A stretch of DNA of 64,000 bases from Leucobacter exalbidus. Its GTDB lineage: Bacteria > Actinomycetota > Actinomycetes > Actinomycetales > Microbacteriaceae. The notes under the pieces are model-generated. The model had not been told where the DNA came from. It did not search any database and was given only the letters and a program-made list of their open reading frames with translations. Position 1 is the first letter of the stretch, and each line of letters opens with the position of its first letter. The DNA lies in assembly GCF_017834145.1 (NCBI RefSeq), contig NZ_JAFIDA010000001.1, positions 2,914,001 to 2,978,000 of the forward strand. The letters are read 5' to 3'. This document shows positions 1 through 64,000 of the stretch, piece after piece. The position numbers and the translations under genes were made by a program.

Positions 1-1
1 G

Positions 2-229
2 CGGGCGGCACCCATCGCGCAGGCCTCGGGCCCAGCATTTGAACGGCGCCCACACCTCGCCTTCTTTTTGCACGACGAAGTGATCGTGCACACCCCCATC
101 GAACTCGCCGACCAAGTGGCGGCCGCGGTGACGGCTGCGGCCGCCAGCGCTGGCACGTTGCTCTTTGGCGACGGGCCAGTGGACTTTCCCCTCGACGTGC
201 GTATTTCGGAGCGCGCCGAGAAGGGGTAA
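2..229 (+). CDS. C-terminal end of a bifunctional 3'-5' exonuclease/DNA polymerase (partial)
   Basis: Only the last 75 codons are present; the gene enters from the left edge and stops at TAA 227-229. The translation contains FFLHDEVIVHTP, which matches the HDE motif C of family A DNA polymerases, where His-Asp-Glu lie in the palm active site. It is followed by LLFGDGPVDFPLDV, a tail I recognise from the actinobacterial polymerase I-like protein usually annotated as bifunctional 3'-5' exonuclease/DNA polymerase. Because the exonuclease and most of the palm lie outside the window, full-length PolA cannot be excluded, but the Phe-Pro-Leu tail fits the shorter actinobacterial paralogue better. 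About 170 bp without a recognisable gene follow before the next start. Confidence 0.72.
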   Translation, partial: RAAPIAQASGPAFERRPHLAFFLHDEVIVHTPIELADQVAAAVTAAAASAGTLLFGDGPVDFPLDVRISERAEKG

Positions 230-401
230 GAACCAGGCTAAGCTGGGAGCTTGCAGACGATGAGGCTGTAGGACGCTGAGCGTAACCACCCCCATCGCTG
301 TCCGAGCATTCACATTTTTGATGTCTCCCCGGCCCACAAAGTATTCGTGCGGACGGCATCTGGCTGCGCTTTCAGACGTGATCAGTTCTTCAGGAGACTC
401 A

Positions 402-1880
402 GTGAAACCCACGCTCAACCGTCGTCTCGGCGTATTCGGCATCGTATTTATGGTGGTGGCCGCGGCCGCACCGATCACGGTCGTCGCCGCCAACTTCCCG
501 CTCATCTTGAGCATCTCGGGCTCGATTGGCCTGCCCAGCATGGTGCTCGCCGCGACCCTGATTTTGCTGTTGTTTGCGGTCGGCTACACCTGGATGTCGC
601 CGCGGGTGCCCGATGCCGGCGCGTTCTACTCGTATGTGCGTCAAGGCCTCGGCCACCGTGCGGGCCTCGGCACCGCATCAATCGCACTGCTGAGCTACGT
701 GCTGCTCACCGTGTCAATGACTTGCTACCTCGGCGTGCAGACGGGCAACCTGATCAACCTGTGGCTCGGCGTCACCCCGCCGTGGTGGCTGATCTCGGGC
801 ATCATGCTGGTCATCGTGGGCGTGCTGGGCTATCGCGACATCGAACTCTCGGCCAAGGTGCTCGGCTTCGTGCTCGTGCTCGAGGTGATTGCGGTGCTCG
901 CGATTGACCTGGGCGTGCTCGCCTCGGGCGCCGAACTGTCAACGGCCGCACTGAACCCTGCCGAAGCGCTCGTCGGAGCCCCCGGGCTCGGGCTGCTGTT
1001 CGCGTTCTTGGGCTTCTTCGGATTCGAAGCAACCGCGGTGTTCCGCAATGAGGCGAAGGACCCCGAGCGCACCGTGCCCCGCGCGACCTACATCGCCGTG
1101 ATCACGATCGGTGCACTGTACTTCGTGTCGTCGTGGCTCGTCGTATCGGGGCTGGGCGAAGACCAGGCCGTCGCCGCATCGAACGAAGCACCCGACAGCG
1201 TCATCATGGACCTCGCCGGTTCTGTGATCGCCCCCATCTTTGCCGACCTCGTGCAGGTGCTCGTCGTGACGAGCATGTTCGCGTGCATGCTGTCGTTCCA
1301 CAACATCGTCACCCGCTACCTGTTCACGCTGGGCCAGCGCGGCGTATTGCCCGCGGCGCTCGCAGACGTGCACGCGAAGCACCGCGCGCCCTCGCGTGCA
1401 TCGCTCTGGGTGAGCATCATCACCTCGGCCGTGGTCGTGGTGTCGGCGCTCGCGCAGCTCGACCCCGTGGTGCAGATCTACACCTGGTACTCGGGCGCCG
1501 GGGCGGTGGGCGTGATCTGGATGATGGCGCTCACCAGCGTCGCCGTGATCGCGTTTGGCCGCTCACAGAAGGGCGCACTCGCCCCCTCTGGCTGGGTGGT
1601 TGGATCGGCGGTACTCGGTGGCCTGGGGCTGCTCGGCGTGCTTGCGATCTCAGTGTGGAACCTGCCCGTGCTCGTGGGCGGCACCACCGAAGCATTGATC
1701 TGGGGTGGCATCTTGATTATCGCGTTCGTGGGCGGCATGTTCTTGCCTGCCAAGCCGCAGGCCTTCGATGCGGCCGCTGAGCTGGCGAATGCTGATGCTG
1801 ATGCTGATGCTGATGCTGATGCTGATGCTGATGCTGATGCTGGTGCCGCCGAAGCTGAGCCCGCAGCGTCGGCCCGCTAG
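402..1880 (+). CDS. APC-superfamily amino acid/amine permease
   Basis: This 492-residue protein has about twelve hydrophobic segments and the APC N-terminal pattern: a short basic tail followed by GVFGIVFMVVAAAAPITVVA, then an FxGFEAT-like segment near residue 205 and acidic RNEAKDPERTVPRA, typical of loop 6-7. It probably imports an amino acid or amine by proton symport; the substrate cannot be read from sequence. The frame is open further upstream, but I chose GTG 402 because a clear CAGGAG lies at 391-396 with normal spacing and the family N-terminus begins there. The last 30 residues are an Ala-Asp dipeptide run encoded by eight perfect GCTGAT units, an acidic tail not normally seen in the family. 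Confidence 0.85.
   Translation: MKPTLNRRLGVFGIVFMVVAAAAPITVVAANFPLILSISGSIGLPSMVLAATLILLLFAVGYTWMSPRVPDAGAFYSYVRQGLGHRAGLGTASIALLSYVLLTVSMTCYLGVQTGNLINLWLGVTPPWWLISGIMLVIVGVLGYRDIELSAKVLGFVLVLEVIAVLAIDLGVLASGAELSTAALNPAEALVGAPGLGLLFAFLGFFGFEATAVFRNEAKDPERTVPRATYIAVITIGALYFVSSWLVVSGLGEDQAVAASNEAPDSVIMDLAGSVIAPIFADLVQVLVVTSMFACMLSFHNIVTRYLFTLGQRGVLPAALADVHAKHRAPSRASLWVSIITSAVVVVSALAQLDPVVQIYTWYSGAGAVGVIWMMALTSVAVIAFGRSQKGALAPSGWVVGSAVLGGLGLLGVLAISVWNLPVLVGGTTEALIWGGILIIAFVGGMFLPAKPQAFDAAAELANADADADADADADADADAGAAEAEPAASAR
1791..1838 (+). repeat. Hexanucleotide microsatellite (GCTGAT)x8 inside the permease gene
   Basis: Eight perfect tandem copies of GCTGAT encode an Ala-Asp run near the C-terminus of the permease. 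A ninth unit is changed to GCTGGT. Because the unit is six bases, slippage would change the tail by two residues per copy without shifting the frame, so the tail length is expected to vary between strains while the transporter stays intact. Confidence 0.97.
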
Positions 1881-1904
1881 GTCTGAGCCCGGTAGGCTTC
1901 ACTC

Positions 1905-2447
1905 ATGGCAATAGGCGCAACGATCCACACCTTTGAAGTACAACTGGCTGACGTGGATCGCGGGGTATACGAGAACTTTTCACTTCGTGTCGCTCGGCAC
2001 CCCTCAGAGACCGCCGAGTACATGGTGACGCGTCTGCTCGCGTACTGCCTTGAGTACGAAGATGGCATTGTGTTTGCGGCCGGTGGCGTCTCGTCAACCG
2101 ACGAACCCGCCGTGCTCGTGCGCGACCTCACCGGGCAGATCACAGCCTGGATTGAGATCGGTGCGCCCGATGCCGCCCGGCTGCACTTCGGCAGCAAGCT
2201 TGCCGGTCGCGCCGCCGTGTACACGCACCGCGACCCCGAGAAGCTGCTGACATCATGGGCCGGCAAAACGATTCACCACGCCGACGAGATTGTCGTGCGC
2301 TCGTTTGAGCCCAAGTTCGTGGACGAGGTGGCGCGGGCGCTCGGCCGCCGCAACACCCTGTCGATCTCGGCGACCGAGGGCACGCTGTACCTCGAGCTCG
2401 GCGACACCGCCGTCTCGAGTGAAATCTTCGAGCACCGCGCGGGCTAA
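1905..2447 (+). CDS. yaeQ: YaeQ family protein
   Basis: The 180-residue product has the family's normal length and is recognisable throughout: it starts with GATIHTFEVQLADVDRGVYE, continues with LRVARHPSETAEYM and has WIEIGAPDAARLH in the middle. YaeQ proteins share a PD-(D/E)XK nuclease-like fold of unresolved function; the E. coli protein was linked to suppression of RfaH loss. ATG 1905 is the only sensible start. The gene follows the permease by 24 bp on the same strand, so the two may be co-transcribed. It ends before a strong inverted repeat shared with the convergent regulator gene. The family call is confident; the biochemical role is not known. Confidence 0.9.
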   Translation: MAIGATIHTFEVQLADVDRGVYENFSLRVARHPSETAEYMVTRLLAYCLEYEDGIVFAAGGVSSTDEPAVLVRDLTGQITAWIEIGAPDAARLHFGSKLAGRAAVYTHRDPEKLLTSWAGKTIHHADEIVVRSFEPKFVDEVARALGRRNTLSISATEGTLYLELGDTAVSSEIFEHRAG

Positions 2448-2501
2448 CACTGAGCACCGCGCGAGCCAGCTCTTCGCAGCGCCCGTGCTCATGCTTCGCA
2501 G

Positions 2502-2548
2502 CGAACGGCCGCATCATCCCCTGAAAAAGAGGAAGATGCGGCCGTTCG
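2502..2548. terminator. Bidirectional intrinsic terminator between yaeQ and the HxlR gene
   Basis: A 14-bp perfect inverted repeat (CGAACGGCCGCATC at 2502-2515, its complement at 2535-2548) encloses a loop containing an A-run. It lies exactly between two convergent genes and touches the stop codon of the minus-strand gene, so it probably ends transcripts from both sides, although the T-tract is weak. Confidence 0.7.
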
Positions 2549-2923
2549 CTATTTCACGCCGTGGTGGGTGTCGTATGCCTCGCGGGCCGAGAGCACTTCG
2601 GGCACATAGCTCTTCGCCCAGTGCTCGAGCGCGCTCAGGGGCTCGCGCATGGTCTGGCCGATGTCGGTGAGGGCGTACTCGACGCGGGGCGGTACCTCGG
2701 CGTAGACGGTGCGCTGCACCAGCCCATCGCGCTCGAGTGCGCGCAGCGTTTGGGTGAGCATTTTTGACGAGACGCCGCCGACGGCACTGGCGAGCTGCGA
2801 GAATCGGGCCGGCCCGTGGCCCAGCGTGCCAACGACGAGCACCGTCCACCGGTCGCCGATGCGATCGAGGATCGTGCGGGTGGGGCAGTTGGGGTCGTAC
2901 GGATTTCCTTCGAGCCCACTCAC
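2549..2923 (-). CDS. HxlR-family (MarR-like) transcriptional regulator
   Basis: The product is 124 residues from GTG 2923, preceded by a GAGGTG ribosome site; a GTG nine bases upstream is the alternative. It shows the HxlR winged-helix core: CPTRTILDRIGDRWTVLVV, the RFSQLASAVGGVSSKMLTQTLRALERDGLVQR recognition region split over helices, and VEYALTDIG. Cys13 sits where QorR/YodB-type members carry their thiol sensor, so redox or electrophile sensing is plausible. It is transcribed divergently from an NAD(P)-binding oxidoreductase, the usual arrangement for this family, and probably represses both itself and that neighbour. The longer upstream frame, rich in Ser/Ala/Pro, is not part of the family and was not used. 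Confidence 0.88.
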   Translation of the reverse strand: MSGLEGNPYDPNCPTRTILDRIGDRWTVLVVGTLGHGPARFSQLASAVGGVSSKMLTQTLRALERDGLVQRTVYAEVPPRVEYALTDIGQTMREPLSALEHWAKSYVPEVLSAREAYDTHHGVK

Positions 2924-3061
2924 GTGCGCCACCTCGTCTCTGTTGGTCTTTGTCGCTGAGCTGCCTGCTGGGCTGCTGGATGGCTGGGGTGCGGCTGGGC
3001 TGCTGGGTAGGTTACCTGGCGGTGCCTTGCGCACTCTAAAGTGCCTACTTCCCATTCCAGT

Positions 3062-3080
3062 GTAACTCTCTTATAGTAAC
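3062..3080. promoter_or_regulatory. Candidate promoter/operator between HxlR and oxidoreductase genes
   Basis: The intergenic stretch contains GTAAC at 3062-3066 and again at 3076-3080, with TATAGT at 3072-3077 resembling a -10 element for the rightward oxidoreductase. Repeats overlapping a -10 box are a reasonable place for an HxlR dimer, but no perfect dyad is present, so this is a tentative call. Confidence 0.35.
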
Positions 3081-3132
3081 TAATGGAAGGTCATTTGACC
3101 CAGATACTCGCAACACACTGAGGAGCGCACCC

Positions 3133-3777
3133 ATGGCAAAGATCACCGTTGTAGGCGGAACCGGATACGCAGGCAGCCACATCGCGCAGGTTGCCGCCGA
3201 CCGCGGCCACGAGGTTACTTCGTACAGCCGCTCGATCCCCGAGACCCAGATCGCTGGCGTCACCTACGCCACCGGATCCATCCTCGACGGTGATATCGCT
3301 GCCGCGGTCGTCGAGGGCGCAGATGTCGTGCTCGTCGCGCTGTCGCCCCGCGGCGACATGGCTGGCAAGACCGCCGCGGCGATCGCGGCCCTGGCGGCCC
3401 GCGCACGCGTGGCTGGCAAGCGTATTGGCGTGATCGGCGGCGCCGGATCACTGTTCGTTTCAGAGGGCGGCCCGCTCGTCGCAGACACCGAGGGTTTCCC
3501 CGCAGAGATCAAGCCCGAGGCCGATGAGATGGCCCAGGTGCTCGCTGACCTGCGCGCAAGCGATGCCGAGCTCGACTGGTTCTTCGTGAGCCCCGCTGGC
3601 GGCTTTGGCGCGTGGGTGCCGGGGGAGGCCACGGGCGTCTTCCGCATCGGCGGTGACGTGCTGCTCGTCGACGAGAACGGTGAGTCGAACATCTCGGGCG
3701 CCGACCTCGCCGCGGCGATCATCGACGAGGTCGAGACCCCCGCGCACCGCCGCCAGCGCTTCACCGCGGCGTACTAA
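3133..3777 (+). CDS. NAD(P)-dependent oxidoreductase (NmrA/atypical SDR type)
   Basis: The 214-residue protein begins with a Rossmann dinucleotide loop, VVGGTGYAGSHIA, with the Gly-rich turn at residues 8-14, and its length is right for the small NAD(P)H-binding proteins related to NmrA and flavin reductase B. It is a cytosolic reductase or redox sensor; the substrate is unknown. ATG 3133 has AGGAG eight bases upstream. Divergence from an HxlR regulator is a recurring pair in Actinobacteria and Firmicutes and suggests induction by quinones or other electrophiles, which is inference. Its TAA overlaps the stop of the convergent hydrolase pseudogene by about 3 bp. Confidence 0.87.
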   Translation: MAKITVVGGTGYAGSHIAQVAADRGHEVTSYSRSIPETQIAGVTYATGSILDGDIAAAVVEGADVVLVALSPRGDMAGKTAAAIAALAARARVAGKRIGVIGGAGSLFVSEGGPLVADTEGFPAEIKPEADEMAQVLADLRASDAELDWFFVSPAGGFGAWVPGEATGVFRIGGDVLLVDENGESNISGADLAAAIIDEVETPAHRRQRFTAAY

Positions 3778-4633
3778 GCGGCGATTGCCCGCGCGAGCAG
3801 GGCATGGCCCTCGGCGCCGGGGTGGATGCCATCGGTGAGTAGCTCCGGACGATTCTCAAGCACATTCCATGAGTCGATGAAGTCGCGGTGGGTCGAGGCG
3901 CACCACGACTGCAGTGCGGCTCTCAACGCGTGCACGTCTGAGATGTCGATATCGATGAGTGCGCTGTCGAGCCAATTGGGGCTCAGGACCACCACACGGC
4001 GGCCCTGAGCCTCCATGCGGCCCGCGAAGAGATCGAGGCGCTCGACGAGACCCTGAACGACCTGCTCGACAGCGCCCGAGGGGGAGTGCAACAGATCGTT
4101 GATTCCGGCCGCAACGCAGATGGTGTCGGCCCTGCGGGCGACCACTTCGTGCGCGGCAGCATCGAGGACTTCTGTCAGGCGTGCGCCAGGCCACGCAAGA
4201 TTGAAGAACCTGTTGCGCTCTTCATTTACAAGAATGTGATCGGCGGCGACAGCGGCGGCCCATCCGCCCGTGGGCGTTGTGCGCCCGTAGGCGATGGAGT
4301 CGCCGATGAGCGCGATGCGTTCGGCCACCGCGAGCGGCGCGGCCGAAACGTAGCACCAGGCTGCGCCGCCATCTCGCGTCATCACGCGGCGCCTGGCATA
4401 GGCGGAGACCTCGTAGGCATCGGCAGCGGCAAGTTCTTCAGTGGTCAGCGTGATGATCCCGCCCGCCACGCTGTCGCCCACTCTGCGGACGAGGCCGAGG
4501 TGGGTGGCGATGCCGCTGGTGGCAATGACCTCGGGGTCAGTAATCGGCACCGCGGTCGTGCCGTGGCCAAGGATTTCATCAGCGATGACCTCGGGCTCGC
4601 GGCCGAATAAGCTCAGCTGCACCTTGGGATCGA

Positions 4634-4639
4634 GCAGGG
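4634..4639. repeat. Target-site duplication, left copy
   Basis: GCAGGG is repeated directly at 5242-5247. Deleting the element plus one copy restores an uninterrupted reading frame, which independently supports these boundaries. Confidence 0.85.
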
Positions 4640-4640
4640 C

Positions 4641-4694
4641 GTTTAGCAGAGGCTTCGGAGAGCGCCTGTGTATCGATCCGATAGCGCGGGCGTA
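4641..4694 (+). repeat. Left imperfect terminal inverted repeat of the IS21 derivative
   Basis: Read on the complement, this 54-bp segment aligns without gaps to 5187-5240, with about three quarters identity by eye. The best conserved part is GGAGAGCGC followed by TGTGTA and CCGATAG. Confidence 0.8.
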
Positions 4695-4780
4695 ACGACA
4701 CGAAAGCAGTCGACCCCGCCCGCCCGTGCTCTAGCCGGGCCAGGCGACGACCTTCACCTCTCGACCGCGTTCTGCCCCCA

Positions 4781-5083
4781 CTAGATGAAGCAGTACTGGC
4801 ATGCACGACACTGCCGATCCGGTCTCCTAGTATTTCTGCTGACACTGCGGGCATCTGACGTGTGGCAGCAGCCTCGGTACGCTGCGCAGAGGAGGACCCT
4901 CAACCTGACCCCAACTTTTTCGAGCTCTCCATGTAGTCGGTGCCAGTCGGGCTGTTCGTAGATACTCCCGCGGTTCCTTCTGTCGGGGAAGAGCCGTTCG
5001 TGGACTTCTGACTCGGTCATATCTGCCACGGTCTCCCATATGAGCTGCTCACGGGCGGCGCGCGCTTTGATCTTATGTACCAT
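4781..5083 (-). pseudogene. istA: IS21 transposase IstA, N-terminal remnant
   Basis: From ATG 5083 the frame reads MVHKIKARAAREQL and then a segment typical of IstA: ESEVHERLFPDRR, SIYEQPDWHRLHGELEKVGV. About 75 codons align with the region between the N-terminal helix-turn-helix and the start of the catalytic domain, but the part after MVHKIKA is much shorter than in intact IstA, so the helix-turn-helix is largely deleted. Near 4890 homology ends; another frame briefly continues with cysteine-rich PHVRCPQC. No DDE catalytic core remains, so the product cannot be active as a transposase. Confidence 0.75.
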
Positions 5084-5186
5084 CAGAGTTGCTTCTTCTG
5101 TCGTCCGGTAACAGCGGACGGCAGAAGGAGCCTACGAGCGTGGCCCACCAAAGACCTCCATATTGACTCGGGCGCTATTGGATACC

Positions 5187-5240
5187 TACACGCCCGCTAT
5201 CGGGTCGTTACACAAGCGCTCTCCAATGCACCGACTAAAC
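5187..5240 (-). repeat. Right imperfect terminal inverted repeat of the IS21 derivative
   Basis: This is the partner of 4641-4694. It is the istA-proximal end: on the minus strand it is followed by a second CAATAGCGCCCGAG-like block and then the istA start at 5083, the layout expected for the left end of an IS21 element. Confidence 0.8.
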
Positions 5241-5241
5241 A

Positions 5242-5247
5242 GCAGGG
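5242..5247. repeat. Target-site duplication, right copy
   Basis: GCAGGG matches 4634-4639 exactly and directly abuts the ACA end of the IS21 derivative. Confidence 0.85.
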
Positions 5248-5364
5248 TGCCAAATGAGAATACTTTTTCGGTGCGGAGTGCTGCGGGACACATGGAAGAC
5301 GCGTTCCTTTGGGATGACGATGGAGGATCGTGGCGTGATCCGGGACTGTTTAAGAATACAGAAA

Positions 5365-5400
5365 GGGGGCACGACCGCAGAAATTTGCGGTCGTGCCCCC
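5365..5400. terminator. Intrinsic terminator downstream of hpaD
   Basis: A 14-bp perfect stem (GGGGGCACGACCGC at 5365-5378 with its complement at 5387-5400) and an 8-base A/T loop lie 12 bp past the hpaD stop. On the minus strand the stem is followed by TTTCTGTATTC. This probably ends the hpa transcript. Confidence 0.88.
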
Positions 5401-5411
5401 CAGTTGTGTCT

Positions 5412-6554
5412 TTACAGCGAGTGGCCGAGCTTGAAGCCCTTATCGCCCTCTTCGTCGCGCGTGTACGAGAAACCGTCGGCGCCGATGGTCACGGCCATTT
5501 CGGAGTCGTGCGTGCGGGCCACGACGGGCTGCGGGTTGCCATCGAGGTCGAGCACGAGCGAGCCCTCGGTGTACCACGACGGCACGACGGGGTTGCCCCA
5601 CCAGTCACGGCGCTGGTTGTCGTGTACATCCCAGGTGACGACGGGGTTGTCGGGGTCGCCCGTGTAGTAATCCTGGGTGTAGATCTCGACGCGGTGGCCA
5701 TCGGGATCGCGCAGGTAGAGGTAGAACGCGTTCGAAACACCGTGGCGGCCGGGGCCACGCTCGATGCTGTCTGACTTGCGCAGCGAGCCGAGCTTGTCAC
5801 AGATCGCGAGAATGTTGTGCTTCTCGTGCGTTGCGAAGCAGACGTGGTGCATGCGGGGGCCATCGCCACCGGTCATCGCGGTGTCGTGCACGGTCGGCTT
5901 GCGGCGCATCCACGCGGCGTAGACGGTGCCCTCGGCATCCTGAATGTCCTCGGTCACGCGGAAGCCCAGGTTCTGCATGTAACCCACAGCGCGGGGCACG
6001 TCGGGCGTGATCTGGTTGAAGTGATCGAGACGCACCAGCTCACCGGGGATGTGCAGGTCGTAGCGCCACGACATACGCTCGGTGTGCTCGGTCTGGAAGA
6101 AGAATTCGTAGGGGAAGCCGAGCGGATCGACGACGCGCACCGAATCACCGATGCCCTTCACGAATCCGTTCGGGTTGCGGCGCACCTCGCAGCCGAGCTC
6201 GCCGAAGAACGCCTCGGCCTTGTCGAGATCAGCTGCGCTGCGCACGCGGTATGAGAACGCGGCGACGGCCGCGACGGGGCCCTTGCGCAGCACGAGGTTG
6301 TGGTGAATAAACTCCTCGGTGGAGCGCAGGTAGATGGCCTCGTCGTCTTCGGTGGTGACGTAGAGTCCCAGCACGTCGACGTAGAACTCGCGCGATGCGG
6401 CGAGGTCGGTGACGATCAGCTCCATGTAGGCGCAGCGGAGAATGTCTGGTGCCTCAGAGGTGGGGGCGGGGATCGGGTTGTCAGAGATGATCGGGGCCTC
6501 CTGGGTGACCCAGAAGCCTGCCGACTGCTTGTCTTCTTCGTTGAGCTTTGCCAT
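5412..6554 (-). CDS. hpaD: 3,4-dihydroxyphenylacetate (homoprotocatechuate) 2,3-dioxygenase
   Basis: The 380-residue protein closely resembles the extradiol homoprotocatechuate 2,3-dioxygenase of Brevibacterium fuscum as I remember it: PDILRCAYMELIVTDLAASR near the start, LVRLDHFNQITPDVPR, MHHVCFATHEKHNI and GPGRHGVSNAFYLYLRDPDG. The metal ligands fit the two His of LDHF and MHHV and the Glu of VEIYTQ, so it should open the ring of homoprotocatechuate to 5-carboxymethyl-2-hydroxymuconate semialdehyde. ATG 6554 is chosen with AAGGAAG upstream; a longer open frame to 6812 runs into hpaE and is not real. It has about 20 more residues at the N-terminus than the Brevibacterium enzyme. It is the last gene of the hpa operon. 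Confidence 0.95.
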   Translation of the reverse strand: MAKLNEEDKQSAGFWVTQEAPIISDNPIPAPTSEAPDILRCAYMELIVTDLAASREFYVDVLGLYVTTEDDEAIYLRSTEEFIHHNLVLRKGPVAAVAAFSYRVRSAADLDKAEAFFGELGCEVRRNPNGFVKGIGDSVRVVDPLGFPYEFFFQTEHTERMSWRYDLHIPGELVRLDHFNQITPDVPRAVGYMQNLGFRVTEDIQDAEGTVYAAWMRRKPTVHDTAMTGGDGPRMHHVCFATHEKHNILAICDKLGSLRKSDSIERGPGRHGVSNAFYLYLRDPDGHRVEIYTQDYYTGDPDNPVVTWDVHDNQRRDWWGNPVVPSWYTEGSLVLDLDGNPQPVVARTHDSEMAVTIGADGFSYTRDEEGDKGFKLGHSL

Positions 6555-6590
6555 GATGTCGCTTCCTTGCGTCTTAAAAGTTAGTGAGTG

Positions 6591-6624
6591 GCGTGCGGGG
6601 CGGCCTAGGGGCTGCCCCGCACGC
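6591..6624. other. Hairpin in the hpaE-hpaD intergenic gap
   Basis: An 11-bp stem, GCGTGCGGGGC at 6591-6601 paired with 6614-6624, lies between the hpaE stop and the hpaD ribosome site. No T-tract follows on the minus strand, so it is more likely an RNA-processing or attenuation element than a full terminator. Confidence 0.5.
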
Positions 6625-6640
6625 TCGGTTACTCGAGTAG

Positions 6641-8137
6641 TTACTTGCCCGCGCCGAAGCGGGGTGAGTGCGCCTCGTTCAAGGTGATCTGAATCGACTG
6701 CTGCGTGGTGTAGAAGTCGACCGAGCGGTAGCCGCCCTCGCGGCCGAGGCCCGAAGCCTTCACGCCACCGAAGGGGGTGCGCAGGTCGCGCACGTTGTTC
6801 GAGTTCAGCCACACCATGCCCGACTCGATGCCGTCGGCGAAGTTGTGCGCACGCTTCAGGTCAGAGGTCCAGACGTAGGCTGCGAGGCCGTACTTGGTGT
6901 TGTTCGCCAGCTCGAGTGCCTCTTCGTCGGTGTCGAAGGGCGTGATCGCTACGACCGGGCCGAAGATCTCTTCCTGGAAGATGCGGGCGTCGGGGGCGAC
7001 GTCTGCGAACACCGTCGGGGCGACGTAGTTGCCCGTGGGGAAGCCCTCGGGGCGACCGCCGCCGGCGACAAGGCGACCCTCGGTCTTGCCGATCTCGACG
7101 TAGCTCATGACCTTTTCGAAGTGGCTCGGGTGCACGAGTGCGCCGACCTCGGTGGCCGGGTCGCCGGGCAGGCCGACCACAATGTTCTTGGCACGCTCTG
7201 CGTAGCGCTCGACGAACTCGTCGTAGATGTCGCGGTGCACGAGCACGCGGCTACCCGCGGTGCAGCGCTCGCCGTTCAGACTGAACACGCTGAACACGGT
7301 GGCGTCGAGCGCCTCTTCGAGGTTGGCGTCAGCGAAGACGACCGAGGGGCTCTTGCCGCCGAGCTCGAGCGAGAGGCCCTTCAGGAAGGGAGCCGCGTTG
7401 GTCGAGATCATTGCGCCGGTCGAGCTGTCGCCCGTGAACGAGATCAGGGGCACGTCGGGGTGCTTCACGAGCGCATCGCCCGCGACACCACCCGAGCCGA
7501 GAATGAGGTTGAAGACGCCCTCGGGCAGGCCAGCCTCGCGGAAGATCTCGGGCCACAGCGCCGCCGAGAGGGGCGTGTAGCTGGCGGGCTTCATAACGAC
7601 GGTGTTGCCGGTGGCGATGGCCGGGGCCAGCTTCCACGACTCCTGCATGAAGGGCACGTTCCAGGGGGTGATGAGGCCGGCAACACCGATGGGCTTGCGG
7701 TTCACGTAGTTGATCTGGCGACCGGGCACCTTGGTGACGTTGTCGTGCTGCGCGACGATCAGGTCGGCGAAGAAACGGAAGTTCTCGGCGGCGCGGCGAG
7801 CCTGGCCCTTGGCCTGGGTGATGGGCAGGCCCGAGTCCCAGCTCTCAAGCAGCGCGAGCTGGTCATCGCGCGACTCAACAATGTCGGCGACCTTGTGCAG
7901 AATGCGTGAGCGCTCGCGGGGCAGCATCTTGGGCCAGGGGCCCTCGTCGAATGCGCGCTTGGCGGCCGCGACAGCCAGGTCAACGTCCTCCTGCTGCGCC
8001 GAAGCAGACGTGATGTATACCTCGTTGTTGACGGGCTCGATCACATCGAACTCTGCGCCACCAATGGAGTCGACGAACTCACCGTCGATAAAGTGGCGGA
8101 TCTTGTCGGGAAGACCTGCGGGCTTGTTCTGTGTCAT
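6641..8137 (-). CDS. hpaE: 5-carboxymethyl-2-hydroxymuconate semialdehyde dehydrogenase
   Basis: This is a full-length 498-residue NAD-dependent aldehyde dehydrogenase. It has LITPWNVPFMQESWK (the catalytic Asn region), LSLELGGKSP (general base Glu) and FSLNGERCTAGSR (nucleophilic Cys). The pattern ERCTAGSRVLVHRDIYDEF and the closing PFGGVKASGLGREGGYRSVDFYT are characteristic of the HpaE/HpcC branch. It should oxidise the ring-cleavage semialdehyde to 5-carboxymethyl-2-hydroxymuconate. ATG 8137 has a GGAGAC ribosome site. It lies between hpaD and the GntR regulator, so its placement fits the second step of homoprotocatechuate degradation. Confidence 0.93.
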   Translation of the reverse strand: MTQNKPAGLPDKIRHFIDGEFVDSIGGAEFDVIEPVNNEVYITSASAQQEDVDLAVAAAKRAFDEGPWPKMLPRERSRILHKVADIVESRDDQLALLESWDSGLPITQAKGQARRAAENFRFFADLIVAQHDNVTKVPGRQINYVNRKPIGVAGLITPWNVPFMQESWKLAPAIATGNTVVMKPASYTPLSAALWPEIFREAGLPEGVFNLILGSGGVAGDALVKHPDVPLISFTGDSSTGAMISTNAAPFLKGLSLELGGKSPSVVFADANLEEALDATVFSVFSLNGERCTAGSRVLVHRDIYDEFVERYAERAKNIVVGLPGDPATEVGALVHPSHFEKVMSYVEIGKTEGRLVAGGGRPEGFPTGNYVAPTVFADVAPDARIFQEEIFGPVVAITPFDTDEEALELANNTKYGLAAYVWTSDLKRAHNFADGIESGMVWLNSNNVRDLRTPFGGVKASGLGREGGYRSVDFYTTQQSIQITLNEAHSPRFGAGK

Positions 8138-8196
8138 GGTGTCTCCTTCGTTGGAACGGTGAAGCGTGAAAAATTTGTGAGGGGAATGCGGTGAAG

Positions 8197-8865
8197 CTAG
8201 TGCGGCTGGAGCGCGCTGTGCTCGGATTGGTGCGAGAGCACCGCATCGAGGGTGGCGGTGCGGTGCTTGCGGGCCATGTATTCAATTTCCATGGGATCGG
8301 CTCCCTGCTCGATGAGAGCGAGCAGCTGATCGTGCTCATTCACCGATTCGCTCGCGCGACCCGGTACGAAACTAAACGACGAATTACGCAGTACCTTCAT
8401 GCGGTTCCAACCGCGATGCACGAGATCGAGAATGTGGGGGTTGGGGCAAGTCTCGAACAGCACGCTGTGAAATTCAAGGTTCAATTCGGTGAACGCTTGC
8501 GGATCAAACGCGGCGAGCGAATCACGCATGGTCTGATTGATCGCGCGGGCGCGACGAATCTGATCGGGCGTAATGTGCGGGGCCGCAAGGCCGGTCGCCG
8601 AACCCTCAACGAGCGCGAGCGTCTGCATCGTGTGCAGATACTCGGTTTCTTTCACCAGCGCGACCTGCGCACCCACATTGCGTTCGAAGGTAACGAACTT
8701 CTCGGCTTCCAAGCGCCGGATCGCCTCGCGCACCGGCACCACCGACATCTGGAGCTCGGCCGCGATGGGGGCCAGTACGAGCCGGTAACCCGGAACGTAC
8801 TGGCCGCTATCGATGCGGTCCCTGATCAGGCGGTAGGCCTGCTCTGACTTGGACTCCGTTGCCAT
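8197..8865 (-). CDS. GntR-family (FCD/FadR subfamily) transcriptional regulator of the hpa cluster
   Basis: The 222-residue product has an N-terminal winged helix, SEQAYRLIRDRIDSGQYVPG then LAAELQMSVVPVREAIRRLEAEKFV-like residues in the sequence, and a C-terminal all-helical FCD domain with LNLEFHSVLFE and a distal NEHDQLLALIEQGD-type metal/ligand motif. ATG 8865 is two bases after the stop of the upstream fusion gene, so translation is probably coupled; a longer upstream frame overlaps that gene. It sits inside the hpa operon and most likely responds to a pathway intermediate. The palindromes GATCGTATACGATC at 12144 and its variant at 10381 are good operator candidates. Confidence 0.88.
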   Translation of the reverse strand: MATESKSEQAYRLIRDRIDSGQYVPGYRLVLAPIAAELQMSVVPVREAIRRLEAEKFVTFERNVGAQVALVKETEYLHTMQTLALVEGSATGLAAPHITPDQIRRARAINQTMRDSLAAFDPQAFTELNLEFHSVLFETCPNPHILDLVHRGWNRMKVLRNSSFSFVPGRASESVNEHDQLLALIEQGADPMEIEYMARKHRTATLDAVLSHQSEHSALQPH

Positions 8866-8867
8866 GA

Positions 8868-10352
8868 TTAGCCTCGGGCTGCGAGCTCGGCGTCGTAGCG
8901 GGCACGCCACTGGGCGTTCATCGGGAAGAGGCCGTCAACGGCTTCGCCCTCGGCGACGCGGGCGGCAACCCACTCATCCTGCAGCTCTTGCGCGGCAGCC
9001 TCGGCGGCCACCTCGGCGAGCAGGAACGGCGGGATCACGATGACGCCGTCACGGTCGCCCATGATGACGTCGCCCGGCTGCACGGCTGCGCCGCCGCAGG
9101 CGATGGTGACATCGGTTTCCCACGGCACGTGCTTGCGGCCGAGCACGCTCGGGTGCGCACCCTGTGAGAACACGGGAATATCGAACTCGGTGACAGCCGA
9201 GTAATCGCGCACGCCGCCGTCGGTGACGATGCCGGCGGCGCCGCGCACCTGCGCACGCAGGGCGAGCACGTCGCCGACGGTGCCGGTGCCGCGCACGCCG
9301 CGAGCCTCAACCACGATGACCTCGCCGGGAAGCACGGTGTCAAACGCGCGCTTCTGGGCGTTGAACCCACCCGCGTGGCTCTTGAAGAGGTCGGGGCGGA
9401 ACGGGATCATGCGCAGTGTCTTTGCGACACCGAGAATCTGATCGCCGTCGTGGTTGGGGTGCACGCCATCGATGAAGATGTCGACGTAGCCGCGCTTGCG
9501 CAGGGCGGCAGAAACAGTCGCGACCGCAACGTTGGCGAGCAGTGCGCGCACCTCGTCATTCAGCGGGTGCGGTGCTTCTTCGAGGGGAGTGGCGCGGCCA
9601 GCGGCGACTGCCGCGGCGTGCTCTTCTTCGCTGCCCCAGGCCTCGATGCGCTGCAGGTCGTTGACCTGCGGCGCGCTGCCGAAGTCACCAAACGCGGTCG
9701 TGCCCTGGGTGACCGTGGTCACGAGGCGGCCGGTGCTCGGAGCGCCTGCGGCGTTGGGAGCGTCAACCTCAACCTCGACCACGTCGCCGGGAACGGCAAC
9801 CGAAGAGCCAGCGGGGGTGCCCGTGAGGATCACGTCGCCGGTCTCAAGGGTCATGTGCTGTGAGAGGTCGGCGACCAGCTGGCCGAAGCTGAACTTCAAC
9901 GTGTCGCTGGTGTCGTCCTGCACGAGCTCGCCGTTGACCCAGGTGCGCACGCGCCAGTCATCCTGGCTGATGCCTGCGGTGTCGATCGCGGCCGGGCCGA
10001 TGGGGGTGAAGCCGTCGCCGCCCTTGTTTCGTACGTTTGAGCCCTTGTCGGCCGCGCGCAGATCGTAGATGCCGAAGTCGTTCGCCGCGGTGACGCTGGC
10101 GACGTGCTTCCAGCCGTCTTCGGGGGAGACCCAGCGGGCGGGTGCGCCGATCACGAGTGCGACCTCGCCCTCGAAGGCGAGCAGCTCGGTGCCGGCGGGG
10201 CGCTCAATGATGCCGCCCGTTGCCGCGAGCGATGAAGCCGGCTTCAGAAAGTATGACGGGAACTGGGGAGTGCGCCCGCGCTGCTGAATGCGGGAGGGGT
10301 AATTGAGATGAACGGCAATGATCTTGCCGGGGGTCTCGATTCCGTACGTCAT
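8868..10352 (-). CDS. FAH-domain isomerase/decarboxylase fused to an RraA-like aldolase/decarboxylase
   Basis: The 494-residue protein has two domains. Residues 1 to about 235 form a fumarylacetoacetate-hydrolase fold with metal ligands in FEGEVALVIG (Glu61 and Glu63), NDFGIYDLR and RNKGGDGFTPIGP, plus VILTGTPAGS near the end; this matches the HpaG type that isomerises and decarboxylates the homoprotocatechuate product. Residues about 265-494 are RraA/HMG-aldolase-like, with GTVGDVLALRA, DGGVRD and MGDRDGVIVIPP, the fold that includes 4-hydroxy-4-methyl-2-oxoglutarate aldolases and oxaloacetate decarboxylases. Classical HpaG has two FAH halves; here the second is replaced. ATG 10352 has GAGGTAG upstream. 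Confidence 0.9.
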   Translation of the reverse strand: MTYGIETPGKIIAVHLNYPSRIQQRGRTPQFPSYFLKPASSLAATGGIIERPAGTELLAFEGEVALVIGAPARWVSPEDGWKHVASVTAANDFGIYDLRAADKGSNVRNKGGDGFTPIGPAAIDTAGISQDDWRVRTWVNGELVQDDTSDTLKFSFGQLVADLSQHMTLETGDVILTGTPAGSSVAVPGDVVEVEVDAPNAAGAPSTGRLVTTVTQGTTAFGDFGSAPQVNDLQRIEAWGSEEEHAAAVAAGRATPLEEAPHPLNDEVRALLANVAVATVSAALRKRGYVDIFIDGVHPNHDGDQILGVAKTLRMIPFRPDLFKSHAGGFNAQKRAFDTVLPGEVIVVEARGVRGTGTVGDVLALRAQVRGAAGIVTDGGVRDYSAVTEFDIPVFSQGAHPSVLGRKHVPWETDVTIACGGAAVQPGDVIMGDRDGVIVIPPFLLAEVAAEAAAQELQDEWVAARVAEGEAVDGLFPMNAQWRARYDAELAARG

Positions 10353-10380
10353 AGCTACCTCGCTTCGTCGTTGTATTTCA

Positions 10381-10394
10381 AATGATATACGATC
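10381..10394. promoter_or_regulatory. Candidate GntR operator upstream of the FAH-RraA gene
   Basis: AATGATATACGATC matches the perfect palindrome at 12144-12157 in 11 of 14 positions and lies 29 bp before the FAH-RraA start, where a repressor would block transcription of the downstream hpa genes. Confidence 0.6.
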
Positions 10395-10460
10395 CGGATG
10401 GATCTGTCATCCCAGGACGCTGAGATGTGGAGCCAAGTCACTCCAGCAGGAGGATTCAGC

Positions 10461-10496
10461 TATTCCGGAAGAAACGCTGCGGTTTCTTCCGGAATA
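10461..10496. terminator. Hairpin terminator downstream of hpaI
   Basis: A perfect 15-bp stem (TATTCCGGAAGAAAC at 10461-10475, complement at 10482-10496) with a 6-base loop lies 38 bp past the hpaI stop. It could separate the hpaH-hpaI transcript from the promoter of the FAH-RraA gene, although the T-tract is weak. Confidence 0.7.
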
Positions 10497-10533
10497 ACTG
10501 AAAGCTCCGGATCTGGCGTTGCTGTGCTGCGAG

Positions 10534-11343
10534 CTAGTAGCTCGCGCGGGGTGCAGCGCCAGGGGTGCCCACAAAGCGATCCACGAGGGCCTCGGTCTGG
10601 CGGGCGAGAATGGCCACATCGGCGCCAACCGCCACAAACGCAGCGCCCGCCTCGATGTATCGGTCTGCGTCAGCCGCTACAAATGCGTTGACGCCGACGG
10701 GCTTGCCCGCGGCCTGGCCCGCCTTGATCGCGCGCATGACTCCCGCGACGACCTCGGGGTGAGACTGCTGGCCCAGGTGGCCCATGGATGCCGCCAAATC
10801 AGACGGGCCCACAAAGATTGCGTCGACGCCGTCAACCGCGACAATGGCTTCGACGTTCTCGACCGCGAGGGCCGATTCGATCTGCACCGTGAGGCTGATG
10901 GTTTCGTTTGCGCGCCCCAGGTAGCCCTCGACGCGGTTCCACCTGGCCGAGCGCGCGAGCGCTGAGCCGACTCCGCGCACGCCGCCGTGCGGGTAGCGGG
11001 TGGCGCGCACGATCTCGGCGGCCTGCTCAGCTGTATCGACCATGGGGATCAGCAGGTTCTGCGCCCCCAGGTCGAGAAACTGTTTGATGAGCACCGTGTC
11101 GCCAAAGGGTGGGCGCACGAGCGGCGCCACCGGGTAGGCGCTCATCGCATACAGCTGAGCCAGCGTGGACTCGAGGCCGTTGGGGGAGTGCTCGGCATCC
11201 AGTAGCACCCAATCGCAGCCGCTGCCGGCGACAATCTCGGCGGCGACGGGGCTGCCCGAGCACACCCACAGGCCGATCTGGGGGCGGTCTGCGGCCGCGA
11301 TGCGCTGCGCGAATGTGTCGGGAAGGGTTAGAGGAACCGGCAC
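10534..11343 (-). CDS. hpaI: 2,4-dihydroxyhept-2-ene-1,7-dioate aldolase (HpcH/HpaI family)
   Basis: The 269-residue class II aldolase shows the HpcH/HpaI signature: GLWVCSGSPVAAEIVAGSG, WVLLDAEHSPN with the metal-region Asp-Glu-His, PMVDTAEQA, a Glu ligand in VQIESALAVEN, and VDAIFVGPSDLAASMG. It should split 4-hydroxy-2-oxoheptane-1,7-dioate into pyruvate and succinate semialdehyde, the last step of the pathway. ATG 11343 lies 16 bp inside the 3' end of hpaH, so the two are translationally coupled. Length agrees with the family. A hairpin follows the stop. Confidence 0.93.
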   Translation of the reverse strand: MPVPLTLPDTFAQRIAAADRPQIGLWVCSGSPVAAEIVAGSGCDWVLLDAEHSPNGLESTLAQLYAMSAYPVAPLVRPPFGDTVLIKQFLDLGAQNLLIPMVDTAEQAAEIVRATRYPHGGVRGVGSALARSARWNRVEGYLGRANETISLTVQIESALAVENVEAIVAVDGVDAIFVGPSDLAASMGHLGQQSHPEVVAGVMRAIKAGQAAGKPVGVNAFVAADADRYIEAGAAFVAVGADVAILARQTEALVDRFVGTPGAAPRASY

Positions 11344-12113
11344 GTCACGCTCCCAAACTCGTTGTAGTCAGCGTGCACGGTGTCGCCGCGCTCCACCCAC
11401 ATCGGCTTCGTGAAGGAGCCGGCCAAAATGATCTCGCCGGCCTCGAGCGTCTGGCCGTGCTGCGCCAGCTTGTTGGCGAGCCAGGCGACACCGAGCGCGG
11501 GGTGGCCGAGTACGGCACCGGCGACGCCCGAGTCTTCGATGACCTCGTTGCGGTAGAGCAGCGCCTTTGCCCAGGTGAGATCGATTTCGTCGACCTTCAT
11601 CGGGCGGCCGCCGATTACCATGGCGCCCATCGCGGCGTTATCGCTGATCGTGTCGACGATCGTGCGACCCTCGAGCTCGAGGTGCGAGTTGAGTACCTCG
11701 AGGGCGGGCACCACGTAGGCGGTCGCATCGAGCACGTCGAACAGCGTGACGTTGGGGCCGGCGAGCGGCTTCGCGAGTACGAATGCGAGCTCGACTTCGA
11801 TGCGCACGTTTGAGAAGCGATCAAATTCGAGTACCGAGCCCGATTCGTAGACCATGTCGTCGTGGATGACACCGTAGTCGGGTTCGGTGATGCCGGTGGC
11901 GACCTGCATCACGCGTGAGGTGAGCCCGATCTTGTGCCCGACGAGCCTGGCGCCCTGGGCAATGCGGCGATCTGACCATTCCTTTTGGATGGCGTACGAA
12001 TCTTCAATCTGCATGCCGGGGTAGCGGCTGGTGAGCTTGGGCAGCACCGCGCGATCCTTGTCAGCCTGCACCAATTCGTCTGCGATCTCAATGATCTGTG
12101 ATTGTTCGAGCAC
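11328..12113 (-). CDS. hpaH: 2-oxo-hept-4-ene-1,7-dioate hydratase
   Basis: The 261-residue protein belongs to the HpaH/MhpD hydratase branch of the FAH-like fold. Visible landmarks are GHKIGLTSRVMQ, EPDYGVIHDDMV, VEVELAFVL-like RIEVELAFVLAKPL with the metal-binding Glu pair, and GHPALGVAWLANKL plus EIILAGSFTKP in the second half. It adds water to 2-oxohept-4-ene-1,7-dioate, producing the substrate of HpaI next door. The start ATG 12113 follows a GGAGAACACGTG-like stretch. A perfect operator palindrome lies 31 bp upstream, suggesting control by the GntR protein encoded at 8197. Confidence 0.93.
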   Translation of the reverse strand: MLEQSQIIEIADELVQADKDRAVLPKLTSRYPGMQIEDSYAIQKEWSDRRIAQGARLVGHKIGLTSRVMQVATGITEPDYGVIHDDMVYESGSVLEFDRFSNVRIEVELAFVLAKPLAGPNVTLFDVLDATAYVVPALEVLNSHLELEGRTIVDTISDNAAMGAMVIGGRPMKVDEIDLTWAKALLYRNEVIEDSGVAGAVLGHPALGVAWLANKLAQHGQTLEAGEIILAGSFTKPMWVERGDTVHADYNEFGSVTCRFL

Positions 12114-12143
12114 GTGTTCTCCACTTCAACGGGGCGTGATGCC

Positions 12144-12157
12144 GATCGTATACGATC
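12144..12157. promoter_or_regulatory. Perfect palindromic operator GATCGTATACGATC upstream of hpaH
   Basis: The 14-bp site is self-complementary and lies 31 bp before hpaH. Many FCD-type GntR regulators bind short AT-centred palindromes with a GTATAC-like core, and a degenerate copy occurs at 10381-10394 before another hpa gene. The link to the regulator at 8197 is inferred. Confidence 0.68.
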
Positions 12158-12261
12158 TGAGGTTGGGGCGCCATCTTTGACGCTAGAAACAGCGATGCGC
12201 GACAGGTGAATGAACACCCATCGCGCATGCACCGATGTGAAACCTAGCCGCAGGGCGACAC

Positions 12262-13674
12262 TTAGCCGCTGATGACGTGGGGCTCGGCGACGGCTTTGAG
12301 GCCCGCGACGCCAAACTCACGGCCATAGCCCGAGTGCTTGGCCCCGCCAAACGGAATCATCGGGTGCAGCCCGCCGTGTCCGTTGATCCAGGTCGTTCCC
12401 GCCTGCAGGCGGGCGGCCACGGCGAGTGCCTCGGCGCGATCTGACGACCACACCGAAGAACCGAGGCCAACCTCGAGCTCGTTGGCGAGCCCGATGACCT
12501 CGTCGAGGTCGGAGTAGCGAATGATCGGCAGCGCCGGCCCAAACTGCTCCTCGAGCACGAGGTCGTTGTGGGGGTCAATGTCGGCAATCAGCGTCGTCGG
12601 GTAGAAGTTGCCAACCGCATCGCGATCCGGATCCCCGCCCAGCACCACGCGGGCACCCGAGGCCTTGGCCGATTCGACCAGGCGATCGACGATGTCGAAC
12701 TGGGCCCGGTTCTGCAGCGGGCCGAGCACGTTCTGCTCATCGAGGCCCACGCCCATGGGCATGTTCGCGGCGACCTTCGCGAGCTCTTCGACGACCGCGT
12801 CGTACACCGAATCGTGCACGTACAGGCGCTTGAGCGCCGCGCAGGTCTGGCCCGTGTTGATGAAGGCGCCCCAGAAGAGATCCTCGGCAATCGCCGCGGG
12901 GTCAACGTTAGGCAACACGATGCCCGCGTCGTTGCCGCCGAGCTCGAGCGTGAGGCGCGTGACGTTGGGGGCCGAAGCCGCGATGATGCGCTTGCCCACC
13001 GGGGTTGATCCGGTGAACATGATCTTGCCGATCTTGGGGCTGCGCGTGAGCGCGTCACCCACCGTGCTGCCGGGGCCGGGCACGATGTTGAGCACGCCCG
13101 CGGGCAGCACCTCATTCATGACCTTGACGAGCGCGAGCACCGAGAGCGTGGTCGTCTCTGCGGGCTTCAGCACAACGGTGTTGCCCATGCGCAAGGACGG
13201 GGCGATCTGCCAGATCGAGATCATCATCGGCCAGTTCCACGGCGAGATCGCGCCCACCACGCCCAGGGGGCGGTAGTGCATTTCGGCGTAGCCCGATTCG
13301 TCGTCGATGATGACCTCGACGGGCAACGGGGTGTCGGCGGCCGCGCGGGTCCAACCCTCGGCGCCGCCCACCTCGAAGCGGGCGTTGGGGCCATTGAGCG
13401 GCTTGCCCTGCTCGCGCGAGAGCAGCTCGGCGAGAGGCTCGGCCGCGGCCTTGATCGCGTCAGCAGCCTTGTGCAGGTACGCGCTGCGCTCCTCGTGTGA
13501 GAGCGCCGCCCATGCGGGCTGAGCCGCGGCAGCGGTATCGATCGCGGCCTCGAGCGTGGCCACGTCGTGCACCGGAGCCTTCGCGATGAACTCGCCGGTG
13601 GCCGGGTCAAACACGTCGCGGGTGTCGCCCTCGTGCTCGGTGATCGCGGCGAGCAGGGTGTCGTAAGTGTGCAT
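12262..13674 (-). CDS. Aldehyde dehydrogenase (NAD-dependent, broad family)
   Basis: This 470-residue dehydrogenase contains ISPWNWPMMISIWQ with the catalytic Asn, LTLELGGNDAGIV with the general base Glu, and FINTGQTCAALKRLYV with the nucleophilic Cys. The ending PFGGAKHSGYGREFG is normal for the superfamily. ATG 13674 follows GGAGGA, which is decisive because the frame stays open well upstream. It is the first gene of the minus-strand hpa run, 148 bp before hpaH. It may oxidise succinate semialdehyde from HpaI or an upstream aromatic aldehyde such as a phenylacetaldehyde; sequence alone does not decide. Confidence 0.87.
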   Translation of the reverse strand: MHTYDTLLAAITEHEGDTRDVFDPATGEFIAKAPVHDVATLEAAIDTAAAAQPAWAALSHEERSAYLHKAADAIKAAAEPLAELLSREQGKPLNGPNARFEVGGAEGWTRAAADTPLPVEVIIDDESGYAEMHYRPLGVVGAISPWNWPMMISIWQIAPSLRMGNTVVLKPAETTTLSVLALVKVMNEVLPAGVLNIVPGPGSTVGDALTRSPKIGKIMFTGSTPVGKRIIAASAPNVTRLTLELGGNDAGIVLPNVDPAAIAEDLFWGAFINTGQTCAALKRLYVHDSVYDAVVEELAKVAANMPMGVGLDEQNVLGPLQNRAQFDIVDRLVESAKASGARVVLGGDPDRDAVGNFYPTTLIADIDPHNDLVLEEQFGPALPIIRYSDLDEVIGLANELEVGLGSSVWSSDRAEALAVAARLQAGTTWINGHGGLHPMIPFGGAKHSGYGREFGVAGLKAVAEPHVISG

Positions 13675-13851
13675 GGTTCCTCCACATTGAGTCCTGTAGT
13701 TACGGTGCAGCCGGTAGGCACGGTGAGCCCGATCGGTATCTTCAGCGTAGGCCGCCCGCGCCTGAAGCGGGTTGTCTGGCGCCGCTTGACAGTTGTGTTT
13801 GCGCGACGAACTGGGCCGCCCCGGGTGCCCGAGCGGGGCCCATCTGCCACG

Positions 13852-15387
13852 CTCGAGGGAACGTGCGGCGAAGACACCAACCCGGCGATTCACGACCCGG
13901 CCCGCATGGGCGAACTGTGGCACAGCGCCGACGACTGGGATTACTACACGGTGCCGCAGCCCGGTGCCGCTGGCCGCAATATTCACCTGCCGCGCGGCAA
14001 GGTGTTGGGCGGTTCGCACTCACTCAACGCCATGATCTGGGTGCGCTGCGTGCCCCAGGATTTCGACCACTGGGCCGCCCTCGGCAATGACGGCTGGGCC
14101 TGGAACGACGTGCTGCCCGTCTACCGCGACATCGAGAATTTTCACGGCCCGGGCGCCGATAACACGGCCCTGCACGGCACGAGCGGCCTGCTCGACGTGA
14201 CGAGCGACTACGCGCTCTCGCCGATTCAGCAGTCGATTATCGACGCCGCCGTTGAAGAAGGGCTGCCGCACAACCTCGACTACAACGGCGCTGAAATCGA
14301 GGGCGTCTCGCAGCAGCAAATCACGGCCCGCGACGGCCAGCGCCTCAACACCTACATGGCCTATCTGAAGCCGGTGCGCGACCAGGTGCGCGTCGAGGTC
14401 GGCTGCCACGTGCACGAACTCATCTTCGCTGACGAGGCTGGTTTGGGCGACGGGGCTGGCTCGGGCACTGAGGCTGGCTCGGGTGCTGCTGCCGCAGGCT
14501 CCGGATCCCCGGCCGCCCCGCGCGTGGTCGGCGTGCGTTACGCACAAAACGGTGAGGTGCACGAGCTCTACGCCGACGAGGTGATCCTCGCCGCCGGTGC
14601 GATCGATTCGCCGCGCCTGCTGCTGCGTTCGGGCATTGGCCCGGCCGATGAGCTGGCCCAGCACGGTATCGCCTCACGCGCTGATCTGCCCGGCGTGGGC
14701 AAGAATCTGCACGATCACCTGCTCGCCCCCGTGATCTTTGAAACGGAGACGCCCGTCGGGCCGCCCCAGCCCGGGGTATCACCGGCGCAGACGCACCTGT
14801 TCTGGAAGAGCCGGGCAGAGCTTGATCGCCCCGACACTCAGCCGATCAACTTCTCGGTGCCGATGTACGGCGACAACCTTGCGCCCCGCACCGGTGACGG
14901 CTTCTCGCTGATGGCCGGGCTGATCACGCCCGCAGCGCGCGGATCCATCACGCTGTCGGGCCCCAACCCCGAAGACCCGCTGCTGATCGACCTTGACGCG
15001 CTCGGCCACGACGACGATCTGGCCTCACTTGTTGCATCGGTGAAGCAGTGCCGTCGCATCGGCAGCCAGCGAGCCCTCGCCGCTCGCCCGGGCGAGGGCG
15101 GGTGGGGCGCCGTCGAGGTGTACCCCGGCCCCGAAATCGGTGACGGTGACGACCTCGTCGAGTACGTGCGCAACACCGTGGCCACCTACCACCACCAGGT
15201 CGGCACCTGCAAGATGGGCGTCGATGACCTCGCGGTGGTATCGCCCAGGCTCGCGGTGCACGGTGTGAATGGGCTGCGCGTCATTGACGCCTCGGTGATG
15301 CCGCGGGTGTCGACGGGCAACACGAACGCTCCCGCCGTGCTGATTGGCGAACTCGGCGCAAAGTTTGTGCTCGCGGGCGAACGCTAG
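13852..15387 (+). pseudogene. GMC-family oxidoreductase lacking its N-terminal FAD-binding start
   Basis: The frame encodes most of a choline-dehydrogenase-like GMC flavoprotein: GKVLGGSHSLNAMIWVR, ILAAGAIDSPRLLLRSGIGP, LPGVGKNLHDHL, and the C-terminal TYHHQVGTCKMG with NAPAVLIGE. What is missing is the first 30-35 residues, including the GxGxxG dinucleotide loop; recognisable homology begins at LEGTCGEDTNPAIHDPARM. I looked for the missing start in all three forward frames up to 13675 and found none. The upstream space is occupied by the divergent dehydrogenase start, so the 5' end was probably deleted. A Gly/Ala/Ser-rich insertion of about 28 residues near 14436-14520 is also unusual. It is unlikely to bind FAD normally. 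Confidence 0.75.
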
Positions 15388-15453
15388 CGGGGCAAACAGG
15401 CGCAACGGCGAGCTGTAGCACCGGTGAGCTGCAGTGACAGCCACAGCGACCGT

Positions 15454-15487
15454 GGCCAGCAGCCGAGGGAAACCTAGGCTGCTGGCC
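15454..15487. terminator. Hairpin at the end of the LacI-family gene
   Basis: An 11-bp stem (GGCCAGCAGCC at 15454-15464 with 15477-15487) overlaps the minus-strand stop codon and follows the plus-strand GMC remnant. It may end transcription from either side, but there is no clear T-tract. Confidence 0.45.
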
Positions 15488-16493
15488 GGGCCGTTGAGGA
15501 GCGCACGCGCAGTTCGTAGGGGAGGGGCGTCGCCGTAGGAGCTGGCACCTCGCCCCGGCCTGGCTCGAGCTCATTCATCAAGACGTCGACGGCGCGCTCA
15601 CCCTGCACCCGAGGAAACTGGGCGACCGTGGTGAGTCCAAAGAATTCAGCAAGGTCGTGATCGTCGATGCCCACGATCGAGACGTCGCCGGGCACGCTGA
15701 GGCCCAGATCACGGGCGGCGAGGATCGATCCGAACGCCATCTCGTCTGACGCCGCAAAAATGGCGGTGGGTCGGTCGCGCGGGTTGCCCAGCAACTGCTT
15801 CGCGGCGGTGTAGCCGCCCGGCACCATGAAATCTGCGGCGGCAAACAGGCGCGGGTCGACGGTGAGGCCGGCCTCGGTGAGCGCACTCTCGTAGCCGATG
15901 CGGCGGTGCGAGGGGAGATGGAAGTCGAGATCGAACTCGCTGCTGCCGCCGATGTGTGCGATACGAGTGTGCCCCAGGCTAATGAGGTGCTCGGTCGCGA
16001 GTTTTGCAATGGCCCCGTCGTCGATGGCGAGGGTGTGTACCCCGGGAATGGGGCCGCCGACCCCCACGAGGGGTTTGCCGAGTTCGTGCAGCCTCGTCAC
16101 TTCTGGCGGGGTGAGCTCAAGTGACACCGCGATGACGGCGTCCACCCGCTGGCGCATCAAAAAGTGTTCGAAGACGCTGGCGCGCTCTTGGCCGTCTCCC
16201 GCAAGGTTGTAGAGGGTGAGGTCGTAGCCGTGGCGCAGCAGCGCCTGCTGCGCCCCCTCGAGCACCGAGGAAAAGAACCAACGATTCAGAAATGGTACGA
16301 CCACGCCGATGTTGCGGGTGCGGCCCGAGGCCAGGCTGGAGGCGTTCGATGACACTACATAGCCGAGCTGACCGGCGGCCTTCTCGACCTTGGCGCGCGA
16401 GGCGGGTGAGACGTGACCGCGGCCGCTCAAGGCGCGAGAGACCGTCGCGGTTGAGACTCCCGCGAGTTTTGCGACCTCTTCAATGCTGGCCAT
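15474..16493 (-). CDS. LacI-family transcriptional regulator (maltose/maltodextrin type)
   Basis: The 339-residue protein starts with a LacI helix-turn-helix, SIEEVAKLAGVSTATVSRALSG, then the hinge helix SSNASSLASGRTRNIGVVVP and a periplasmic-binding-protein-like effector domain containing FAASDEMAFG and VSIVGIDDHDLAEFFGLTTV. It is placed directly beside a GH13 glucosidase and a MalE/F/G transporter and is the best candidate for binding the TGTAAGCGCTT-type sites at 18312 and 18410. It probably represses these genes until a maltodextrin or glucose-derived effector binds. ATG 16493 begins at the family's expected position, with GAGGGGC nearby upstream. Confidence 0.9.
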   Translation of the reverse strand: MASIEEVAKLAGVSTATVSRALSGRGHVSPASRAKVEKAAGQLGYVVSSNASSLASGRTRNIGVVVPFLNRWFFSSVLEGAQQALLRHGYDLTLYNLAGDGQERASVFEHFLMRQRVDAVIAVSLELTPPEVTRLHELGKPLVGVGGPIPGVHTLAIDDGAIAKLATEHLISLGHTRIAHIGGSSEFDLDFHLPSHRRIGYESALTEAGLTVDPRLFAAADFMVPGGYTAAKQLLGNPRDRPTAIFAASDEMAFGSILAARDLGLSVPGDVSIVGIDDHDLAEFFGLTTVAQFPRVQGERAVDVLMNELEPGRGEVPAPTATPLPYELRVRSSTARPAA

Positions 16494-16532
16494 AGCCCCT
16501 CAATTTCTGAACTGTTCTAGTGTAACGACAAG

Positions 16533-16569
16533 TATTCGGGCGAATGACCTGAGGTCACCCGCCCGAATA
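16533..16569. terminator. Imperfect hairpin downstream of the GH13 gene
   Basis: TATTCGGGC at 16533-16541 pairs with 16561-16569, and TGACCT pairs with AGGTCA in the inner part, giving a long imperfect stem. It lies between the GH13 stop and the LacI-family start on the minus strand and may separate their transcripts. Confidence 0.5.
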
Positions 16570-16637
16570 TGCTTGTTGTTGAGTTACTGCGCTGCTGAGC
16601 TACTGCGCTGCCGCGTTGCTGAACTGCTGCGTCGCGG

Positions 16638-18281
16638 TTACGCCTCGAGCCACACCGTGGTGTTGGGCTCGAGCGTGGTGCCGTCAACCGGCGCGCTCGC
16701 CAGCAGCACGCGTGCCGCGGGCAGCTCAATGGCGGTGTCGCCGGTGTTCGCGACCACGATCACGCTTTCGTTGCGGAAGGCCACCACTGACTCGGGGTAT
16801 CCCGCGACCCAGGTCAGACTGCCCGATCCGAGCTGGCGTTCGCGCCTGAGCGTGAGCAGCGCGCGGTACATCGACAGCGTTGATGTGGGGTCCTCGCGCT
16901 GCGCGTCGCGCGCGAGAAGGCCCCAGGTTTCTGGCTGCGGCAGCCACGGGGTGCCCGCCGGGCCAAACCCGAAGGCGTGCGCGTCGGCTTCCCAGGGCAG
17001 CGGCACTCGGCAGCCGTCGCGCCCATAGCGTTCACCGTTCGTGCGAAACCACGTGGGATCTTGGCGTGCGTCGTCGGGCAGATCGATGACCTCGGGCAGG
17101 CCAAGTTCTTCACCCTGGTAGAGGTATGCCGATCCGGGCAGAGCCAGCATCAGTGCGGTTGCCGCGCGAGCGCGCCGCAGCCCGGGCGCATATTCGGGCA
17201 GCCCGAGGGAACGCGGGCCGAGGCCGTGACCCTGGGGGTTCACGGCCGTCACCGAGAGACGGGTCGCGTGGCGCACCACATCGTGGTTCGAGAGCACCCA
17301 GGTGGAGGGGGCGCCGACGCCGTGGAATGCGGCGATTGACTCATCGATGACCTCGCGTAGGGCGTGCGCGTTCCAGGGGGTTTCGAGGTAGGCGAAGTTG
17401 AATGCCTGGTGCATTTCGTCGGGGCGCACCCAGTTGGCGACGCGGGGGAGCGGATCGACCCAGGCCTCGGCCGCGAGCACCCGTTCGCCGGGGTACTCGT
17501 CGAGCAGCTTGCGCCAGTCGCGGTAGATCTCGTGCACACCGTTTTGTCCCCAGTAGGGCGCGGCGACCTCAGGGTCTTCGGCTCCGCCGCCCATGCTGCC
17601 GCCGTCGATGGGTGGGGTGAAATCGGGGAGGCCATCCGCCTTGATCATGCCGTGGGCGACGTCGACGCGGAAGCCGTCGACCTCGCGATCGAGCCAGAAG
17701 CGCAGGATGCGCCTGAACTCCTCGCGCACCTCTTCGTTCGTCCAGTCGAAGTCGGGCTGTGAGCTGTCAAAGAGGTGCAGGTACCACTGGCCGGGGGTGC
17801 CGTCTGCCTCGGTGAGGCGGGTCCACGCCGGGCCACCGAACACCGATTCCCAGTTGTTGGGGGGCTCGTTGCCCTCGGGCCCGCGACCCTCGCGGAAGAG
17901 GTAACGCGCGCGCTCAGGGCTGCCGGGGGCCGAGGCTAGTGCGGCCTGGAACCACGGGTGGGCGTCAGAGGAGTGGTTGGGCACGAGGTCAACGATGACT
18001 CGCAGCTGCCGGGCGTGCGCCTCGGCCACGAGGGCATCAAAGTCGGCGAGCGTGCCAAACAGCGGATCGATGTCGCAGTAGTCGGCAACGTCGTAGCCGG
18101 CGTCCTTCTGCGGTGAGGTGTAGAACGGCGAGATCCAGATGGCGTCGATGCCCAATTCCTGCAGTGAGGCAAGGCGTGACGTGATGCCGGCAAGGTCACC
18201 CATGCCGTCACCGTTTGAATCTGCAAACGAGCGGGGATAGATCTGGTAGATCGCGGCGGTGCGCCACCATTCTGAAGTCAT
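16638..18281 (-). CDS. GH13 alpha-glucosidase (oligo-1,6-/alpha-1,4-glucosidase type)
   Basis: The 547-residue enzyme carries all conserved GH13 regions: DLVPNHSSDAHPWF (region I), DGFRVDVAHGM with the nucleophilic Asp (region II), VLAAEAWV with the acid Glu (region III) and VLSNHDVVRHATR with the transition-state Asp (region IV). QPDFDWTNEEVREEF is typical of the intracellular alpha-glucosidase/oligo-1,6-glucosidase subfamily. No signal peptide is visible, so it should hydrolyse imported maltodextrins in the cytosol. It is divergent from malE across a region holding two LacI-type operators, which points to shared control. Confidence 0.93.
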   Translation of the reverse strand: MTSEWWRTAAIYQIYPRSFADSNGDGMGDLAGITSRLASLQELGIDAIWISPFYTSPQKDAGYDVADYCDIDPLFGTLADFDALVAEAHARQLRVIVDLVPNHSSDAHPWFQAALASAPGSPERARYLFREGRGPEGNEPPNNWESVFGGPAWTRLTEADGTPGQWYLHLFDSSQPDFDWTNEEVREEFRRILRFWLDREVDGFRVDVAHGMIKADGLPDFTPPIDGGSMGGGAEDPEVAAPYWGQNGVHEIYRDWRKLLDEYPGERVLAAEAWVDPLPRVANWVRPDEMHQAFNFAYLETPWNAHALREVIDESIAAFHGVGAPSTWVLSNHDVVRHATRLSVTAVNPQGHGLGPRSLGLPEYAPGLRRARAATALMLALPGSAYLYQGEELGLPEVIDLPDDARQDPTWFRTNGERYGRDGCRVPLPWEADAHAFGFGPAGTPWLPQPETWGLLARDAQREDPTSTLSMYRALLTLRRERQLGSGSLTWVAGYPESVVAFRNESVIVVANTGDTAIELPAARVLLASAPVDGTTLEPNTTVWLEA

Positions 18282-18311
18282 GCGAACACGGTACCCGAAG
18301 TTTTCAGAAAA

Positions 18312-18325
18312 TGGAAGCGCTTACA
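18312..18325. promoter_or_regulatory. LacI-type operator, GH13-proximal
   Basis: TGGAAGCGCTTACA contains the AAGCGCTT core of LacI-family operators and reads TGTAAGCGCTTCCA on the other strand. It lies 31 bp before the GH13 start. Confidence 0.72.
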
Positions 18326-18380
18326 TTTTGGGTCGAAACACGTGTGGGTAACGTGTCTATATCGAATTCAAACAAGCCAT

Positions 18381-18409
18381 TTGTCAAAGTGTCGTTCACA
18401 AGGTATAAA
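18381..18409 (+). promoter_or_regulatory. malE promoter
   Basis: TTGTCA at 18381-18386 and TATAAA at 18404-18409 are separated by exactly 17 bp, a good housekeeping sigma promoter, unusually AT-rich for this genome. The downstream operator at 18410 begins right after the -10 box, so repressor binding would block it. Confidence 0.75.
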
Positions 18410-18423
18410 TGTAACCGCTTGCA
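18410..18423. promoter_or_regulatory. LacI-type operator, malE-proximal
   Basis: TGTAACCGCTTGCA shares the TGTAA-CGCTT-CA frame with 18312-18325 and directly abuts the malE -10 element. The central G-to-C change removes perfect symmetry, so binding may be weaker than at the other site. Confidence 0.7.
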
Positions 18424-18545
18424 CAAAGTGAGCGCCACACACCAAGGAACGGCCGCAAGCTCGCGGATCTGGTTCATCGCAGAACCGGGCAGTATCACCC
18501 CGCCAGCGCCGTCGCCGAACTGAAGTTTTGAAGAAGGGCACACCA

Positions 18546-19790
18546 ATGAGGGTGACAAAGAAGAGCCTGCTTTCTGTCGGGGCTGTCGCAGCCATCGTGA
18601 CGCTTGGTCTCACGAGCTGCTCGTCTGGCGAAAGCGGAGCCGAAAAGGAAACGACCTCGCCTGAGGCCGCCGCGAGCAGCCTGACGGTGTGGGTTGACGC
18701 TGAGCGCGTTGATGCACTGCAGGGTGCAGCCGACAGCTACTCCGAAGAAAAGGGCATCGAGGTCAACCTCGTCGGTAAAGACACCGCCGACATCAAGGAT
18801 GACTTCATCCAGCAGGTTCCCACCGGTAAGGGCCCCGACGTTGTCATGGGCGCCCACGACTGGCTCGGTGAGCTCTCCACCAACGGTGTCGTGGCCCCGA
18901 TCGAGCTCGGCGACTCTGCCGCCGACTACCTCCCCGTCGCGGTTGACGCCGCCACCTATGAGGGCACCACCTACCTGCTGCCCTACGCCGTCGAGAACAT
19001 CGCGGTGCTGCGCAACACCGAACTGGTGCCCGAGCCCGCCGCCGACTTTGACGACATGATCGCCAAGGGCCAGGCCGCCGGCCTCGACCAGCCGTTCGTG
19101 GTCGAGCAGGGCGCCGAGGGTAACCCCTACCACCTGTACCCCTTCCAGACCGCGTTCGGCGCCCCCGTATTTGGGAGCAACGACGAGGGCTATGACCCCG
19201 CTGATTTGCAGATCGGTAACGCTGGTGGCGATGATTTCGCGGCCTGGCTCGGCAGCCAGGGCAAGAACGGCACCGGCGTCTTCAACACCGACATCGACGG
19301 TGATATCGCCAAGCAGTCCTTCCTCGACGGCAAAGCAGCCTTCTGGCTCACCGGCCCCTGGAACGTCGGCGCAGCCACCGACGCCGGCATCGATGTCGCC
19401 ATCGACACGGTGCCCAGCCCGACCGACGCAGCCGCCGCACCGTTCGCCGGTGTGAAGGGCTTCTTCGTCTCAGCTGAGTCAAAGAACAAGGTTGCCGCGA
19501 ACGACTTCCTCGTGAACTACATTGGCACCGAAGACGTGCAGATGGATCTGTTTGCTTCGGGTAACGTGCTCCCGGCCCTCGCCGCAGCGGCAGAGGAAGC
19601 CTCAAAGGATCCGATCATTGCCGGCTTCGCGGCAGTGGGCGCAGAATCGGTTCCCATGCCCGCCATCCCCGCCATGGGCGCTGTCTGGGAAAACTGGGGC
19701 ATCGCTGAGGCTACCGTCATCAACGGCGCTGACCCGAAGGCGACCTGGCAGAAAATGGCTGCCGACGTGCAGTCACTGATCGACGGCTAA
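18546..19790 (+). CDS. malE: Maltose/maltodextrin ABC transporter substrate-binding lipoprotein
   Basis: The 414-residue product starts with a lipoprotein signal, basic RVTKKS then a hydrophobic stretch ending LTSCSS, so it should be anchored to the outer face of the membrane. The mature part has the MalE-like fold, with LTVWVDAERVDALQ at the start, GPDVVMGAHDWLGEL, the Leu-Pro-Tyr region YLLPYAVENIAVLRN, AAFWLTGPWN and PMPAIPAMGAVWENWG near the end, all typical of maltodextrin binders. ATG 18546 is preferred over an upstream TTG because of the AAGAAGGG ribosome site. It has its own promoter and is followed by malF and malG. Confidence 0.92.
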   Translation: MRVTKKSLLSVGAVAAIVTLGLTSCSSGESGAEKETTSPEAAASSLTVWVDAERVDALQGAADSYSEEKGIEVNLVGKDTADIKDDFIQQVPTGKGPDVVMGAHDWLGELSTNGVVAPIELGDSAADYLPVAVDAATYEGTTYLLPYAVENIAVLRNTELVPEPAADFDDMIAKGQAAGLDQPFVVEQGAEGNPYHLYPFQTAFGAPVFGSNDEGYDPADLQIGNAGGDDFAAWLGSQGKNGTGVFNTDIDGDIAKQSFLDGKAAFWLTGPWNVGAATDAGIDVAIDTVPSPTDAAAAPFAGVKGFFVSAESKNKVAANDFLVNYIGTEDVQMDLFASGNVLPALAAAAEEASKDPIIAGFAAVGAESVPMPAIPAMGAVWENWGIAEATVINGADPKATWQKMAADVQSLIDG

Positions 19791-19822
19791 CACCCGCATC
19801 ACCCTCGGGTGATCCCCACCTA

Positions 19823-19859
19823 TGCGGTGGTGCGGCAGAACACCTGCCGCACCACCGCA
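19823..19859 (+). other. Strong intercistronic hairpin between malE and malF
   Basis: A perfect 16-bp stem, TGCGGTGGTGCGGCAG at 19823-19838 with 19844-19859, closes a 5-base loop. There is no T-tract, so it probably protects the malE mRNA or partly attenuates reading into malF-malG, giving more binding protein than permease, as known for binding-protein operons generally. Confidence 0.75.
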
Positions 19860-19925
19860 GCGGTGACCGGCATGCAACCGCGTGCCCGCTAATCGCTGAC
19901 GATTGAAATGAAAGATCTGGGCAGA

Positions 19926-21539
19926 ATGAGCATCAAGACTGACGACGACGCCGTCTCAGGCGTGAAACTGACAAAGCGTCAGCGGCGCGCGTCACACATC
20001 GCTGACGCAGCAGCCGGGGGCGTGAAAGTACTGTTGCTCAAGCTGCTCTTGCTTGGCGTCGTTGACGCCGTCGCCATCTACGGCGTGGTGATCCTCGCGA
20101 CCGCAGGTCAGTGGCTCGTCGCCGCCATCGTGGTGGGGGTGGCCGCGATCGTGAACTGGATCTACTTCTCGCGGCGCAAACTCCCCGCGAAGTACCTCGC
20201 GCCCGGCGTCATCTTCCTCATCCTGTTTCAGGTGTTTGTGCTCGTCTACACGGGGTACATCGCCTTCACGAACTACGGCACCGGGCACAACGGCTCGAAA
20301 GACCAGGCCGTTTCATCGCTGATGTCATCATCGCTTGAGCGCGTCGAAGACTCGCGCGCTTACCCGGTAACGGTGGTGGACCAGGCGGGCACGCTCGGCC
20401 TGCTCGTCACCGATGCCGACGGCGAAGCGATGCTCGGCACCGCAGATACCCCGCTCGCTCCCGTCAACGCCACGATTGAAGACGGTCGGGCGGTGGCGGC
20501 CGACGGCTGGTCGACGCTGCAGTTCGCCGACGTCATCGCCCGCACCGACGCTATCTCGGAGCTTTCGGTGCCGTTCTCTGACGACCCCAATGACGGGGCG
20601 CTGCGCACCCCCGACGGGGCCAGCGCCTACCTCTACACCTCGAGCCTGACCTACGACGAGCAGGCCGGGTCGATGACCAACCTTGACACCGGCACGGTGT
20701 ACCAAGATAACGGCACGGGGGCCTTCACCTCAGAGGCCGGCGAAGTGCTGATGCCCGGCTGGCAGATTCCCATCGGCGCCGACAACTTTGTGCGCGCGGT
20801 CACCGACCAGCGGCTCACCGGCCCCCTCGTCTACGTCACCCTGTGGACCTTCGCCTTCGCGCTAATCTCGGTCGCCTCAACCTTCTTCCTCGGTCTGCTG
20901 CTCGCCATGGTGTTCAACGACGCCCGCATGCGAGGCCGCAAGTACTACCGCGTGCTGATGATCTTGCCCTACGCGGTGCCCTCGTTCCTATCGGCCCTGA
21001 TCTGGGCGGGCATGATGAACGAGAGCTTCGGGTTCATCAACCAGGTGCTGTTCGGCGGGGCCTCGATACCCTGGCTCACTGATCCGGTGCTCGCCAAATT
21101 CTCGGTGCTGCTCGTGAACCTGTGGCTCGGATTCCCCTACATGTTCCTCGTGTGCACCGGCGCCCTGCAATCCATCCCCGATGAGCTACAAGAAGCCGCC
21201 AGGGTCGACGGTGCCAGCCCATGGTCGGTGTTCCGCCTGATCAAACTGCCGCTGCTGCTCGTCTCGGTGGCGCCGCTGTTGATCGCCTCGTTTGCGTTCA
21301 ACTTCAACAACTTCAACGTCATCTACATGCTCACCGACGGCGGCCCGCGCGATGCGAGCGCCCCGATTCCCGTGGGGCACACCGACATCTTGATCTCGAT
21401 GGTCTACAAGGTGGCCTTCACCGGGCAAACCCGCGACTATGGGCTCGCCAGCGCCTACTCGATCATCATCTTCATCATCGTGGCCATCATCTCGGTCATC
21501 GCCTTCCGCCGCACTAAGTCACTCGAGGAGCTGAGCTGA
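19926..21539 (+). CDS. malF: Maltose ABC transporter permease MalF
   Basis: The protein has an N-terminal pair of hydrophobic segments, a transmembrane helix near FLILFQVFVLVYTGYIAFTN, then a large extracytoplasmic domain of roughly 170 residues before the core helices. The latter recalls the P2 loop of E. coli MalF, which contacts MalE. The ABC permease coupling motif is ELQEAARVDGASPWSVFRLI. The frame can start at 19908 or 19926; I prefer 19926 because charged MSIKTDDD begins there, but neither has a strong ribosome site. Its stop overlaps the malG start by one base. No ATP-binding subunit is encoded nearby, so an ATPase shared with other sugar importers is expected. Confidence 0.9.
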   Translation: MSIKTDDDAVSGVKLTKRQRRASHIADAAAGGVKVLLLKLLLLGVVDAVAIYGVVILATAGQWLVAAIVVGVAAIVNWIYFSRRKLPAKYLAPGVIFLILFQVFVLVYTGYIAFTNYGTGHNGSKDQAVSSLMSSSLERVEDSRAYPVTVVDQAGTLGLLVTDADGEAMLGTADTPLAPVNATIEDGRAVAADGWSTLQFADVIARTDAISELSVPFSDDPNDGALRTPDGASAYLYTSSLTYDEQAGSMTNLDTGTVYQDNGTGAFTSEAGEVLMPGWQIPIGADNFVRAVTDQRLTGPLVYVTLWTFAFALISVASTFFLGLLLAMVFNDARMRGRKYYRVLMILPYAVPSFLSALIWAGMMNESFGFINQVLFGGASIPWLTDPVLAKFSVLLVNLWLGFPYMFLVCTGALQSIPDELQEAARVDGASPWSVFRLIKLPLLLVSVAPLLIASFAFNFNNFNVIYMLTDGGPRDASAPIPVGHTDILISMVYKVAFTGQTRDYGLASAYSIIIFIIVAIISVIAFRRTKSLEELS

Positions 21540-22534
21540 TGGCTACCAACGACCCGCTGCCCACCGGCCCCGGCGCAATGCGCGCCGACGTTGCCGACAA
21601 CTTCGACGATCTCTCGACCCGCGCCGCCGTGCTGCCGGGGCGTCGCGGCGGTGCCATCCGCCCGAACAACAAGCGACCGTTTAACCTGCGACGCTGGTTC
21701 GCGGCCACCGGGTGGCGTCACCTTGTGGGCATCGCGATCGTGATCTTCTCGCTGTTTCCGATCGTGTTCGTGATTTCGTCATCGCTGAACCCCAACGGCA
21801 CGCTTACCGGATCAAACGCGCTGTTTTCCAAGATCGGCCTCGACAGCTACACGCGCATTCTCAACGACCCCAAGGTGCCCTTCCTTACCTGGTTCGGCAA
21901 CACCCTGATCATCTCGGGCATCACCGCGTTCTTGACGGTCTTTCTGGGCGCGCTTGCGGCCTACTCGTTCTCGCGCATGCGCTTCGCCGGCCGCCGGTTT
22001 GGGCTCATCGCGATCGTCGTCATCCAGATGTTCCCGCAGCTGCTCGCGGTCGTCGCGATCTTCCTGCTGATGAGCGCGATCGGTGACCTGTTCCCCGCGA
22101 TCGGGCTGAACACGCACATCGGCCTGATCATGGTGTACCTCGGGGGCGCCCTCGGCGTGAATACCTTCCTGATGTACGGCTTCTTTAACACCGTGCCCGT
22201 GTCGATCGACGAGGCCGCAAAGCTCGACGGCGCAGGTCACGCGCGCATCTTCTTCACGATCATTCTGCGGCTCGTGGCGCCGATTCTCTCGGTCGTGGCG
22301 CTGCTGTCATTTATCGCCTCGGTGAACGAGTTCGTGGTGGCCTCGGTGCTGCTCATCGACACCGACCAGCAGACGCTGGCCGTCGGGCTCACCAAGCTCG
22401 TGTCGAACCCGCGCTACGCCGACTGGAGCGCGTTCTCGGCCGGCGCCGTGATCGCAGCCCTGCCCGTGGTTGCACTGTTCTTGTTCCTGCAGAAATACAT
22501 CGTCGGTGGCCTCACCGCGGGCTCGGTGAAATAG
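21539..22534 (+). CDS. malG: Maltose ABC transporter permease MalG
   Basis: The 331-residue inner-membrane subunit has six core hydrophobic helices after a 65-residue hydrophilic, Asp/Arg-rich N-terminus that is longer than in enteric MalG. The coupling motif SIDEAAKLDGAGHARIFFTI matches the EAA loop that docks to the ATPase. FLTVFLGALAAYSFSRMRF and the C-terminal GGLTAGSVK ending are standard for MalG. ATG overlaps the malF stop (TGATG), so translation is coupled. It is the last gene of the operon; a convergent AraC-type gene follows after 33 bp. Confidence 0.92.
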   Translation: MATNDPLPTGPGAMRADVADNFDDLSTRAAVLPGRRGGAIRPNNKRPFNLRRWFAATGWRHLVGIAIVIFSLFPIVFVISSSLNPNGTLTGSNALFSKIGLDSYTRILNDPKVPFLTWFGNTLIISGITAFLTVFLGALAAYSFSRMRFAGRRFGLIAIVVIQMFPQLLAVVAIFLLMSAIGDLFPAIGLNTHIGLIMVYLGGALGVNTFLMYGFFNTVPVSIDEAAKLDGAGHARIFFTIILRLVAPILSVVALLSFIASVNEFVVASVLLIDTDQQTLAVGLTKLVSNPRYADWSAFSAGAVIAALPVVALFLFLQKYIVGGLTAGSVK

Positions 22535-22567
22535 CCGCAGGAGGTATTGCGCGCTCGGTGGATCTCG

Positions 22568-23500
22568 CTACCGGGCGCGCAGTTCGCTCGGGCTGATGCC
22601 GTAAGCGTTCTTGAACACCCGGCTGAAATGCGCGGCATCGGCGAAGCCCCAGCGCGCGGCAATCGCGGCAATGGGAAGAAGCGCATGCCCCGGATCAAGA
22701 AGATCTGCCCGGCAGCGTTCGAGGCGGCGCTCACGAATCCAGGTCGACACCGTGGTGTCTGCCTGGCGAAACAGTGAGTGCAGGTGACGCGTCGAAATGT
22801 AGTGCGCGCTGGCGATCGAACCGGGGGAGAGGTCTGTCGACCCCAGGTGGTCATCGATATAGCCATACACGCGCTGCAGCAGCTGCTGGTGCGGGTCGCG
22901 GGTGTCTGCGCTCGCGTCCAAAATGCTCGCAAACAGGGTGGAAACAAGGTCGAGGCTCGTGTGCGCGAGTTTCACGCGCACCCGATCGGTGAGCGGCGAG
23001 AGCTGGGCCGGAAACTGCGATAGGAACGCCGAGATTACGGGAGTGAGCCCGATGTGCTCCCTGCCCAGCGAGACCGCGGTGAGTTGCTCGGTGATGGGGG
23101 CGGGGAGGTCGAGCCGGTTCTTCGGAAACATCATGATGACATTGCGAATGTCTTCGGTGAACACCAATGAGTAGGGCCGTGACGTGTCATACACCGACAG
23201 GTCACCCGCCTGCATCACGACCTCGCGGCCGTCTTGCACGAGCACCCCGCTGCCCGCAAGCAACAGGCTGAGCTTGTAGTATCCGCTGCCCCCGGTCGCA
23301 ATGGTTTCGGGGGTGCGCTCAACGAGGTGGGGCCTGGCGACCACCTCAGAGAACACGACATCGTCGGCGTCAGCTGTGCTGAGTTTGGCGGCGAACGGCT
23401 CGCGCCCGTCGGCGGTCACGCGCAACGGCACGAATGACTGTGATGCGAGCGATCGAAACGTGCCGATGTTGTCTGCCCGCGCGCCAGTACTATTCACCAC
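22568..23500 (-). CDS. AraC-family transcriptional regulator
   Basis: The 310-residue protein has an N-terminal cupin-like sensing domain (PLRVTADGREPFAAKL, SLLLAGSGVLVQDGREVVMQAGDLSVYDTSRPY split across the domain) and a C-terminal double helix-turn-helix with ISTRHLHSLFR and WGFADAAHFSRVFKNAYGISPSELR. The layout fits the AraC_binding_2 group whose members often control catabolism of aromatic or amine compounds. It is convergent with malG and divergent from the DUF1622 gene, so a role in maltose control is unlikely. Its target is unknown. Confidence 0.88.
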   Translation of the reverse strand: MVNSTGARADNIGTFRSLASQSFVPLRVTADGREPFAAKLSTADADDVVFSEVVARPHLVERTPETIATGGSGYYKLSLLLAGSGVLVQDGREVVMQAGDLSVYDTSRPYSLVFTEDIRNVIMMFPKNRLDLPAPITEQLTAVSLGREHIGLTPVISAFLSQFPAQLSPLTDRVRVKLAHTSLDLVSTLFASILDASADTRDPHQQLLQRVYGYIDDHLGSTDLSPGSIASAHYISTRHLHSLFRQADTTVSTWIRERRLERCRADLLDPGHALLPIAAIAARWGFADAAHFSRVFKNAYGISPSELRAR

Positions 23501-23675
23501 TCGACATCCACCTCATTGCGTCTATCTGCCTAACAGCCTTGATCTGCAGCGTAGATCACGCAGCTCAACCGTAGCCGAGAGACTACACCGTGCCGGCCTA
23601 TCTGAATGATTGATGATCGCTACATTCCACCTACCTGAGCCCTGTGCTTCGCATGCCCACCGCTAAGCTGTGCGC

Positions 23676-24077
23676 ATGCGCATTGAGGCCTGGTTCGAAG
23701 TGATCGTGACGGTGATTGAATTCACCGGTGTCGTAGCCGTCGTGGCGGGGTTTGTGATTGCCGCCGTGCTCGCGGTGCGGGCGCTGCGACGTGGGGCCGG
23801 CGGCGCGGCAGCCTATCAAGCGCTGCGCACCACGATCGGCGGCTCGATTCTGCTCGGCCTTGAGATCTTTGTCGCCGCCGACATTATTCACACGCTGTCG
23901 GCGCCCTCGCTCGAAGACGCCGCAGTGCTCGGGCTGATCGTGGTGATTCGTACGGTGCTGAGCATGTCGATTCAGATCGAGATCGAGGGCGTGCTGCCCT
24001 GGCGCCGCGCGCTCACCACGAGCGGCGGGCAGGTGCTGGCCGGGGAAATCGCGAAGCAGGCGACTGCCGCGCGATAA
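23676..24077 (+). CDS. DUF1622 family membrane protein
   Basis: The 133-residue protein has three hydrophobic segments: IVTVIEFTGVVAVVAGFVIA near the start, SILLGLEIFVAADIIHTL in the middle and VLGLIVVIRTVLSMSIQIEIEG towards the end. The LGLEIFVAADII and RTVLSMSIQIEIEG patterns are those of DUF1622, a widespread small integral membrane family without a known function. ATG 23676 is chosen over a GTG six bases earlier. It starts 175 bp from the divergent AraC-type regulator and ends 18 bp from a convergent gene, so it is probably transcribed alone. Confidence 0.82.
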   Translation: MRIEAWFEVIVTVIEFTGVVAVVAGFVIAAVLAVRALRRGAGGAAAYQALRTTIGGSILLGLEIFVAADIIHTLSAPSLEDAAVLGLIVVIRTVLSMSIQIEIEGVLPWRRALTTSGGQVLAGEIAKQATAAR

Positions 24078-24095
24078 CCCCGGGGCCAGCGGTGG

Positions 24096-25940
24096 CTACT
24101 CTGCCTCGACGTGGAGCCCGTTGACGCGCTGAATCTCGCGTTGGTACTCGGCGACGACGCTGCGCGAAACACGGCAGTCGAGCACGATCGTGCCCCGCCC
24201 GCCCGCCACCGTCCACTCGGCGAGTGCATCGAGGTCGGCAAGCTGCGACACGATCACGCCCTGCGCGCCCAGCGCCTCGGCGACCCCGGCAAAGTTCACC
24301 TCGGGAATGAGCATGGGGCCCTGCGCGAGACCCATTTCGCCGTACAGGTGCACCTCGGCGCCATAGGCGGCGTCGTTCCACACCACGATGACGCAGCTGG
24401 GGGCGGTGCGAATGGCGGTTTCGAGATCGGCGAGAGCCATGAGCCCGCCGCCGTCGCCCGTGCTGAGCACGACGGTCGTTTCGGGGGCCGCGACGGCAAC
24501 GCCTGCGACGGTTGAGAAGCCGAGCCCAATTGTCTGGTAGGCGGTGCCGACCATGATCATGCGCTCGGGCGACGCGACCGGCCAATACATATTTGCCCAG
24601 CCGAGAAAGTGGCCGCCGTCGGTTGTGACGTGGCGATCGGCGGGCAGCAGCTCGGCGACACGGCTCGCCACCGCGCGCGGGTCGAGGCGGCCATCGGGGC
24701 ATGATCCGGATCCCGCGGCGCCAGCATCGCGCGCCCGCAAGCGCGCCCCGGGAGCGAGGCCCTCGACGCGCTCGCGCCAGGGGAGCGCGGAGGGCTGCGT
24801 GGCACCGTCGCGTTCTTGCGTGAGCGTGAGCTTGGCGCGCTCTTGTTCGATCGCCTGGGTGAGCGCGGTGACGGTGGCGCGCGCGTCACCCTGCAGCAGC
24901 TGGTGCGTGAGCGGCACCTGGCTCTTGGGGGGAAGCACCTGCTCGGTGTCGATGCGAATCACCGTGGTGCCCGCGCCCAAAAGGTCGCCAAAGCGCATGG
25001 TGAACTGGTTGAGGCTCGCGCCCACCACGACCACCACATCGGCCTGTGCGACGACGTCCATGGCGGCTAACTGTCCGAAGCCGCCCGTCACGCCGAGGTC
25101 GTACTGGGCATCAGGGAAGATGCCGCGGGCGAGAGCCGAGGTCGCGGTGAGCGCGCCGAGGCAGTCAGCGAGCGTGCCCAGTTCGGCGCCGGCGCCCGCG
25201 AGATGTGCGCCGCGGCCCGCGATGATGAGCGGGCGTTCGGCCTCGATCAGGGCGAGGGCGGCGGTCTCGAGCTGGTGATCAAGCACCCCGGTGACGGGCC
25301 GGGTAGGCTGCGCCTGCGGGGTGACCGTGTGCTGCGAGACCGAAGCCGCGAGCGCCGAAAGCACCGCGGGGTCGTCGAGGTCGATGCCCTCGGGCTTGGG
25401 CGCGACGGTGACGGGGGCGACCGCGGCCGCGCTCACGATGTCGTAGGGGATGGCGAGCACGACGGGGCGGCGAAGCCTGGTGGCCTGCGAGACGGCGCGT
25501 TCGACGGTGCGCTCGATGTTGGTGACCGAGAGGGTGTGGGTGCGCACGCCGAGGGCGGCCGCGAGCATCTCTTGGTCGACATCCCAGGGCCGGGGCCCCG
25601 CGCTGGGGGCGTCGCCAACGACGACGAGCATGGGGGTGCGGGCCTGCGCGGCCTCTGCGAGGGCGGTGAGGGTATTCGTGAAGCCGGCGCCGTAGGTGGT
25701 GGTGGCGATCGCGATCTTGCCGCTCACCCGGGTATAGGCGTCGGCGGCGGCCACTGAGCCGGCTTCGTGGCGCACGGCGGTGTAGCTGAGGCCTGCCGCG
25801 GTGAGGTCTTCGATGAGGTGGGCATTACCGTTGCCCATCAGGCCGAAGCTGGCGCTGGTGTGCGCGGCGAGGGCCAGCGCGAGTGCACGGGTGAGCGTCG
25901 GGGTTGCAGTGTTTTCGGGGGGCGTTGAAAGAGGGGACAT
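24096..25940 (-). CDS. Thiamine-pyrophosphate enzyme (acetolactate synthase/benzoylformate decarboxylase-like)
   Basis: The 614-residue protein has the three domains of the acetohydroxyacid synthase-like family. The catalytic Glu is in YTAVRHEAGSVAAAD (about residue 59). The middle domain has LIIAGRGAHLAGA. The TPP site is GDGGGLMALADLETA followed by VVWNDAAYGAE, the GDG-N motif for Mg and diphosphate. No regulatory small subunit is nearby, so housekeeping acetolactate synthase is unlikely; a 2-oxoacid decarboxylase or lyase is a better guess. A low-complexity insert near residues 405-435 is unusual. ATG 25940 has AAAGG upstream. It is divergent from the MHS transporter beside an IclR-type operator. 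Confidence 0.82.
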   Translation of the reverse strand: MSPLSTPPENTATPTLTRALALALAAHTSASFGLMGNGNAHLIEDLTAAGLSYTAVRHEAGSVAAADAYTRVSGKIAIATTTYGAGFTNTLTALAEAAQARTPMLVVVGDAPSAGPRPWDVDQEMLAAALGVRTHTLSVTNIERTVERAVSQATRLRRPVVLAIPYDIVSAAAVAPVTVAPKPEGIDLDDPAVLSALAASVSQHTVTPQAQPTRPVTGVLDHQLETAALALIEAERPLIIAGRGAHLAGAGAELGTLADCLGALTATSALARGIFPDAQYDLGVTGGFGQLAAMDVVAQADVVVVVGASLNQFTMRFGDLLGAGTTVIRIDTEQVLPPKSQVPLTHQLLQGDARATVTALTQAIEQERAKLTLTQERDGATQPSALPWRERVEGLAPGARLRARDAGAAGSGSCPDGRLDPRAVASRVAELLPADRHVTTDGGHFLGWANMYWPVASPERMIMVGTAYQTIGLGFSTVAGVAVAAPETTVVLSTGDGGGLMALADLETAIRTAPSCVIVVWNDAAYGAEVHLYGEMGLAQGPMLIPEVNFAGVAEALGAQGVIVSQLADLDALAEWTVAGGRGTIVLDCRVSRSVVAEYQREIQRVNGLHVEAE

Positions 25941-26187
25941 CACAGTGCCTTTCGCGTACTGAGCGATGAGGAAGGGGGACCGTGTATGTCTCGCTGGCGC
26001 CACACCTGTGCCGCGCCAAGCAGCAGCGCCCCTTTTTCGAGCGCCTTGCCGGCCAGACCTCTTGGGGGCCGGCTGGACACTGTGCAGTCTATCGACTGTG
26101 CGGCGATCGGGTGGGATGATGGTGACAAATTGCTGAGAGTTGGCTACAGTGGCTCTCGGCTCTGCTCGTGCTCATAGTTGAGACAGG

Positions 26188-26204
26188 TGTTCGATATATG
26201 AACA
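26188..26204. promoter_or_regulatory. IclR-type operator between TPP enzyme and MHS transporter genes
   Basis: TGTTCGATATATGAACA is a near-perfect dyad (TGTTC-N7-GAACA). An almost identical site occurs at 28466-28482 beside the IclR gene, so both probably bind that regulator. Confidence 0.75.
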
Positions 26205-26243
26205 CGGGTGGGTGATTATCGACTGACGAAGGAGTCTTTCAAC

Positions 26244-27620
26244 ATGTCAACAACTGCGCCCGCGCAATCGGCGAACTCTCGCGAGATGCGCCGCGTCGCT
26301 GCGGCGACCGTGATCGGCACCACCATCGAGTGGTACGACTTTTTCCTCTATGCCAGCGCCGCTGGTCTCGTGTTTGGCAAGCTCTTCTTTGAACCGGCTG
26401 GCTCGCAGGCGGCCACGATTATTTCGTTTGCCACCGTGGGGGTGAGCTTCCTCTTCCGCCCGCTGGGGGCCTTCCTTGCTGGCCACTACGGTGACCGCAT
26501 CGGTCGCAAGGCCATGCTGGTGGTCACCCTGATCTTGATGGGTGTCTCGACCACGCTGATCGGCGTACTGCCGACCTACGAGACGGCGGGGCTTTTGGCG
26601 CCGGTGCTCTTGATGCTGCTGCGTATTCTGCAGGGCCTGTCGACCGGCGGTGAGTGGGGCGGTGCCGTGCTGATGGCGGTGGAACACGCGCCCACCAACG
26701 CGCGCGGCCGCATGGGCGCCTTCCCGCAGATTGGTGTGCCGCTGGGCATGCTGCTCGCTTCGGGTGTGCTTGCTCTGATGACCGGCGTGATCTCGCCCGG
26801 CGAAGCGTTTCTCGAGTGGGGCTGGCGCATTCCGTTCTTGCTGAGCGTGGTGCTCGTGGTGGTCGGCATTGTGGTGCGCCGCACCGTCGAAGAAAGCCCC
26901 GTGTTCAACCAGATCGCCGAGCGCAAGGAGCAGAGCACGATGCCCGTCGTGCAGCTGTTCAAGAAGCACGGCCTGCTGGTGCTGCTCGCGGCCCTCACCT
27001 TCGCGGGCAACAACGCGGCCGGCTACATGACCACCGGTGGCTTCATTCAGAACTACGCGACCACCCCGGTGGCCGAGGGTGGCTTCGTTGGGATGGAGCG
27101 CACCCCGGTGCTGCTGGCCGTGGCCGGTGCCTCGGTGGTCTGGCTGATCTGCACCTTCGCGGCGGGCACGATCTCTGACCGGATCGGGCGCAAGAACACC
27201 TACATCATCGGCTGGATTGCGTTCCTGGCCGTGCTCTTCTTGCTCTTCCCGATGGTCAACACGGGCAACGTGTGGCTGTTGTTCCTAGGCCTCGCGCTGT
27301 TCTCCATCGGCAACGGCTTCACCTACGGTCAGCAGGCCGCGTACTTTGCCGAGCTGTTCCCCGCCTCAATCAGGTACTCGGGCGTCTCGATCACCTACGC
27401 CATCGGTGCCATCTTGGGTGGCGCGTTCGCGCCCATGATCTCGGCGGCACTCGTCGCCGCGACCGGCAGCTCAATGTCGGTGGCCTACTACATCGGCGGC
27501 GTGATGATCGTCGCCTTCGGCGCGACGCTGTTGCTGCGCGACCGCTCGGGCATCGCACTCGGTCACGAAAACGAAGAGGAACAGCAGAGGGGCCACTTTG
27601 TGTGGGAAAAGCGCGACTAG
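26244..27620 (+). CDS. MFS transporter, metabolite:H+ symporter (MHS) type
   Basis: This 458-residue twelve-helix protein has the MHS hallmarks: VIGTTIEWYDFFLYASAAG in helix 1, GHYGDRIGRKAMLVVTLILMG at the loop 2-3 motif, and LSTGGEWGGAVLMAVEHAP in helix 5. Loop 8-9 carries the second GTISDRIGRKN motif. The family imports organic acids such as shikimate, citrate, proline and aromatic acids with protons. Context beside an IclR regulator and a 3-hydroxybenzoate monooxygenase suggests a hydroxybenzoate or related aromatic acid. ATG 26244 has AAGGAG 10 bases upstream. An IclR-type operator lies 40 bp before the start. Confidence 0.9.
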   Translation: MSTTAPAQSANSREMRRVAAATVIGTTIEWYDFFLYASAAGLVFGKLFFEPAGSQAATIISFATVGVSFLFRPLGAFLAGHYGDRIGRKAMLVVTLILMGVSTTLIGVLPTYETAGLLAPVLLMLLRILQGLSTGGEWGGAVLMAVEHAPTNARGRMGAFPQIGVPLGMLLASGVLALMTGVISPGEAFLEWGWRIPFLLSVVLVVVGIVVRRTVEESPVFNQIAERKEQSTMPVVQLFKKHGLLVLLAALTFAGNNAAGYMTTGGFIQNYATTPVAEGGFVGMERTPVLLAVAGASVVWLICTFAAGTISDRIGRKNTYIIGWIAFLAVLFLLFPMVNTGNVWLLFLGLALFSIGNGFTYGQQAAYFAELFPASIRYSGVSITYAIGAILGGAFAPMISAALVAATGSSMSVAYYIGGVMIVAFGATLLLRDRSGIALGHENEEEQQRGHFVWEKRD

Positions 27621-27659
27621 CGTCGTTGCTTCTATGACGAAGTGAGGGCGGGTGGGGCG

Positions 27660-28385
27660 CTAGCGGTAGTTGCGCGCCACCCGCTCTGCCGTCTGTTGCA
27701 GATGGGCGACGATGCTCTCGATTGATCCGGGGGCATTGAAATGCACCACGGCGATGGACGCGGGGGCCTCGCGGCCCACCCGCAGCGGCACCGCGACGGC
27801 AAAGACGCCGTCCATTACCTCGCTCGTGCTGAGCGCATACCCGCGCTCGATGGCGGCGAGCGACTCGGGGGTGGGGGTGACCTCGCCCAGCAGTGTGGCG
27901 CGCTCGGCCGCGCTCAGCGACGCCTCGATGGCGTGACCCGGGGCACCCTTGCGCCAGGAGTGTCGATCGCCCGTGCGGCGCGATACCGCCGCGGGCACCC
28001 CCATGGGCTCGGCCGAAGCGATGGTGATGATGTCGTCACCGTCGAGCACCGTGAGAAACGCGGTCATGCCGGTATCTTGTGCAAGCCGGGTGATCTCGGG
28101 GGTCGCGGCGGTGGTGAGGCCGGGGGCCACGCCGCGAGCGAGCGCGGCCATGCGTGGCCCGAGGCGAATCATGCCGGCGTCATCGCGCAGGGCAAAGCGA
28201 TGCTCTTCGAGGGTGCGCAGCAGCCGGTAGGCATTCGAGCGGTGCACGCCGAGCGCATCGGCAAGCTCGGTGATGGAGAGGGGACGCGGGGCATCGCCCA
28301 GGATTTCCAGCGCGCGCAGCCCGCGGGCGAGGGTCTGTGACCCCGCAGGGGGTGACGAAGGGGCTGGTGTTGCGGCGATACTCAT
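27660..28385 (-). CDS. IclR-family transcriptional regulator
   Basis: The 241-residue product has the winged helix SITELADALGVHRSNAYRLLRTLEEHRF and a C-terminal GAF-like effector domain with GMTAFLTVLDGDDIITI, GAPGHAI and VAVPLRVG. That is the normal IclR length and layout, and members commonly regulate aromatic acid catabolism. ATG 28385 is preferred over TTG 28400 because of GGAG at suitable distance. It lies between the MHS transporter (convergent) and the monooxygenase (divergent), with matching TGTTC-N7-GAACA sites before both, so local control is likely. Confidence 0.9.
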   Translation of the reverse strand: MSIAATPAPSSPPAGSQTLARGLRALEILGDAPRPLSITELADALGVHRSNAYRLLRTLEEHRFALRDDAGMIRLGPRMAALARGVAPGLTTAATPEITRLAQDTGMTAFLTVLDGDDIITIASAEPMGVPAAVSRRTGDRHSWRKGAPGHAIEASLSAAERATLLGEVTPTPESLAAIERGYALSTSEVMDGVFAVAVPLRVGREAPASIAVVHFNAPGSIESIVAHLQQTAERVARNYR

Positions 28386-28465
28386 GGTTCCATTCTCCAA
28401 TACGGGTCACGCATTGTGATGCGCGGAGGAAAAGCGTATGATCAGTGTGCGATATTCAAACGCCA

Positions 28466-28482
28466 TGTTCATTATATGAACA
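28466..28482. promoter_or_regulatory. IclR-type operator between the IclR gene and the monooxygenase gene
   Basis: TGTTCATTATATGAACA is a dyad with arms TGTTCAT and ATGAACA around TAT. It lies 28 bp before the monooxygenase start and shares 15 of 17 bases with 26188-26204. Confidence 0.78.
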
Positions 28483-28510
28483 ATAGCAACGATGCTCACA
28501 AGGAGAAACA

Positions 28511-30385
28511 GTGCAGTTCCACCACCACGGCTATGTCTCAGCCGATCCTCGCGTGCACCCCGCGGCCGGCGTCGGTATCAACCGATCTGAAGAGCTCCCT
28601 GACACGATGGATGTTCTCATCGTGGGCGCGGGCCCCGCGGGCATCATCACTGCCGCGCAGCTGTCACACTTTCCGACCGCATCAGTGCGCATCATCGACC
28701 GCCGCCCCAGCCGCCTCGAAGTGGGCCAGGCCGACGGCATCCAGGCGCGCAGCGTCGAAACCTTCCAGGCCTTTGGGTTCGCCCCGCAGGTCATCCAAGA
28801 GGCCTACCAGATCACTGAAACGGCGTTCTGGAAGCCCGATACCGAGCACCCCGAGAACATCGTGCGCACGGCCACGTCACTCGATGACGAGCACGGCATC
28901 AGCGAGTTTCCGCACCTGATCGTGAACCAGGCGCGCATTATCGATTACTTCCACGAGTACGCACAGCGCGGCCCCGGCCGCGTCTCGGTCGACTTTGGGT
29001 ATGAATTCATTGGGCTTGAGAAGACCGCCGACACTGATTTTCCGATCACCGTGACGCTGAAAATCACCGCGGGGGAGCACGAGGGTGAAACCCGCGTCGT
29101 GCGGGCGAAGTACGTGGTCGGCGCCGACGGTGCCCGCTCGGGTGTGCGCCGCGCCATCGGCGGTTCACTGCGCGGCGACCAGGCCTTCCACGCCTGGGGC
29201 GTGATGGATGTGCTCGCCATCACCGACTTCCCCGATATTCGGAAGAAGTGCGCGATTCAGTCGCACGACGGCGGCAACATCCTGCACATTCCGCGCGAGG
29301 GTAACCACCTGTTTCGCATGTACGTCGACCTGGGTGAGGTCGGCGAAGAAGACCACGGCAAGGTGCGCGAGACCACGATCGACGAGATCATCGCGCAGGC
29401 CAACAAGATTATGCACCCGTACACGATCGACGTGCGCGATGTTGCTTGGCACAGTGTCTACGAGGTGGCGCACCGCCTCACCGACCGCTTCGACGACGCG
29501 CACGCGCACGGCGAACCCTGCGACCCCAACGTGTTCTTGCTCGGCGACGCCTGCCACACGCACTCGGCGAAGGCTGGCCAGGGCATGAACGTGTCGATGC
29601 AGGATGGTTGGAACCTGGCCTGGAAGCTCGGCTATGTGCTCGAGGGCCGCAGCCCCGAGTCGCTGCTGCACACCTACTCAGACGAGCGCCAGGTCACCTC
29701 GAAGAACCTCATCGACTTCGACAAGGAGTGGTCGACCCTCATGGCGAAGCGCCCCGAGGAGTTCGCGTCACCCACCGAGCTCGAAGACTTCTATGTGCAG
29801 ACCGCCGAGTTCCCCGCCGGGTTCATGACGGAATACACCGAGTCGGTGCTGACGGCCGCTGATTCGCAGCAGCAGCTCGCCTCGGGCTTTCCGATCGGCA
29901 AGCGCTTCAAGTCGGTCGAAACCGTGCGCGTCAGTGACGCGGTCACGGTGCATCTTGGCCACCACCACCGCGCCGACGGTCGCTACCGCGTGTATGCGTT
30001 CGCCGATGCCACGGGTGAGCGACTCGATCAGTGGGCCGAACAGCTGCTCGCGGCAGACTCGCCCCTGCGCACCTTCACGCCCGAAGGTGCTGACCTTGAC
30101 AGCGTGTTTGATGTGAAGGCTGTTTACCAGCAGTCGCACCGCGAGGTTGACATCGCGGCGGTCTCGCCGCTGTTCAAGCCGCTGTCGGGCCCGTTCCAGC
30201 TCGTCGACTATGAAAAGGTGTACGCGGCGATCGCCGACACCGATATCTTCGCTGAGCGTGGCGTGAGCCGCGACGGCGCCGTGGTTGTCGTGCGCCCCGA
30301 TCACTACGTCGCGGGTATCTTTGCCCTCGATGACGTTGCGGGTGTGACCGAGCTGCTCGGCCGCGCGTTCTTGCCGCAGGCCTAA
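28511..30385 (+). CDS. mobA: FAD-dependent 3-hydroxybenzoate 4-monooxygenase
   Basis: The 624-residue flavoprotein resembles Comamonas testosteroni 3-hydroxybenzoate 4-hydroxylase (MobA) over its whole length: MQFHHHGY at the start, DVLIVGAGPAG (FAD loop, about residues 34-44), GQADGIQARSVETFQAF, SEFPHLIVNQARIIDYF, the GDACHTHSAKAGQGMN motif near residue 345, and a thioredoxin-like C-terminal domain with IDSVF-like LDSVFDVKAVY and VVVRPDHYVAGIF. It should hydroxylate 3-hydroxybenzoate to protocatechuate using NADPH. The start ATG is replaced by GTG 28511 with AAGGAG upstream. A phenol 2-monooxygenase role is possible but less likely. Confidence 0.9.
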   Translation: MQFHHHGYVSADPRVHPAAGVGINRSEELPDTMDVLIVGAGPAGIITAAQLSHFPTASVRIIDRRPSRLEVGQADGIQARSVETFQAFGFAPQVIQEAYQITETAFWKPDTEHPENIVRTATSLDDEHGISEFPHLIVNQARIIDYFHEYAQRGPGRVSVDFGYEFIGLEKTADTDFPITVTLKITAGEHEGETRVVRAKYVVGADGARSGVRRAIGGSLRGDQAFHAWGVMDVLAITDFPDIRKKCAIQSHDGGNILHIPREGNHLFRMYVDLGEVGEEDHGKVRETTIDEIIAQANKIMHPYTIDVRDVAWHSVYEVAHRLTDRFDDAHAHGEPCDPNVFLLGDACHTHSAKAGQGMNVSMQDGWNLAWKLGYVLEGRSPESLLHTYSDERQVTSKNLIDFDKEWSTLMAKRPEEFASPTELEDFYVQTAEFPAGFMTEYTESVLTAADSQQQLASGFPIGKRFKSVETVRVSDAVTVHLGHHHRADGRYRVYAFADATGERLDQWAEQLLAADSPLRTFTPEGADLDSVFDVKAVYQQSHREVDIAAVSPLFKPLSGPFQLVDYEKVYAAIADTDIFAERGVSRDGAVVVVRPDHYVAGIFALDDVAGVTELLGRAFLPQA

Positions 30386-30394
30386 CCAGCCACT

Positions 30395-30430
30395 AGCTCG
30401 GGGCCCGGCATGTGTGACGGGCCCCGAGCT
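30395..30430 (+). terminator. First hairpin after mobA
   Basis: AGCTCGGGGCCCG at 30395-30407 pairs with 30418-30430 around a 10-base loop, directly after the monooxygenase stop. No T-tract follows, so it may act together with the stronger hairpin downstream. Confidence 0.6.
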
Positions 30431-30464
30431 GCGCTTGATGCGGTCAATGACTGCCTGATACGAC

Positions 30465-30501
30465 AAACGCGCTCCCGGATCCAGGATCCGGGAGCGCGTT
30501 T
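30465..30501. terminator. Bidirectional intrinsic terminator between mobA and the semialdehyde dehydrogenase
   Basis: An 18-bp perfect inverted repeat (30465-30482 and 30484-30501) has A-rich and T-rich outer ends and is followed on the plus strand by TGTTTTT. It lies between two convergent genes and should terminate both. Confidence 0.88.
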
Positions 30502-30520
30502 GTTTTTCTAGCTGAGGAAT

Positions 30521-31876
30521 TTAGCCAGCGAAGCGGAAGAGCTTCTTGTTGGCGAACTCGAGCATGCCACCCTTGCCCAGCTCGCGGCCGTAGCCTGACT
30601 TCTTGACGCCACCGAAGGGCACGTCAGCGCCCTCGAGGCCGGCGCCGCCGATGAAGACCATGCCCACATCAAGCTGGTTGCCGATCTGCTCAGCGCGCTC
30701 GAGGTCATCGCAGATGACGACAGAGCCGAGGCCGTACGGTGAAGAGTTAGCGAGGTCGATGGCCTCTTCGTCGCTCGATACCTTGTACAGCTGCGCAACT
30801 GGGCCGAACAGCTCCTGGCTGTAGACATCCATCGCGGGCGTGATGTTGGTCAGAATCGACGGGGTGTAGAGGTTGCCCTCGGGGGTGTTGTCACCCACGA
30901 GCACCTCGGCGCCCTGATCGATTGCGCCCTGCACCTGTGCGGCGAGGTTCTTCGTTGCGGCAGCCGACGACATGGGACCGAAGTCGCCACCCTCGTATGA
31001 CTGGCCCGCGATGGCTGCCTTGAACTTCTCGGCGAACTCGTCGAAGTACTTGTCCATTACGACGATGCGCTTTGAACCGTTGCAGGCCTGGCCGGTGTTC
31101 TCCATGCGGCCGCCCACAGCGTGCTCAACCGCGTGGTCGAGATCGGCGGTGTCGAGCACGAGGAAGACGTCAGAGCCGCCCAGCTCGAGTACGCACTTCT
31201 TCAGCTCGCGGCCAGCCTGCTCGGCAACGATGGCGCCAGCGCGCTCTGAACCGGTGAGTGAGATGCCCTGCACGCGCTCGTCGGCGATGATCGTGCTGAC
31301 CTGGTCGTGCGTGGCGAACACGTTGACGTAGGCACCCTTGGGGAAGCCAGCGTCAAGGAACAGCTGCTCGAGGGCAAGAGCCGACTCGGGGCACTGTGCC
31401 GCGTGCTTCAGGATGATCGTGTTGCCCAAGATCAGGTTGGGCACTGCGAAGCGCGCAACCTGGTAGTAGGGGTAGTTCCAGGGCATGATGCCCAGGATCA
31501 CGCCGGTGCCCTGGTGGCGAATGAACGACTTCAGGCCGTCCTCAACCTCGAGCACCTCATCGGCAAGCCACTTCTCGGCGTTGTCGGCGAAGGCCGCGGT
31601 GATCGCGCCTGAGAACTCAGCCTCGCCAGCAGCCTGGTCGAGGGGCTTGCCCATCTCGCGGTTGATGATTGCGCCGAGTTCGTCTTTGCGCTCGTCGAAC
31701 AGCTCTGCTGCGCGCTTGGCGAGCGCGGCGCGCTCGGCAACGGTGGTCTTACGTGCCCACTCCTTGTACGCAGACTGCGCGGAGGCGAGTGAAGCTTCAA
31801 TGTCGGCTGCGGTTGCGTCGGGGTACTCGGCAACGGTCTCGCCCGTGGCCGGGTTGATGACGGCGAACGTGCTCAT
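30521..31876 (-). CDS. NAD(P)-dependent succinate-semialdehyde dehydrogenase
   Basis: The 451-residue enzyme is of the short GabD/Sad branch: it opens with VINPATGETVAEYPDAT, has IMPWNYPYYQVARFA (catalytic Asn), KKCVLELGGSDVFLV (Glu) and GRMENTGQACNGSKR (Cys), and ends PFGGVKKSGYGRELG. NTGQACNGSKR rather than NxGQxCxxxxR with Thr is common for the NADP-linked succinate-semialdehyde dehydrogenases of Actinobacteria. It would convert succinate semialdehyde to succinate. It is divergent from a permease-amine oxidase operon, which can yield aminobutyrate-type intermediates, and it could also serve the product of HpaI. Confidence 0.88.
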   Translation of the reverse strand: MSTFAVINPATGETVAEYPDATAADIEASLASAQSAYKEWARKTTVAERAALAKRAAELFDERKDELGAIINREMGKPLDQAAGEAEFSGAITAAFADNAEKWLADEVLEVEDGLKSFIRHQGTGVILGIMPWNYPYYQVARFAVPNLILGNTIILKHAAQCPESALALEQLFLDAGFPKGAYVNVFATHDQVSTIIADERVQGISLTGSERAGAIVAEQAGRELKKCVLELGGSDVFLVLDTADLDHAVEHAVGGRMENTGQACNGSKRIVVMDKYFDEFAEKFKAAIAGQSYEGGDFGPMSSAAATKNLAAQVQGAIDQGAEVLVGDNTPEGNLYTPSILTNITPAMDVYSQELFGPVAQLYKVSSDEEAIDLANSSPYGLGSVVICDDLERAEQIGNQLDVGMVFIGGAGLEGADVPFGGVKKSGYGRELGKGGMLEFANKKLFRFAG

Positions 31877-32055
31877 CAGACTTACTCCTTAGTAATGTCG
31901 TGCGGGGTGATGACACTGCTTAGTCAATCACACCCACCTCAAAGGCACTAGCTCGCAGCGCCGCTTTTTCGCATGCCAACTACAACTGAGCTTCGTTTTC
32001 GGGCGCATTATTGATATATAACAACGAAATCCGCAAACTTTGCCGCAAACGGCTG

Positions 32056-32088
32056 AATGTCAACGTCAATGTCTGCGAGAATGACATT
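32056..32088. promoter_or_regulatory. Repeated AATGTC/GACATT motif upstream of the permease gene
   Basis: AATGTC occurs at 32056-32061 and 32068-32073, and its complement GACATT at 32083-32088, all within the 284-bp divergent gap between the dehydrogenase and permease. This could be an operator; no regulator gene is adjacent. The left part of the gap (31960-32050) is AT-rich and probably holds the promoters. Confidence 0.35.
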
Positions 32089-32160
32089 GGGCGGGACGCA
32101 ATGATGCCGCTTCCCGCAGCTACGAAACTAATCGGCGACGCAGCCGGAAAAGAAGTACCA

Positions 32161-33681
32161 ATGTCGAAACTTACTCTCCCCAACGCCACTGAGACGGGCC
32201 ATATTCACGTCGGCAAGGGCCTGAACCAGGGCGCGCTGGGTGTGGTCGGGTCGACCGTGATCGGTCTCGCCTCGACCGCTCCGCTCTACTCGCTGGCCGC
32301 CACCCTGGGCTACGTCATCGTCGCCGTCGGTGCGCAGGCACCGCTCGTCTTCGTAATCGCGTGTATTCCGATGGTGTTCGCGGCGCTCGCCTACCAAGAG
32401 CTCAACCGCGCGATGCCCGACTGCGGCACCTCATTCGTGTGGGGTACCAAAGCCTTTGGCCCCGTCACCGGCTGGATCGCCGGGTGGGCGGTCGCCGTGG
32501 CCGGTGTGATGGTGCTTGCCAACGTCGGCGAGATCACTGGCAAATACTTCTGGCTGCTGATCGGCAACCAAGAGTTCGCTGACAACCGCGTGATCGTCAT
32601 CATTACCTCGGTGCTCTTCATGGCACTGATGACCTTCGTGAGCACCGTGGGCGTGCAAATCGGTGAGCGCATGCAGATGATCCTGATGGTGATTCAGACG
32701 ATCGCCATGGTCTTGTTCGGTGTGCTCGCCCTGATGCACGCCGCCGATGGCTCAAACGCCGGGTCAGTGGCCTTCGACTGGAACTGGTTCAACCCCGCCC
32801 AGCTCACCTCATGGTCGGGCTTCATGCAGGCCGTGCTGCTCGCCCTCTTTATCTACTGGGGCTGGGATAGCTGCCTCGCCCTGAACGAAGAGACCAAGAA
32901 CCCGCGCAAGACCCCCGGTCACGCCGCCCTTTTGAGTATCGTCATCTTGGTGGTGCTGTACGTGGGCATCTCGGTCGCCGTGATGATGTTCGCCGGGTTT
33001 GGCGACACCGGCTTCGGTCTCACCAACGAGGCCAACCTCGACGACGTGTTCACCGTGCTCAGCGGCGCACTGTTTGGGCCGTGGGGCTGGTTCTTGATTC
33101 TCGGTGTGATGCTGTCGGCGGCATCGTCGACGCAGACCACGATTCTGCCGACCGCACGCGGCACCCTCTCAATGGCGGTCTACCGGGCCCTGCCCGCAAA
33201 GTTCGCTGAGCTGCACCCCCGCTTCAAGACGCCCTGGTTCTCCACCGTCGTGATGGGCATCGCCGCAATCGTGTACTACGTTGGCATGTCGATCCTGTCG
33301 GAAGATATGCTGGCCGACTCGCTCACCTCCATGGGCCTCGCGGTCGCGCTGTACTACGCCATCACCTCGTTTGCCTGCGTCTGGTTCTTCCGCGACACCC
33401 TGCGCGACAGCGCCCGCAACCTCTGGATGCGCGGCATTCTGCCGGGGCTTGGTGGTCTGATGCTCGGCTACGCCTTCGTGCAGTCGGCGATCGACATGAT
33501 TAACGTTGACTACAGCTACACCGTGATCTTTGGGGTGGGCGGCGCATTCGTGATCGGCATCGGCGCGATCCTGCTCGGCTTTGTGCTGATGGGGATCTGG
33601 TGGCTGCGCCCCAACTCCAAGGTGTTCTTCCGTGGCGAAAGCCTCAACCGCGACACCGAGGTGTTGGTGCCCGATGCCTAA
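32161..33681 (+). CDS. APC-superfamily amino acid/polyamine permease
   Basis: The 506-residue, twelve-helix transporter has the APC start [21 protein letters not shown] and a loop with [17 protein letters not shown], which is the family's conserved post-helix-6 segment. Substrate is likely an amine or polyamine because the next gene is an amine oxidase that overlaps it by 8 bp, and a semialdehyde dehydrogenase is divergent. The frame is open from 32011, but ATG 32161 begins at the family N-terminus and is the more likely start. The ribosome site (AAAAGAAG) is modest. Confidence 0.88.
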
Positions 33682-35032
33682 ATCGGTCATCACCCAGGCC
33701 CTCGAGCCCGCGCACCTCGACGTGATCGTCGTGGGCGCGGGCGTCGCAGGGCTGACTGCCGCACGCGAGCTCACCCAGGCCGGCCACCGCGTGATCGTGT
33801 TCGAAGCACGCGACCGCATCGGCGGCCGCGTGCACACCGAACGCGAAGCGGGCCGGTGCACCGACGTGGGCGCCTCGTGGATTCACGGCATCGCCGACAG
33901 CTCAGTGCACGCGGCCACCAGGGCGTTCGGCATGCGCGAGATCGAATTCACGGTCGGGAGCTACCAGCCCGGTGGCCGCCCCATGGCCTACTTCGGGCCA
34001 CGGGGCGAGCGGCTCGACCCCGCCCGAGTGGCCACCTTCGTCGCCGATATCGTTGCCCTCGAACCACTGCTGGCCGCTGAAATTGCGCACGCGGCCCGCG
34101 ACGCCTCGTACGCCACGGCGGTCGAGGCCGCGGTGACAACGGCCGCTCGTGAAATGAACTGGGATCCGGATCGCGCCGAGCGCGTGCGCGAATACCACCG
34201 GCACCGCGCCGAAGAACAGGATGGCGCCTGGTGGGAGGATCTTGATGCGCACGGACTCGACAACGACCTGATCGATGGCGAGGAGGTGGTGTTTCCCGAT
34301 GGGTATGACGCACTGCCACACGGTCTCGCGGCCGGCCTCGATATTCGGTTGTCGGCAGCGGTGCAGACGGTGGCGTGGGATGCCAGCGGCGTGACCGTCA
34401 CCGTCGGCACCGAAACATTCCGAGCGGCGCATGCGATCGTGACGGTGCCGGTGGGCGTATTGCAATCGGGGCAGATTCGGTTTGATCCGGCGCTGCCAGC
34501 GGGAGTGGCCGACGCCCTTGCCGGGCTCACCATGAACGACTTCGAGAAGGTGTTCTTGCGGTTTCCGCACGCGTTTTGGGATGCCGATGTATACGCGATT
34601 AAACGACAGGGCAGCGCGGCCGACTGGTGGCACTCCTGGTACAACCTGACTTCGGTGGCGGGCACGCCCACGCTGCTCACCTTTGCGGCGGGCCCAGCAG
34701 CCCGGGCGACACGCGACTGGAGCGACGAGCACATCGTCGACGATGTGATGGGGGCGCTGCGCGAAATCTACGGCCCAGATATTCCGGCGCCAGTGTCAGC
34801 GCGCATCACCCGGTGGCGCGATGATGAGTGGGCACACGGTGCCTACGCGTACGCGCGGCTGGGCACCCCGCCCGAGGCACACACGCGGCTCGCCGATCCC
34901 ATCGGCGGCGTGCTGCAGCTGGCGGGCGAGGCGACCTGGCAAGACGACCCCGCGACGGTTACGGCAGCGCTTGAGTCTGGTCGTCGGGCTGCGCAGCGCG
35001 TGCTCGATGGGACCTGCGCACCCGCACCGTAA
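33674..35032 (+). CDS. FAD-dependent amine oxidase (monoamine/polyamine oxidase type)
   Basis: The 452-residue flavoenzyme has the N-terminal ADP-binding loop [18 protein letters not shown] (GxGxxG at residues 21-26), then [12 protein letters not shown] and DVGASWIHG, and a C-terminal [23 protein letters not shown] that closes the flavin site. This is the amine oxidase family that includes monoamine and polyamine oxidases; no Cys at the MAO flavin attachment position is obvious, so FAD is probably non-covalent. ATG 33674 lies 8 bp inside the permease gene, implying coupled translation. The product aldehyde may go to the dehydrogenase at 30521. Its 3' end overlaps the convergent DUF4349 gene by 74 bp. 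Confidence 0.88.
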
Positions 35033-35915
35033 CCACGACCGCGAAAGCAATCACCGCAACCACCACGAGCCACGGCACCAGCACCCCCAACACCACGAGG
35101 GCACCTGCGGCCGCCGCGGCGAGTGACGAGACGCCGGTGACGAGCCCCTCCCAGAAGCTTCCCGGGCCACCCCCGGGAAGCACGCTGGGGGCGGTGATCG
35201 ACACCCAGATCGTGGACTGCTGCACCTGATCCTTCAACGCAGCGAGTTGGGCGCGCAACCCATCAAGCTCCTGTTGCCGCTGCGTGAGCGCGCTTTCGGC
35301 CTCGAGCAGGTCACTCGTGGTGGTCGCATCAGCGATGAGTCGATTCAGGCGGGTCACCGAGGTTTCGAGCGCCTGCACGCGGGCTTCGATATCGACGTAG
35401 CTAGCGGTGACGTCTTGCGCTGAACGGCTCTCTGAGCGCACGGTGCCCGACTGTGAGATCGCAGCTATCGCGTCATCGATCGCGGCGGCGGGCACCCGCA
35501 CCGCGAGGGTGGCGCTGGCCGGGGCGTCACCCGTGGCACGCTGCACCGTCAACGACTCAACCGAGCCGCCCAGCTGCTTCGCTACCTTACTAACCTCATC
35601 GGCGGCAGTGTCGGGGTGCTGAGACTCGAGCACGATCTCGGCCGTCGTAATGACGTGCTGCGCCGCGGCCGCAGGCTCCGCCACTTCGGGCGCCATCGCG
35701 CCAGCGGCCGAGGCATTCGGGGCTATGACGCCCGGCGGCATGCCATCGGGTGCCATCACTTCTGGTGCCATTGTCTCTGACGACCCGAGGCGCGCGTCCA
35801 GTGTCGCCTCAGTGTGCGAGCTTGAGGAGCTTGAAGCCCCGCCCGCGCAGCCTGCGAGCCCCACGAGGGCGAGCCCCGCGACAATCACCAGTGGTGCCAA
35901 CCGAAATCTGTGCAT
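34959..35915 (-). CDS. DUF4349 domain lipoprotein
   Basis: The 318-residue product has a lipoprotein signal ending LAGCAGG, then a disordered Ser- and Met-Ala-Pro-rich segment of about 50 residues, then the DUF4349 core: [46 protein letters not shown] with a predicted coiled coil to about [17 protein letters not shown], and STIWVSI. A single C-terminal transmembrane segment ends in basic RVRRSHRAR. The arrangement suggests a cell-envelope protein tethered at both ends. The function of DUF4349 is unknown. ATG 35915 was preferred over GTG 35921. Its last 74 bp are antisense to the amine oxidase gene. Confidence 0.85.
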
Positions 35916-35998
35916 GCTCACACCATAAAACGAACGCGACAGCGGTGGGTGAAACGGCCCCCAATCGTGATGCTGGAAAGCGGTAATGCGCGATGCCG

Positions 35999-37228
35999 TT
36001 ACGGCAGCGGGATGGTGACGGTGCCAGTCTCAGCGGGAGGCTCGATGACCCGCCCGCGAAGATCCGGAATCCACCGCATCGTCGCGATCGCAAAGATCGT
36101 GCCGATCATAATCAATGCGGCCGACACGACTATGGCGCCCTCAGCGCCGTAGGAGTCGATAGCGACGCCGGCGAAGGCTGATCCGGCGGCCACACCCACG
36201 AGCTGGCCAGTGCCCACCCAGCCAAATGCTTCGGCGGTTTCTGAGAAGCGCACCGTGGCGCTCACGATATTTGAGATCGCGGCGAACGCGGGGGCGGTGC
36301 CGATGCCGCCGAGGAACAAGACGGTGCCCAGCCACCAAATATTGAGGCTGAACAGGCAGGCGATGGTGCCCGCGAGCACGATCGTCATGCGCAGGGCGAG
36401 TGACCACGGGCGCATTTCGCGGTGGCCGAGCAGCAGCCCGCCCACGAGGGATCCGCCAGCGAACAGGGCGAGCACGATGCCCGATTCGAGGCTGCCGTGA
36501 TCGTCGCCCGTTGGGCCGCGGAACGCCGCGACGATGCCGGCCTCGATGGCCGCGAATGAGGCCACGAAGAAGAAACCCACGACCGTGGAAATGATGACAG
36601 AGGGATAGCGCAGCACCGCGCCGAGGCCGCGCTTCGACGGGGGCAGGGTGAGCTTGCCCAGCGCGGGGCTCATGATGAACCAGGCGCCGCCGACGACCAA
36701 GAATGCTGCCGCGACCAGCAGGCCCACCACGGTGCCGAACTGCGAGGTGACGAGCACCGCAACGACGGGGCCGAGCACCCAGATCAGCTCTTGCGCCGAG
36801 GCATCGAGTGAGAACAGCGCCGAGAGCTGCTGGCCAGGCACGAGCTTGGGATAGATGGTGCGCACCGCGGGCGTGACCGGGGGCGTGGTGAGGCCCATCA
36901 GAAACGCGAGCGCCGCAAGCACGAAAATCGGCAGCTGTGTGAGCGCGATCGCCGCGAGCAAGATGGCGCACACAACCGAGGTCACCGCGAGCACGGGGCG
37001 CATGCCCCACTTGCCCATGAAGCGGCTGCTCAGTGGGCCAGAAACCGCCTGGCCGATGCTCTGCGTTGCGAGCACGATACCGGCTGAGGTGTAGTCGCCG
37101 TAGGCGAGCTGCACGTGCAGCAGCAAGATGATCGACAGCATCCCAAACGGGAATCGCGCCATGAGCTGAGAAAAGAGTACGCGAAAAACGCCCGGTGTTT
37201 TGCTCAGATCACGATAGATGCCCACCAC
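35999..37228 (-). CDS. MFS transporter (probable exporter)
   Basis: This 409-residue protein shows about twelve hydrophobic helices with FMGKWGMRPVLAV in the first cytoplasmic loop and paired SGPLSSRF. LTTPPVTPAVRTIYPKLVP in helix 4-5 and GGLLLGHREMRPW in the second half are seen in actinobacterial MFS proteins related to drug or arabinose exporters. No linked enzyme or regulator defines a substrate. ATG 37228 begins directly before the first amphipathic segment. It is separated from the DUF4349 gene by 84 bp and from the DEAD-box helicase by about 180 bp with a strong terminator. Confidence 0.85.
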   Translation of the reverse strand: MVGIYRDLSKTPGVFRVLFSQLMARFPFGMLSIILLLHVQLAYGDYTSAGIVLATQSIGQAVSGPLSSRFMGKWGMRPVLAVTSVVCAILLAAIALTQLPIFVLAALAFLMGLTTPPVTPAVRTIYPKLVPGQQLSALFSLDASAQELIWVLGPVVAVLVTSQFGTVVGLLVAAAFLVVGGAWFIMSPALGKLTLPPSKRGLGAVLRYPSVIISTVVGFFFVASFAAIEAGIVAAFRGPTGDDHGSLESGIVLALFAGGSLVGGLLLGHREMRPWSLALRMTIVLAGTIACLFSLNIWWLGTVLFLGGIGTAPAFAAISNIVSATVRFSETAEAFGWVGTGQLVGVAAGSAFAGVAIDSYGAEGAIVVSAALIMIGTIFAIATMRWIPDLRGRVIEPPAETGTVTIPLP

Positions 37229-37308
37229 AGGATTCTAGTGGTGTTGGCGGGCCGATCGGAGGGTGTGTCGCGGTGAACTTTCGGGGCACGCGACGGGGCC
37301 AATGAAAA

Positions 37309-37349
37309 CAGCTCGGGGTGCCGAATCAATGATTCGGCACCCCGAGCTG
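37309..37349. terminator. Intrinsic terminator downstream of the DEAD-box helicase gene
   Basis: A 20-bp perfect inverted repeat (37309-37328 and 37330-37349) lies after the helicase stop on the minus strand and is followed there by TTTTCATT, a good intrinsic terminator. It insulates the downstream MFS gene. Confidence 0.88.
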
Positions 37350-37405
37350 GAATGCGGGTGAAACCCGCGGTCTAACGTTGCCGCGTGGGCGTCAGCGCTG
37401 AGCTA

Positions 37406-38959
37406 TTAGCCCTGTGCGCGACGGCCCTGACGGCGCGCACCCTGCGGGGCAGAACCGCCGCGTGACTGCGGGCCGCCGCCTGAGCGCTGGTGTCCGCCGC
37501 CCTGGCCCGAGGGGCCCTGGCCGTTACGGCTCTGGCCGCCCTGGCCACCGCGTGACTGGTTGCGATCGCCCTGGCCACCCTGGCCTGAGCCAGCGGCGCC
37601 ACGGCCACCCTGGCCGCCACGTGAGCGCTTACGCTTCGCGTTGGCGCCGGTCGAGCTGCCCTCGCCCGCGGGGGCGTGGCCGGCTGCGCGCTGCTGCGCG
37701 TTCTGTGCGGCCGCGCGCTTGCGCTCGGTCTCGCGGGGGTCAACGTGAGGGGCAACTTCACCGATGAGGTCGAGCACCTCGGGGGCAACGTTTGCCGACT
37801 TCGGGTTGACCTGCAACGGCGTCACGTTGATCTTGGCTGCGCGCATGATCGAACGCATTTCGCCGCGCTGCTCGGGGAGCACGATGGTGACGACGTCACC
37901 CTCGTTGCCTGCGCGCGCGGTACGGCCCGAGCGGTGTAGGTATGCCTTGTGCTCAACGGGGGGATCGATGTGTACGACGAGGTCGACACCGTCAACGTGC
38001 ACACCACGGGCGGCGACGTCGGTGGCGACGAGCACGCGTGAGTCGCCGGCCACGAACTCGGCGAGGTTACGATCGCGTGCGTTCTGCGACAGGTTGCCCT
38101 GCAGCTCGACCGCGGGGATACCGCGCTCGGTGAGCTGCTTGGCGAGCTTCTTGGCCTGGTGCTTCATGCGGGTGAAGAAGATGCGGCGGGCGGTGCCGCT
38201 CGCGAGCGCCTCAATGAGGGCATCCTTTGAATCCTTGCCCGACACCTCGAACACGTGGTGCGTGAGCTGCGGCACCACCGAGTCGGCCGAGTCGACCGAG
38301 TGCATGATGGGGGAGTGCAGGTACTTCTTGACGAGGTTGTCCACGCCGTTGTCGAGCGTCGCGCTGAACAGCAGACGCTGGCCCTGCTTGGGGGTCTTGT
38401 TCATGATGCGCGTGACGACGGGCAAGAAGCCCATGTCGGCCATGTGGTCGGCCTCGTCGAGCACGGTGATCTCGACGCCGTCGAGGCTGATGACACCCTG
38501 CTTCATGAGGTCATCGAGGCGACCGGGAGCGGCCACGACGATGTCGATGCCACCCTCGAGTGCTGCCTCCTGGCGACGCTGAGGCACGCCACCGAAGATG
38601 GTGGTGACCTTGATGCCTACGGGATCAGCGATCATCTTGATGGCTTCTGCGAGCTGCGTGACGAGCTCGCGGGTGGGGGCGAGCACGATGCCACGGGGGC
38701 GGCTCGGGCGACGCTTCTTCGCTGCGTCCTCCATCAGGTTGGCAACGAGGGGGATGCCGAATGCGATCGACTTGCCTGAGCCGGTGCGGCCGCGGCCCAG
38801 CACATCCTTGCCCGCGAGGGTGTCAACGAGGGTGTCGCGCTGAATGGGGAACGGCTCGGTCTTGCCGTTCTTTGCGAGCGCTTCTGCGATCGCAACGGGC
38901 ACGCCGAGATCGATGAATGAGGGGGTGGTTGCTTCGGTCACTGGGACCTTTCCTGCCAT
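37406..38959 (-). CDS. DEAD-box RNA helicase with an RGG-rich tail
   Basis: The 517-residue product has the whole DEAD-box set: Q motif around FPIQRD, Walker A GRTGSGKS (57-64), PTRELV, VLDEADHMADMGF, LLFSATL, and in the second RecA domain VLVATDVAARGVHVDGVD and HRSGRTARAG. From about residue 400 it changes to a disordered Gly/Gln/Arg/Ser-rich tail with many RGGQGG-like repeats, a non-specific RNA-binding extension seen in actinobacterial RhlE-like helicases. It probably remodels rRNA or mRNA. ATG 38959 was chosen at the family start; the long upstream open frame is not supported by homology, and no strong ribosome site is visible. Confidence 0.9.
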   Translation of the reverse strand: MAGKVPVTEATTPSFIDLGVPVAIAEALAKNGKTEPFPIQRDTLVDTLAGKDVLGRGRTGSGKSIAFGIPLVANLMEDAAKKRRPSRPRGIVLAPTRELVTQLAEAIKMIADPVGIKVTTIFGGVPQRRQEAALEGGIDIVVAAPGRLDDLMKQGVISLDGVEITVLDEADHMADMGFLPVVTRIMNKTPKQGQRLLFSATLDNGVDNLVKKYLHSPIMHSVDSADSVVPQLTHHVFEVSGKDSKDALIEALASGTARRIFFTRMKHQAKKLAKQLTERGIPAVELQGNLSQNARDRNLAEFVAGDSRVLVATDVAARGVHVDGVDLVVHIDPPVEHKAYLHRSGRTARAGNEGDVVTIVLPEQRGEMRSIMRAAKINVTPLQVNPKSANVAPEVLDLIGEVAPHVDPRETERKRAAAQNAQQRAAGHAPAGEGSSTGANAKRKRSRGGQGGRGAAGSGQGGQGDRNQSRGGQGGQSRNGQGPSGQGGGHQRSGGGPQSRGGSAPQGARRQGRRAQG

Positions 38960-39254
38960 GGCAGCGCTGCGATGCAGCTCCGGATCACGCCCGATGGGCG
39001 CGCCAAAGCCGCTGAAATCACGCGTCGCTGCTGAAGTGTCGAGTGCGCGGGATCGCGCATCCGTTCGCCGCTGATCGGGCCGAACGGCGCCCAGGCTCTG
39101 TGAGCGGGCGGTGCGGTGAGTGCGACGCGTGGCGTGGAACGCCAACCTGTCGAGCCTACCTGATTGTGGACAGAAGCACGAGCACCAGTTTTTGGTGCGC
39201 AGGGCGGGGCTGAAATACTTCGTGGCGGGTGCGCGCGCATGGCATGATCTGTGT

Positions 39255-40580
39255 ATGGGACGCATCTCGATTCGAGAGTTTTATGATGATGACCTCGACG
39301 CCGTCGTCGGGTTGTGGTGGGAGGCGCGCGCTTCGAGCGAGCACCCCGTGTACTCGCTCAACGAGGTGACAGCTTCGTGCCGCGAGGATCACGCCGTGGT
39401 CGCCGTGCACGACGGCAAGGTGATCGCCGCGGCGGTCGGCCGCGCCGCGCACGCCCAAGGGTGGATTGTGTTCTTCGGCATCAGTGAGCATTCGCGCTCT
39501 GAAAACGTTTCGGGCAAGCTGCTTGACGCGCTTGAGCGCAAGATGGCACCGCTTGGGCTGAGCACGCTGAGCGTGCTGATTCCCGAGGGCGGCAGACTCG
39601 ATCTACTCACCTCGAACGGGTTCCAATCGCGTGATGCGCTGCGCTACCTCGAACGCCAGATGCCGGTGCAGCGGCGCGAACTTGAACTGTTGAAAGATGT
39701 GGGCGGGCGTATTTTGCCGCGGCATCTGTGGGAGAAGGTTGCAGGGATGCGCGGCGAGAAACAGCTGCTCGAGGAGCGGCTGGTCGCACCCCTGGCCGAG
39801 CCCGATCTCGCCGACCGATACGGCGTTGTGCCACCCCGCGCGGTGATGCTGTTTGGCCCGCCCGGCACCGGCAAAACCACCTTCGCGAAGGCAATCGCGT
39901 CGCGGCTCGATTGGCCGTTCGTGGAGGTGTTTCCGTCGCGGCTGGGCGATGGCAATACGTCGATGGCGGCGACGCTGCGCAGCGTATTTGAACGCATCGG
40001 TGAGCTTGAACACGGCGTTGTATTTATCGATGAGGTGGAAGAGATCGCGTCGCAGCGCAGCGATCCGCCGACCCCCACGCAGGGCGTCACCAACGAGCTG
40101 CTGAAGATCGTCGCCGACTTTCGCGATCGTGACGGCATGCTGCTGATCTGCGCCACCAACTTTGTGCGGGGTCTTGACGCGGCGCTGATGCGGCACGGCC
40201 GCTTCGACTACGTATTGCCGATCGGGCTGCCCGACGCCGAGGCTCGTGGCGCAATCTGGCGCCGGTATGTGCCCGAGGAAATCGCGCACGACATCGACTT
40301 TGCTGGCCTGGTGGCCCACAGCGACGGCCTCACCCCCGCCGATATTGAGTATGCGGCCAGGCGGGCGTCGCAAGATGCGCTGGCGCGGGCATTGCGCGCG
40401 CAGCACGACGGCGCAGCGGGAGAACTGGGTGCTAGCGGAGAACGTATCCACGCGTCACAGCGCCCGACTGACCTCTCAACGAGCGACTACCTTGAGGCCC
40501 TCAGCCACACGCGTGCGACGATCTCTGACGAGCAGCAGCAGTCGTTCCTCGAAGACATCGAGACGCTCGCTAGGTTGTAA
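39255..40580 (+). CDS. GNAT acetyltransferase-like domain fused to an AAA+ ATPase
   Basis: Residues 1 to about 135 form a GNAT-like fold: SIREFYDDDLDAVVGLWWEA, AVVAVHDGKVIAAAVG, GWIVFFGISEHSRSENVSGKLLDALE and NGFQSRDALRYLE. The acetyl-CoA loop is atypical, without the usual Gln/Arg-x-x-Gly-x-Gly. Residues about 165-441 are an AAA+ module with Walker A GPPGTGKT (201-208), Walker B VVFIDE (255-260), sensor ICATNF and arginine-finger region RHGRFDYVLPIGLPD, like the FtsH/Cdc48 group. It is probably a cytosolic regulator or remodeller whose partner is unknown. ATG 39255 is chosen; the upstream frame is not conserved. Its end overlaps a convergent gene by 11 bp. Confidence 0.82.
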   Translation: MGRISIREFYDDDLDAVVGLWWEARASSEHPVYSLNEVTASCREDHAVVAVHDGKVIAAAVGRAAHAQGWIVFFGISEHSRSENVSGKLLDALERKMAPLGLSTLSVLIPEGGRLDLLTSNGFQSRDALRYLERQMPVQRRELELLKDVGGRILPRHLWEKVAGMRGEKQLLEERLVAPLAEPDLADRYGVVPPRAVMLFGPPGTGKTTFAKAIASRLDWPFVEVFPSRLGDGNTSMAATLRSVFERIGELEHGVVFIDEVEEIASQRSDPPTPTQGVTNELLKIVADFRDRDGMLLICATNFVRGLDAALMRHGRFDYVLPIGLPDAEARGAIWRRYVPEEIAHDIDFAGLVAHSDGLTPADIEYAARRASQDALARALRAQHDGAAGELGASGERIHASQRPTDLSTSDYLEALSHTRATISDEQQQSFLEDIETLARL

Positions 40581-41184
40581 GGCTGGGGCTGGGCAGCCTG
40601 CTGAGCCCCCACACCGCGGTGGCCGCGACCACCAGCGCGAGTAAGAGCCCCGCCATGTGCAGCATGAGGGAGGCTGCGCCGTGCTCGGGCAGCAAAAACC
40701 CGTAGGGCACCCAGCCATCGGTGGCACCGCGGGTGAGCACGACGGCCATCCACAGCAGCGGGTAAGGCAGCACGATCCACAGACGGCGCCAGGGCAGCAC
40801 GCCGCGGTCTGGCACGACCGCCCAATCGATTAGCACCCACGCGGGAAACACGATGTGCAAGATGGCGCTCGCCCATGCGGGCGCTGATCCGGTGCCGGGC
40901 ACCAGCGTGTTGTAAATCACCGCGACAATGATCATGCACGCGACTGTCACCGCCCGCACCGAAGCGAGCCAGGGGAGCGCCGCGCGCCCCGCGAGGGAGC
41001 GCACGCCCGTGCAGATTAACGCCGCGCAGGCGAGCAGGCTCGTTTGGTTGGTGAAGTACCCAAAGAAGTCGAACGGGTTGGGGGCGCCCGCGGCTGCCTC
41101 ACGCAGGTACAGATAGATCAGCAACCCGATGACGGCGAGGCCGAGCACCACACGCACGATCGAAACGGCTTTCGGTGGGCGCAT
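40570..41184 (-). CDS. Pr6Pr family integral membrane protein
   Basis: The 204-residue protein has six hydrophobic segments. Landmarks are FFGYFTNQTSLLACAALI, TVACMIIVAVIYNTLV, ILHIVFPAWVLIDWAVVPDRG and WRRLWIVLPYPLLWMAVVLTRG with WVPYGFL, the set that defines the Pr6Pr/FAR-17a-like family. Eukaryotic relatives include lipid hydrolases that use Thr/Asn and His residues, and the conserved Asn of YFTNQT and His of LHIVFP are present, so hydrolase activity on a membrane lipid is possible but unproven for the bacterial proteins. It is convergent with the GNAT-AAA gene and overlaps it by 11 bp. Confidence 0.82.
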   Translation of the reverse strand: MRPPKAVSIVRVVLGLAVIGLLIYLYLREAAAGAPNPFDFFGYFTNQTSLLACAALICTGVRSLAGRAALPWLASVRAVTVACMIIVAVIYNTLVPGTGSAPAWASAILHIVFPAWVLIDWAVVPDRGVLPWRRLWIVLPYPLLWMAVVLTRGATDGWVPYGFLLPEHGAASLMLHMAGLLLALVVAATAVWGLSRLPSPSLTT

Positions 41185-41415
41185 CTCAATCCTCCGTGAA
41201 GTGTGTGGGCGCGTAGGTGTCTGGGCGTGAACGAATGAAACGGCAGCTTAGCAATGACCGCCGACGGTGAAGCTGCAAACGCGCGAAGCCCGCCGCCGCT
41301 GATGCTGTGGCCGACGGCGATGCTACCGCTGACGGCGATGCCGCGGCCGCAATGTCACCCGTCTGCCCTAGGGTCGAAGATGACAGCGGTGCCGGGGCAA
41401 CGAGAGGGAGTCTGC

Positions 41416-44400
41416 GTGTTCATTCAGCAGCGAGAGACCGGGGGCTCACGCCTCGTAACGAGCGCGAGTGACCTGTCGGCGGCGAGCGCCTGCGAGTTCG
41501 CGTTTTTGCGTCGCGCAGACGTCAAGTTTGGGCGCGACGTGACGGTGCCGGCCGATGACGACCCGATGCTGGCGCGTGCCGCGAAGCTGGGCGACGCGCA
41601 TGAGGAGCGCACGCTCGAGGCCTACCGCGTTGAGTTTGGTGCCGCGGTGCCGCGGGTCGCGGGCGGTGTCGCTGAGATCGCGCGCCCCGATTCGATGCGT
41701 GAAGAAGCGCTGGTGCAGCGGCAGGCCGAAACCGTTGAAGCGTTGCGCGGCCGGGCCGAGGTCGTGTTTCAGGCGACGTTCTTTGATCCGGAGCAGCGGG
41801 CAGCCGATGCTGCGGGTGCCCCCGAGATCGGGTTTGTGGGGTTCGCTGACTTTTTGCGGTTGGCTGCTGACGGTAGTTATGAGGTGCAAGACACGAAGCT
41901 TGCGCGGCGGGCGCGCGTGACTGCGCTGATGCAGTTGGCGGCGTATGCCGAGCAGCTTGAACGCGTGGGCGTGGGAGCGGCCGCTGAGGCCGTGCTGATT
42001 TTGGGTGACGGGGCCCGGTCGGTGCACAAGATCTCTGACATTGCGCCGGTGTTTCGGTCGCGGCGTGCGCGCTTACATCAGATTCTGACCGAGCGTGCGC
42101 TCGCCGTGGGAGCCGACGGGCGCACCGAATCTGCGGCGCCGGTGGCGTGGGGCGACCCGGGCATCGCCGCGTGCGGGCGGTGCGAGGTGTGTGAGCCCGA
42201 GATCCTCGCGCACCGTGACCCGCTGTTGATCGCGGGTATTCAGCGCAGCCAGCGCGACCGCTTCATCGCCGCCGGGTACGAGACCATCGAGCGGGTGGCG
42301 ACGCTGAGCGACCCGATCGTGGCCGCGGGGGTATCGATTGATGGTGTCTCGCCGCGTGTGCTTGAGCGCATTGCCGCGCAGGCCGATGTGCAGGTGCGCG
42401 CCGCCGCCGGGCAGGTACCGCCGGTGAAAGTGATTGATGCGGGGGCGCTCGCCGCATTGCCCGAGCCCAACCCCGGTGACCTGTTCTTCGATTTTGAGGG
42501 CGACCCCATGTACCGGGAGCCCGGGGCACAGGCGAGTGCGCGGTGGGGGATCGATTACCTCTTTGGCATGGTGGATGTGCGCGAGCAGTTCACCCCGCTG
42601 TGGGCGCATGATCTTGACGCCGAGAAGCAGGCGCTCATTGATTTCTTGGCGCTCGTGCGTGAGCGCCGTGCCGCATACCCTGGCCTGCGGATCTACCACT
42701 ACGCCGCGTATGAGCGTGCGCACCTCACGAGTATCGCCGCCCGGCACGGGGTGGGCGAGGCCGAGGTTGATCAGTTGCTGCGCGAGCACGTGCTCGTCGA
42801 TCTGTATCCGATCGTGCGGGGTGCGTTGCGCGTGGGGTCGCGGTCGTATTCGATTAAGAAGCTCGAGCCGTTGTACATGGGCGATGAGTTGCGTGATGAG
42901 ACCGGTGTGGTGAGTGGGGCGCAGTCGGTGACGGAGTACGCCGAAGCGAGTGCGCAACTGGCGGCGGGCGATGCTGCGGTGCGGGCGGAGGGGCAGCGCA
43001 GGCTTGATGCGATTGCCGATTACAACCGCTACGACTGCGTCTCGACGCTGCGGCTGCGTGATTGGTTGCTGTCGCTCGCTGCCGAGCATGGCATCTTTCC
43101 GTATGCTCCGGCCGAGCTCGCCGATCTTGATACCGGGGCCGGCCCCGATCTCAGTGCGAGTGCGACGGGCGAAGAACTGCTGCGCCTCGCCGGCTTGGCA
43201 GATGATCAGGCAGAGGCCCAGGCCCTCAGGCTTGCGGCGAGCGCGATTGATTACCATCAGCGTGAACAGAAGTCGTTTTGGTGGGCGCACTTCGCTCGCC
43301 TTGTCGACCCGATCGAGGACTGGGCAGACACCCGTGACGTGCTGATCGTTGATGCGTCGCAGAGCTGGGCGACCGAGACCTGGCATCGCCCGCCCCGGGC
43401 GCGCACCGATCGCCGTCAGCTGCGGTTGCGCGGTGCGATCTCGCCCGGCAGCTCACTGCGCGGGGGCGACATCTATCTCGTGTACGCCTACCCGGCGCCC
43501 TTCCCACAGCCCGGGGCGGCTCCCGGATCGCGCGGTGCCCGTCGCGCCAAAATTATTGAGCGCTTCTCAGATGGTGTGGTTGTCGAAGAGACCCTCGCCG
43601 CGGGGGTTGAACAGTTCAGCGAACTTCCGATCGCGGTGGTGCCCGGCCCGCCGCCGCCCGCTGGTGCGCAGAAGGAAGCCATCGAAGAATGGGGCCGTGA
43701 CCTTGCGGCGGCCCGCGCTGCGGGAACACCCTTCAACGACGCAGTGTATGAACTGCTGCGACGGGTACCGCCCACCATCGACGGCGGTCTCGCCGCCGTG
43801 GCTGACACAGACGATGGCGCCATTACCGCCGTGGTGACGAGCCTCATCGGCATGACGCGCTCGGCGCTCGCCGTACAGGGCCCGCCCGGCACCGGTAAAA
43901 CATATCTCGCATCGCGCGTGATTAAGCGCCTGGTGGAAGAGCGGCGGTGGCGCATTGGCGTCGTCGCCCAGTCACACAAGGTCGTCGAGAACGTGCTCAC
44001 TTCGGTGGTCGGCGCGGGGGTGGCCGCAGAGCTCGTAGCGAAGGTGCCGCAGGGCTCCAAGCTTGCAGAAGATGCGCCGCAGCCCGAGTTCACGGTGCTC
44101 GCGGCGAACGGGCACGCTGCGTTCATGAGTGAGCATGAGCGCAGCGGCTTTGTGATCGGTGGCACCGCGTGGGACCTCAGCAACGAGAAACGATTCGCGC
44201 GGAGAAGCCTCGACCTGCTCGTGATCGATGAGGCCGGGCAGTTCTCGCTCGCCCCCACGATCGCAGCCTCAGTGTCGGCCGACCGGGTACTGCTGCTGGG
44301 CGACCCGCAGCAGCTGCCCCAGGTATCGCAGGGCACCCACCCCGAACCTGTCGACACCTCGGCGCTGGGCTGGCTCATCGGCGGGCACGACACCCTCGCC

Positions 44401-45024
44401 CCCGAGCTGGGCTACTTCCTCGCCGATACCAGGCGCATGCGCAGCGAGCTCGCCGACGTCGTGTCAGAGCTCTCCTACGAAGGCCGGCTGCGTGCACACC
44501 CGAGCTCGGCCGACCGTGAGGTGTTCGGCGCCGGGCCCGCAGGCCTCACCTGGCATCCGGTCACCCACGCCGGCAACTCGAATCATTCACCCGAGGAAGC
44601 CGCCGAGGTCGTACGCGTGGCACGCACCATGCTGGCCGGTGAACTCGCTGAGGGGTCACGGCCCGCCCGACAGCTCACCCCGCACGACGTCATCGTGGTG
44701 GCCCCCTATAACGCGCAGGTGGAGTGCGTGTCAGCGGCGCTCGCCGCAGCAGGGCTGAGTGAAATACGGGTGGGTACCGTCGACAAGTTTCAGGGGCAAG
44801 AAGCGGTGTTTGCGATTGTGACGCTTGCCGCCTCAAGCCCCGAAGACGTGCCGCGCGGCCTCGACTTCCTGCTGATGCGCAACCGTCTCAACGTGGGGAT
44901 TAGCCGGGCGCAGTGGTCGGCCCACATGGTCTCCTCAGACCGGCTGGGAGCGGGCCTGCCGGGCACCGTTGAAGGTCTCACCGCACTCTCGGGCTATCTG
45001 CGGCTGCTGGAGCGGGCGCAGTAG
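41416..45024 (+). CDS. TM0106-family RecB-like nuclease fused to SF1 helicase
   Basis: The 1202-residue protein begins with a RecB-like nuclease module (SASDLSAASACEFAFLRRADV; later QDTKLARRAR with the catalytic Asp-Lys pattern, and a Cys cluster ACGRCEVCEPE that could bind Fe-S or zinc). A second, RNase H-like module has FFDFEGDPMY (D359, E361). The C-terminal half is an SF1 helicase: Walker A GPPGTGKT (about 822-829), LLVIDEAGQFSLA, LLLGDPQQLPQVSQG, TVDKFQGQEA and RLNVGISRA. It is likely a DNA repair or DNA/RNA-end processing enzyme. GTG 41416 is preferred over ATG 41380 because of GAGGGAG and family alignment. Confidence 0.88.
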   Translation: MFIQQRETGGSRLVTSASDLSAASACEFAFLRRADVKFGRDVTVPADDDPMLARAAKLGDAHEERTLEAYRVEFGAAVPRVAGGVAEIARPDSMREEALVQRQAETVEALRGRAEVVFQATFFDPEQRAADAAGAPEIGFVGFADFLRLAADGSYEVQDTKLARRARVTALMQLAAYAEQLERVGVGAAAEAVLILGDGARSVHKISDIAPVFRSRRARLHQILTERALAVGADGRTESAAPVAWGDPGIAACGRCEVCEPEILAHRDPLLIAGIQRSQRDRFIAAGYETIERVATLSDPIVAAGVSIDGVSPRVLERIAAQADVQVRAAAGQVPPVKVIDAGALAALPEPNPGDLFFDFEGDPMYREPGAQASARWGIDYLFGMVDVREQFTPLWAHDLDAEKQALIDFLALVRERRAAYPGLRIYHYAAYERAHLTSIAARHGVGEAEVDQLLREHVLVDLYPIVRGALRVGSRSYSIKKLEPLYMGDELRDETGVVSGAQSVTEYAEASAQLAAGDAAVRAEGQRRLDAIADYNRYDCVSTLRLRDWLLSLAAEHGIFPYAPAELADLDTGAGPDLSASATGEELLRLAGLADDQAEAQALRLAASAIDYHQREQKSFWWAHFARLVDPIEDWADTRDVLIVDASQSWATETWHRPPRARTDRRQLRLRGAISPGSSLRGGDIYLVYAYPAPFPQPGAAPGSRGARRAKIIERFSDGVVVEETLAAGVEQFSELPIAVVPGPPPPAGAQKEAIEEWGRDLAAARAAGTPFNDAVYELLRRVPPTIDGGLAAVADTDDGAITAVVTSLIGMTRSALAVQGPPGTGKTYLASRVIKRLVEERRWRIGVVAQSHKVVENVLTSVVGAGVAAELVAKVPQGSKLAEDAPQPEFTVLAANGHAAFMSEHERSGFVIGGTAWDLSNEKRFARRSLDLLVIDEAGQFSLAPTIAASVSADRVLLLGDPQQLPQVSQGTHPEPVDTSALGWLIGGHDTLAPELGYFLADTRRMRSELADVVSELSYEGRLRAHPSSADREVFGAGPAGLTWHPVTHAGNSNHSPEEAAEVVRVARTMLAGELAEGSRPARQLTPHDVIVVAPYNAQVECVSAALAAAGLSEIRVGTVDKFQGQEAVFAIVTLAASSPEDVPRGLDFLLMRNRLNVGISRAQWSAHMVSSDRLGAGLPGTVEGLTALSGYLRLLERAQ

Positions 45025-45060
45025 CGCGGTAACGCGGTGAGGCCGGGCTCGCGGTGGAGA

Positions 45061-45699
45061 CTACTCAGACCACGCTGAGCCCTGAATGACCTCTACGAAG
45101 TCACCGCGCGTGAACCCGGGTACGAAGTGGGCGAGCACATCGGCCTTGACGTTGCCGAAGGTGGTGTCTGGCCGGTCCTTGAGGCCCTCGGTGAACGCGG
45201 CAAGAATGCGATTCTTGAAATCGGGGCGGGGGTGCGCGTCGACGATCGCCTGGCGCTGCTCGTCGGTGACGGTCTCAAAGCCGAGACCGAGCACGTCGAG
45301 CTCAACGCCTCGCGTGACGAGCGCGATCTCGGGGGCCATGTGCAGCGGGATCTCGGGGGTGGTGTGGAGGGCGATGGCGGCCCACACCGTGTCGGCGTCG
45401 GCGTCGCTGATTCCGTATGACTGGAGGAACTTGCGTGCCTCATCGGCGGCATCGATCTCAAAGCGCTGGTCGGTGCGCTTGAACGTGTCGGTCAGCCCGA
45501 GGTCGTGGAACATTGCGCCCACATACAGCAGCTCGGGGTCGTATGACAGACCCTGCTGCTGGCCACGCAGCGCACCGAACAAGAACACCCGGCGCGAGTG
45601 ATTGAATACGAGTTCTGAAGCGACATCCTGTACCAGCGCGGTCGCGGCCTGTGCCATTTCGCTATCGGGAATCAGAATTCCGGCAATTGACTGAGTCAT
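45061..45699 (-). CDS. HD-domain hydrolase (cyanamide hydratase-like)
   Basis: The 212-residue protein has the metal-binding HD pattern of the cyanamide hydratase/Ddi2 branch: FNHSRRVFLFGALRGQ (first His), ELLYVGAMFHDLGLTD (His-Asp) and AIALHTTPEIPLHMAPEIALVTRGVELDVLG (further His/Asp ligands). Cyanamide hydratases convert cyanamide to urea using zinc; related proteins act on other nitriles or isocyanides. ATG 45699 has AAAGGACC before it. It is divergent from a GlxA-type regulator 105 bp away, which probably controls it. Enzyme specificity is unknown. Confidence 0.83.
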   Translation of the reverse strand: MTQSIAGILIPDSEMAQAATALVQDVASELVFNHSRRVFLFGALRGQQQGLSYDPELLYVGAMFHDLGLTDTFKRTDQRFEIDAADEARKFLQSYGISDADADTVWAAIALHTTPEIPLHMAPEIALVTRGVELDVLGLGFETVTDEQRQAIVDAHPRPDFKNRILAAFTEGLKDRPDTTFGNVKADVLAHFVPGFTRGDFVEVIQGSAWSE

Positions 45700-45804
45700 G
45701 TGGGGTCCTTTCAACGGAGGGTGCAGCCTGTCTCACCTCAAGAATCGCAAGATCTGTTAGCGTGTGCGTATGTCTTTTATGACCAGTAACCCTCGAAATC
45801 AGAC

Positions 45805-46776
45805 ATGATGCACCGCATCGGGCTCGTGGTATTCGACGGCATGACGCTGCTTGATGCCAGTGGGCCAGCAGAGGTGTTTCGGCTGTCCGATCGGCCGGGC
45901 ACCCACTATGAGATGACCATTGTGTCGCCGTCGGGTGGCGCGATCAGGTCATCCTCGGGGATCGAGATTGCCAGCACGGCAAGTGGCCAGCTCGACACTG
46001 TTGACACCCTCATCGTCGTGGGCGGGGAGAACCTGGTCGAGCAGCCGCTTTCCGCCGACTTGCTGGCCACGACCGCCCGGCTCGCCGAGGGCGCAAGCCG
46101 GGTGGCATCGGTGTGCACCGGAGCATTCGTGCTCGCCGAACTGGGCCTCTTGAACGGCCGACGTGCCACAACCCACTGGCGCTATGCGGCCGAGCTCGCG
46201 AGGCGTTACCCGCTGATTCGGGTGGAGCCCGACGTGATCCACATTCGCGACGGCAGATACTTGTCATCGGCAGGCATTACGGCCGGAATCGATCTTGCGC
46301 TCGCGATGGTGGAGGACGACACCGGGGCGGAGGCCGCACGAACGGTCGCGCGCGAGCTCGTGATGTTCATGCAGCGGCCGGGCGGCCAAAGCCAATACTC
46401 CTCGGCGCTGCGCCGGCCAGCGGTCGACAACGAACCGCTGCGGCGCCTCATGGACGCGGTGATCGCCGCCCCGGGTGAGGAACACACGCTGCCGGCGATG
46501 GCGCAGCTGGTCGGGGTGAGCACGCGTCACCTCAGCCGGCTCTTTCAAACCGAAGTGGGCACCACGCCCGCGCGCTGGCTTGAAGAGATCAGGGTGGATG
46601 CGGCCCGCGCCCTGATCCTCGAGGGGCACCCGGTAAGCCAAGCCGCTCAGCTGAGCGGCTTCGGCTCAGATGAAACACAACGGCGCGCGTTTGCGCGCCA
46701 CCTGGGCACGACACCCAGTACCTTTCGCGACCGCTTCGCCACCACGCGAGCGGCCACCAGGCAGGGCCAGGAGTAA
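45805..46776 (+). CDS. GlxA-type transcriptional regulator (DJ-1/PfpI plus AraC helix-turn-helix)
   Basis: The 323-residue protein has an N-terminal DJ-1/PfpI domain (VVFDGMTLLDASGPAEVFR, TLIVVGGENL, ASVCTGAFVLAELGLLNGRRATTHW with the nucleophile-elbow Cys) and a C-terminal AraC double helix-turn-helix (VSTRHLSRLFQTEVGTTPARWLEEIR and AAQLSGFGSDETQRRAFARHLGTTPSTFR). Such regulators sense amines or small nitrogen compounds. The divergent HD hydrolase is the obvious target. ATGATG gives two possible starts three bases apart. It is convergent with the PucR-type gene 14 bp downstream. Confidence 0.87.
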   Translation: MMHRIGLVVFDGMTLLDASGPAEVFRLSDRPGTHYEMTIVSPSGGAIRSSSGIEIASTASGQLDTVDTLIVVGGENLVEQPLSADLLATTARLAEGASRVASVCTGAFVLAELGLLNGRRATTHWRYAAELARRYPLIRVEPDVIHIRDGRYLSSAGITAGIDLALAMVEDDTGAEAARTVARELVMFMQRPGGQSQYSSALRRPAVDNEPLRRLMDAVIAAPGEEHTLPAMAQLVGVSTRHLSRLFQTEVGTTPARWLEEIRVDAARALILEGHPVSQAAQLSGFGSDETQRRAFARHLGTTPSTFRDRFATTRAATRQGQE

Positions 46777-46790
46777 CCGAAAGCGCCCGG

Positions 46791-48308
46791 CTACGCCCCG
46801 AGCACGGCCCGGCAGGCGAGATGCAGCGCGAGCCTCGTGTCGGGCGACGTGAGGTCAGCACCGATGAGTTCTTGCGCGCGGTGCACGCGCAGCGCCACCG
46901 TGTTGCGGTGCAGCCCGAGCGCGGTGGCCGTCGCCTGAATACCCGATTCGTGATCGAGAAACACCGCGAGGGTGTCGAGCAGCTCGGGAGCCTCGGCGAG
47001 CAGCGGGGCGAGCAGCGACTCCGCCGCGGGCAGGAACGTGTCGTTGCCGGTCCACGCGAGCAGCAGCTGCTCAAGCCCGAGGCTGTCCACGCGCACGAGA
47101 TACCCGCTGCTCGAACGGGTGAGGGCGATCTTCGCGGCATCGGCCGCCTCGCTCAGGGTGCGCGTGAGACCGGCCTCACCGCTCTGCATCGACCCGATGC
47201 CCATCGCCACATCGCGGGTCACCCGCAGCCGCTGGTGCGCACGATGCAGCGCAGAAGCATACGTTTCCACCTGGCTTGATGTGGGCGGTTCGACGAGGCT
47301 CAACCAACCCAGCACGCTCTGACCGCTGGGCGCCGCGTGCGCCTCAACCGAGATCTCGCTGAGCTCGTGGGTGACGGCGCGCACCAATCCCGCGGGGTCC
47401 ACCCGGCCGCGCGGGGTGAATTGAAACCCGACATGGTAGCCGCTCGTGCGCCAGCCGCGCTCCGACATACGGCGCTGCACATCGGCGTCACGGGCCCCGC
47501 GCAGATCAACGAAGTCGCGCAGCAGATCGGCCGAAGACGAGGCGTGGTTCATCATCGCGAGCTCATCGATGAGGATGCGCGCCGCGACCGCGGGCATCAT
47601 GATCTCGGTGACGATCGAGAGCGTGCGCAGCTGGGTGTCGCTGATGCCCTGCCCAAACACGACGAGCCTGAGCCCGGATCGCGACGAGCTATCCACCCGC
47701 ACCGATGCCGCGGCGTCCGCCCCCACCCGCGCCACACTGATCCACGGTGAGAACTCGATGGCAGCGTGCAGCTCGGGGGCGAGACTGCCACCGGTTTGTT
47801 GCACGGGCCCGCCCGTATCAACGAGGGCGATGCCGTGGCCGATGGCGGCGGCGAGGTGCCCGAGCAGATCGGAAAGATCGGCGGCGGGGTACTCGAACGC
47901 CTGCGCCACCTTGCGCACATAATCAATGGTGAGCGAGTCGCGTGCTTGCTGGAGCTGCCAGCACGCGCGCGCCAATTCGTAGGGGCGCGAGACATCGAGG
48001 AGAGTGACCCCCAGCCGGGTGGCGAGGGTGCGGGCCCCTGATCCGGCGCCGCTTGCCAGCGGAGCTGAGATCGCGGCGAAATCGCGGTCGCGCACCCGGC
48101 GCACGAGGGAATCTTGCTGCCATGACGCCGTGGGAAACGGATCGGTCAGAATCAGCAGCCCGGCCTCGGCCACGCTCTCGGTGTCGACCGCAACCTCGAG
48201 CCATGACCCGGTCTGCGGCCCGGCGACGTAGCGCAGGCCGCCGTTGTCGGGGTGCGACAGCAGCGACGACAGATCGATGCTGACCAGGGGAGTGCGGGCA
48301 AAAGACAC
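46791..48308 (-). CDS. PucR-family transcriptional regulator
   Basis: The 505-residue product has an N-terminal purine-catabolism PucR-like domain (SWLEVAVDTESVAEAGLLILTDP), a middle region with a GGDEF-like segment, and a C-terminal helix-turn-helix, TLAVFLDHESGIQATATALGLHRNTVALRVHRAQELIG split over the domain, which is the PucR/CdaR HTH_30 signature. GTG 48308 shares one base with the TAG of the upstream DUF917 gene (TAGTG), so translation is coupled; a much longer open frame upstream is antisense-free but lies over DUF917 and was rejected. It is the last gene of the permease-HyuA-DUF917 operon and its likely regulator. Confidence 0.88.
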   Translation of the reverse strand: MSFARTPLVSIDLSSLLSHPDNGGLRYVAGPQTGSWLEVAVDTESVAEAGLLILTDPFPTASWQQDSLVRRVRDRDFAAISAPLASGAGSGARTLATRLGVTLLDVSRPYELARACWQLQQARDSLTIDYVRKVAQAFEYPAADLSDLLGHLAAAIGHGIALVDTGGPVQQTGGSLAPELHAAIEFSPWISVARVGADAAASVRVDSSSRSGLRLVVFGQGISDTQLRTLSIVTEIMMPAVAARILIDELAMMNHASSSADLLRDFVDLRGARDADVQRRMSERGWRTSGYHVGFQFTPRGRVDPAGLVRAVTHELSEISVEAHAAPSGQSVLGWLSLVEPPTSSQVETYASALHRAHQRLRVTRDVAMGIGSMQSGEAGLTRTLSEAADAAKIALTRSSSGYLVRVDSLGLEQLLLAWTGNDTFLPAAESLLAPLLAEAPELLDTLAVFLDHESGIQATATALGLHRNTVALRVHRAQELIGADLTSPDTRLALHLACRAVLGA

Positions 48309-49342
48309 TAGGCGGGGTCCAATCCGTGAATGCCGTACGCGGCGGGGGAGACCTGGGCGATGCGATGGGGTGCCGCACGCCACCAGTCGTCTGCGGGCAC
48401 AGAGAGGACCGCGACGTCTTGGTGCGCGGTGAGCGCGGTGACCTCGAGCACCTCGCGAGAGCGGGCATCGATCGCGACAATGAAATCGGGGGCCGCGGCC
48501 ACCGGGGCACCGTCGACCAGCACGGCGAGGTATTCCGAGCGGGCGACGAGGCGAATGACCTCGCCCGAGGCGCCGCTGATTTCGGCGGCCAGCATGTGGG
48601 GATCGTGCAGGTCTTGTGAGATTTCGAGCACGCGGCCGTGGCCCAGCAGCGTGCCGCCGAGCTGGCGCGCGAGATCGTCGAGCGAGCCCGGCTGCGGGTT
48701 CAACAGCGCAGCCCCGAAGGTGCGTGACCGGGCCAGATGCCCGTGGAGGGCGTGCTCCAGCAGATCGCCCACCGTGAACCCGGCGATCACGATCGAGCCG
48801 ACACCGCCGGCCTGAATGATCGATGCGCGCATCAGGGCATCGACGTCTGAGGCGCGGTCTGACTGGATGATGGAGACGCCGCCGGCGCCGGTGGTGCAGA
48901 CCGCGAACAGCCCGGGGACGCCGTCGAGAAACAGGCTCACCCGGTCGATCGTGGGCACCGCGCGCCCCGAGCAATCGGCGTCTACTACCGTGCGATGTTC
49001 GGCAAAGAGAAACGGGGTGAGCGCGTTCGCGCCGCCACCCTCGATCGAGCACACCGCTTCGAGCGGGGCACCCACCCACCGCTCGGCGGCGGCGATGAGC
49101 GGGGTGAAATCGTCGAGACCGGGCAACCGCTCGCTCATGAGCATCGTGGAGCCAGCGAACGCCGGGGCGAAACACGGGGTGCGTGGGTCGAGATCGGCGG
49201 CCGCGGCCACCGCGATCGGGCTGGTGAAGACGTGCCTGAGCATGGACTCGACGACGCGGGGTGAGCCGCCTCCGCCCGAACCGCAAAAAGAAGCCCCCGC
49301 AGCGATGAGCGGCAGGTCTGCCGGTATTACTGTGAGGGCCAT
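48308..49342 (-). CDS. DUF917 family protein, first copy (short form)
   Basis: The 344-residue protein has the DUF917 landmarks near its start, LIAAGASFCGSGGGGSP, a glycine-rich loop, then LEAVCSIEGGGANALTP and VDADCSGRAVPTID in place of the usual EVGGxN and DADGMGRAFPE. Structures of DUF917 proteins suggest a link to hydantoinase-like metabolism, but no activity is established. It is about 25 residues shorter and divergent from the second DUF917 protein encoded just upstream, so the two may form a heteromer. It starts 122 bp after that gene and overlaps the PucR gene by one base. Confidence 0.83.
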   Translation of the reverse strand: MALTVIPADLPLIAAGASFCGSGGGGSPRVVESMLRHVFTSPIAVAAAADLDPRTPCFAPAFAGSTMLMSERLPGLDDFTPLIAAAERWVGAPLEAVCSIEGGGANALTPFLFAEHRTVVDADCSGRAVPTIDRVSLFLDGVPGLFAVCTTGAGGVSIIQSDRASDVDALMRASIIQAGGVGSIVIAGFTVGDLLEHALHGHLARSRTFGAALLNPQPGSLDDLARQLGGTLLGHGRVLEISQDLHDPHMLAAEISGASGEVIRLVARSEYLAVLVDGAPVAAAPDFIVAIDARSREVLEVTALTAHQDVAVLSVPADDWWRAAPHRIAQVSPAAYGIHGLDPA

Positions 49343-49464
49343 AGCTGTTAAGCGTAGAGGATCGGCGGGGGCGCACTGTGGCGGCCCCGCCGATCGCGCG
49401 TGGTCGGTTCCACACGGGTGTTCATTTGATGCTGCTGCTGACGCGTGTTACTTACGCGTGCTGC

Positions 49465-50571
49465 TTACGCGATGCCGTCGGAGTCGGCGATCGGTACGCC
49501 AGCGCGCACGCTGCCGTCGAAGCGGGTCGGCTCGGTGTCGTAGCCGAAGTACCGCGGCCCGACCATCTCGATGGCGGCGGGCGAGTGCCACCGCTCATCG
49601 GCGGGGGCCGAGATTACGCGCACGCGCTGCCCGTAACGCAGCCCCTCGGTGGTGATGGGCTCACCGCTTTCAAAATCGAGCACCATGATGAGGTCGGGGG
49701 TCGTCGTGAGGACAACGCCGTTGAGCTCGGCCATGAGGTGCTCGTTTTGGAATGACAGGGTGAACGTCGAGTCACCCTCAATGATCGTGGCGCGACCGCG
49801 CGCAAAGCCCGCGGTGGTGGCGCGCTCAACGTCAACGACCTTGCCGCCAAACAGTGACCGACCGCCGAGGGTCTCTACGAGGCCATCGACCGGGTCGGTT
49901 TTGGCCACGCGGGCCTCAACGATGCTGCGGCCGAGTGCGGCGCACAGCGTCAACGAATCGGGCACGAGCGCCTTGCGGGCCATAACACCGTTCATCTGGA
50001 ACGCCGAGAGCATGATCGAGCAGCCCATTTCGACGGCGGCGACGCGAATGATGCGCTCACCCCAGGCGTTGTTGATGGTGCGCAGCACCCCGATGTTGCC
50101 CTTTTCGTCGGCGTAGGCGAGCGGCGAAGCCGACACCCCATAGAGCGTGGGCAGCACCATCTGTAGCTCGGGGAACGCCCGGCCCATGCCGTCGGCATCG
50201 AGCAGCGGTAGGTTCATCGCGGCGGCCGCGGCGATCGGAATGGTGGAGTTCACGCCTCCCACCTCGATGCACATCAGGTGGGTGATGGGGCGCCCGTAGT
50301 GCTCGCTGAGCTCTTGCACGGGGCTCATGATTTCATCGAGGCTCGGCAGCTTCTCGACCATCACGGTGGGGGCGCCGAGCATCGAGATGCAAGCGATGAC
50401 GGCGTCATCGGGCACCTCGTCGAGCGACACCACGGTGACGTCGCCGTGACGACGCAGCGCCTCTTTCGCGAGGAGCCCACCGATGTAGGGGTCGCCGCCG
50501 CCGCCGGTGCCCAAAAGCGCTGAGCCGCGGGCGAGATCATCAATGTCTTCCAGCTTTATTGTCCAGCTCAT
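49465..50571 (-). CDS. DUF917 family protein, second copy (canonical)
   Basis: The 368-residue protein shows the classic DUF917 pattern: DIDDLARGSALLGTGGGGDPYIG at the start, MCIEVGGVNSTIPIAAAAA, LLDADGMGRAFPELQMVL and ISAPADERWHSP near the end. DUF917 genes recur next to hydantoinase A (HyuA) subunits, as here, where its ATG lies 2 bp after the HyuA stop. It may act as a second subunit in ATP-dependent hydrolysis of a cyclic amide, replacing HyuB; this is inference from the neighbourhood. Length and residues are normal for the family. Confidence 0.88.
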   Translation of the reverse strand: MSWTIKLEDIDDLARGSALLGTGGGGDPYIGGLLAKEALRRHGDVTVVSLDEVPDDAVIACISMLGAPTVMVEKLPSLDEIMSPVQELSEHYGRPITHLMCIEVGGVNSTIPIAAAAAMNLPLLDADGMGRAFPELQMVLPTLYGVSASPLAYADEKGNIGVLRTINNAWGERIIRVAAVEMGCSIMLSAFQMNGVMARKALVPDSLTLCAALGRSIVEARVAKTDPVDGLVETLGGRSLFGGKVVDVERATTAGFARGRATIIEGDSTFTLSFQNEHLMAELNGVVLTTTPDLIMVLDFESGEPITTEGLRYGQRVRVISAPADERWHSPAAIEMVGPRYFGYDTEPTRFDGSVRAGVPIADSDGIA

Positions 50572-50573
50572 GA

Positions 50574-52121
50574 TTAGCCCTCCATGTCGAGGTCGCCGAC
50601 TGCCTTCACCCGAATGCGCGTGGCATTGCCGGGGAGGTAAGGGATCGGAACTTCGTCGAAATCGATGATTGATACGGTTGACGGCTTGGCGCCCGCGGCG
50701 ACCGCCTTCTCGACGGCTTCTGCGCGCACATCGATGATGGTCTGCTCGCGCTGCCCCGGATCGATCGAGTACACCTTGTCGATCTCGCCACCGACCTGCG
50801 CGATCGAGGCGCCGATGGCGTTCGCCACGGCATAGTTCTCGGGCTTCAGTACCGTGCCAAAGAGCGGCAGGGTGTCGGGCAGCAGCACTGACCCGCCGCC
50901 CACGGCGACCACCTGAATGGGGTCAGGTGAGGTGCGCATGCGGTCAACCGCGTCAGAGATGCGCTCGGCGATGCGGTCGAGCACGCGCTGCACGAAGGCT
51001 GGGTCGAGGTGCGCCACCTTCGAGACGTCGCCGATGTTGGCGCGGCCCGCGGCCACGGCGATATCGGTGGCGGTCAGGGTATCACCGCCAAACACGAGCG
51101 CGTCGGTGGTGATGCGGTAGCCCACTGATTCGGGGCCCACCTCGGCGGTGGCTTCGTTGACGATGCTGCCGCCGCCGATGCCGAGCGACAATACGTCGGG
51201 CATGCGGAAGTTGGTGCGCACCCCGGCCACCTTCACCTCATTGGCGGTCTCGCGGGGGAAGCCGTTGATCAGCAGCCCGACGTCGGCGGTGGTGCCACCC
51301 ACATCGATGACCGCGCAGGTGCTGAGGCCACTGGTGAGAGCCGCCCCACGCATGGAGTTGGTGGGGCCCGATGCAAACGTCGCCACGGGGTAGCGGCGCA
51401 CAAAGCTTTCGTCCATGAGCGTGCCATCGTTCTGGCTGAGGAAAATGGGCGCGTCGATGCCCTCTGCGCGCACCGCAGCCGTCAGGCCATCAACAATTTC
51501 GGCGGCAAGCTCGCGCAGCGCTGCGTTGATTACGGTCGCGTTCTCGCGCTCGAGCAGGCCGATGCGGCCCACCTCGTGAGACAGCGAAATGGCCACGTCG
51601 TCGCCGAGTACCTCGCCGATGATGCGGGCGGCTTCGACCTCGAGGTCGTGATTCACGGGGCTGAACACCGACGAAATGGCGACCGAGCGAATGCCGTTGG
51701 CGCGCATATCTTCGGCGTGCGCGCGCAGCTCTTCGGGATCAATCGGGCTGATCGGGCGGCCGTCGAACTCGTAGCCACCGTGCGCCAAGTAGCTGCGTGC
51801 CTGAATCGCGCCCTTGAGCTCTTCGGGCCAGTCCACGAGCGGGGGCAACGCCTTCGTCGCGGGGAGTCCGAGGCGCAGCGCGGCGGTGGGAGCGAGGCGC
51901 TTAGCCTGCACGAGCGCGTTAATGAAGTGGGTGGTGCCGATCATCACCGCGGTGATCTCTGCGCCCTCAAAGTGGTGCTCGGCGCGCAGGCCTGAGATCG
52001 CCTGCACGATGCCACTGGTGACATCTTCGGTGGTGGAGTGCTTGATGCCCACCAGTGTGCGGGCGCCCTCCATGAGCGCGGCGTCTGTGTTGGTGCCGCC
52101 GACGTCGATACCGATATGCAT
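50574..52121 (-). CDS. Hydantoinase/oxoprolinase family protein (HyuA)
   Basis: The 515-residue protein has the ATP-grasp-like actin-fold start HIGIDVGGTNTDAALME, the mid-chain CAVIDVGGTTADVGLL (second phosphate loop), LGIGGGSIV and VAVGGGSVLLP, all standard for hydantoinase A/5-oxoprolinase N-terminal subunits that phosphorylate a cyclic amide before ring opening. It has no HyuB partner in the window; two DUF917 proteins follow instead. ATG 52121 is chosen with GAAAGAGACACC upstream, and the family start matches; the longer frame to 52235 runs into the permease gene. Substrate is probably a hydantoin-, oxoproline- or pyrimidine-like ring. Confidence 0.9.
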   Translation of the reverse strand: MHIGIDVGGTNTDAALMEGARTLVGIKHSTTEDVTSGIVQAISGLRAEHHFEGAEITAVMIGTTHFINALVQAKRLAPTAALRLGLPATKALPPLVDWPEELKGAIQARSYLAHGGYEFDGRPISPIDPEELRAHAEDMRANGIRSVAISSVFSPVNHDLEVEAARIIGEVLGDDVAISLSHEVGRIGLLERENATVINAALRELAAEIVDGLTAAVRAEGIDAPIFLSQNDGTLMDESFVRRYPVATFASGPTNSMRGAALTSGLSTCAVIDVGGTTADVGLLINGFPRETANEVKVAGVRTNFRMPDVLSLGIGGGSIVNEATAEVGPESVGYRITTDALVFGGDTLTATDIAVAAGRANIGDVSKVAHLDPAFVQRVLDRIAERISDAVDRMRTSPDPIQVVAVGGGSVLLPDTLPLFGTVLKPENYAVANAIGASIAQVGGEIDKVYSIDPGQREQTIIDVRAEAVEKAVAAGAKPSTVSIIDFDEVPIPYLPGNATRIRVKAVGDLDMEG

Positions 52122-52174
52122 GGTGTCTCTTTCTGTCGTTGTAGAGCGTGAAAGTGGGAAGCTAGGCCGCTGGG

Positions 52175-53503
52175 CTACTTCGCCGTGACCGCTGCGGGCT
52201 GCTGCGTGGCGGCCGTGCCGATGGGGCGCACCCACCCGAGCTTGCCCGCGACGATGTACAGCACCATTGAGAGGATCAGCGAGAAGACCGCGGGGATGCC
52301 CCAGGTCATGAAGTACCCGACGACTGAGGAAACGAACCAGATGACGAGGGTAGCGGGCACGATGCGGGGCGCCGACTCGGGCAACCGGCCAGCCTCACGC
52401 GACTCATTGAGATCCTTGCGCCAGCGCTTCACAATGAAGTACTCGGCCACCATGATGCCGGCGATCGGAGGGAAGGCCACCGAGAGCAGCGTGAGGAAGC
52501 TGACGAACTGTCCGAGGATGCCCATTGCCGCGAGCACCGAGCCGATAACGCCGAGCACCACGGTGGTGGTGGCGCGGTTGAGGTTCTTGCCGAAGGCCGT
52601 CGAGATGAAGTTCACGAGGCCGAGCGTCGACGAGTACAGGTTCCAGTCGTTGATCTTCAGGGTGCCGGTGATCACGATGATGAGGCCAACGAGGCCCACC
52701 GATGAGGTGATGATCGCGACGACATCGCCGCTGGCGGCGGCGTGCGCGAGCAGCACACCCGACAGGCCGATGACGAACTCGCCGAGGGTCACGCCGACCA
52801 CGGTCTGCTTCACGACGTCTGCGCGTGAGCGGTTGAAGCGGGTCATATCTGCTGACACGATGGCGCCCACGATCAAGCTGCCGGCCACAATGCCGGTGGC
52901 GGTGAAGACACTCATCTCGGGCCCGGGCGGCGGGCCTGACATGAGCTCGCCGATGTCGTGGCGCGAGAGTTCGCTGATGATTGACCAGCCGACGAGGATC
53001 AAGAACAGCGGCACGGTGATGTTGGCGAGCCACTGCATGCCCTTGAATCCGAACGCCACGACGGCGGTGACGGCGAGGCCGAACAGCAAGCTCCACAGCC
53101 ACACGGGCATGATGCCGGGCATGAGGCCATCAAGAGACTGCGCTGAAATACCCGACTGAATGCCGAACCAGCCAATGAGGCTGACGCCGATCGCGAGGCC
53201 CACGATCGTCGCACCGATCTCGCCAAAGCCCGTCCAACGGGCGAGCAGGGCGGTGTTGAGGCCCTCGCGCTGGCCCATGAATCCGACGAAGACGATGACG
53301 ACCTCGAGGATGATCGATCCGAGCAGGAACGCGAGTGCGGCGTTCGCGAAGGTCATCGAGTAGCCCAGGGTGGCGCCGAGCACGAACTGCGTGAGGGCCG
53401 AAACCTGGCCGAATCGCTGCACTGCGATTCCAAACCAGTGCTTGCGTGAGGCGGCGTCGACTCGGGTGAGGGCGAAGTCGTCGCCGTGCGATGTCTGAGA
53501 CAT
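52175..53503 (-). CDS. NCS1-family purine/cytosine permease
   Basis: The 442-residue, twelve-helix protein resembles CodB-type permeases: RVDAASRKHWFGIAVQRFGQVSALTQFVLGA, the helix 1-3 pattern with GWFGIQSG, and DMTRFNRSRADVV in the middle loop, which is the conserved NCS1 motif. It should import a nucleobase, hydantoin or allantoin-like compound with a cation. ATG 53503 has AAGG six bases upstream; ATG 53509 is an alternative. It is first in the operon, 53 bp before HyuA, so it probably imports that enzyme's substrate. Its promoter region ends near an IS3-family insertion at 53642. Confidence 0.9.
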   Translation of the reverse strand: MSQTSHGDDFALTRVDAASRKHWFGIAVQRFGQVSALTQFVLGATLGYSMTFANAALAFLLGSIILEVVIVFVGFMGQREGLNTALLARWTGFGEIGATIVGLAIGVSLIGWFGIQSGISAQSLDGLMPGIMPVWLWSLLFGLAVTAVVAFGFKGMQWLANITVPLFLILVGWSIISELSRHDIGELMSGPPPGPEMSVFTATGIVAGSLIVGAIVSADMTRFNRSRADVVKQTVVGVTLGEFVIGLSGVLLAHAAASGDVVAIITSSVGLVGLIIVITGTLKINDWNLYSSTLGLVNFISTAFGKNLNRATTTVVLGVIGSVLAAMGILGQFVSFLTLLSVAFPPIAGIMVAEYFIVKRWRKDLNESREAGRLPESAPRIVPATLVIWFVSSVVGYFMTWGIPAVFSLILSMVLYIVAGKLGWVRPIGTAATQQPAAVTAK

Positions 53504-53641
53504 GAGCATCCTTGCTGGTAATGACAGAGGGTCATTCCCAGCCTATGAACTCATGCCCCAGAACACGGTGGTCAGAATGCACAAATTATTACCAATACCA
53601 TGCACTCTGCACTACCCGGGTGATTACGGGGCGGCCGTGAA

Positions 53642-53665
53642 TGAACTGCTCCCCGGAAGTTGGAC
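53642..53665 (+). repeat. Left terminal inverted repeat of the IS3-family element
   Basis: This 24-bp sequence is the exact reverse complement of 55051-55074, showing that both ends are undamaged even though the transposase is defective. Confidence 0.93.
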
Positions 53666-53701
53666 TGAGAAATCAGACACCAACTCCCGGGGAGCTTTTC
53701 T

Positions 53702-54184
53702 ATGCAGGCACGTTCACTTCTGACACCACAACAACGAGAACTCGCAGTCACTCTCTTTGAGTAAGGCCACGGATACAGATCTGTTGCAGCTCAGTTCCAC
53801 GTTTCGTCCAACCGTACCGAGAGATTGCACGACCGATGGCGAATCTATGGCAGATTATGTCTTGTGGAGAGACCAACAAAAACGCAGTACTCGTTCGAGA
53901 TCAAAAAGGAAGTCGTGACCCGGTTCCTGGCAGGTGAAACCAGGCCAGCCCTCGCTCAGGAGTTTCAACTGAGCTCTCCCGATTTGGTGAGCTCGTGGGT
54001 CCGCCAGTACCGCGCCGAAGGAGATAGCGGGCTGCGCCCCAAACCCAAAGGACGTCCCAAAGGCTCGGCCGTTCCACCCGCGCTGACAGAGGAAGAGAAA
54101 CTTCGCCGCCAGGTCGCGAGGTTGGAAGCTGAGAACGCGTACCTAAAAAAATTGCGGGACTTGAGGGATCAGGGGCAGCGCTAA
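53702..54184 (+). pseudogene. IS3-family OrfA with a premature stop
   Basis: From ATG 53702 the frame reads MQARSLLTPQQRELAVTLFE, then TAA at 53762-53764, then continues as GHGYRSVAAQFHVSS and RLHDRWRIYGRLCLVERPTKTQYS. The second helix-turn-helix (EFQLSSPDLVSSWVRQYRAEG) and the leucine-zipper-like EEEKLRRQVARLEAENAYLKKL that mediates dimerisation are intact. A typical member would read FERGHGY, so an Arg codon probably became TAA. The rest could be made only from an internal start. Confidence 0.85.
54145..54151 (+). promoter_or_regulatory. -1 programmed frameshift site (A7) between orfA and orfB
   Basis: Seven adenines lie in orfA just before its end, in the phase A-AAA-AAA needed for -1 slippage. 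The -1 frame from here is open and joins orfB, which has no convincing start codon of its own. This is the standard IS3-family way to make the OrfAB transposase. Confidence 0.8.
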
Positions 54185-55035
54185 AAACGCGCACCATCGC
54201 CACTCTCAAGCACGAACACGACCTCGCGCTCCTCCTCGACATTTCGGGAGTCGCGAGATCCACCTACTACTACCATGCTGCAAGACTCGACCTACCCGAT
54301 CCACACGCTGATTTGAAAGCCACGATCAAGAAGATCTTCACTGCCCAAAAAGCGAGGTATGGCCACCGTCGCATCTATGTAGAGCTACGCAAGCAGGGCT
54401 GGCCTGTCGCAAAGAAGACCGTGTTGAAGCTGATGCGTGGGCTGGGGTTGAAGTGTAAAACGCGCAGCAGGAAACGGTTCTCCAGCTATCGAGGCGAGGT
54501 CGGAAAGATCGCCCCGAATCTCTTGGAACGGAACTTCCAAGCGACCTCTCCGAACGAGAAGTGGGTGACTGATGTGACCGAGTTCAAAGTGGGAGAAGCG
54601 AAACTGTATCTCTCCCCAATCATGGACCTGTATGACCGGTCCATCATCGCGTTCTCCACGAGCCGGCACCCGACCGTTGAGTTCGCGGTCTCCTCATTAC
54701 AAGACGCGATCAGGCAGTTCCCTGGGGACAGTTCACTTCTGGTGCACTCGGGCCAAGGATTTCAATATCAGCATGCCCGTTGGCAGCATTGCCTGGCAAC
54801 AGTGGGTGCACAACAGTCCATGTCAAGGAAAGGCAACTGCCTCGATAACGCAGTCATGGAAAACTTCTTCGGTCATTTGAAGGAAGAAATGTTCCATCAC
54901 GACAAGTTCGACAGCATTGAACAACTCGAGGCCGAGGTACATGAATACATCACTTGGTATAACACTGCACGCGTCTCACTAACACTCGAGGGCATGAGCC
55001 CGATGGAATATCGTGCGCATGCCCTCGCGGCGTAA
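54145..55035 (+). pseudogene. IS3-family OrfB transposase catalytic part with a lost catalytic Asp
   Basis: The -1 frame from 54145 gives a DDE integrase-like protein: KARYGHRRIYVELRKQGWPV (HTH_21 region), WVTDVTEFKVGEAKLYLSP (first Asp), then LVHSGQGFQYQ, where HSDQG is expected, and MSRKGNCLDNAVMENFFGHLKEEM (Glu). The codon GGC at 54751-54753 is thus an Asp-to-Gly change at the second catalytic position and should abolish strand transfer. It ends TAA 55033-55035, 16 bp before the right repeat. Confidence 0.85.
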
Positions 55036-55050
55036 TGCTTTAATTAAGTT

Positions 55051-55074
55051 GTCCAACTTCCGGGGAGCAGTTCA
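55051..55074 (-). repeat. Right terminal inverted repeat of the IS3-family element
   Basis: It mirrors 53642-53665. Its outermost three bases, read on the minus strand, are the TGA that terminates the neighbouring isochorismatase gene. Confidence 0.93.
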
Positions 55075-55707
55075 GAATGAGGCCTGGCCCTGCAGTGCCG
55101 ACACCACCAGGTTGTCGAGGGGCAGCGGCTGTGCGGTCTGCGCAGCTGCAGCCCACTCCTGGGTGGTCGCCACAGCGGCAAAGTTTGAGTGGAGCAGCAC
55201 CATCAGGGTTTCGTGCAGCTGCTGCGCGCTCACTTCACCGGCCGCGTTGACCAAGTGAATGGCGCCACTGGCGTCAGAGAGCACCTCCACGCCAAAGCCC
55301 AGCGGTTCGGCGGCCGCCGCGGTGGCGAGATCGCAGTTATTGGTCATGTAGCCCACCAGCGTGATGGCGTCGACCTGCTGCTCCCGCAACCAGGCCTCAA
55401 AATCGGTGCCGGCAAACACACTGGCGTAGCCCTTCACGATGTGCTTCCACGAATCCTTGCGGCGCGCTGCGATATCGGGGTGCAGCTCCCAGCCGGCCGA
55501 CCCCTCAGCAAACACGGGTGCCCCGGCGGGGTACTGGTGCTGCACCACCGCAATGGGCAGCTCCTGTGCTTCGGCAAGATCGATGGCGCGCAAGATGTTA
55601 TCGAGCGACGCATTGCGATCGGGGTACTGAATCACCAGCGGGCTGTCGGGCGTGAAATAGACGTTCTGTACGTCAACGAGAACGAGGGCGCGGCGTAGTT
55701 CGGCCAT
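55072..55707 (-). CDS. Isochorismatase-family cysteine hydrolase
   Basis: The 211-residue protein has the isochorismatase triad context: RALVLVDVQNVYF with the catalytic Asp, a Lys in DSWKHIVKGYASVF, and the nucleophile motif VGYMTNNCDLATA with the Cys. Such enzymes hydrolyse amides, imines or isochorismate in the cytosol; the active-site Cys excludes the Cys-less isochorismatases. ATG 55707 begins at MAELRRAL. The stop TGA is made by the end of the IS3 element, so the last residues may be altered from the ancestral protein, though length is near normal. It is divergent from a GlxA-type regulator. Confidence 0.87.
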   Translation of the reverse strand: MAELRRALVLVDVQNVYFTPDSPLVIQYPDRNASLDNILRAIDLAEAQELPIAVVQHQYPAGAPVFAEGSAGWELHPDIAARRKDSWKHIVKGYASVFAGTDFEAWLREQQVDAITLVGYMTNNCDLATAAAAEPLGFGVEVLSDASGAIHLVNAAGEVSAQQLHETLMVLLHSNFAAVATTQEWAAAAQTAQPLPLDNLVVSALQGQASF

Positions 55708-55818
55708 GGGGTGTGCTCCAATGCGGTAAAACTGCGGGGACAAGTGATTCCATCCTGACGCAGCCGCCCTGCTACCGTGAGTGGCGTATATGCATCCTTT
55801 CGATGGAAACGGGCCAGA

Positions 55819-56793
55819 ATGAGAATCGCCATTCACGCGTTCGAAGGCATGACGCTGTTTCATCTCGCCACGCCCTTGCTGGTATTCGGGGAAGTCACCA
55901 GGTTGGGGCTCGCCGACGGGTGGAGTGCCGAGGTCTTCACCGAGACGGGCGGCCCGGTGCGCAGCGAAGAAGGCTACGTCATCGGTGACGTCGCGGGCCC
56001 AAACATCGTGCGCGACGCACAGATGCTGGTGCTCCCATCGTGGCTGAATGAACTGCCCGAACCATCCGCTGATCTGCTGCAACTCATTCACGAGGCTCAT
56101 GACCGCGACACCCAGATCGTGGGCCTCTGCCTCGGGGCCTACCCGGTGGCGCGTAGTGGGCTGCTCGACGGCCGCACCGCAGTAACCCACTGGGGTGCGG
56201 CGCGGGCGGTCGCGGCACAAACGCCCGCAGTCTCGTTCAACGACTCAGCGCTGTATATCGACCACGGCGACGTGCTGACCTCGGCGGGCACCGCATCGGC
56301 GCTCGACGCCTGCCTGCACATTGTGCGCACGCACCTGGGATCAGCGGCCGCCGCAGCGGTGGCCAGGGGGATCGTCGTCGCGCCGCACCGCGACGGCGAT
56401 CAAGCGCAATACATTGCGCGCCCGCTGCCTGACCGAGATCTCGATGGGCCGCTGGGCAAAACGATGCTGTGGGCGCTCGCCAATCTAGATCAAGACCTGG
56501 GGGTCGCGAGCCTGGCCGCGCACGCCACCATGAGCAAGCGAAACTTCACGCGAAGGTTTACCGAGGCGACCGGGCTGTCTCCCGCCAAATGGGTGCTGAA
56601 TCGGCGGCTAGATGATGCCCGTCAGCTGCTAGAAACGACGAGCTGGAGCATTGCCCGCATCGCCGAGTCATGCGGCTTTGGGAGCCCGGTGACGTTTCGA
56701 CAGAACTTCGTGGCCGCTTTCTCAACCACCCCTACGTCCTACCGCACCCGCTTCAGCCAGAATGAGGGCCCCGATCGCAGCCGTGAGGGGTAA
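55819..56793 (+). CDS. GlxA-type transcriptional regulator (DJ-1/PfpI plus AraC helix-turn-helix), second copy
   Basis: The 324-residue protein starts RIAIHAFEGMTLFHLATPLLVFGEV, has LVLPSWLNEL and IVGLCLGAYPVARSGLLDGRTAVTHWG with the elbow Cys of the DJ-1/PfpI domain, and ends with an AraC domain (MSKRNFTRRFTEATGLSPAKW and IARIAESCGFGSPVTFRQNF). It differs clearly from the copy at 45805, so it is not a recent duplicate. It is 111 bp from the divergent isochorismatase-type hydrolase, its likely target. ATG 55819 fits the family start. Confidence 0.88.
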   Translation: MRIAIHAFEGMTLFHLATPLLVFGEVTRLGLADGWSAEVFTETGGPVRSEEGYVIGDVAGPNIVRDAQMLVLPSWLNELPEPSADLLQLIHEAHDRDTQIVGLCLGAYPVARSGLLDGRTAVTHWGAARAVAAQTPAVSFNDSALYIDHGDVLTSAGTASALDACLHIVRTHLGSAAAAAVARGIVVAPHRDGDQAQYIARPLPDRDLDGPLGKTMLWALANLDQDLGVASLAAHATMSKRNFTRRFTEATGLSPAKWVLNRRLDDARQLLETTSWSIARIAESCGFGSPVTFRQNFVAAFSTTPTSYRTRFSQNEGPDRSREG

Positions 56794-56843
56794 GTTGTGG
56801 CGGCACCGTCGCGCCCACGCGTGAACCCGCTACGGTGGAGATT

Positions 56844-58031
56844 ATGACGACCACTGGAGTTCCTCAGCCTTCACTGCCCTCCCGGCGCTCACACGTTCCT
56901 GCGTTTGAGGTGATGCGCATCACCGACGAGATCGCGCGCCGCCGCGCGGCCGGCCACAACGTCGTATCGCTGTGCGCGGGGGAGCCCGGCGCGATGCCGG
57001 CCCCGGGCACGCTGAAGGCCGCGGGCTACACCGGCCCGCTCGGCACGACTCCGCTGCGCGAGGCGATCGCGGGGCACTACCGTGCGTGGCACGGGGTCGA
57101 GGTTGATCCGGGAACGGTCGCGGTGACCACCGGATCATCGGGGGCGTTCCAGCTGGTGTTTCTCACGCTGTTTGACCCGGGCGATCGGGTCGCGCTTGCG
57201 AGCCCCGGGTACCCCGCGTATCGCAACATTTTGACGGCGCTCGGCGTTGAGGTCGTCGAAATTCCCACCGGCCCCGAGACGCGCTACCAGCCCACGCCCG
57301 AGCTGCTCGATGCCGTGGTGGCGAGCGGTGGCCCGCTCGCCGGGCTCATCATTGCGTCGCCGGCCAATCCCACGGGCACCATGCTCAGCCGCGCCGAGCT
57401 GCAGGCGCTCGTCACCTGGTGCGACGCGCAAGGCACCCGGCTCATCAGCGACGAGATCTATCACGGCATTACGTTTCCGGGGGCGGGGGATCCGGATCCG
57501 CGCGGCGTCAGCGCCCGCGAGCTGAGCCGCGAAGCCATCGTGATCAACTCATTCTCGAAGTACTGGGGCATGACGGGATGGCGGCTCGGTTGGGCCCTGC
57601 TGCCGGAGTCCCTCGTGCCGGCGTTCGAAGCGCTCGCATCGAACTTCGCGTTGTCGCCGCCCGCGCCCGCACAAGAGCTTGCACTGCAGGCATTCGCCCC
57701 CGAAACGTACGCCAAGCGCGACGCGATCGTCGACGACTTTGCGCGGGCGCGCACGCTGATCCTCGAAGCGGCGCCGAGCCTGAACTGGGGGCAGGCCGCT
57801 CCCTCTGATGGTGCGTTCTATTACTACTCAGAGTTGGGCGAGGCGCAGCTCGAACAGTACGGCGACTCGGTGAAGTACGCGCAGGCGCTGCTCGAGGGCG
57901 CCGATGTGGCCGTGGTGCCGGGCGTCGATTTTGATCCGGTCGCGGGTCATCGCGCCGTCAGACTCTCGTATGCCGCGGGCGAGCGGGCGGTCACCGAAGC
58001 GCTCGAACGCATCCTGAAGTTTCAGGGGTAG
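56844..58031 (+). CDS. PLP-dependent aminotransferase, class I/II
   Basis: The 395-residue enzyme has fold-type I features: VVSLCAGEPGAMPAPGTL, VAVTTGSSGAFQLVFL (cofactor phosphate loop), IIASPANPTGTMLSR, LISDEIYHGI with the pyridine-binding Asp, and SFSKYWGMTGWRLGW with the Schiff-base Lys. It is in the aspartate/aromatic aminotransferase group; the substrate is unclear. ATG 56844 has GGTGGAG upstream; a GTG nine bases earlier is possible. It follows the GlxA-type gene by 50 bp but has no shared function that I can see. Confidence 0.9.
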   Translation: MTTTGVPQPSLPSRRSHVPAFEVMRITDEIARRRAAGHNVVSLCAGEPGAMPAPGTLKAAGYTGPLGTTPLREAIAGHYRAWHGVEVDPGTVAVTTGSSGAFQLVFLTLFDPGDRVALASPGYPAYRNILTALGVEVVEIPTGPETRYQPTPELLDAVVASGGPLAGLIIASPANPTGTMLSRAELQALVTWCDAQGTRLISDEIYHGITFPGAGDPDPRGVSARELSREAIVINSFSKYWGMTGWRLGWALLPESLVPAFEALASNFALSPPAPAQELALQAFAPETYAKRDAIVDDFARARTLILEAAPSLNWGQAAPSDGAFYYYSELGEAQLEQYGDSVKYAQALLEGADVAVVPGVDFDPVAGHRAVRLSYAAGERAVTEALERILKFQG

Positions 58032-58047
58032 GCTGCGCGACACAAAG

Positions 58048-58090
58048 ATGGCCTCTGGCCCGGTGACATAATTCCCGGGCCAGAGGCCAT
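58048..58090. terminator. Intrinsic terminator after the aminotransferase gene
   Basis: A 16-bp stem (ATGGCCTCTGGCCCGG at 58048-58063 with 58075-58090) and an 11-base loop lie 17 bp past the stop codon. It is followed on the plus strand by TGTGTGTG rather than a pure T-tract, and it may serve both strands. Confidence 0.8.
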
Positions 58091-58165
58091 TGTGTGTGCG
58101 TGCGACGGGGAGCAGAACTCCCCGCGCTATCGCAGGAGGTGCGCTGAGCTACACCGTAATTCTGG

Positions 58166-58603
58166 CTACACCGTGATTTTGATCGGGGTGCCCGCGGCTA
58201 CCCCGATGCGGCTCTGCAGCGCAGCGGTGACCACGGGGGCCGAAGCCTCTGCGCCGAAGAACTCGACCACCGCGACGGCTGCGTCGCCCAGGTCGAGTTC
58301 GATAGCGGCAACCTGCTCGGCGAGCGGACCCTCGAGGCCCGCCACTGCGCGCGCGATGCCGGATCGTGCCGCGCGGGGCAGCGCCTGATCATCGGCGCAC
58401 GCAACGTCTGCGCTGGTGTACACCACGCCCGCTCCGGTGCGCACCTCGGCACGTATGCCCGAGGCATCACGCGTGGCCACGACAACGAGGTCGCTCGCAC
58501 TGGTGCTGGTTGCGGGGGTAAGGGGGAGTGAGCGGCCCGAAGGGGCGCCACCGTGATCGCTGTGATCGGGTGACGCCCCTCCGAATGAGAACTTAAGATC
58601 CAT
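58166..58603 (-). CDS. Hypothetical protein next to alanine dehydrogenase
   Basis: I do not recognise this 145-residue protein. It begins MDLKFSFGGAS, has a Ser/Pro/Gly-rich stretch to about residue 35, then a folded-looking part of alternating strands and helices (LVVVATRDASGIRAEVRTGA, ARSGIARAVAGLEGPLAEQV, AAIELDLGDAAVAVVEFFGA) and ends with IGVAAGTPIKITV. There is no signal peptide, no Cys cluster and only one Cys. Codon use matches its neighbours, which supports a real gene. It lies 23 bp downstream of ald on the same strand, so it is probably co-transcribed with it, and may be linked to alanine metabolism. Confidence 0.6.
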   Translation of the reverse strand: MDLKFSFGGASPDHSDHGGAPSGRSLPLTPATSTSASDLVVVATRDASGIRAEVRTGAGVVYTSADVACADDQALPRAARSGIARAVAGLEGPLAEQVAAIELDLGDAAVAVVEFFGAEASAPVVTAALQSRIGVAAGTPIKITV

Positions 58604-58626
58604 AGACCCAAGCGTACTCTGGCAAA

Positions 58627-59754
58627 TTATGCCTGTGCTGCGAGCACATCCTCAACCGAGGAGTACGGCAGGCCATCAAACGCGTCAGCGACGCCCTTGA
58701 ACGTGACCACACCGTCGTGGGCGTTGAGGCCCTTGGCGAGTGATGCGTCAGCGTTCAGTGCCTTGACCCAGCCCTTGTCGGCGAGCGACACGACGTAGGG
58801 AAGCGTTGCGTTGGTGAGTGCAGCGGTCGAGGTCTCGGGGACCGCGCCGGGCATGTTGGCCACGCAGTAGTAGATCGAGTTGTGCACCGGGTAGGTGGGA
58901 TCGTCGTGCGTGGTGGGGCGCGAGTTCTCGAAGCAGCCACCCTGGTCGATCGCGATGTCCACGAGCACTGAGCCCGTCTTCATCTGGGCCACCATCTCGT
59001 CGGTGACGAGCTTGGGGGCCTTCTCGCCGGGGATCAGCACCGAACCGATCACGAGATCGGCTTCCTTGAGTGCCTCGGTGATGTTGTGAGCGTTCGAGGT
59101 GCGGGTCTGAATGCGACCGTTGAACTCATCCTCGAGCTGCTTCAGGCGGGGGAGGAAGATATCGATAACGGTAACCTCGGCACCCATGCCGAATGCAATA
59201 CGTGCAGCCTGCTCGCCTGCTGCACCGCCGCCGATGACGACGACCTTGCCGCGACGGGTTGCGGTGACGCCACCGAGGAGGATGCCGCGGCCGCCGTTGG
59301 CCTTCATGAGTGCGTTTGCGCCGACCTGAACGGACAGACGGCCAGCAACCTCAGACATGGGGGCGAGGAGGGGCAAGCCGCGGGTGGGCAGCTGCACCGT
59401 CTCGTAGGCGATGGCGGTGGTGCCCGAAGCGAGCACTGCGTCGGTGAGGGTGCGGTCTGCCGCGAGGTGCAGGTAGGTGAACAGCACCTGGCCCTTACGC
59501 ATCTTCGCGTACTCAGAAGCGATGGGCTCCTTGACCTTGAGGATCATGTCGGCTTCAGCCCAGATCTGGTCTGCGCCCTCGATGATCTTGGCGCCAGCGG
59601 CGATGTAGTCGGCATCCGTGATAGCTGAGCCGAGACCAGCGCCAGCCTGCACCAGTACCTCGTGGCCACGACGGGTCAGCTCGAATACACCGGGCTCCGT
59701 GATGGCGACGCGGTTCTCATTGTTCTTAATTTCGGTGGGAATACCGACGCGCAT
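58627..59754 (-). CDS. ald: Alanine dehydrogenase
   Basis: The 375-residue enzyme starts [18 protein letters not shown], has MILKVKEP with the substrate-binding Lys, TYLHLAAD with the catalytic His, [28 protein letters not shown] for NAD, and [13 protein letters not shown] with the catalytic Asp, matching alanine dehydrogenases of Mycobacterium and Bacillus. It reversibly oxidises L-alanine to pyruvate and ammonia. ATG 59754 has GGAGC upstream, and the frame extends without homology to 59808. It is divergent from an Lrp-type regulator 193 bp away, the arrangement seen for ald and aldR in Actinobacteria. Confidence 0.95.
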
Positions 59755-59789
59755 GATGTGCTCCAAAAGAATCTGCGTTGGATTGGGAT

Positions 59790-59940
59790 GAGTTACTTCC
59801 CTTGTCATGCGAACTCAGCGTGCTAGCGTCGTTCGTGACAGTGGAATCAACTTATTGTGCAGTATATTCGATATCCGTGGCAAAACGTTGAATTCTCTTC
59901 GGAATTAGTTGTAAAAATGACTTTCGTATACGAGGAGGCG
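59790..59940. promoter_or_regulatory. Candidate promoter/Lrp-binding region between ald and the Lrp gene
   Basis: The divergent gap is much more AT-rich than its surroundings, with stretches such as TTATTGTGCAGTATATTCGATATC and GAATTCTCTTCGGAATTAG near 59851-59910. Lrp-type proteins bind such degenerate AT-rich dyads; a dyad GAATT-N7-GAATT-like repeat is visible but no exact box can be assigned. Confidence 0.45.
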
Positions 59941-59947
59941 ACGGTAG

Positions 59948-60439
59948 ATGGTTGATGGAGTGAAGAATCTGCGGCTAGATGTCGAACTAGACGACGTAGA
60001 TCGCAAGATCCTCGGTGAGTTGCAGGCAAACGGCCGCATTACGAATGCTGAGCTCGCAGAACGTGTGGGCGTGGCAGCTTCCACGTGCATCGCACGCGTG
60101 CGCAGCCTGGTGAGCCGCCGCGTCATTTCGGGCTTCACCGCCACCGTCGACCCGCGCAAAATCGGCCTCGATCTGCAGGTGCTCATTAGCGTGACGGTGC
60201 GCTCGGGCGCGCGTCAGCTGATCACCGAAATGAGTGACCAGCTGAAATCACTGCCCGAGGTCACTCAGCTGTTCTTTCTGGGCGGGGTCGAAGACTTCAT
60301 CATTCACCTCGCGGCGCGCGACTCAGACCACGTGCGTGACTTCGTCACCGAGCACCTTTCGGCGCACCCCGCGGTGTCATCCACGCGCACCAGCATCGTC
60401 TTCAGCCATCACCAAAACCCGGTGAGCGCCGCCGCGTAA
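59948..60439 (+). CDS. Lrp/AsnC-family transcriptional regulator (AldR-like)
   Basis: The 163-residue protein has the N-terminal helix-turn-helix LDDVDRKILGELQANGRITNAELAERVGVAASTCIARVRSL and a C-terminal RAM/AsnC ligand-binding domain (LQVLISVTVRSGARQLI, LPEVTQLFFLGGVEDFIIHLAARDSDHVRDFV). Its divergence from ald makes it the likely activator or repressor of alanine dehydrogenase, with alanine as effector, as known for AldR in mycobacteria. ATG 59948 follows GAGGAGGCGACG, a strong ribosome site. Confidence 0.92.
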   Translation: MVDGVKNLRLDVELDDVDRKILGELQANGRITNAELAERVGVAASTCIARVRSLVSRRVISGFTATVDPRKIGLDLQVLISVTVRSGARQLITEMSDQLKSLPEVTQLFFLGGVEDFIIHLAARDSDHVRDFVTEHLSAHPAVSSTRTSIVFSHHQNPVSAAA

Positions 60440-60498
60440 CGGCCGGGGAGGCGCGGTTCTCGCGAGGAGCACCGCGCCTGTGCGCACTGTGCGCGTCG

Positions 60499-62226
60499 TT
60501 AGTGCGTCTCAGGCGGGGTGAGGCGTGACTCCTGCGCATCCAGTGCGTGCTCGGCGGCGCGCAGTGCGTGCGAGCTGTACCGGCCGATGGCGCGCTCCTC
60601 GATGAGGGCAGCGCGCTGCGATTCGAGCGCCGCGCGTGCGAGCCTGAGATAGGCGCGCGCCGGGCTCTCAACCTCGGGAACCGAGGTGTATCCCTCGGCG
60701 CTGCCGAGCGACATCGCGATGGGCGTGAGCGTGTTCTTGGCGCCCGCACGGGCTCGCGCAGTAACGGAATCTGGGGTTTGATGCGCCGGATCCTCATTGG
60801 CGAGCGCATCGTCGATTCCGCTATTGGCGGCCTCAACGAGGTCGCCGCTGAGCGCGGTGAGCTCTGCGGCCGTGGCGCCGGCACCCGAGCCGCTCGGCCA
60901 CAGCTTATGAATCAGGGCGGGCAGTGACAGCCCGTGCAGCAGCAGCGTGATGATGGCGACCGCAAACGCGATCATGATGATCTGCGGGCGGTAGGGGATG
61001 GTGATGGGAATCGACTGCGCCGCCGCAAGCGTCACCACGCCGCGCATCCCGCTCCAGCTCAGCACCGCACCATCGCGCCAGCCCAGCTGCTGATCACGCT
61101 CATGAACGATATCGGCATGCACGCGCTGCTGCAGCAACGATACGCGCCGCAGGCGTTGCGTGCTGGGATCCGGATCCTCACGCACCCGCCCCGCCATGCG
61201 CTTCAGGCCCCGGCCCCGCCGCTCATACGCGCGGGCCGTGCTGCGCAGGCCCACGATGAGGGGCGCGACGAATAGCGCGCGGCACACGATCAGCACGCCC
61301 ACAAGTGCGAGCGAAATGAGCAGCACGTGCGCGAGCTCAAAATCACTGTTGATGACCTGCTCGACGAGGGCGTGCAGCTGCAGGCCCATCAGTAAGAACA
61401 CGCCATTTTCGAGCACGAACTGCACCGTGCGCCAGTTCAGCCGCTCGTTGGTGCGGGCGGTGGCACTGAATCGGCGTGAGGCGTGGTGGCCGGTGTAGAG
61501 GCCGGTGACGACGACCGCGAGTACGCCAGAAGCGTGCAGTTCTTCGGCGGGAATGAACGCGATGAAGGGCACCACGAACGAAATCATGGTGTCGTAGACA
61601 GGGTTGTTGAGCTTCGACCGCAGCCACACGGTGATGATGCCCATCAGGCCGCCCACAATCAGGGCAACAGTGACGGAGTAGACGAAGGAGCCGGCGGCCT
61701 CGACGAACACGAAGTTGCCGGCCACTGCGGCGATCGCGGTTTTCAGGAGCACGAGGGAGGTGGCATCGTTGACGAGGCTTTCGCCCTCGAGGATGGACAC
61801 CACCCGGTCGGGCATGCCGAGCCGCTTACCAATTGACGTGGCGGCCACGGCATCGGTGGGGCTGATCACGGCGCCGAGGGCGATGGCGGCGGGCAGCGGA
61901 ATGCCGGGCACGAAGGCGTGCAGCACGAGCCCGATAATCACGGCCGAGATGACGACCAGCACGACCGAGAGGCCAATGACGGGCCGAAAGTTACGGCGAA
62001 AATCGATCAGCGGCACGTTCACCGCGGCCGCATACAGCAGCGGTGGCAGCACACCCAACAAGATCAGGTCGGGCGGTACTTCAATCAGCGGCACAAAGGG
62101 CAGATACCCCGCCCCAATGCCCACGACCACCAAGAGCAGCGGGGCGGCCACGCCGATGCGGCTTCCCAGCACAGACGTGCCAACGAGCACCACGACGCCG
62201 ATTACGAGGAGAAGTCCAAATTCCAT
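60499..62226 (-). CDS. CPA1-family Na+/H+ antiporter
   Basis: The 575-residue protein has about twelve hydrophobic segments and the CPA1/NhaP motifs GAVISPTDAVAATSIGKRLGMP and ILEGESLVNDATSLVLLK, which carries the ion-binding Asn-Asp pair, plus the SWSGMRGVVTLAAAQ segment in helix 11. A long cytoplasmic C-terminal tail of about 150 residues, rich in Ala/Arg/Glu, follows the membrane part and probably regulates activity. It exchanges sodium or potassium for protons in pH and salt homeostasis. ATG 62226 begins directly before helix 1. The 217-bp gap upstream contains nothing I can assign. Confidence 0.9.
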   Translation of the reverse strand: MEFGLLLVIGVVVLVGTSVLGSRIGVAAPLLLVVVGIGAGYLPFVPLIEVPPDLILLGVLPPLLYAAAVNVPLIDFRRNFRPVIGLSVVLVVISAVIIGLVLHAFVPGIPLPAAIALGAVISPTDAVAATSIGKRLGMPDRVVSILEGESLVNDATSLVLLKTAIAAVAGNFVFVEAAGSFVYSVTVALIVGGLMGIITVWLRSKLNNPVYDTMISFVVPFIAFIPAEELHASGVLAVVVTGLYTGHHASRRFSATARTNERLNWRTVQFVLENGVFLLMGLQLHALVEQVINSDFELAHVLLISLALVGVLIVCRALFVAPLIVGLRSTARAYERRGRGLKRMAGRVREDPDPSTQRLRRVSLLQQRVHADIVHERDQQLGWRDGAVLSWSGMRGVVTLAAAQSIPITIPYRPQIIMIAFAVAIITLLLHGLSLPALIHKLWPSGSGAGATAAELTALSGDLVEAANSGIDDALANEDPAHQTPDSVTARARAGAKNTLTPIAMSLGSAEGYTSVPEVESPARAYLRLARAALESQRAALIEERAIGRYSSHALRAAEHALDAQESRLTPPETH

Positions 62227-62443
62227 CGGATCATCACTTTCGGGGATCCAGGGGCCGCCAGCTCCGGTCGATACGCTTCACGCGCCGGGCAGCGCGCTGG
62301 GCGGTGCCTGCTCATATCCTACGGGGCATACGAGGGCCTCAGCCCAGGGGCGAAGCCGAAATCGTGTGCTGCCGGCGCGCATTGTGGCTGCAGCGGCTGC
62401 GTGCGGTTTACCTGGCGTGCGTACCTCAGCTGCCGCGTGTGGC

Positions 62444-63304
62444 TTAAACGCCGCCGCGCTTGGCCGTGCCAATCACCCCGGCACAGGCAGCCACCACCAG
62501 CGCAATCGCGCCACACTGCACAAGCGTCAGGTGCTGCGCGAGCACCACGAACCCCGCCAGCGCAGCCACCGCGGGCCCGAGGCTCGACAGCACCCCAAAC
62601 ACCCGTACCGACATGCGGCGCAGCGCCACAAACTCCAGCGTGTACGGAATCACTGAGGTGAGCAGCGCGGCCCCCACAAACACCGCGATCAGTATCGGCT
62701 GCACGGTGAACGCGGCAACGGCGTCACCGGCACCCAGCGGAAGCACGACTGCGGCGGCGACGGTCATGGCGACCGCGAGCGGGTCGAGGCCCTGGGCTTT
62801 AGCCCCCAACCGTGACGAACACACAATGTAGAGCGCCCAAAACCCGGCCGCCGCCAACGCAAATCCGACCCCGGCAAGCGGCAGCCCGCCACCCGGGGCC
62901 GCGCCGAGCAGCAGTACCCCGCCGAGCGCCAGCACCACCCAGCCCACATCGAGCAGCCGGCGACTGGTCGCCGCAGCCACCGCAAGCGGCCCGAGCAGTT
63001 CGATCGTGACGGCGATGCCCAGCGGAATTCGGTCAAACGCGAGGTAAATGCACGAGTTCATGCCCGCCAGCGCAATCCCCAGCGCGATCGCCCCGCCCCA
63101 CGTGGCACGATCCCACGACCTCACGCGGGGGCGCACGAATACGAGCAGCAGCAGGGCAGCAAATCCCAGCCTGGCAGCAGCGGCGCCCAGCGGCCCCACC
63201 GCGGTAAACATGCCACCCACCAGCGCGTTACCAAACTGGACGCTGAAGATCGCGGCCACCGCGAGCACACTGGCGGGCACACGGTGCCGAGCAAAAGAGG
63301 TCAT
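62444..63304 (-). CDS. EamA-family exporter (RhtA-like)
   Basis: The 286-residue protein consists of ten hydrophobic helices in two EamA repeats. [26 protein letters not shown] and [28 protein letters not shown] in the first half, and [39 protein letters not shown] in the second (split over residues 195-240), match the RhtA threonine/homoserine exporter branch. It probably exports an amino acid or related metabolite. ATG 63304 starts the family N-terminus. It is divergent from the DUF3516 helicase gene across 128 bp and lies on the same strand as the antiporter gene. Confidence 0.88.
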
Positions 63305-63432
63305 CGTGTGGTTACTTTACCCGGCGGCGCGGCCACTCTGTTGACCCGTCGGCTCACCACCGCCCCAGCGGTCGGTACCCTAGTGACAGGGCTGCGCGGC
63401 AAATGGCCGAGCGTGACAGGAACGAGACACAA

Positions 63433-64000
63433 GTGAGCTTAGAGACAACGCTCGAGCAATTGCGAAGCGCTGCACGCGAGGCCGGTGACGCCACGGTGAG
63501 CCCAGACGACGCCTTTGCGGCGTTCGAAGAGTGGGTGTGGGAAGACCGCGGGCTCAGGCTGTACCCCGCGCAAGAGGAAGCGATCCTCGGCATCACCCTC
63601 GGCAGCAACGTGATTTTGGCGACCCCCACCGGCACCGGTAAATCACTCGTCGCACTCGGCGCCCACTTCTCAGCACTCACCGAGGGCCGCCGCACCGTCT
63701 ACACCGCCCCCATTAAAGCGCTCGTGAGCGAAAAGTTCTTCGAGCTTGTCGCCGTGTTTGGCGCCGAAAACGTGGGCATGATCACAGGCGACGCCTCCAT
63801 CAACTCAGACGCCCCCGTGATCTGCTGCACCGCCGAGATCCTCGCCAACCTCGCCATTCGCGACCGTGAGATCGGCGGCATCACGCAGGTAGTGATGGAT
63901 GAGTTCCACTACTACGCCGAACCCGAGCGCGGCTGGGCCTGGCAGGTACCGCTGCTGATGATGCCCGACGCCCAGTTCCTGCTGATGTCAGCCACCCTGG
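63433..64000 (+). CDS. DEAD/DEAH-box helicase with DUF3516 (5' part)
   Basis: From GTG 63433 about 189 codons are present before the right edge. Visible motifs are [13 protein letters not shown] (Q-like), [16 protein letters not shown] (Walker A), [16 protein letters not shown] (Ia), [22 protein letters not shown] (Ib), [23 protein letters not shown] (Walker B, DEFH) and LLMSATL (III). This string of motifs is that of the large actinobacterial Ski2/DUF3516 helicases, of roughly 850 residues, probably involved in RNA processing or DNA repair. The rest lies outside the window. ACGAGACACAA precedes the start; the ribosome site is weak. Confidence 0.88.

Follow-up and report, generated by a model that had tools for sequence, protein, structure and literature searches.

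Positions 3774-5293 of the window, by which we mean the whole 64,000-nucleotide stretch of Leucobacter exalbidus DNA that we analysed, hold a minus-strand gene that lies in two pieces around a 602-bp insert. The question is what the insert is, how it came to be there and what it has left of the gene. In the reading that we prefer, with a probability of roughly 93%, a trans-acting IS21-type transposase put a mini-IS21 of 602 bp into the coding sequence of a two-domain GGCT-SGNH protein and thereby duplicated 6 bp, GCAGGG. This reading is carried by observations directly visible in the data: GCAGGG is duplicated, the insert has terminal repeats, a sister copy of it exists, a full-length IS21 has ends that match its own, and homologues without an interruption open as expected.

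The interrupted gene and its intact relatives

The 5' piece of the gene (5243..5293, minus strand) reads MCPAALRTEKVFSFGTL and comprises the first strand and the FGTL loop of a GGCT domain. The 3' piece (3774..4634, minus strand, stop codon included) contains the rest of that domain and an SGNH/GDSL hydrolase domain; it starts LDPKVQLSLFGR and runs for 286 codons without a stop (3777-4634). At the junction, the 5' piece ends with FSFGTL and the 3' piece begins with LDPKVQ. The insert and the duplication together add 602 + 6 bp, that is 2 modulo 3, and thus shift the reading frame: the frame from the ATG at 5293 runs into the element and, after 35 residues, reaches a stop within it. Upstream, a terminator-like hairpin of 16 pairs (5364..5401, minus strand) separates the start of the broken gene from a dioxygenase-like gene whose end is at 5412; shuffled sequences contain equally many such sites (mean 1.0). 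Rfam gave no match within 3500-5600 of the window.

In Pfam, the 3' piece matched Lipase_GDSL_2 (PF13472) with 60.7 bits against a cut-off of 32.9, and the GGACT/AIG2-like family (PF06094) with 21.9 bits, slightly below the cut-off of 22.8. SGNH/GDSL hydrolases share the conserved blocks GDS, Gly, GxND and DxxH, and the 3' piece contains GDS, G-I-N-D and D-G-I-H, which are also conserved in 45 fusion proteins described below. The GGCT/AIG2-like domain (PF06094) has an opening strand with an xxxGTL loop and a conserved glutamate; the insert has divided these features, with FSFGTL in the 5' piece and the E of DAYE in the 3' piece.

We searched for intact forms of the gene at increasing distance. 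In a sample of 396 genomes from the same order, seven (the gene's own included) had a match at E 1e-14 or better; in five of them the match began at query residue 2-22 and reached 279-281, with 45-52% identity, and in the remaining one it covered residues 2-106 only. When translated, the five intact homologues proved to be two-domain proteins opening with FSFGTL, and both domains (PF06094 and PF13472) exceeded the Pfam cut-offs in all five scanned. A profile search of genome contigs with the alignment of the intact homologues as query gave 253 relatives, of which we kept the best 80; 48 of these covered nearly the whole query and the other 32 the GGCT part, reaching residue 142 at most. Of 78 candidate stretches from a contig search in which only the 3' piece served as query, none was confirmed; the alignment of intact homologues succeeded, and the 3' piece had no match among plasmids. 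The near-full-length fusions come from Brevibacterium, Rothia, Micrococcus, Kocuria, Arthrobacter, Streptomyces, Kitasatospora, Nonomuraea, Actinomadura and others, and include one protein identical to one of the five from the order sample. FSFGTL occupied the place of the junction in 48 of 48, namely the 45 homologues on which column conservation was computed and the three outside that set (L118, L143 and L146). Across the 45, 91 columns were conserved at 93% or above, and the interrupted gene keeps 85 of them and differs in six (6/6 kept in the N piece and 79/85 in the C piece, the SGNH blocks among them). Relative to the five order-sample homologues, the 3' piece has a gap of six residues and also a short additional stretch.

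Closer relatives are of another kind. In the family sample (398 genomes, E 1e-10), 37 genomes matched, the gene's own included; 35 of the 36 others had the GGCT part only or little beyond, many of these matches being open frames of about 111-125 residues, and the 36th (G399) had GGCT and SGNH as two adjoining genes. The rarity of the fusion among near relatives could be taken to mean that the join is a coincidence, the real gene being SGNH-only and 5243-5293 unrelated to it; yet the presence of FSFGTL at that very place in every near-full-length fusion, and of the rest of the GGCT domain in the 3' piece, leaves this idea with next to no credibility. The adjoining genes of G399 (locus L036: GGCT 1095-1496 and SGNH 1498-2091, same strand) may be an unfused counterpart of the two-domain protein. 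Neither the species nor the genus yielded an empty site, and the join therefore rests on homologues from other genera, those directly compared being 45-52% identical. The first-pass annotation, made from the letters alone, had described a GGCT-like/SGNH gene split by an IS21-type element, with a GCAGGG duplication and an in-frame junction of the two parts. Pfam, the homologues and the shared ends of the element bear out both the gene type and the IS21 kinship, and the duplication, the frame and the junction were likewise confirmed. It had also named relatives without a GGCT opening as evidence against a split gene; the uninterrupted relatives do carry the opening, and none of them was found in the same genus.

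An AlphaFold2 model of the intact homologue from Brevibacterium rongguiense (L110; mean pLDDT 91.8) places the first strand at residues 4-8; on this model, therefore, the insertion cuts the GGCT domain just after its first strand and FGTL loop. A Foldseek comparison of the model with solved structures returned GDSL-type hydrolases as the best matches, 4rw0 first, and the best 50 consisted of GDSL-type or other esterases and designed scaffolds, with no GGCT-named structure among them. Because of this, the GGCT assignment is one that rests on Pfam and on alignment. The fusion profile found 26 solved sequences, whose best stretches start at profile position 100 at least, i.e., in the SGNH part, and a free-standing GGCT relative (L040) had no nearby solved structure at E 0.01. 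Around the 48 intact-fusion loci, one neighbour family was present at 40 and absent from the Brevibacterium, Rothia, Micrococcus, Kocuria and Arthrobacter loci, its example frame overlapping the fusion on the opposite strand; four Actinomadura fusion loci have neighbours in common.

A non-autonomous IS21 derivative

The insert spans 4640..5241 (602 bp, minus strand as judged by its istA fragment) and is directly flanked by the two copies of GCAGGG, at 5242..5247 and 4634..4639. Its ends form a terminal inverted repeat of 54 nt (4641-4694 and 5187-5240) that is 78% complementary: 42 of 54 positions match, and none of 2,000 mononucleotide shuffles exceeded 27 matches. A published account describes the IS21 ends as terminal inverted repeats, each composed of two or more direct repeats, and gives a terminal CA (PMC10122671). 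Each end of the mini-element contains two 18-nt repeats, 22 bp apart and 13/18 identical, at 29-46 and 51-68 from the terminus. At the same place, the repeats are 15/18 and 12/18 identical in a full-length IS21 of the same genome (12/18 being its right end), and 14/18 and 13/18 in an IS21 copy of a related genome (G036). When the place was fixed, such values were reached in 0-2 of 4,000 shuffles; when repeats were allowed anywhere in the 110-nt ends, 49 and 24 of 400 shuffles did as well as the mini-element. What persuades is the shared place of the repeats in the ends. Termini of the form TG...CA are general for the IS21 family. The right end of the insert reads CTAAACA; the left end reads CGTTTAG in the window and TGTTTAG in L008, in six G036 copies and in a G031 end. 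The first base of the insert, at 4640, is thus a C in contrast to the T of the full-length IS21 copies compared; either it has mutated or the boundary is off by one base.

The full-length IS21 (C1:297804-300451; 2,648 bp) has open istA and istB frames and, at both ends, sequences like those of the mini-element. Its 548-aa istA product matches NCBIfam transpos_IS21 with 214 bits (cut-off 160), and its istB belongs to PF01695. Over 72 bp, the istA-side end of the insert (5170..5241) shares 96% identity with the corresponding end of this IS21, and the istB-side end (4640..4764) shares 83% (bases 2-125). A related genome, G036, has an IS21 of the same subgroup in six copies, each of 2,645 bp and with istA about 72% identical. 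Five of the six are flanked by exact 6-bp duplications, all starting with G and one reading GCTGGG, and GCAGGG therefore fits; the sixth, L105, has none. As far as shown, L105 and another of these copies, L102, have the same left flank and differ in the right, a pattern pointing to recombination between copies or to an effect of the assembly.

The insert has no istB, and its istA is cut to a fragment. Without open istA and istB frames it is therefore a derivative and not an autonomous member of IS21, and should not transpose alone. The missing istB and most of istA would also suit a full-length IS21 that decayed in place; against this stands a second copy in the same genome (G000:C1:450068-450668), of equal length and structure and with only five differences in 601 bases, which sits at another site with different flanks and a short duplication of its own (ATCCC(T) on one side and ATCCCT on the other, 5 bp or 6 bp long according to where the element is taken to start). 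We regard decay in place as very improbable. The IS21 origin proposed in the first-pass annotation stands, whereas its term "remnant" gives way to a mini-IS21 with a near-identical second copy and a possible helper. A search of 59 other genomes did not recover the complete 602-bp element and gave partial matches in three. A second search, of 397 other genomes (E 1e-12; up to two scored candidates for each genome among the matches listed), did not recover it either; the two samples overlap. The DNA of the element had no match among plasmids.

On the preferred reading, an IS21-type transposase acting in trans would have mobilised the mini-IS21 and inserted it immediately after the part of the gene that encodes the first strand and FGTL loop of the GGCT domain, GCAGGG (6 bp) being duplicated in the process. 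The sister copy and the matching full-length IS21 are circumstantial evidence, drawn from sequence comparison, for such mobilisation in trans. The helper would be the full-length IS21 of the same genome, or an IS21 closely related to it; that very copy may not be the actual helper, because its flanks form an imperfect duplication (CGAGAG/CGAGCA) and it is only 83% identical to the insert at one end.

The interior of the element has a different affinity. A 100-codon open frame (4781..5083, minus strand) resembles a fragment of istA from another IS21 subgroup, with 51% identity over 76 aa to an istA at locus L009 of the same genome (G000:C1:1201500-1206700); against this first L009 istA, it has a gap of about 31 codons behind its first residues. 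Its other matches were an istA in G008 (38% over 100 residues) and a third istA, also in L009, over 36 residues. The frame matched 14 plasmid records, the ten listed being 37-54% identical and six annotated as istA. It had no match in Pfam or NCBIfam, and a blastp comparison with the istA of the full-length IS21 gave none at 1e-2. As far as these comparisons show, the ends and the interior derive from different IS21 lineages. We incline, by a small measure, toward a chimeric mini-IS21 in which the ends of one subgroup enclose an istA piece and leader of another and which is moved in trans by the first. If this is true, IS21 transposases move foreign DNA between their ends, which would provide a route to passenger-carrying IS21 derivatives.

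Two further features of this region deserve mention. Just upstream of the start of the istA fragment, positions 5092-5130 form a potential hairpin; the stretch is shared with L009, lies within the part matching G008 and may be a structure in the leader of that IS21 subgroup. At L009 itself, a 2.6-kb IS21 (approximately 1117-3763, minus strand, istA 540 aa and istB 255 aa) lies inside the leader of the istA of another IS21 (plus strand, start 3772), apparently an IS21 nested in an IS21, and falls between the stretches that match positions 425-452 and 453-491 of the mini-element.

Origin, age and fate of the broken gene

A search of 53 further genomes of the genus at E 1e-8 recovered no full-length homologue, one match (G265) being limited to residues 2-98. 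At E 1e-3, six of 36 genomes of the genus had weak matches of 25-29% identity within residues 75-280, which we take for other SGNH hydrolases; in the gene's own genome, the same threshold gave no other PF06094 match and two other PF13472 matches. With no full-length homologue recovered from the 53 genomes, the gene was probably acquired, or else widely lost in the genus. The neighbouring dioxygenase-like gene is present in 48 of the 54 genomes of the genus (E 1e-60, own included), one of the 48, G002, having it only as a 41% relative. We compared 30 dioxygenase-like loci, 29 of them other than the window, with flanks of about 1.5 kb by tblastn. The hydrolase, reductase, HxlR and YaeQ-like genes were all absent from the 29, a result meaning that these genes are not directly adjacent and nothing more, as flanks of this length miss the reductase, HxlR and YaeQ-like genes even at the gene's own locus. 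Relatives of the amino-acid permease of the window (318-1880), 31-46% identical, occurred at 16 of the 29. The stretch 1905-3777, which adjoins the hydrolase and contains the YaeQ-like, HxlR and NAD(P)-binding genes, is perhaps an accessory one. The simplest reading is that acquisition with an accessory stretch, or loss elsewhere in the genus, preceded the insertion.

The five differences between the two copies of the element set a limit on how long ago the two lines diverged and not on the age of this insertion alone. In simulations, 2-9 random substitutions (insertions and deletions being left out) kept the 3' piece free of stops in 82-95% of cases. An intact 3' piece therefore says little about selection, and the absence of lesions is weak evidence because the element copies are so similar. 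The first-pass annotation had concluded from the lesion-free pieces that the insertion was fairly recent or the SGNH half still selected; a recent insertion fits our results, but the lack of lesions lends no support by itself to selection.

The 3' piece could still work if its SGNH domain were translated from an internal start, such as the ATG at 4382 or the GTG at 4622, turning a two-domain protein into a single-domain hydrolase. Its 286 codons without a stop and its conserved SGNH blocks are compatible with this, a start at ATG 4382 would retain the entire Pfam SGNH match, and a lone SGNH domain does occur, as in the 197-aa SGNH protein encoded beside the separate GGCT gene of G399. An intact 3' piece is, however, expected anyway after a recent insertion. 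Furthermore, no sigma-70-like promoter was found in 3700-5500, where the scan, which covers this promoter type, expects only 0.5 by chance, and inspection by eye showed no clear Shine-Dalgarno-like ribosome-binding site upstream of GTG 4622; ATG 4382 has a weak one at most. We thus consider translation from an internal start unlikely. The remaining frame is cut off from its own start, from the region upstream of it and from an invariant part of the GGCT domain; the gene is most likely inactive, and the interrupted copy would represent a loss-of-function allele.

Comparison with known systems

The type of event is ordinary and is seen here unusually cleanly: a non-autonomous IS21 derivative has naturally disrupted a gene, and one genome contains the duplication, a sister copy and a candidate helper, so that trans-mobilisation of IS21 mini-elements becomes directly testable. 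Among the open-licence papers listed, none was seen to describe an IS21-derived miniature element or a GGCT/AIG2 plus SGNH/GDSL two-domain family, and we regard the putatively chimeric mini-IS21 and the GGCT-SGNH family as mildly new. The locus points to such a family in Actinobacteria: the gene has the same two domains as the actinobacterial PF06094 + PF13472 proteins and differs from them in being interrupted. Like MITEs and other non-autonomous IS derivatives as generally described, the insert has terminal repeats and a sister copy, lacks a transposase and may have a helper in trans. MITEs are given as generally less than 300 bp (PMC3189936); the insert is longer than the usual MITE, was found in only two copies and has an apparently chimeric interior. 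With the IS21 family it shares the paired direct repeats at the ends, a short target duplication (6 bp in related copies), the right-terminal CA and an istA-like fragment oriented as is the istA of the full-length copy, and it differs in its length of 602 bp, in having no istB and in an istA reduced to what appears to be a fragment of another subgroup.
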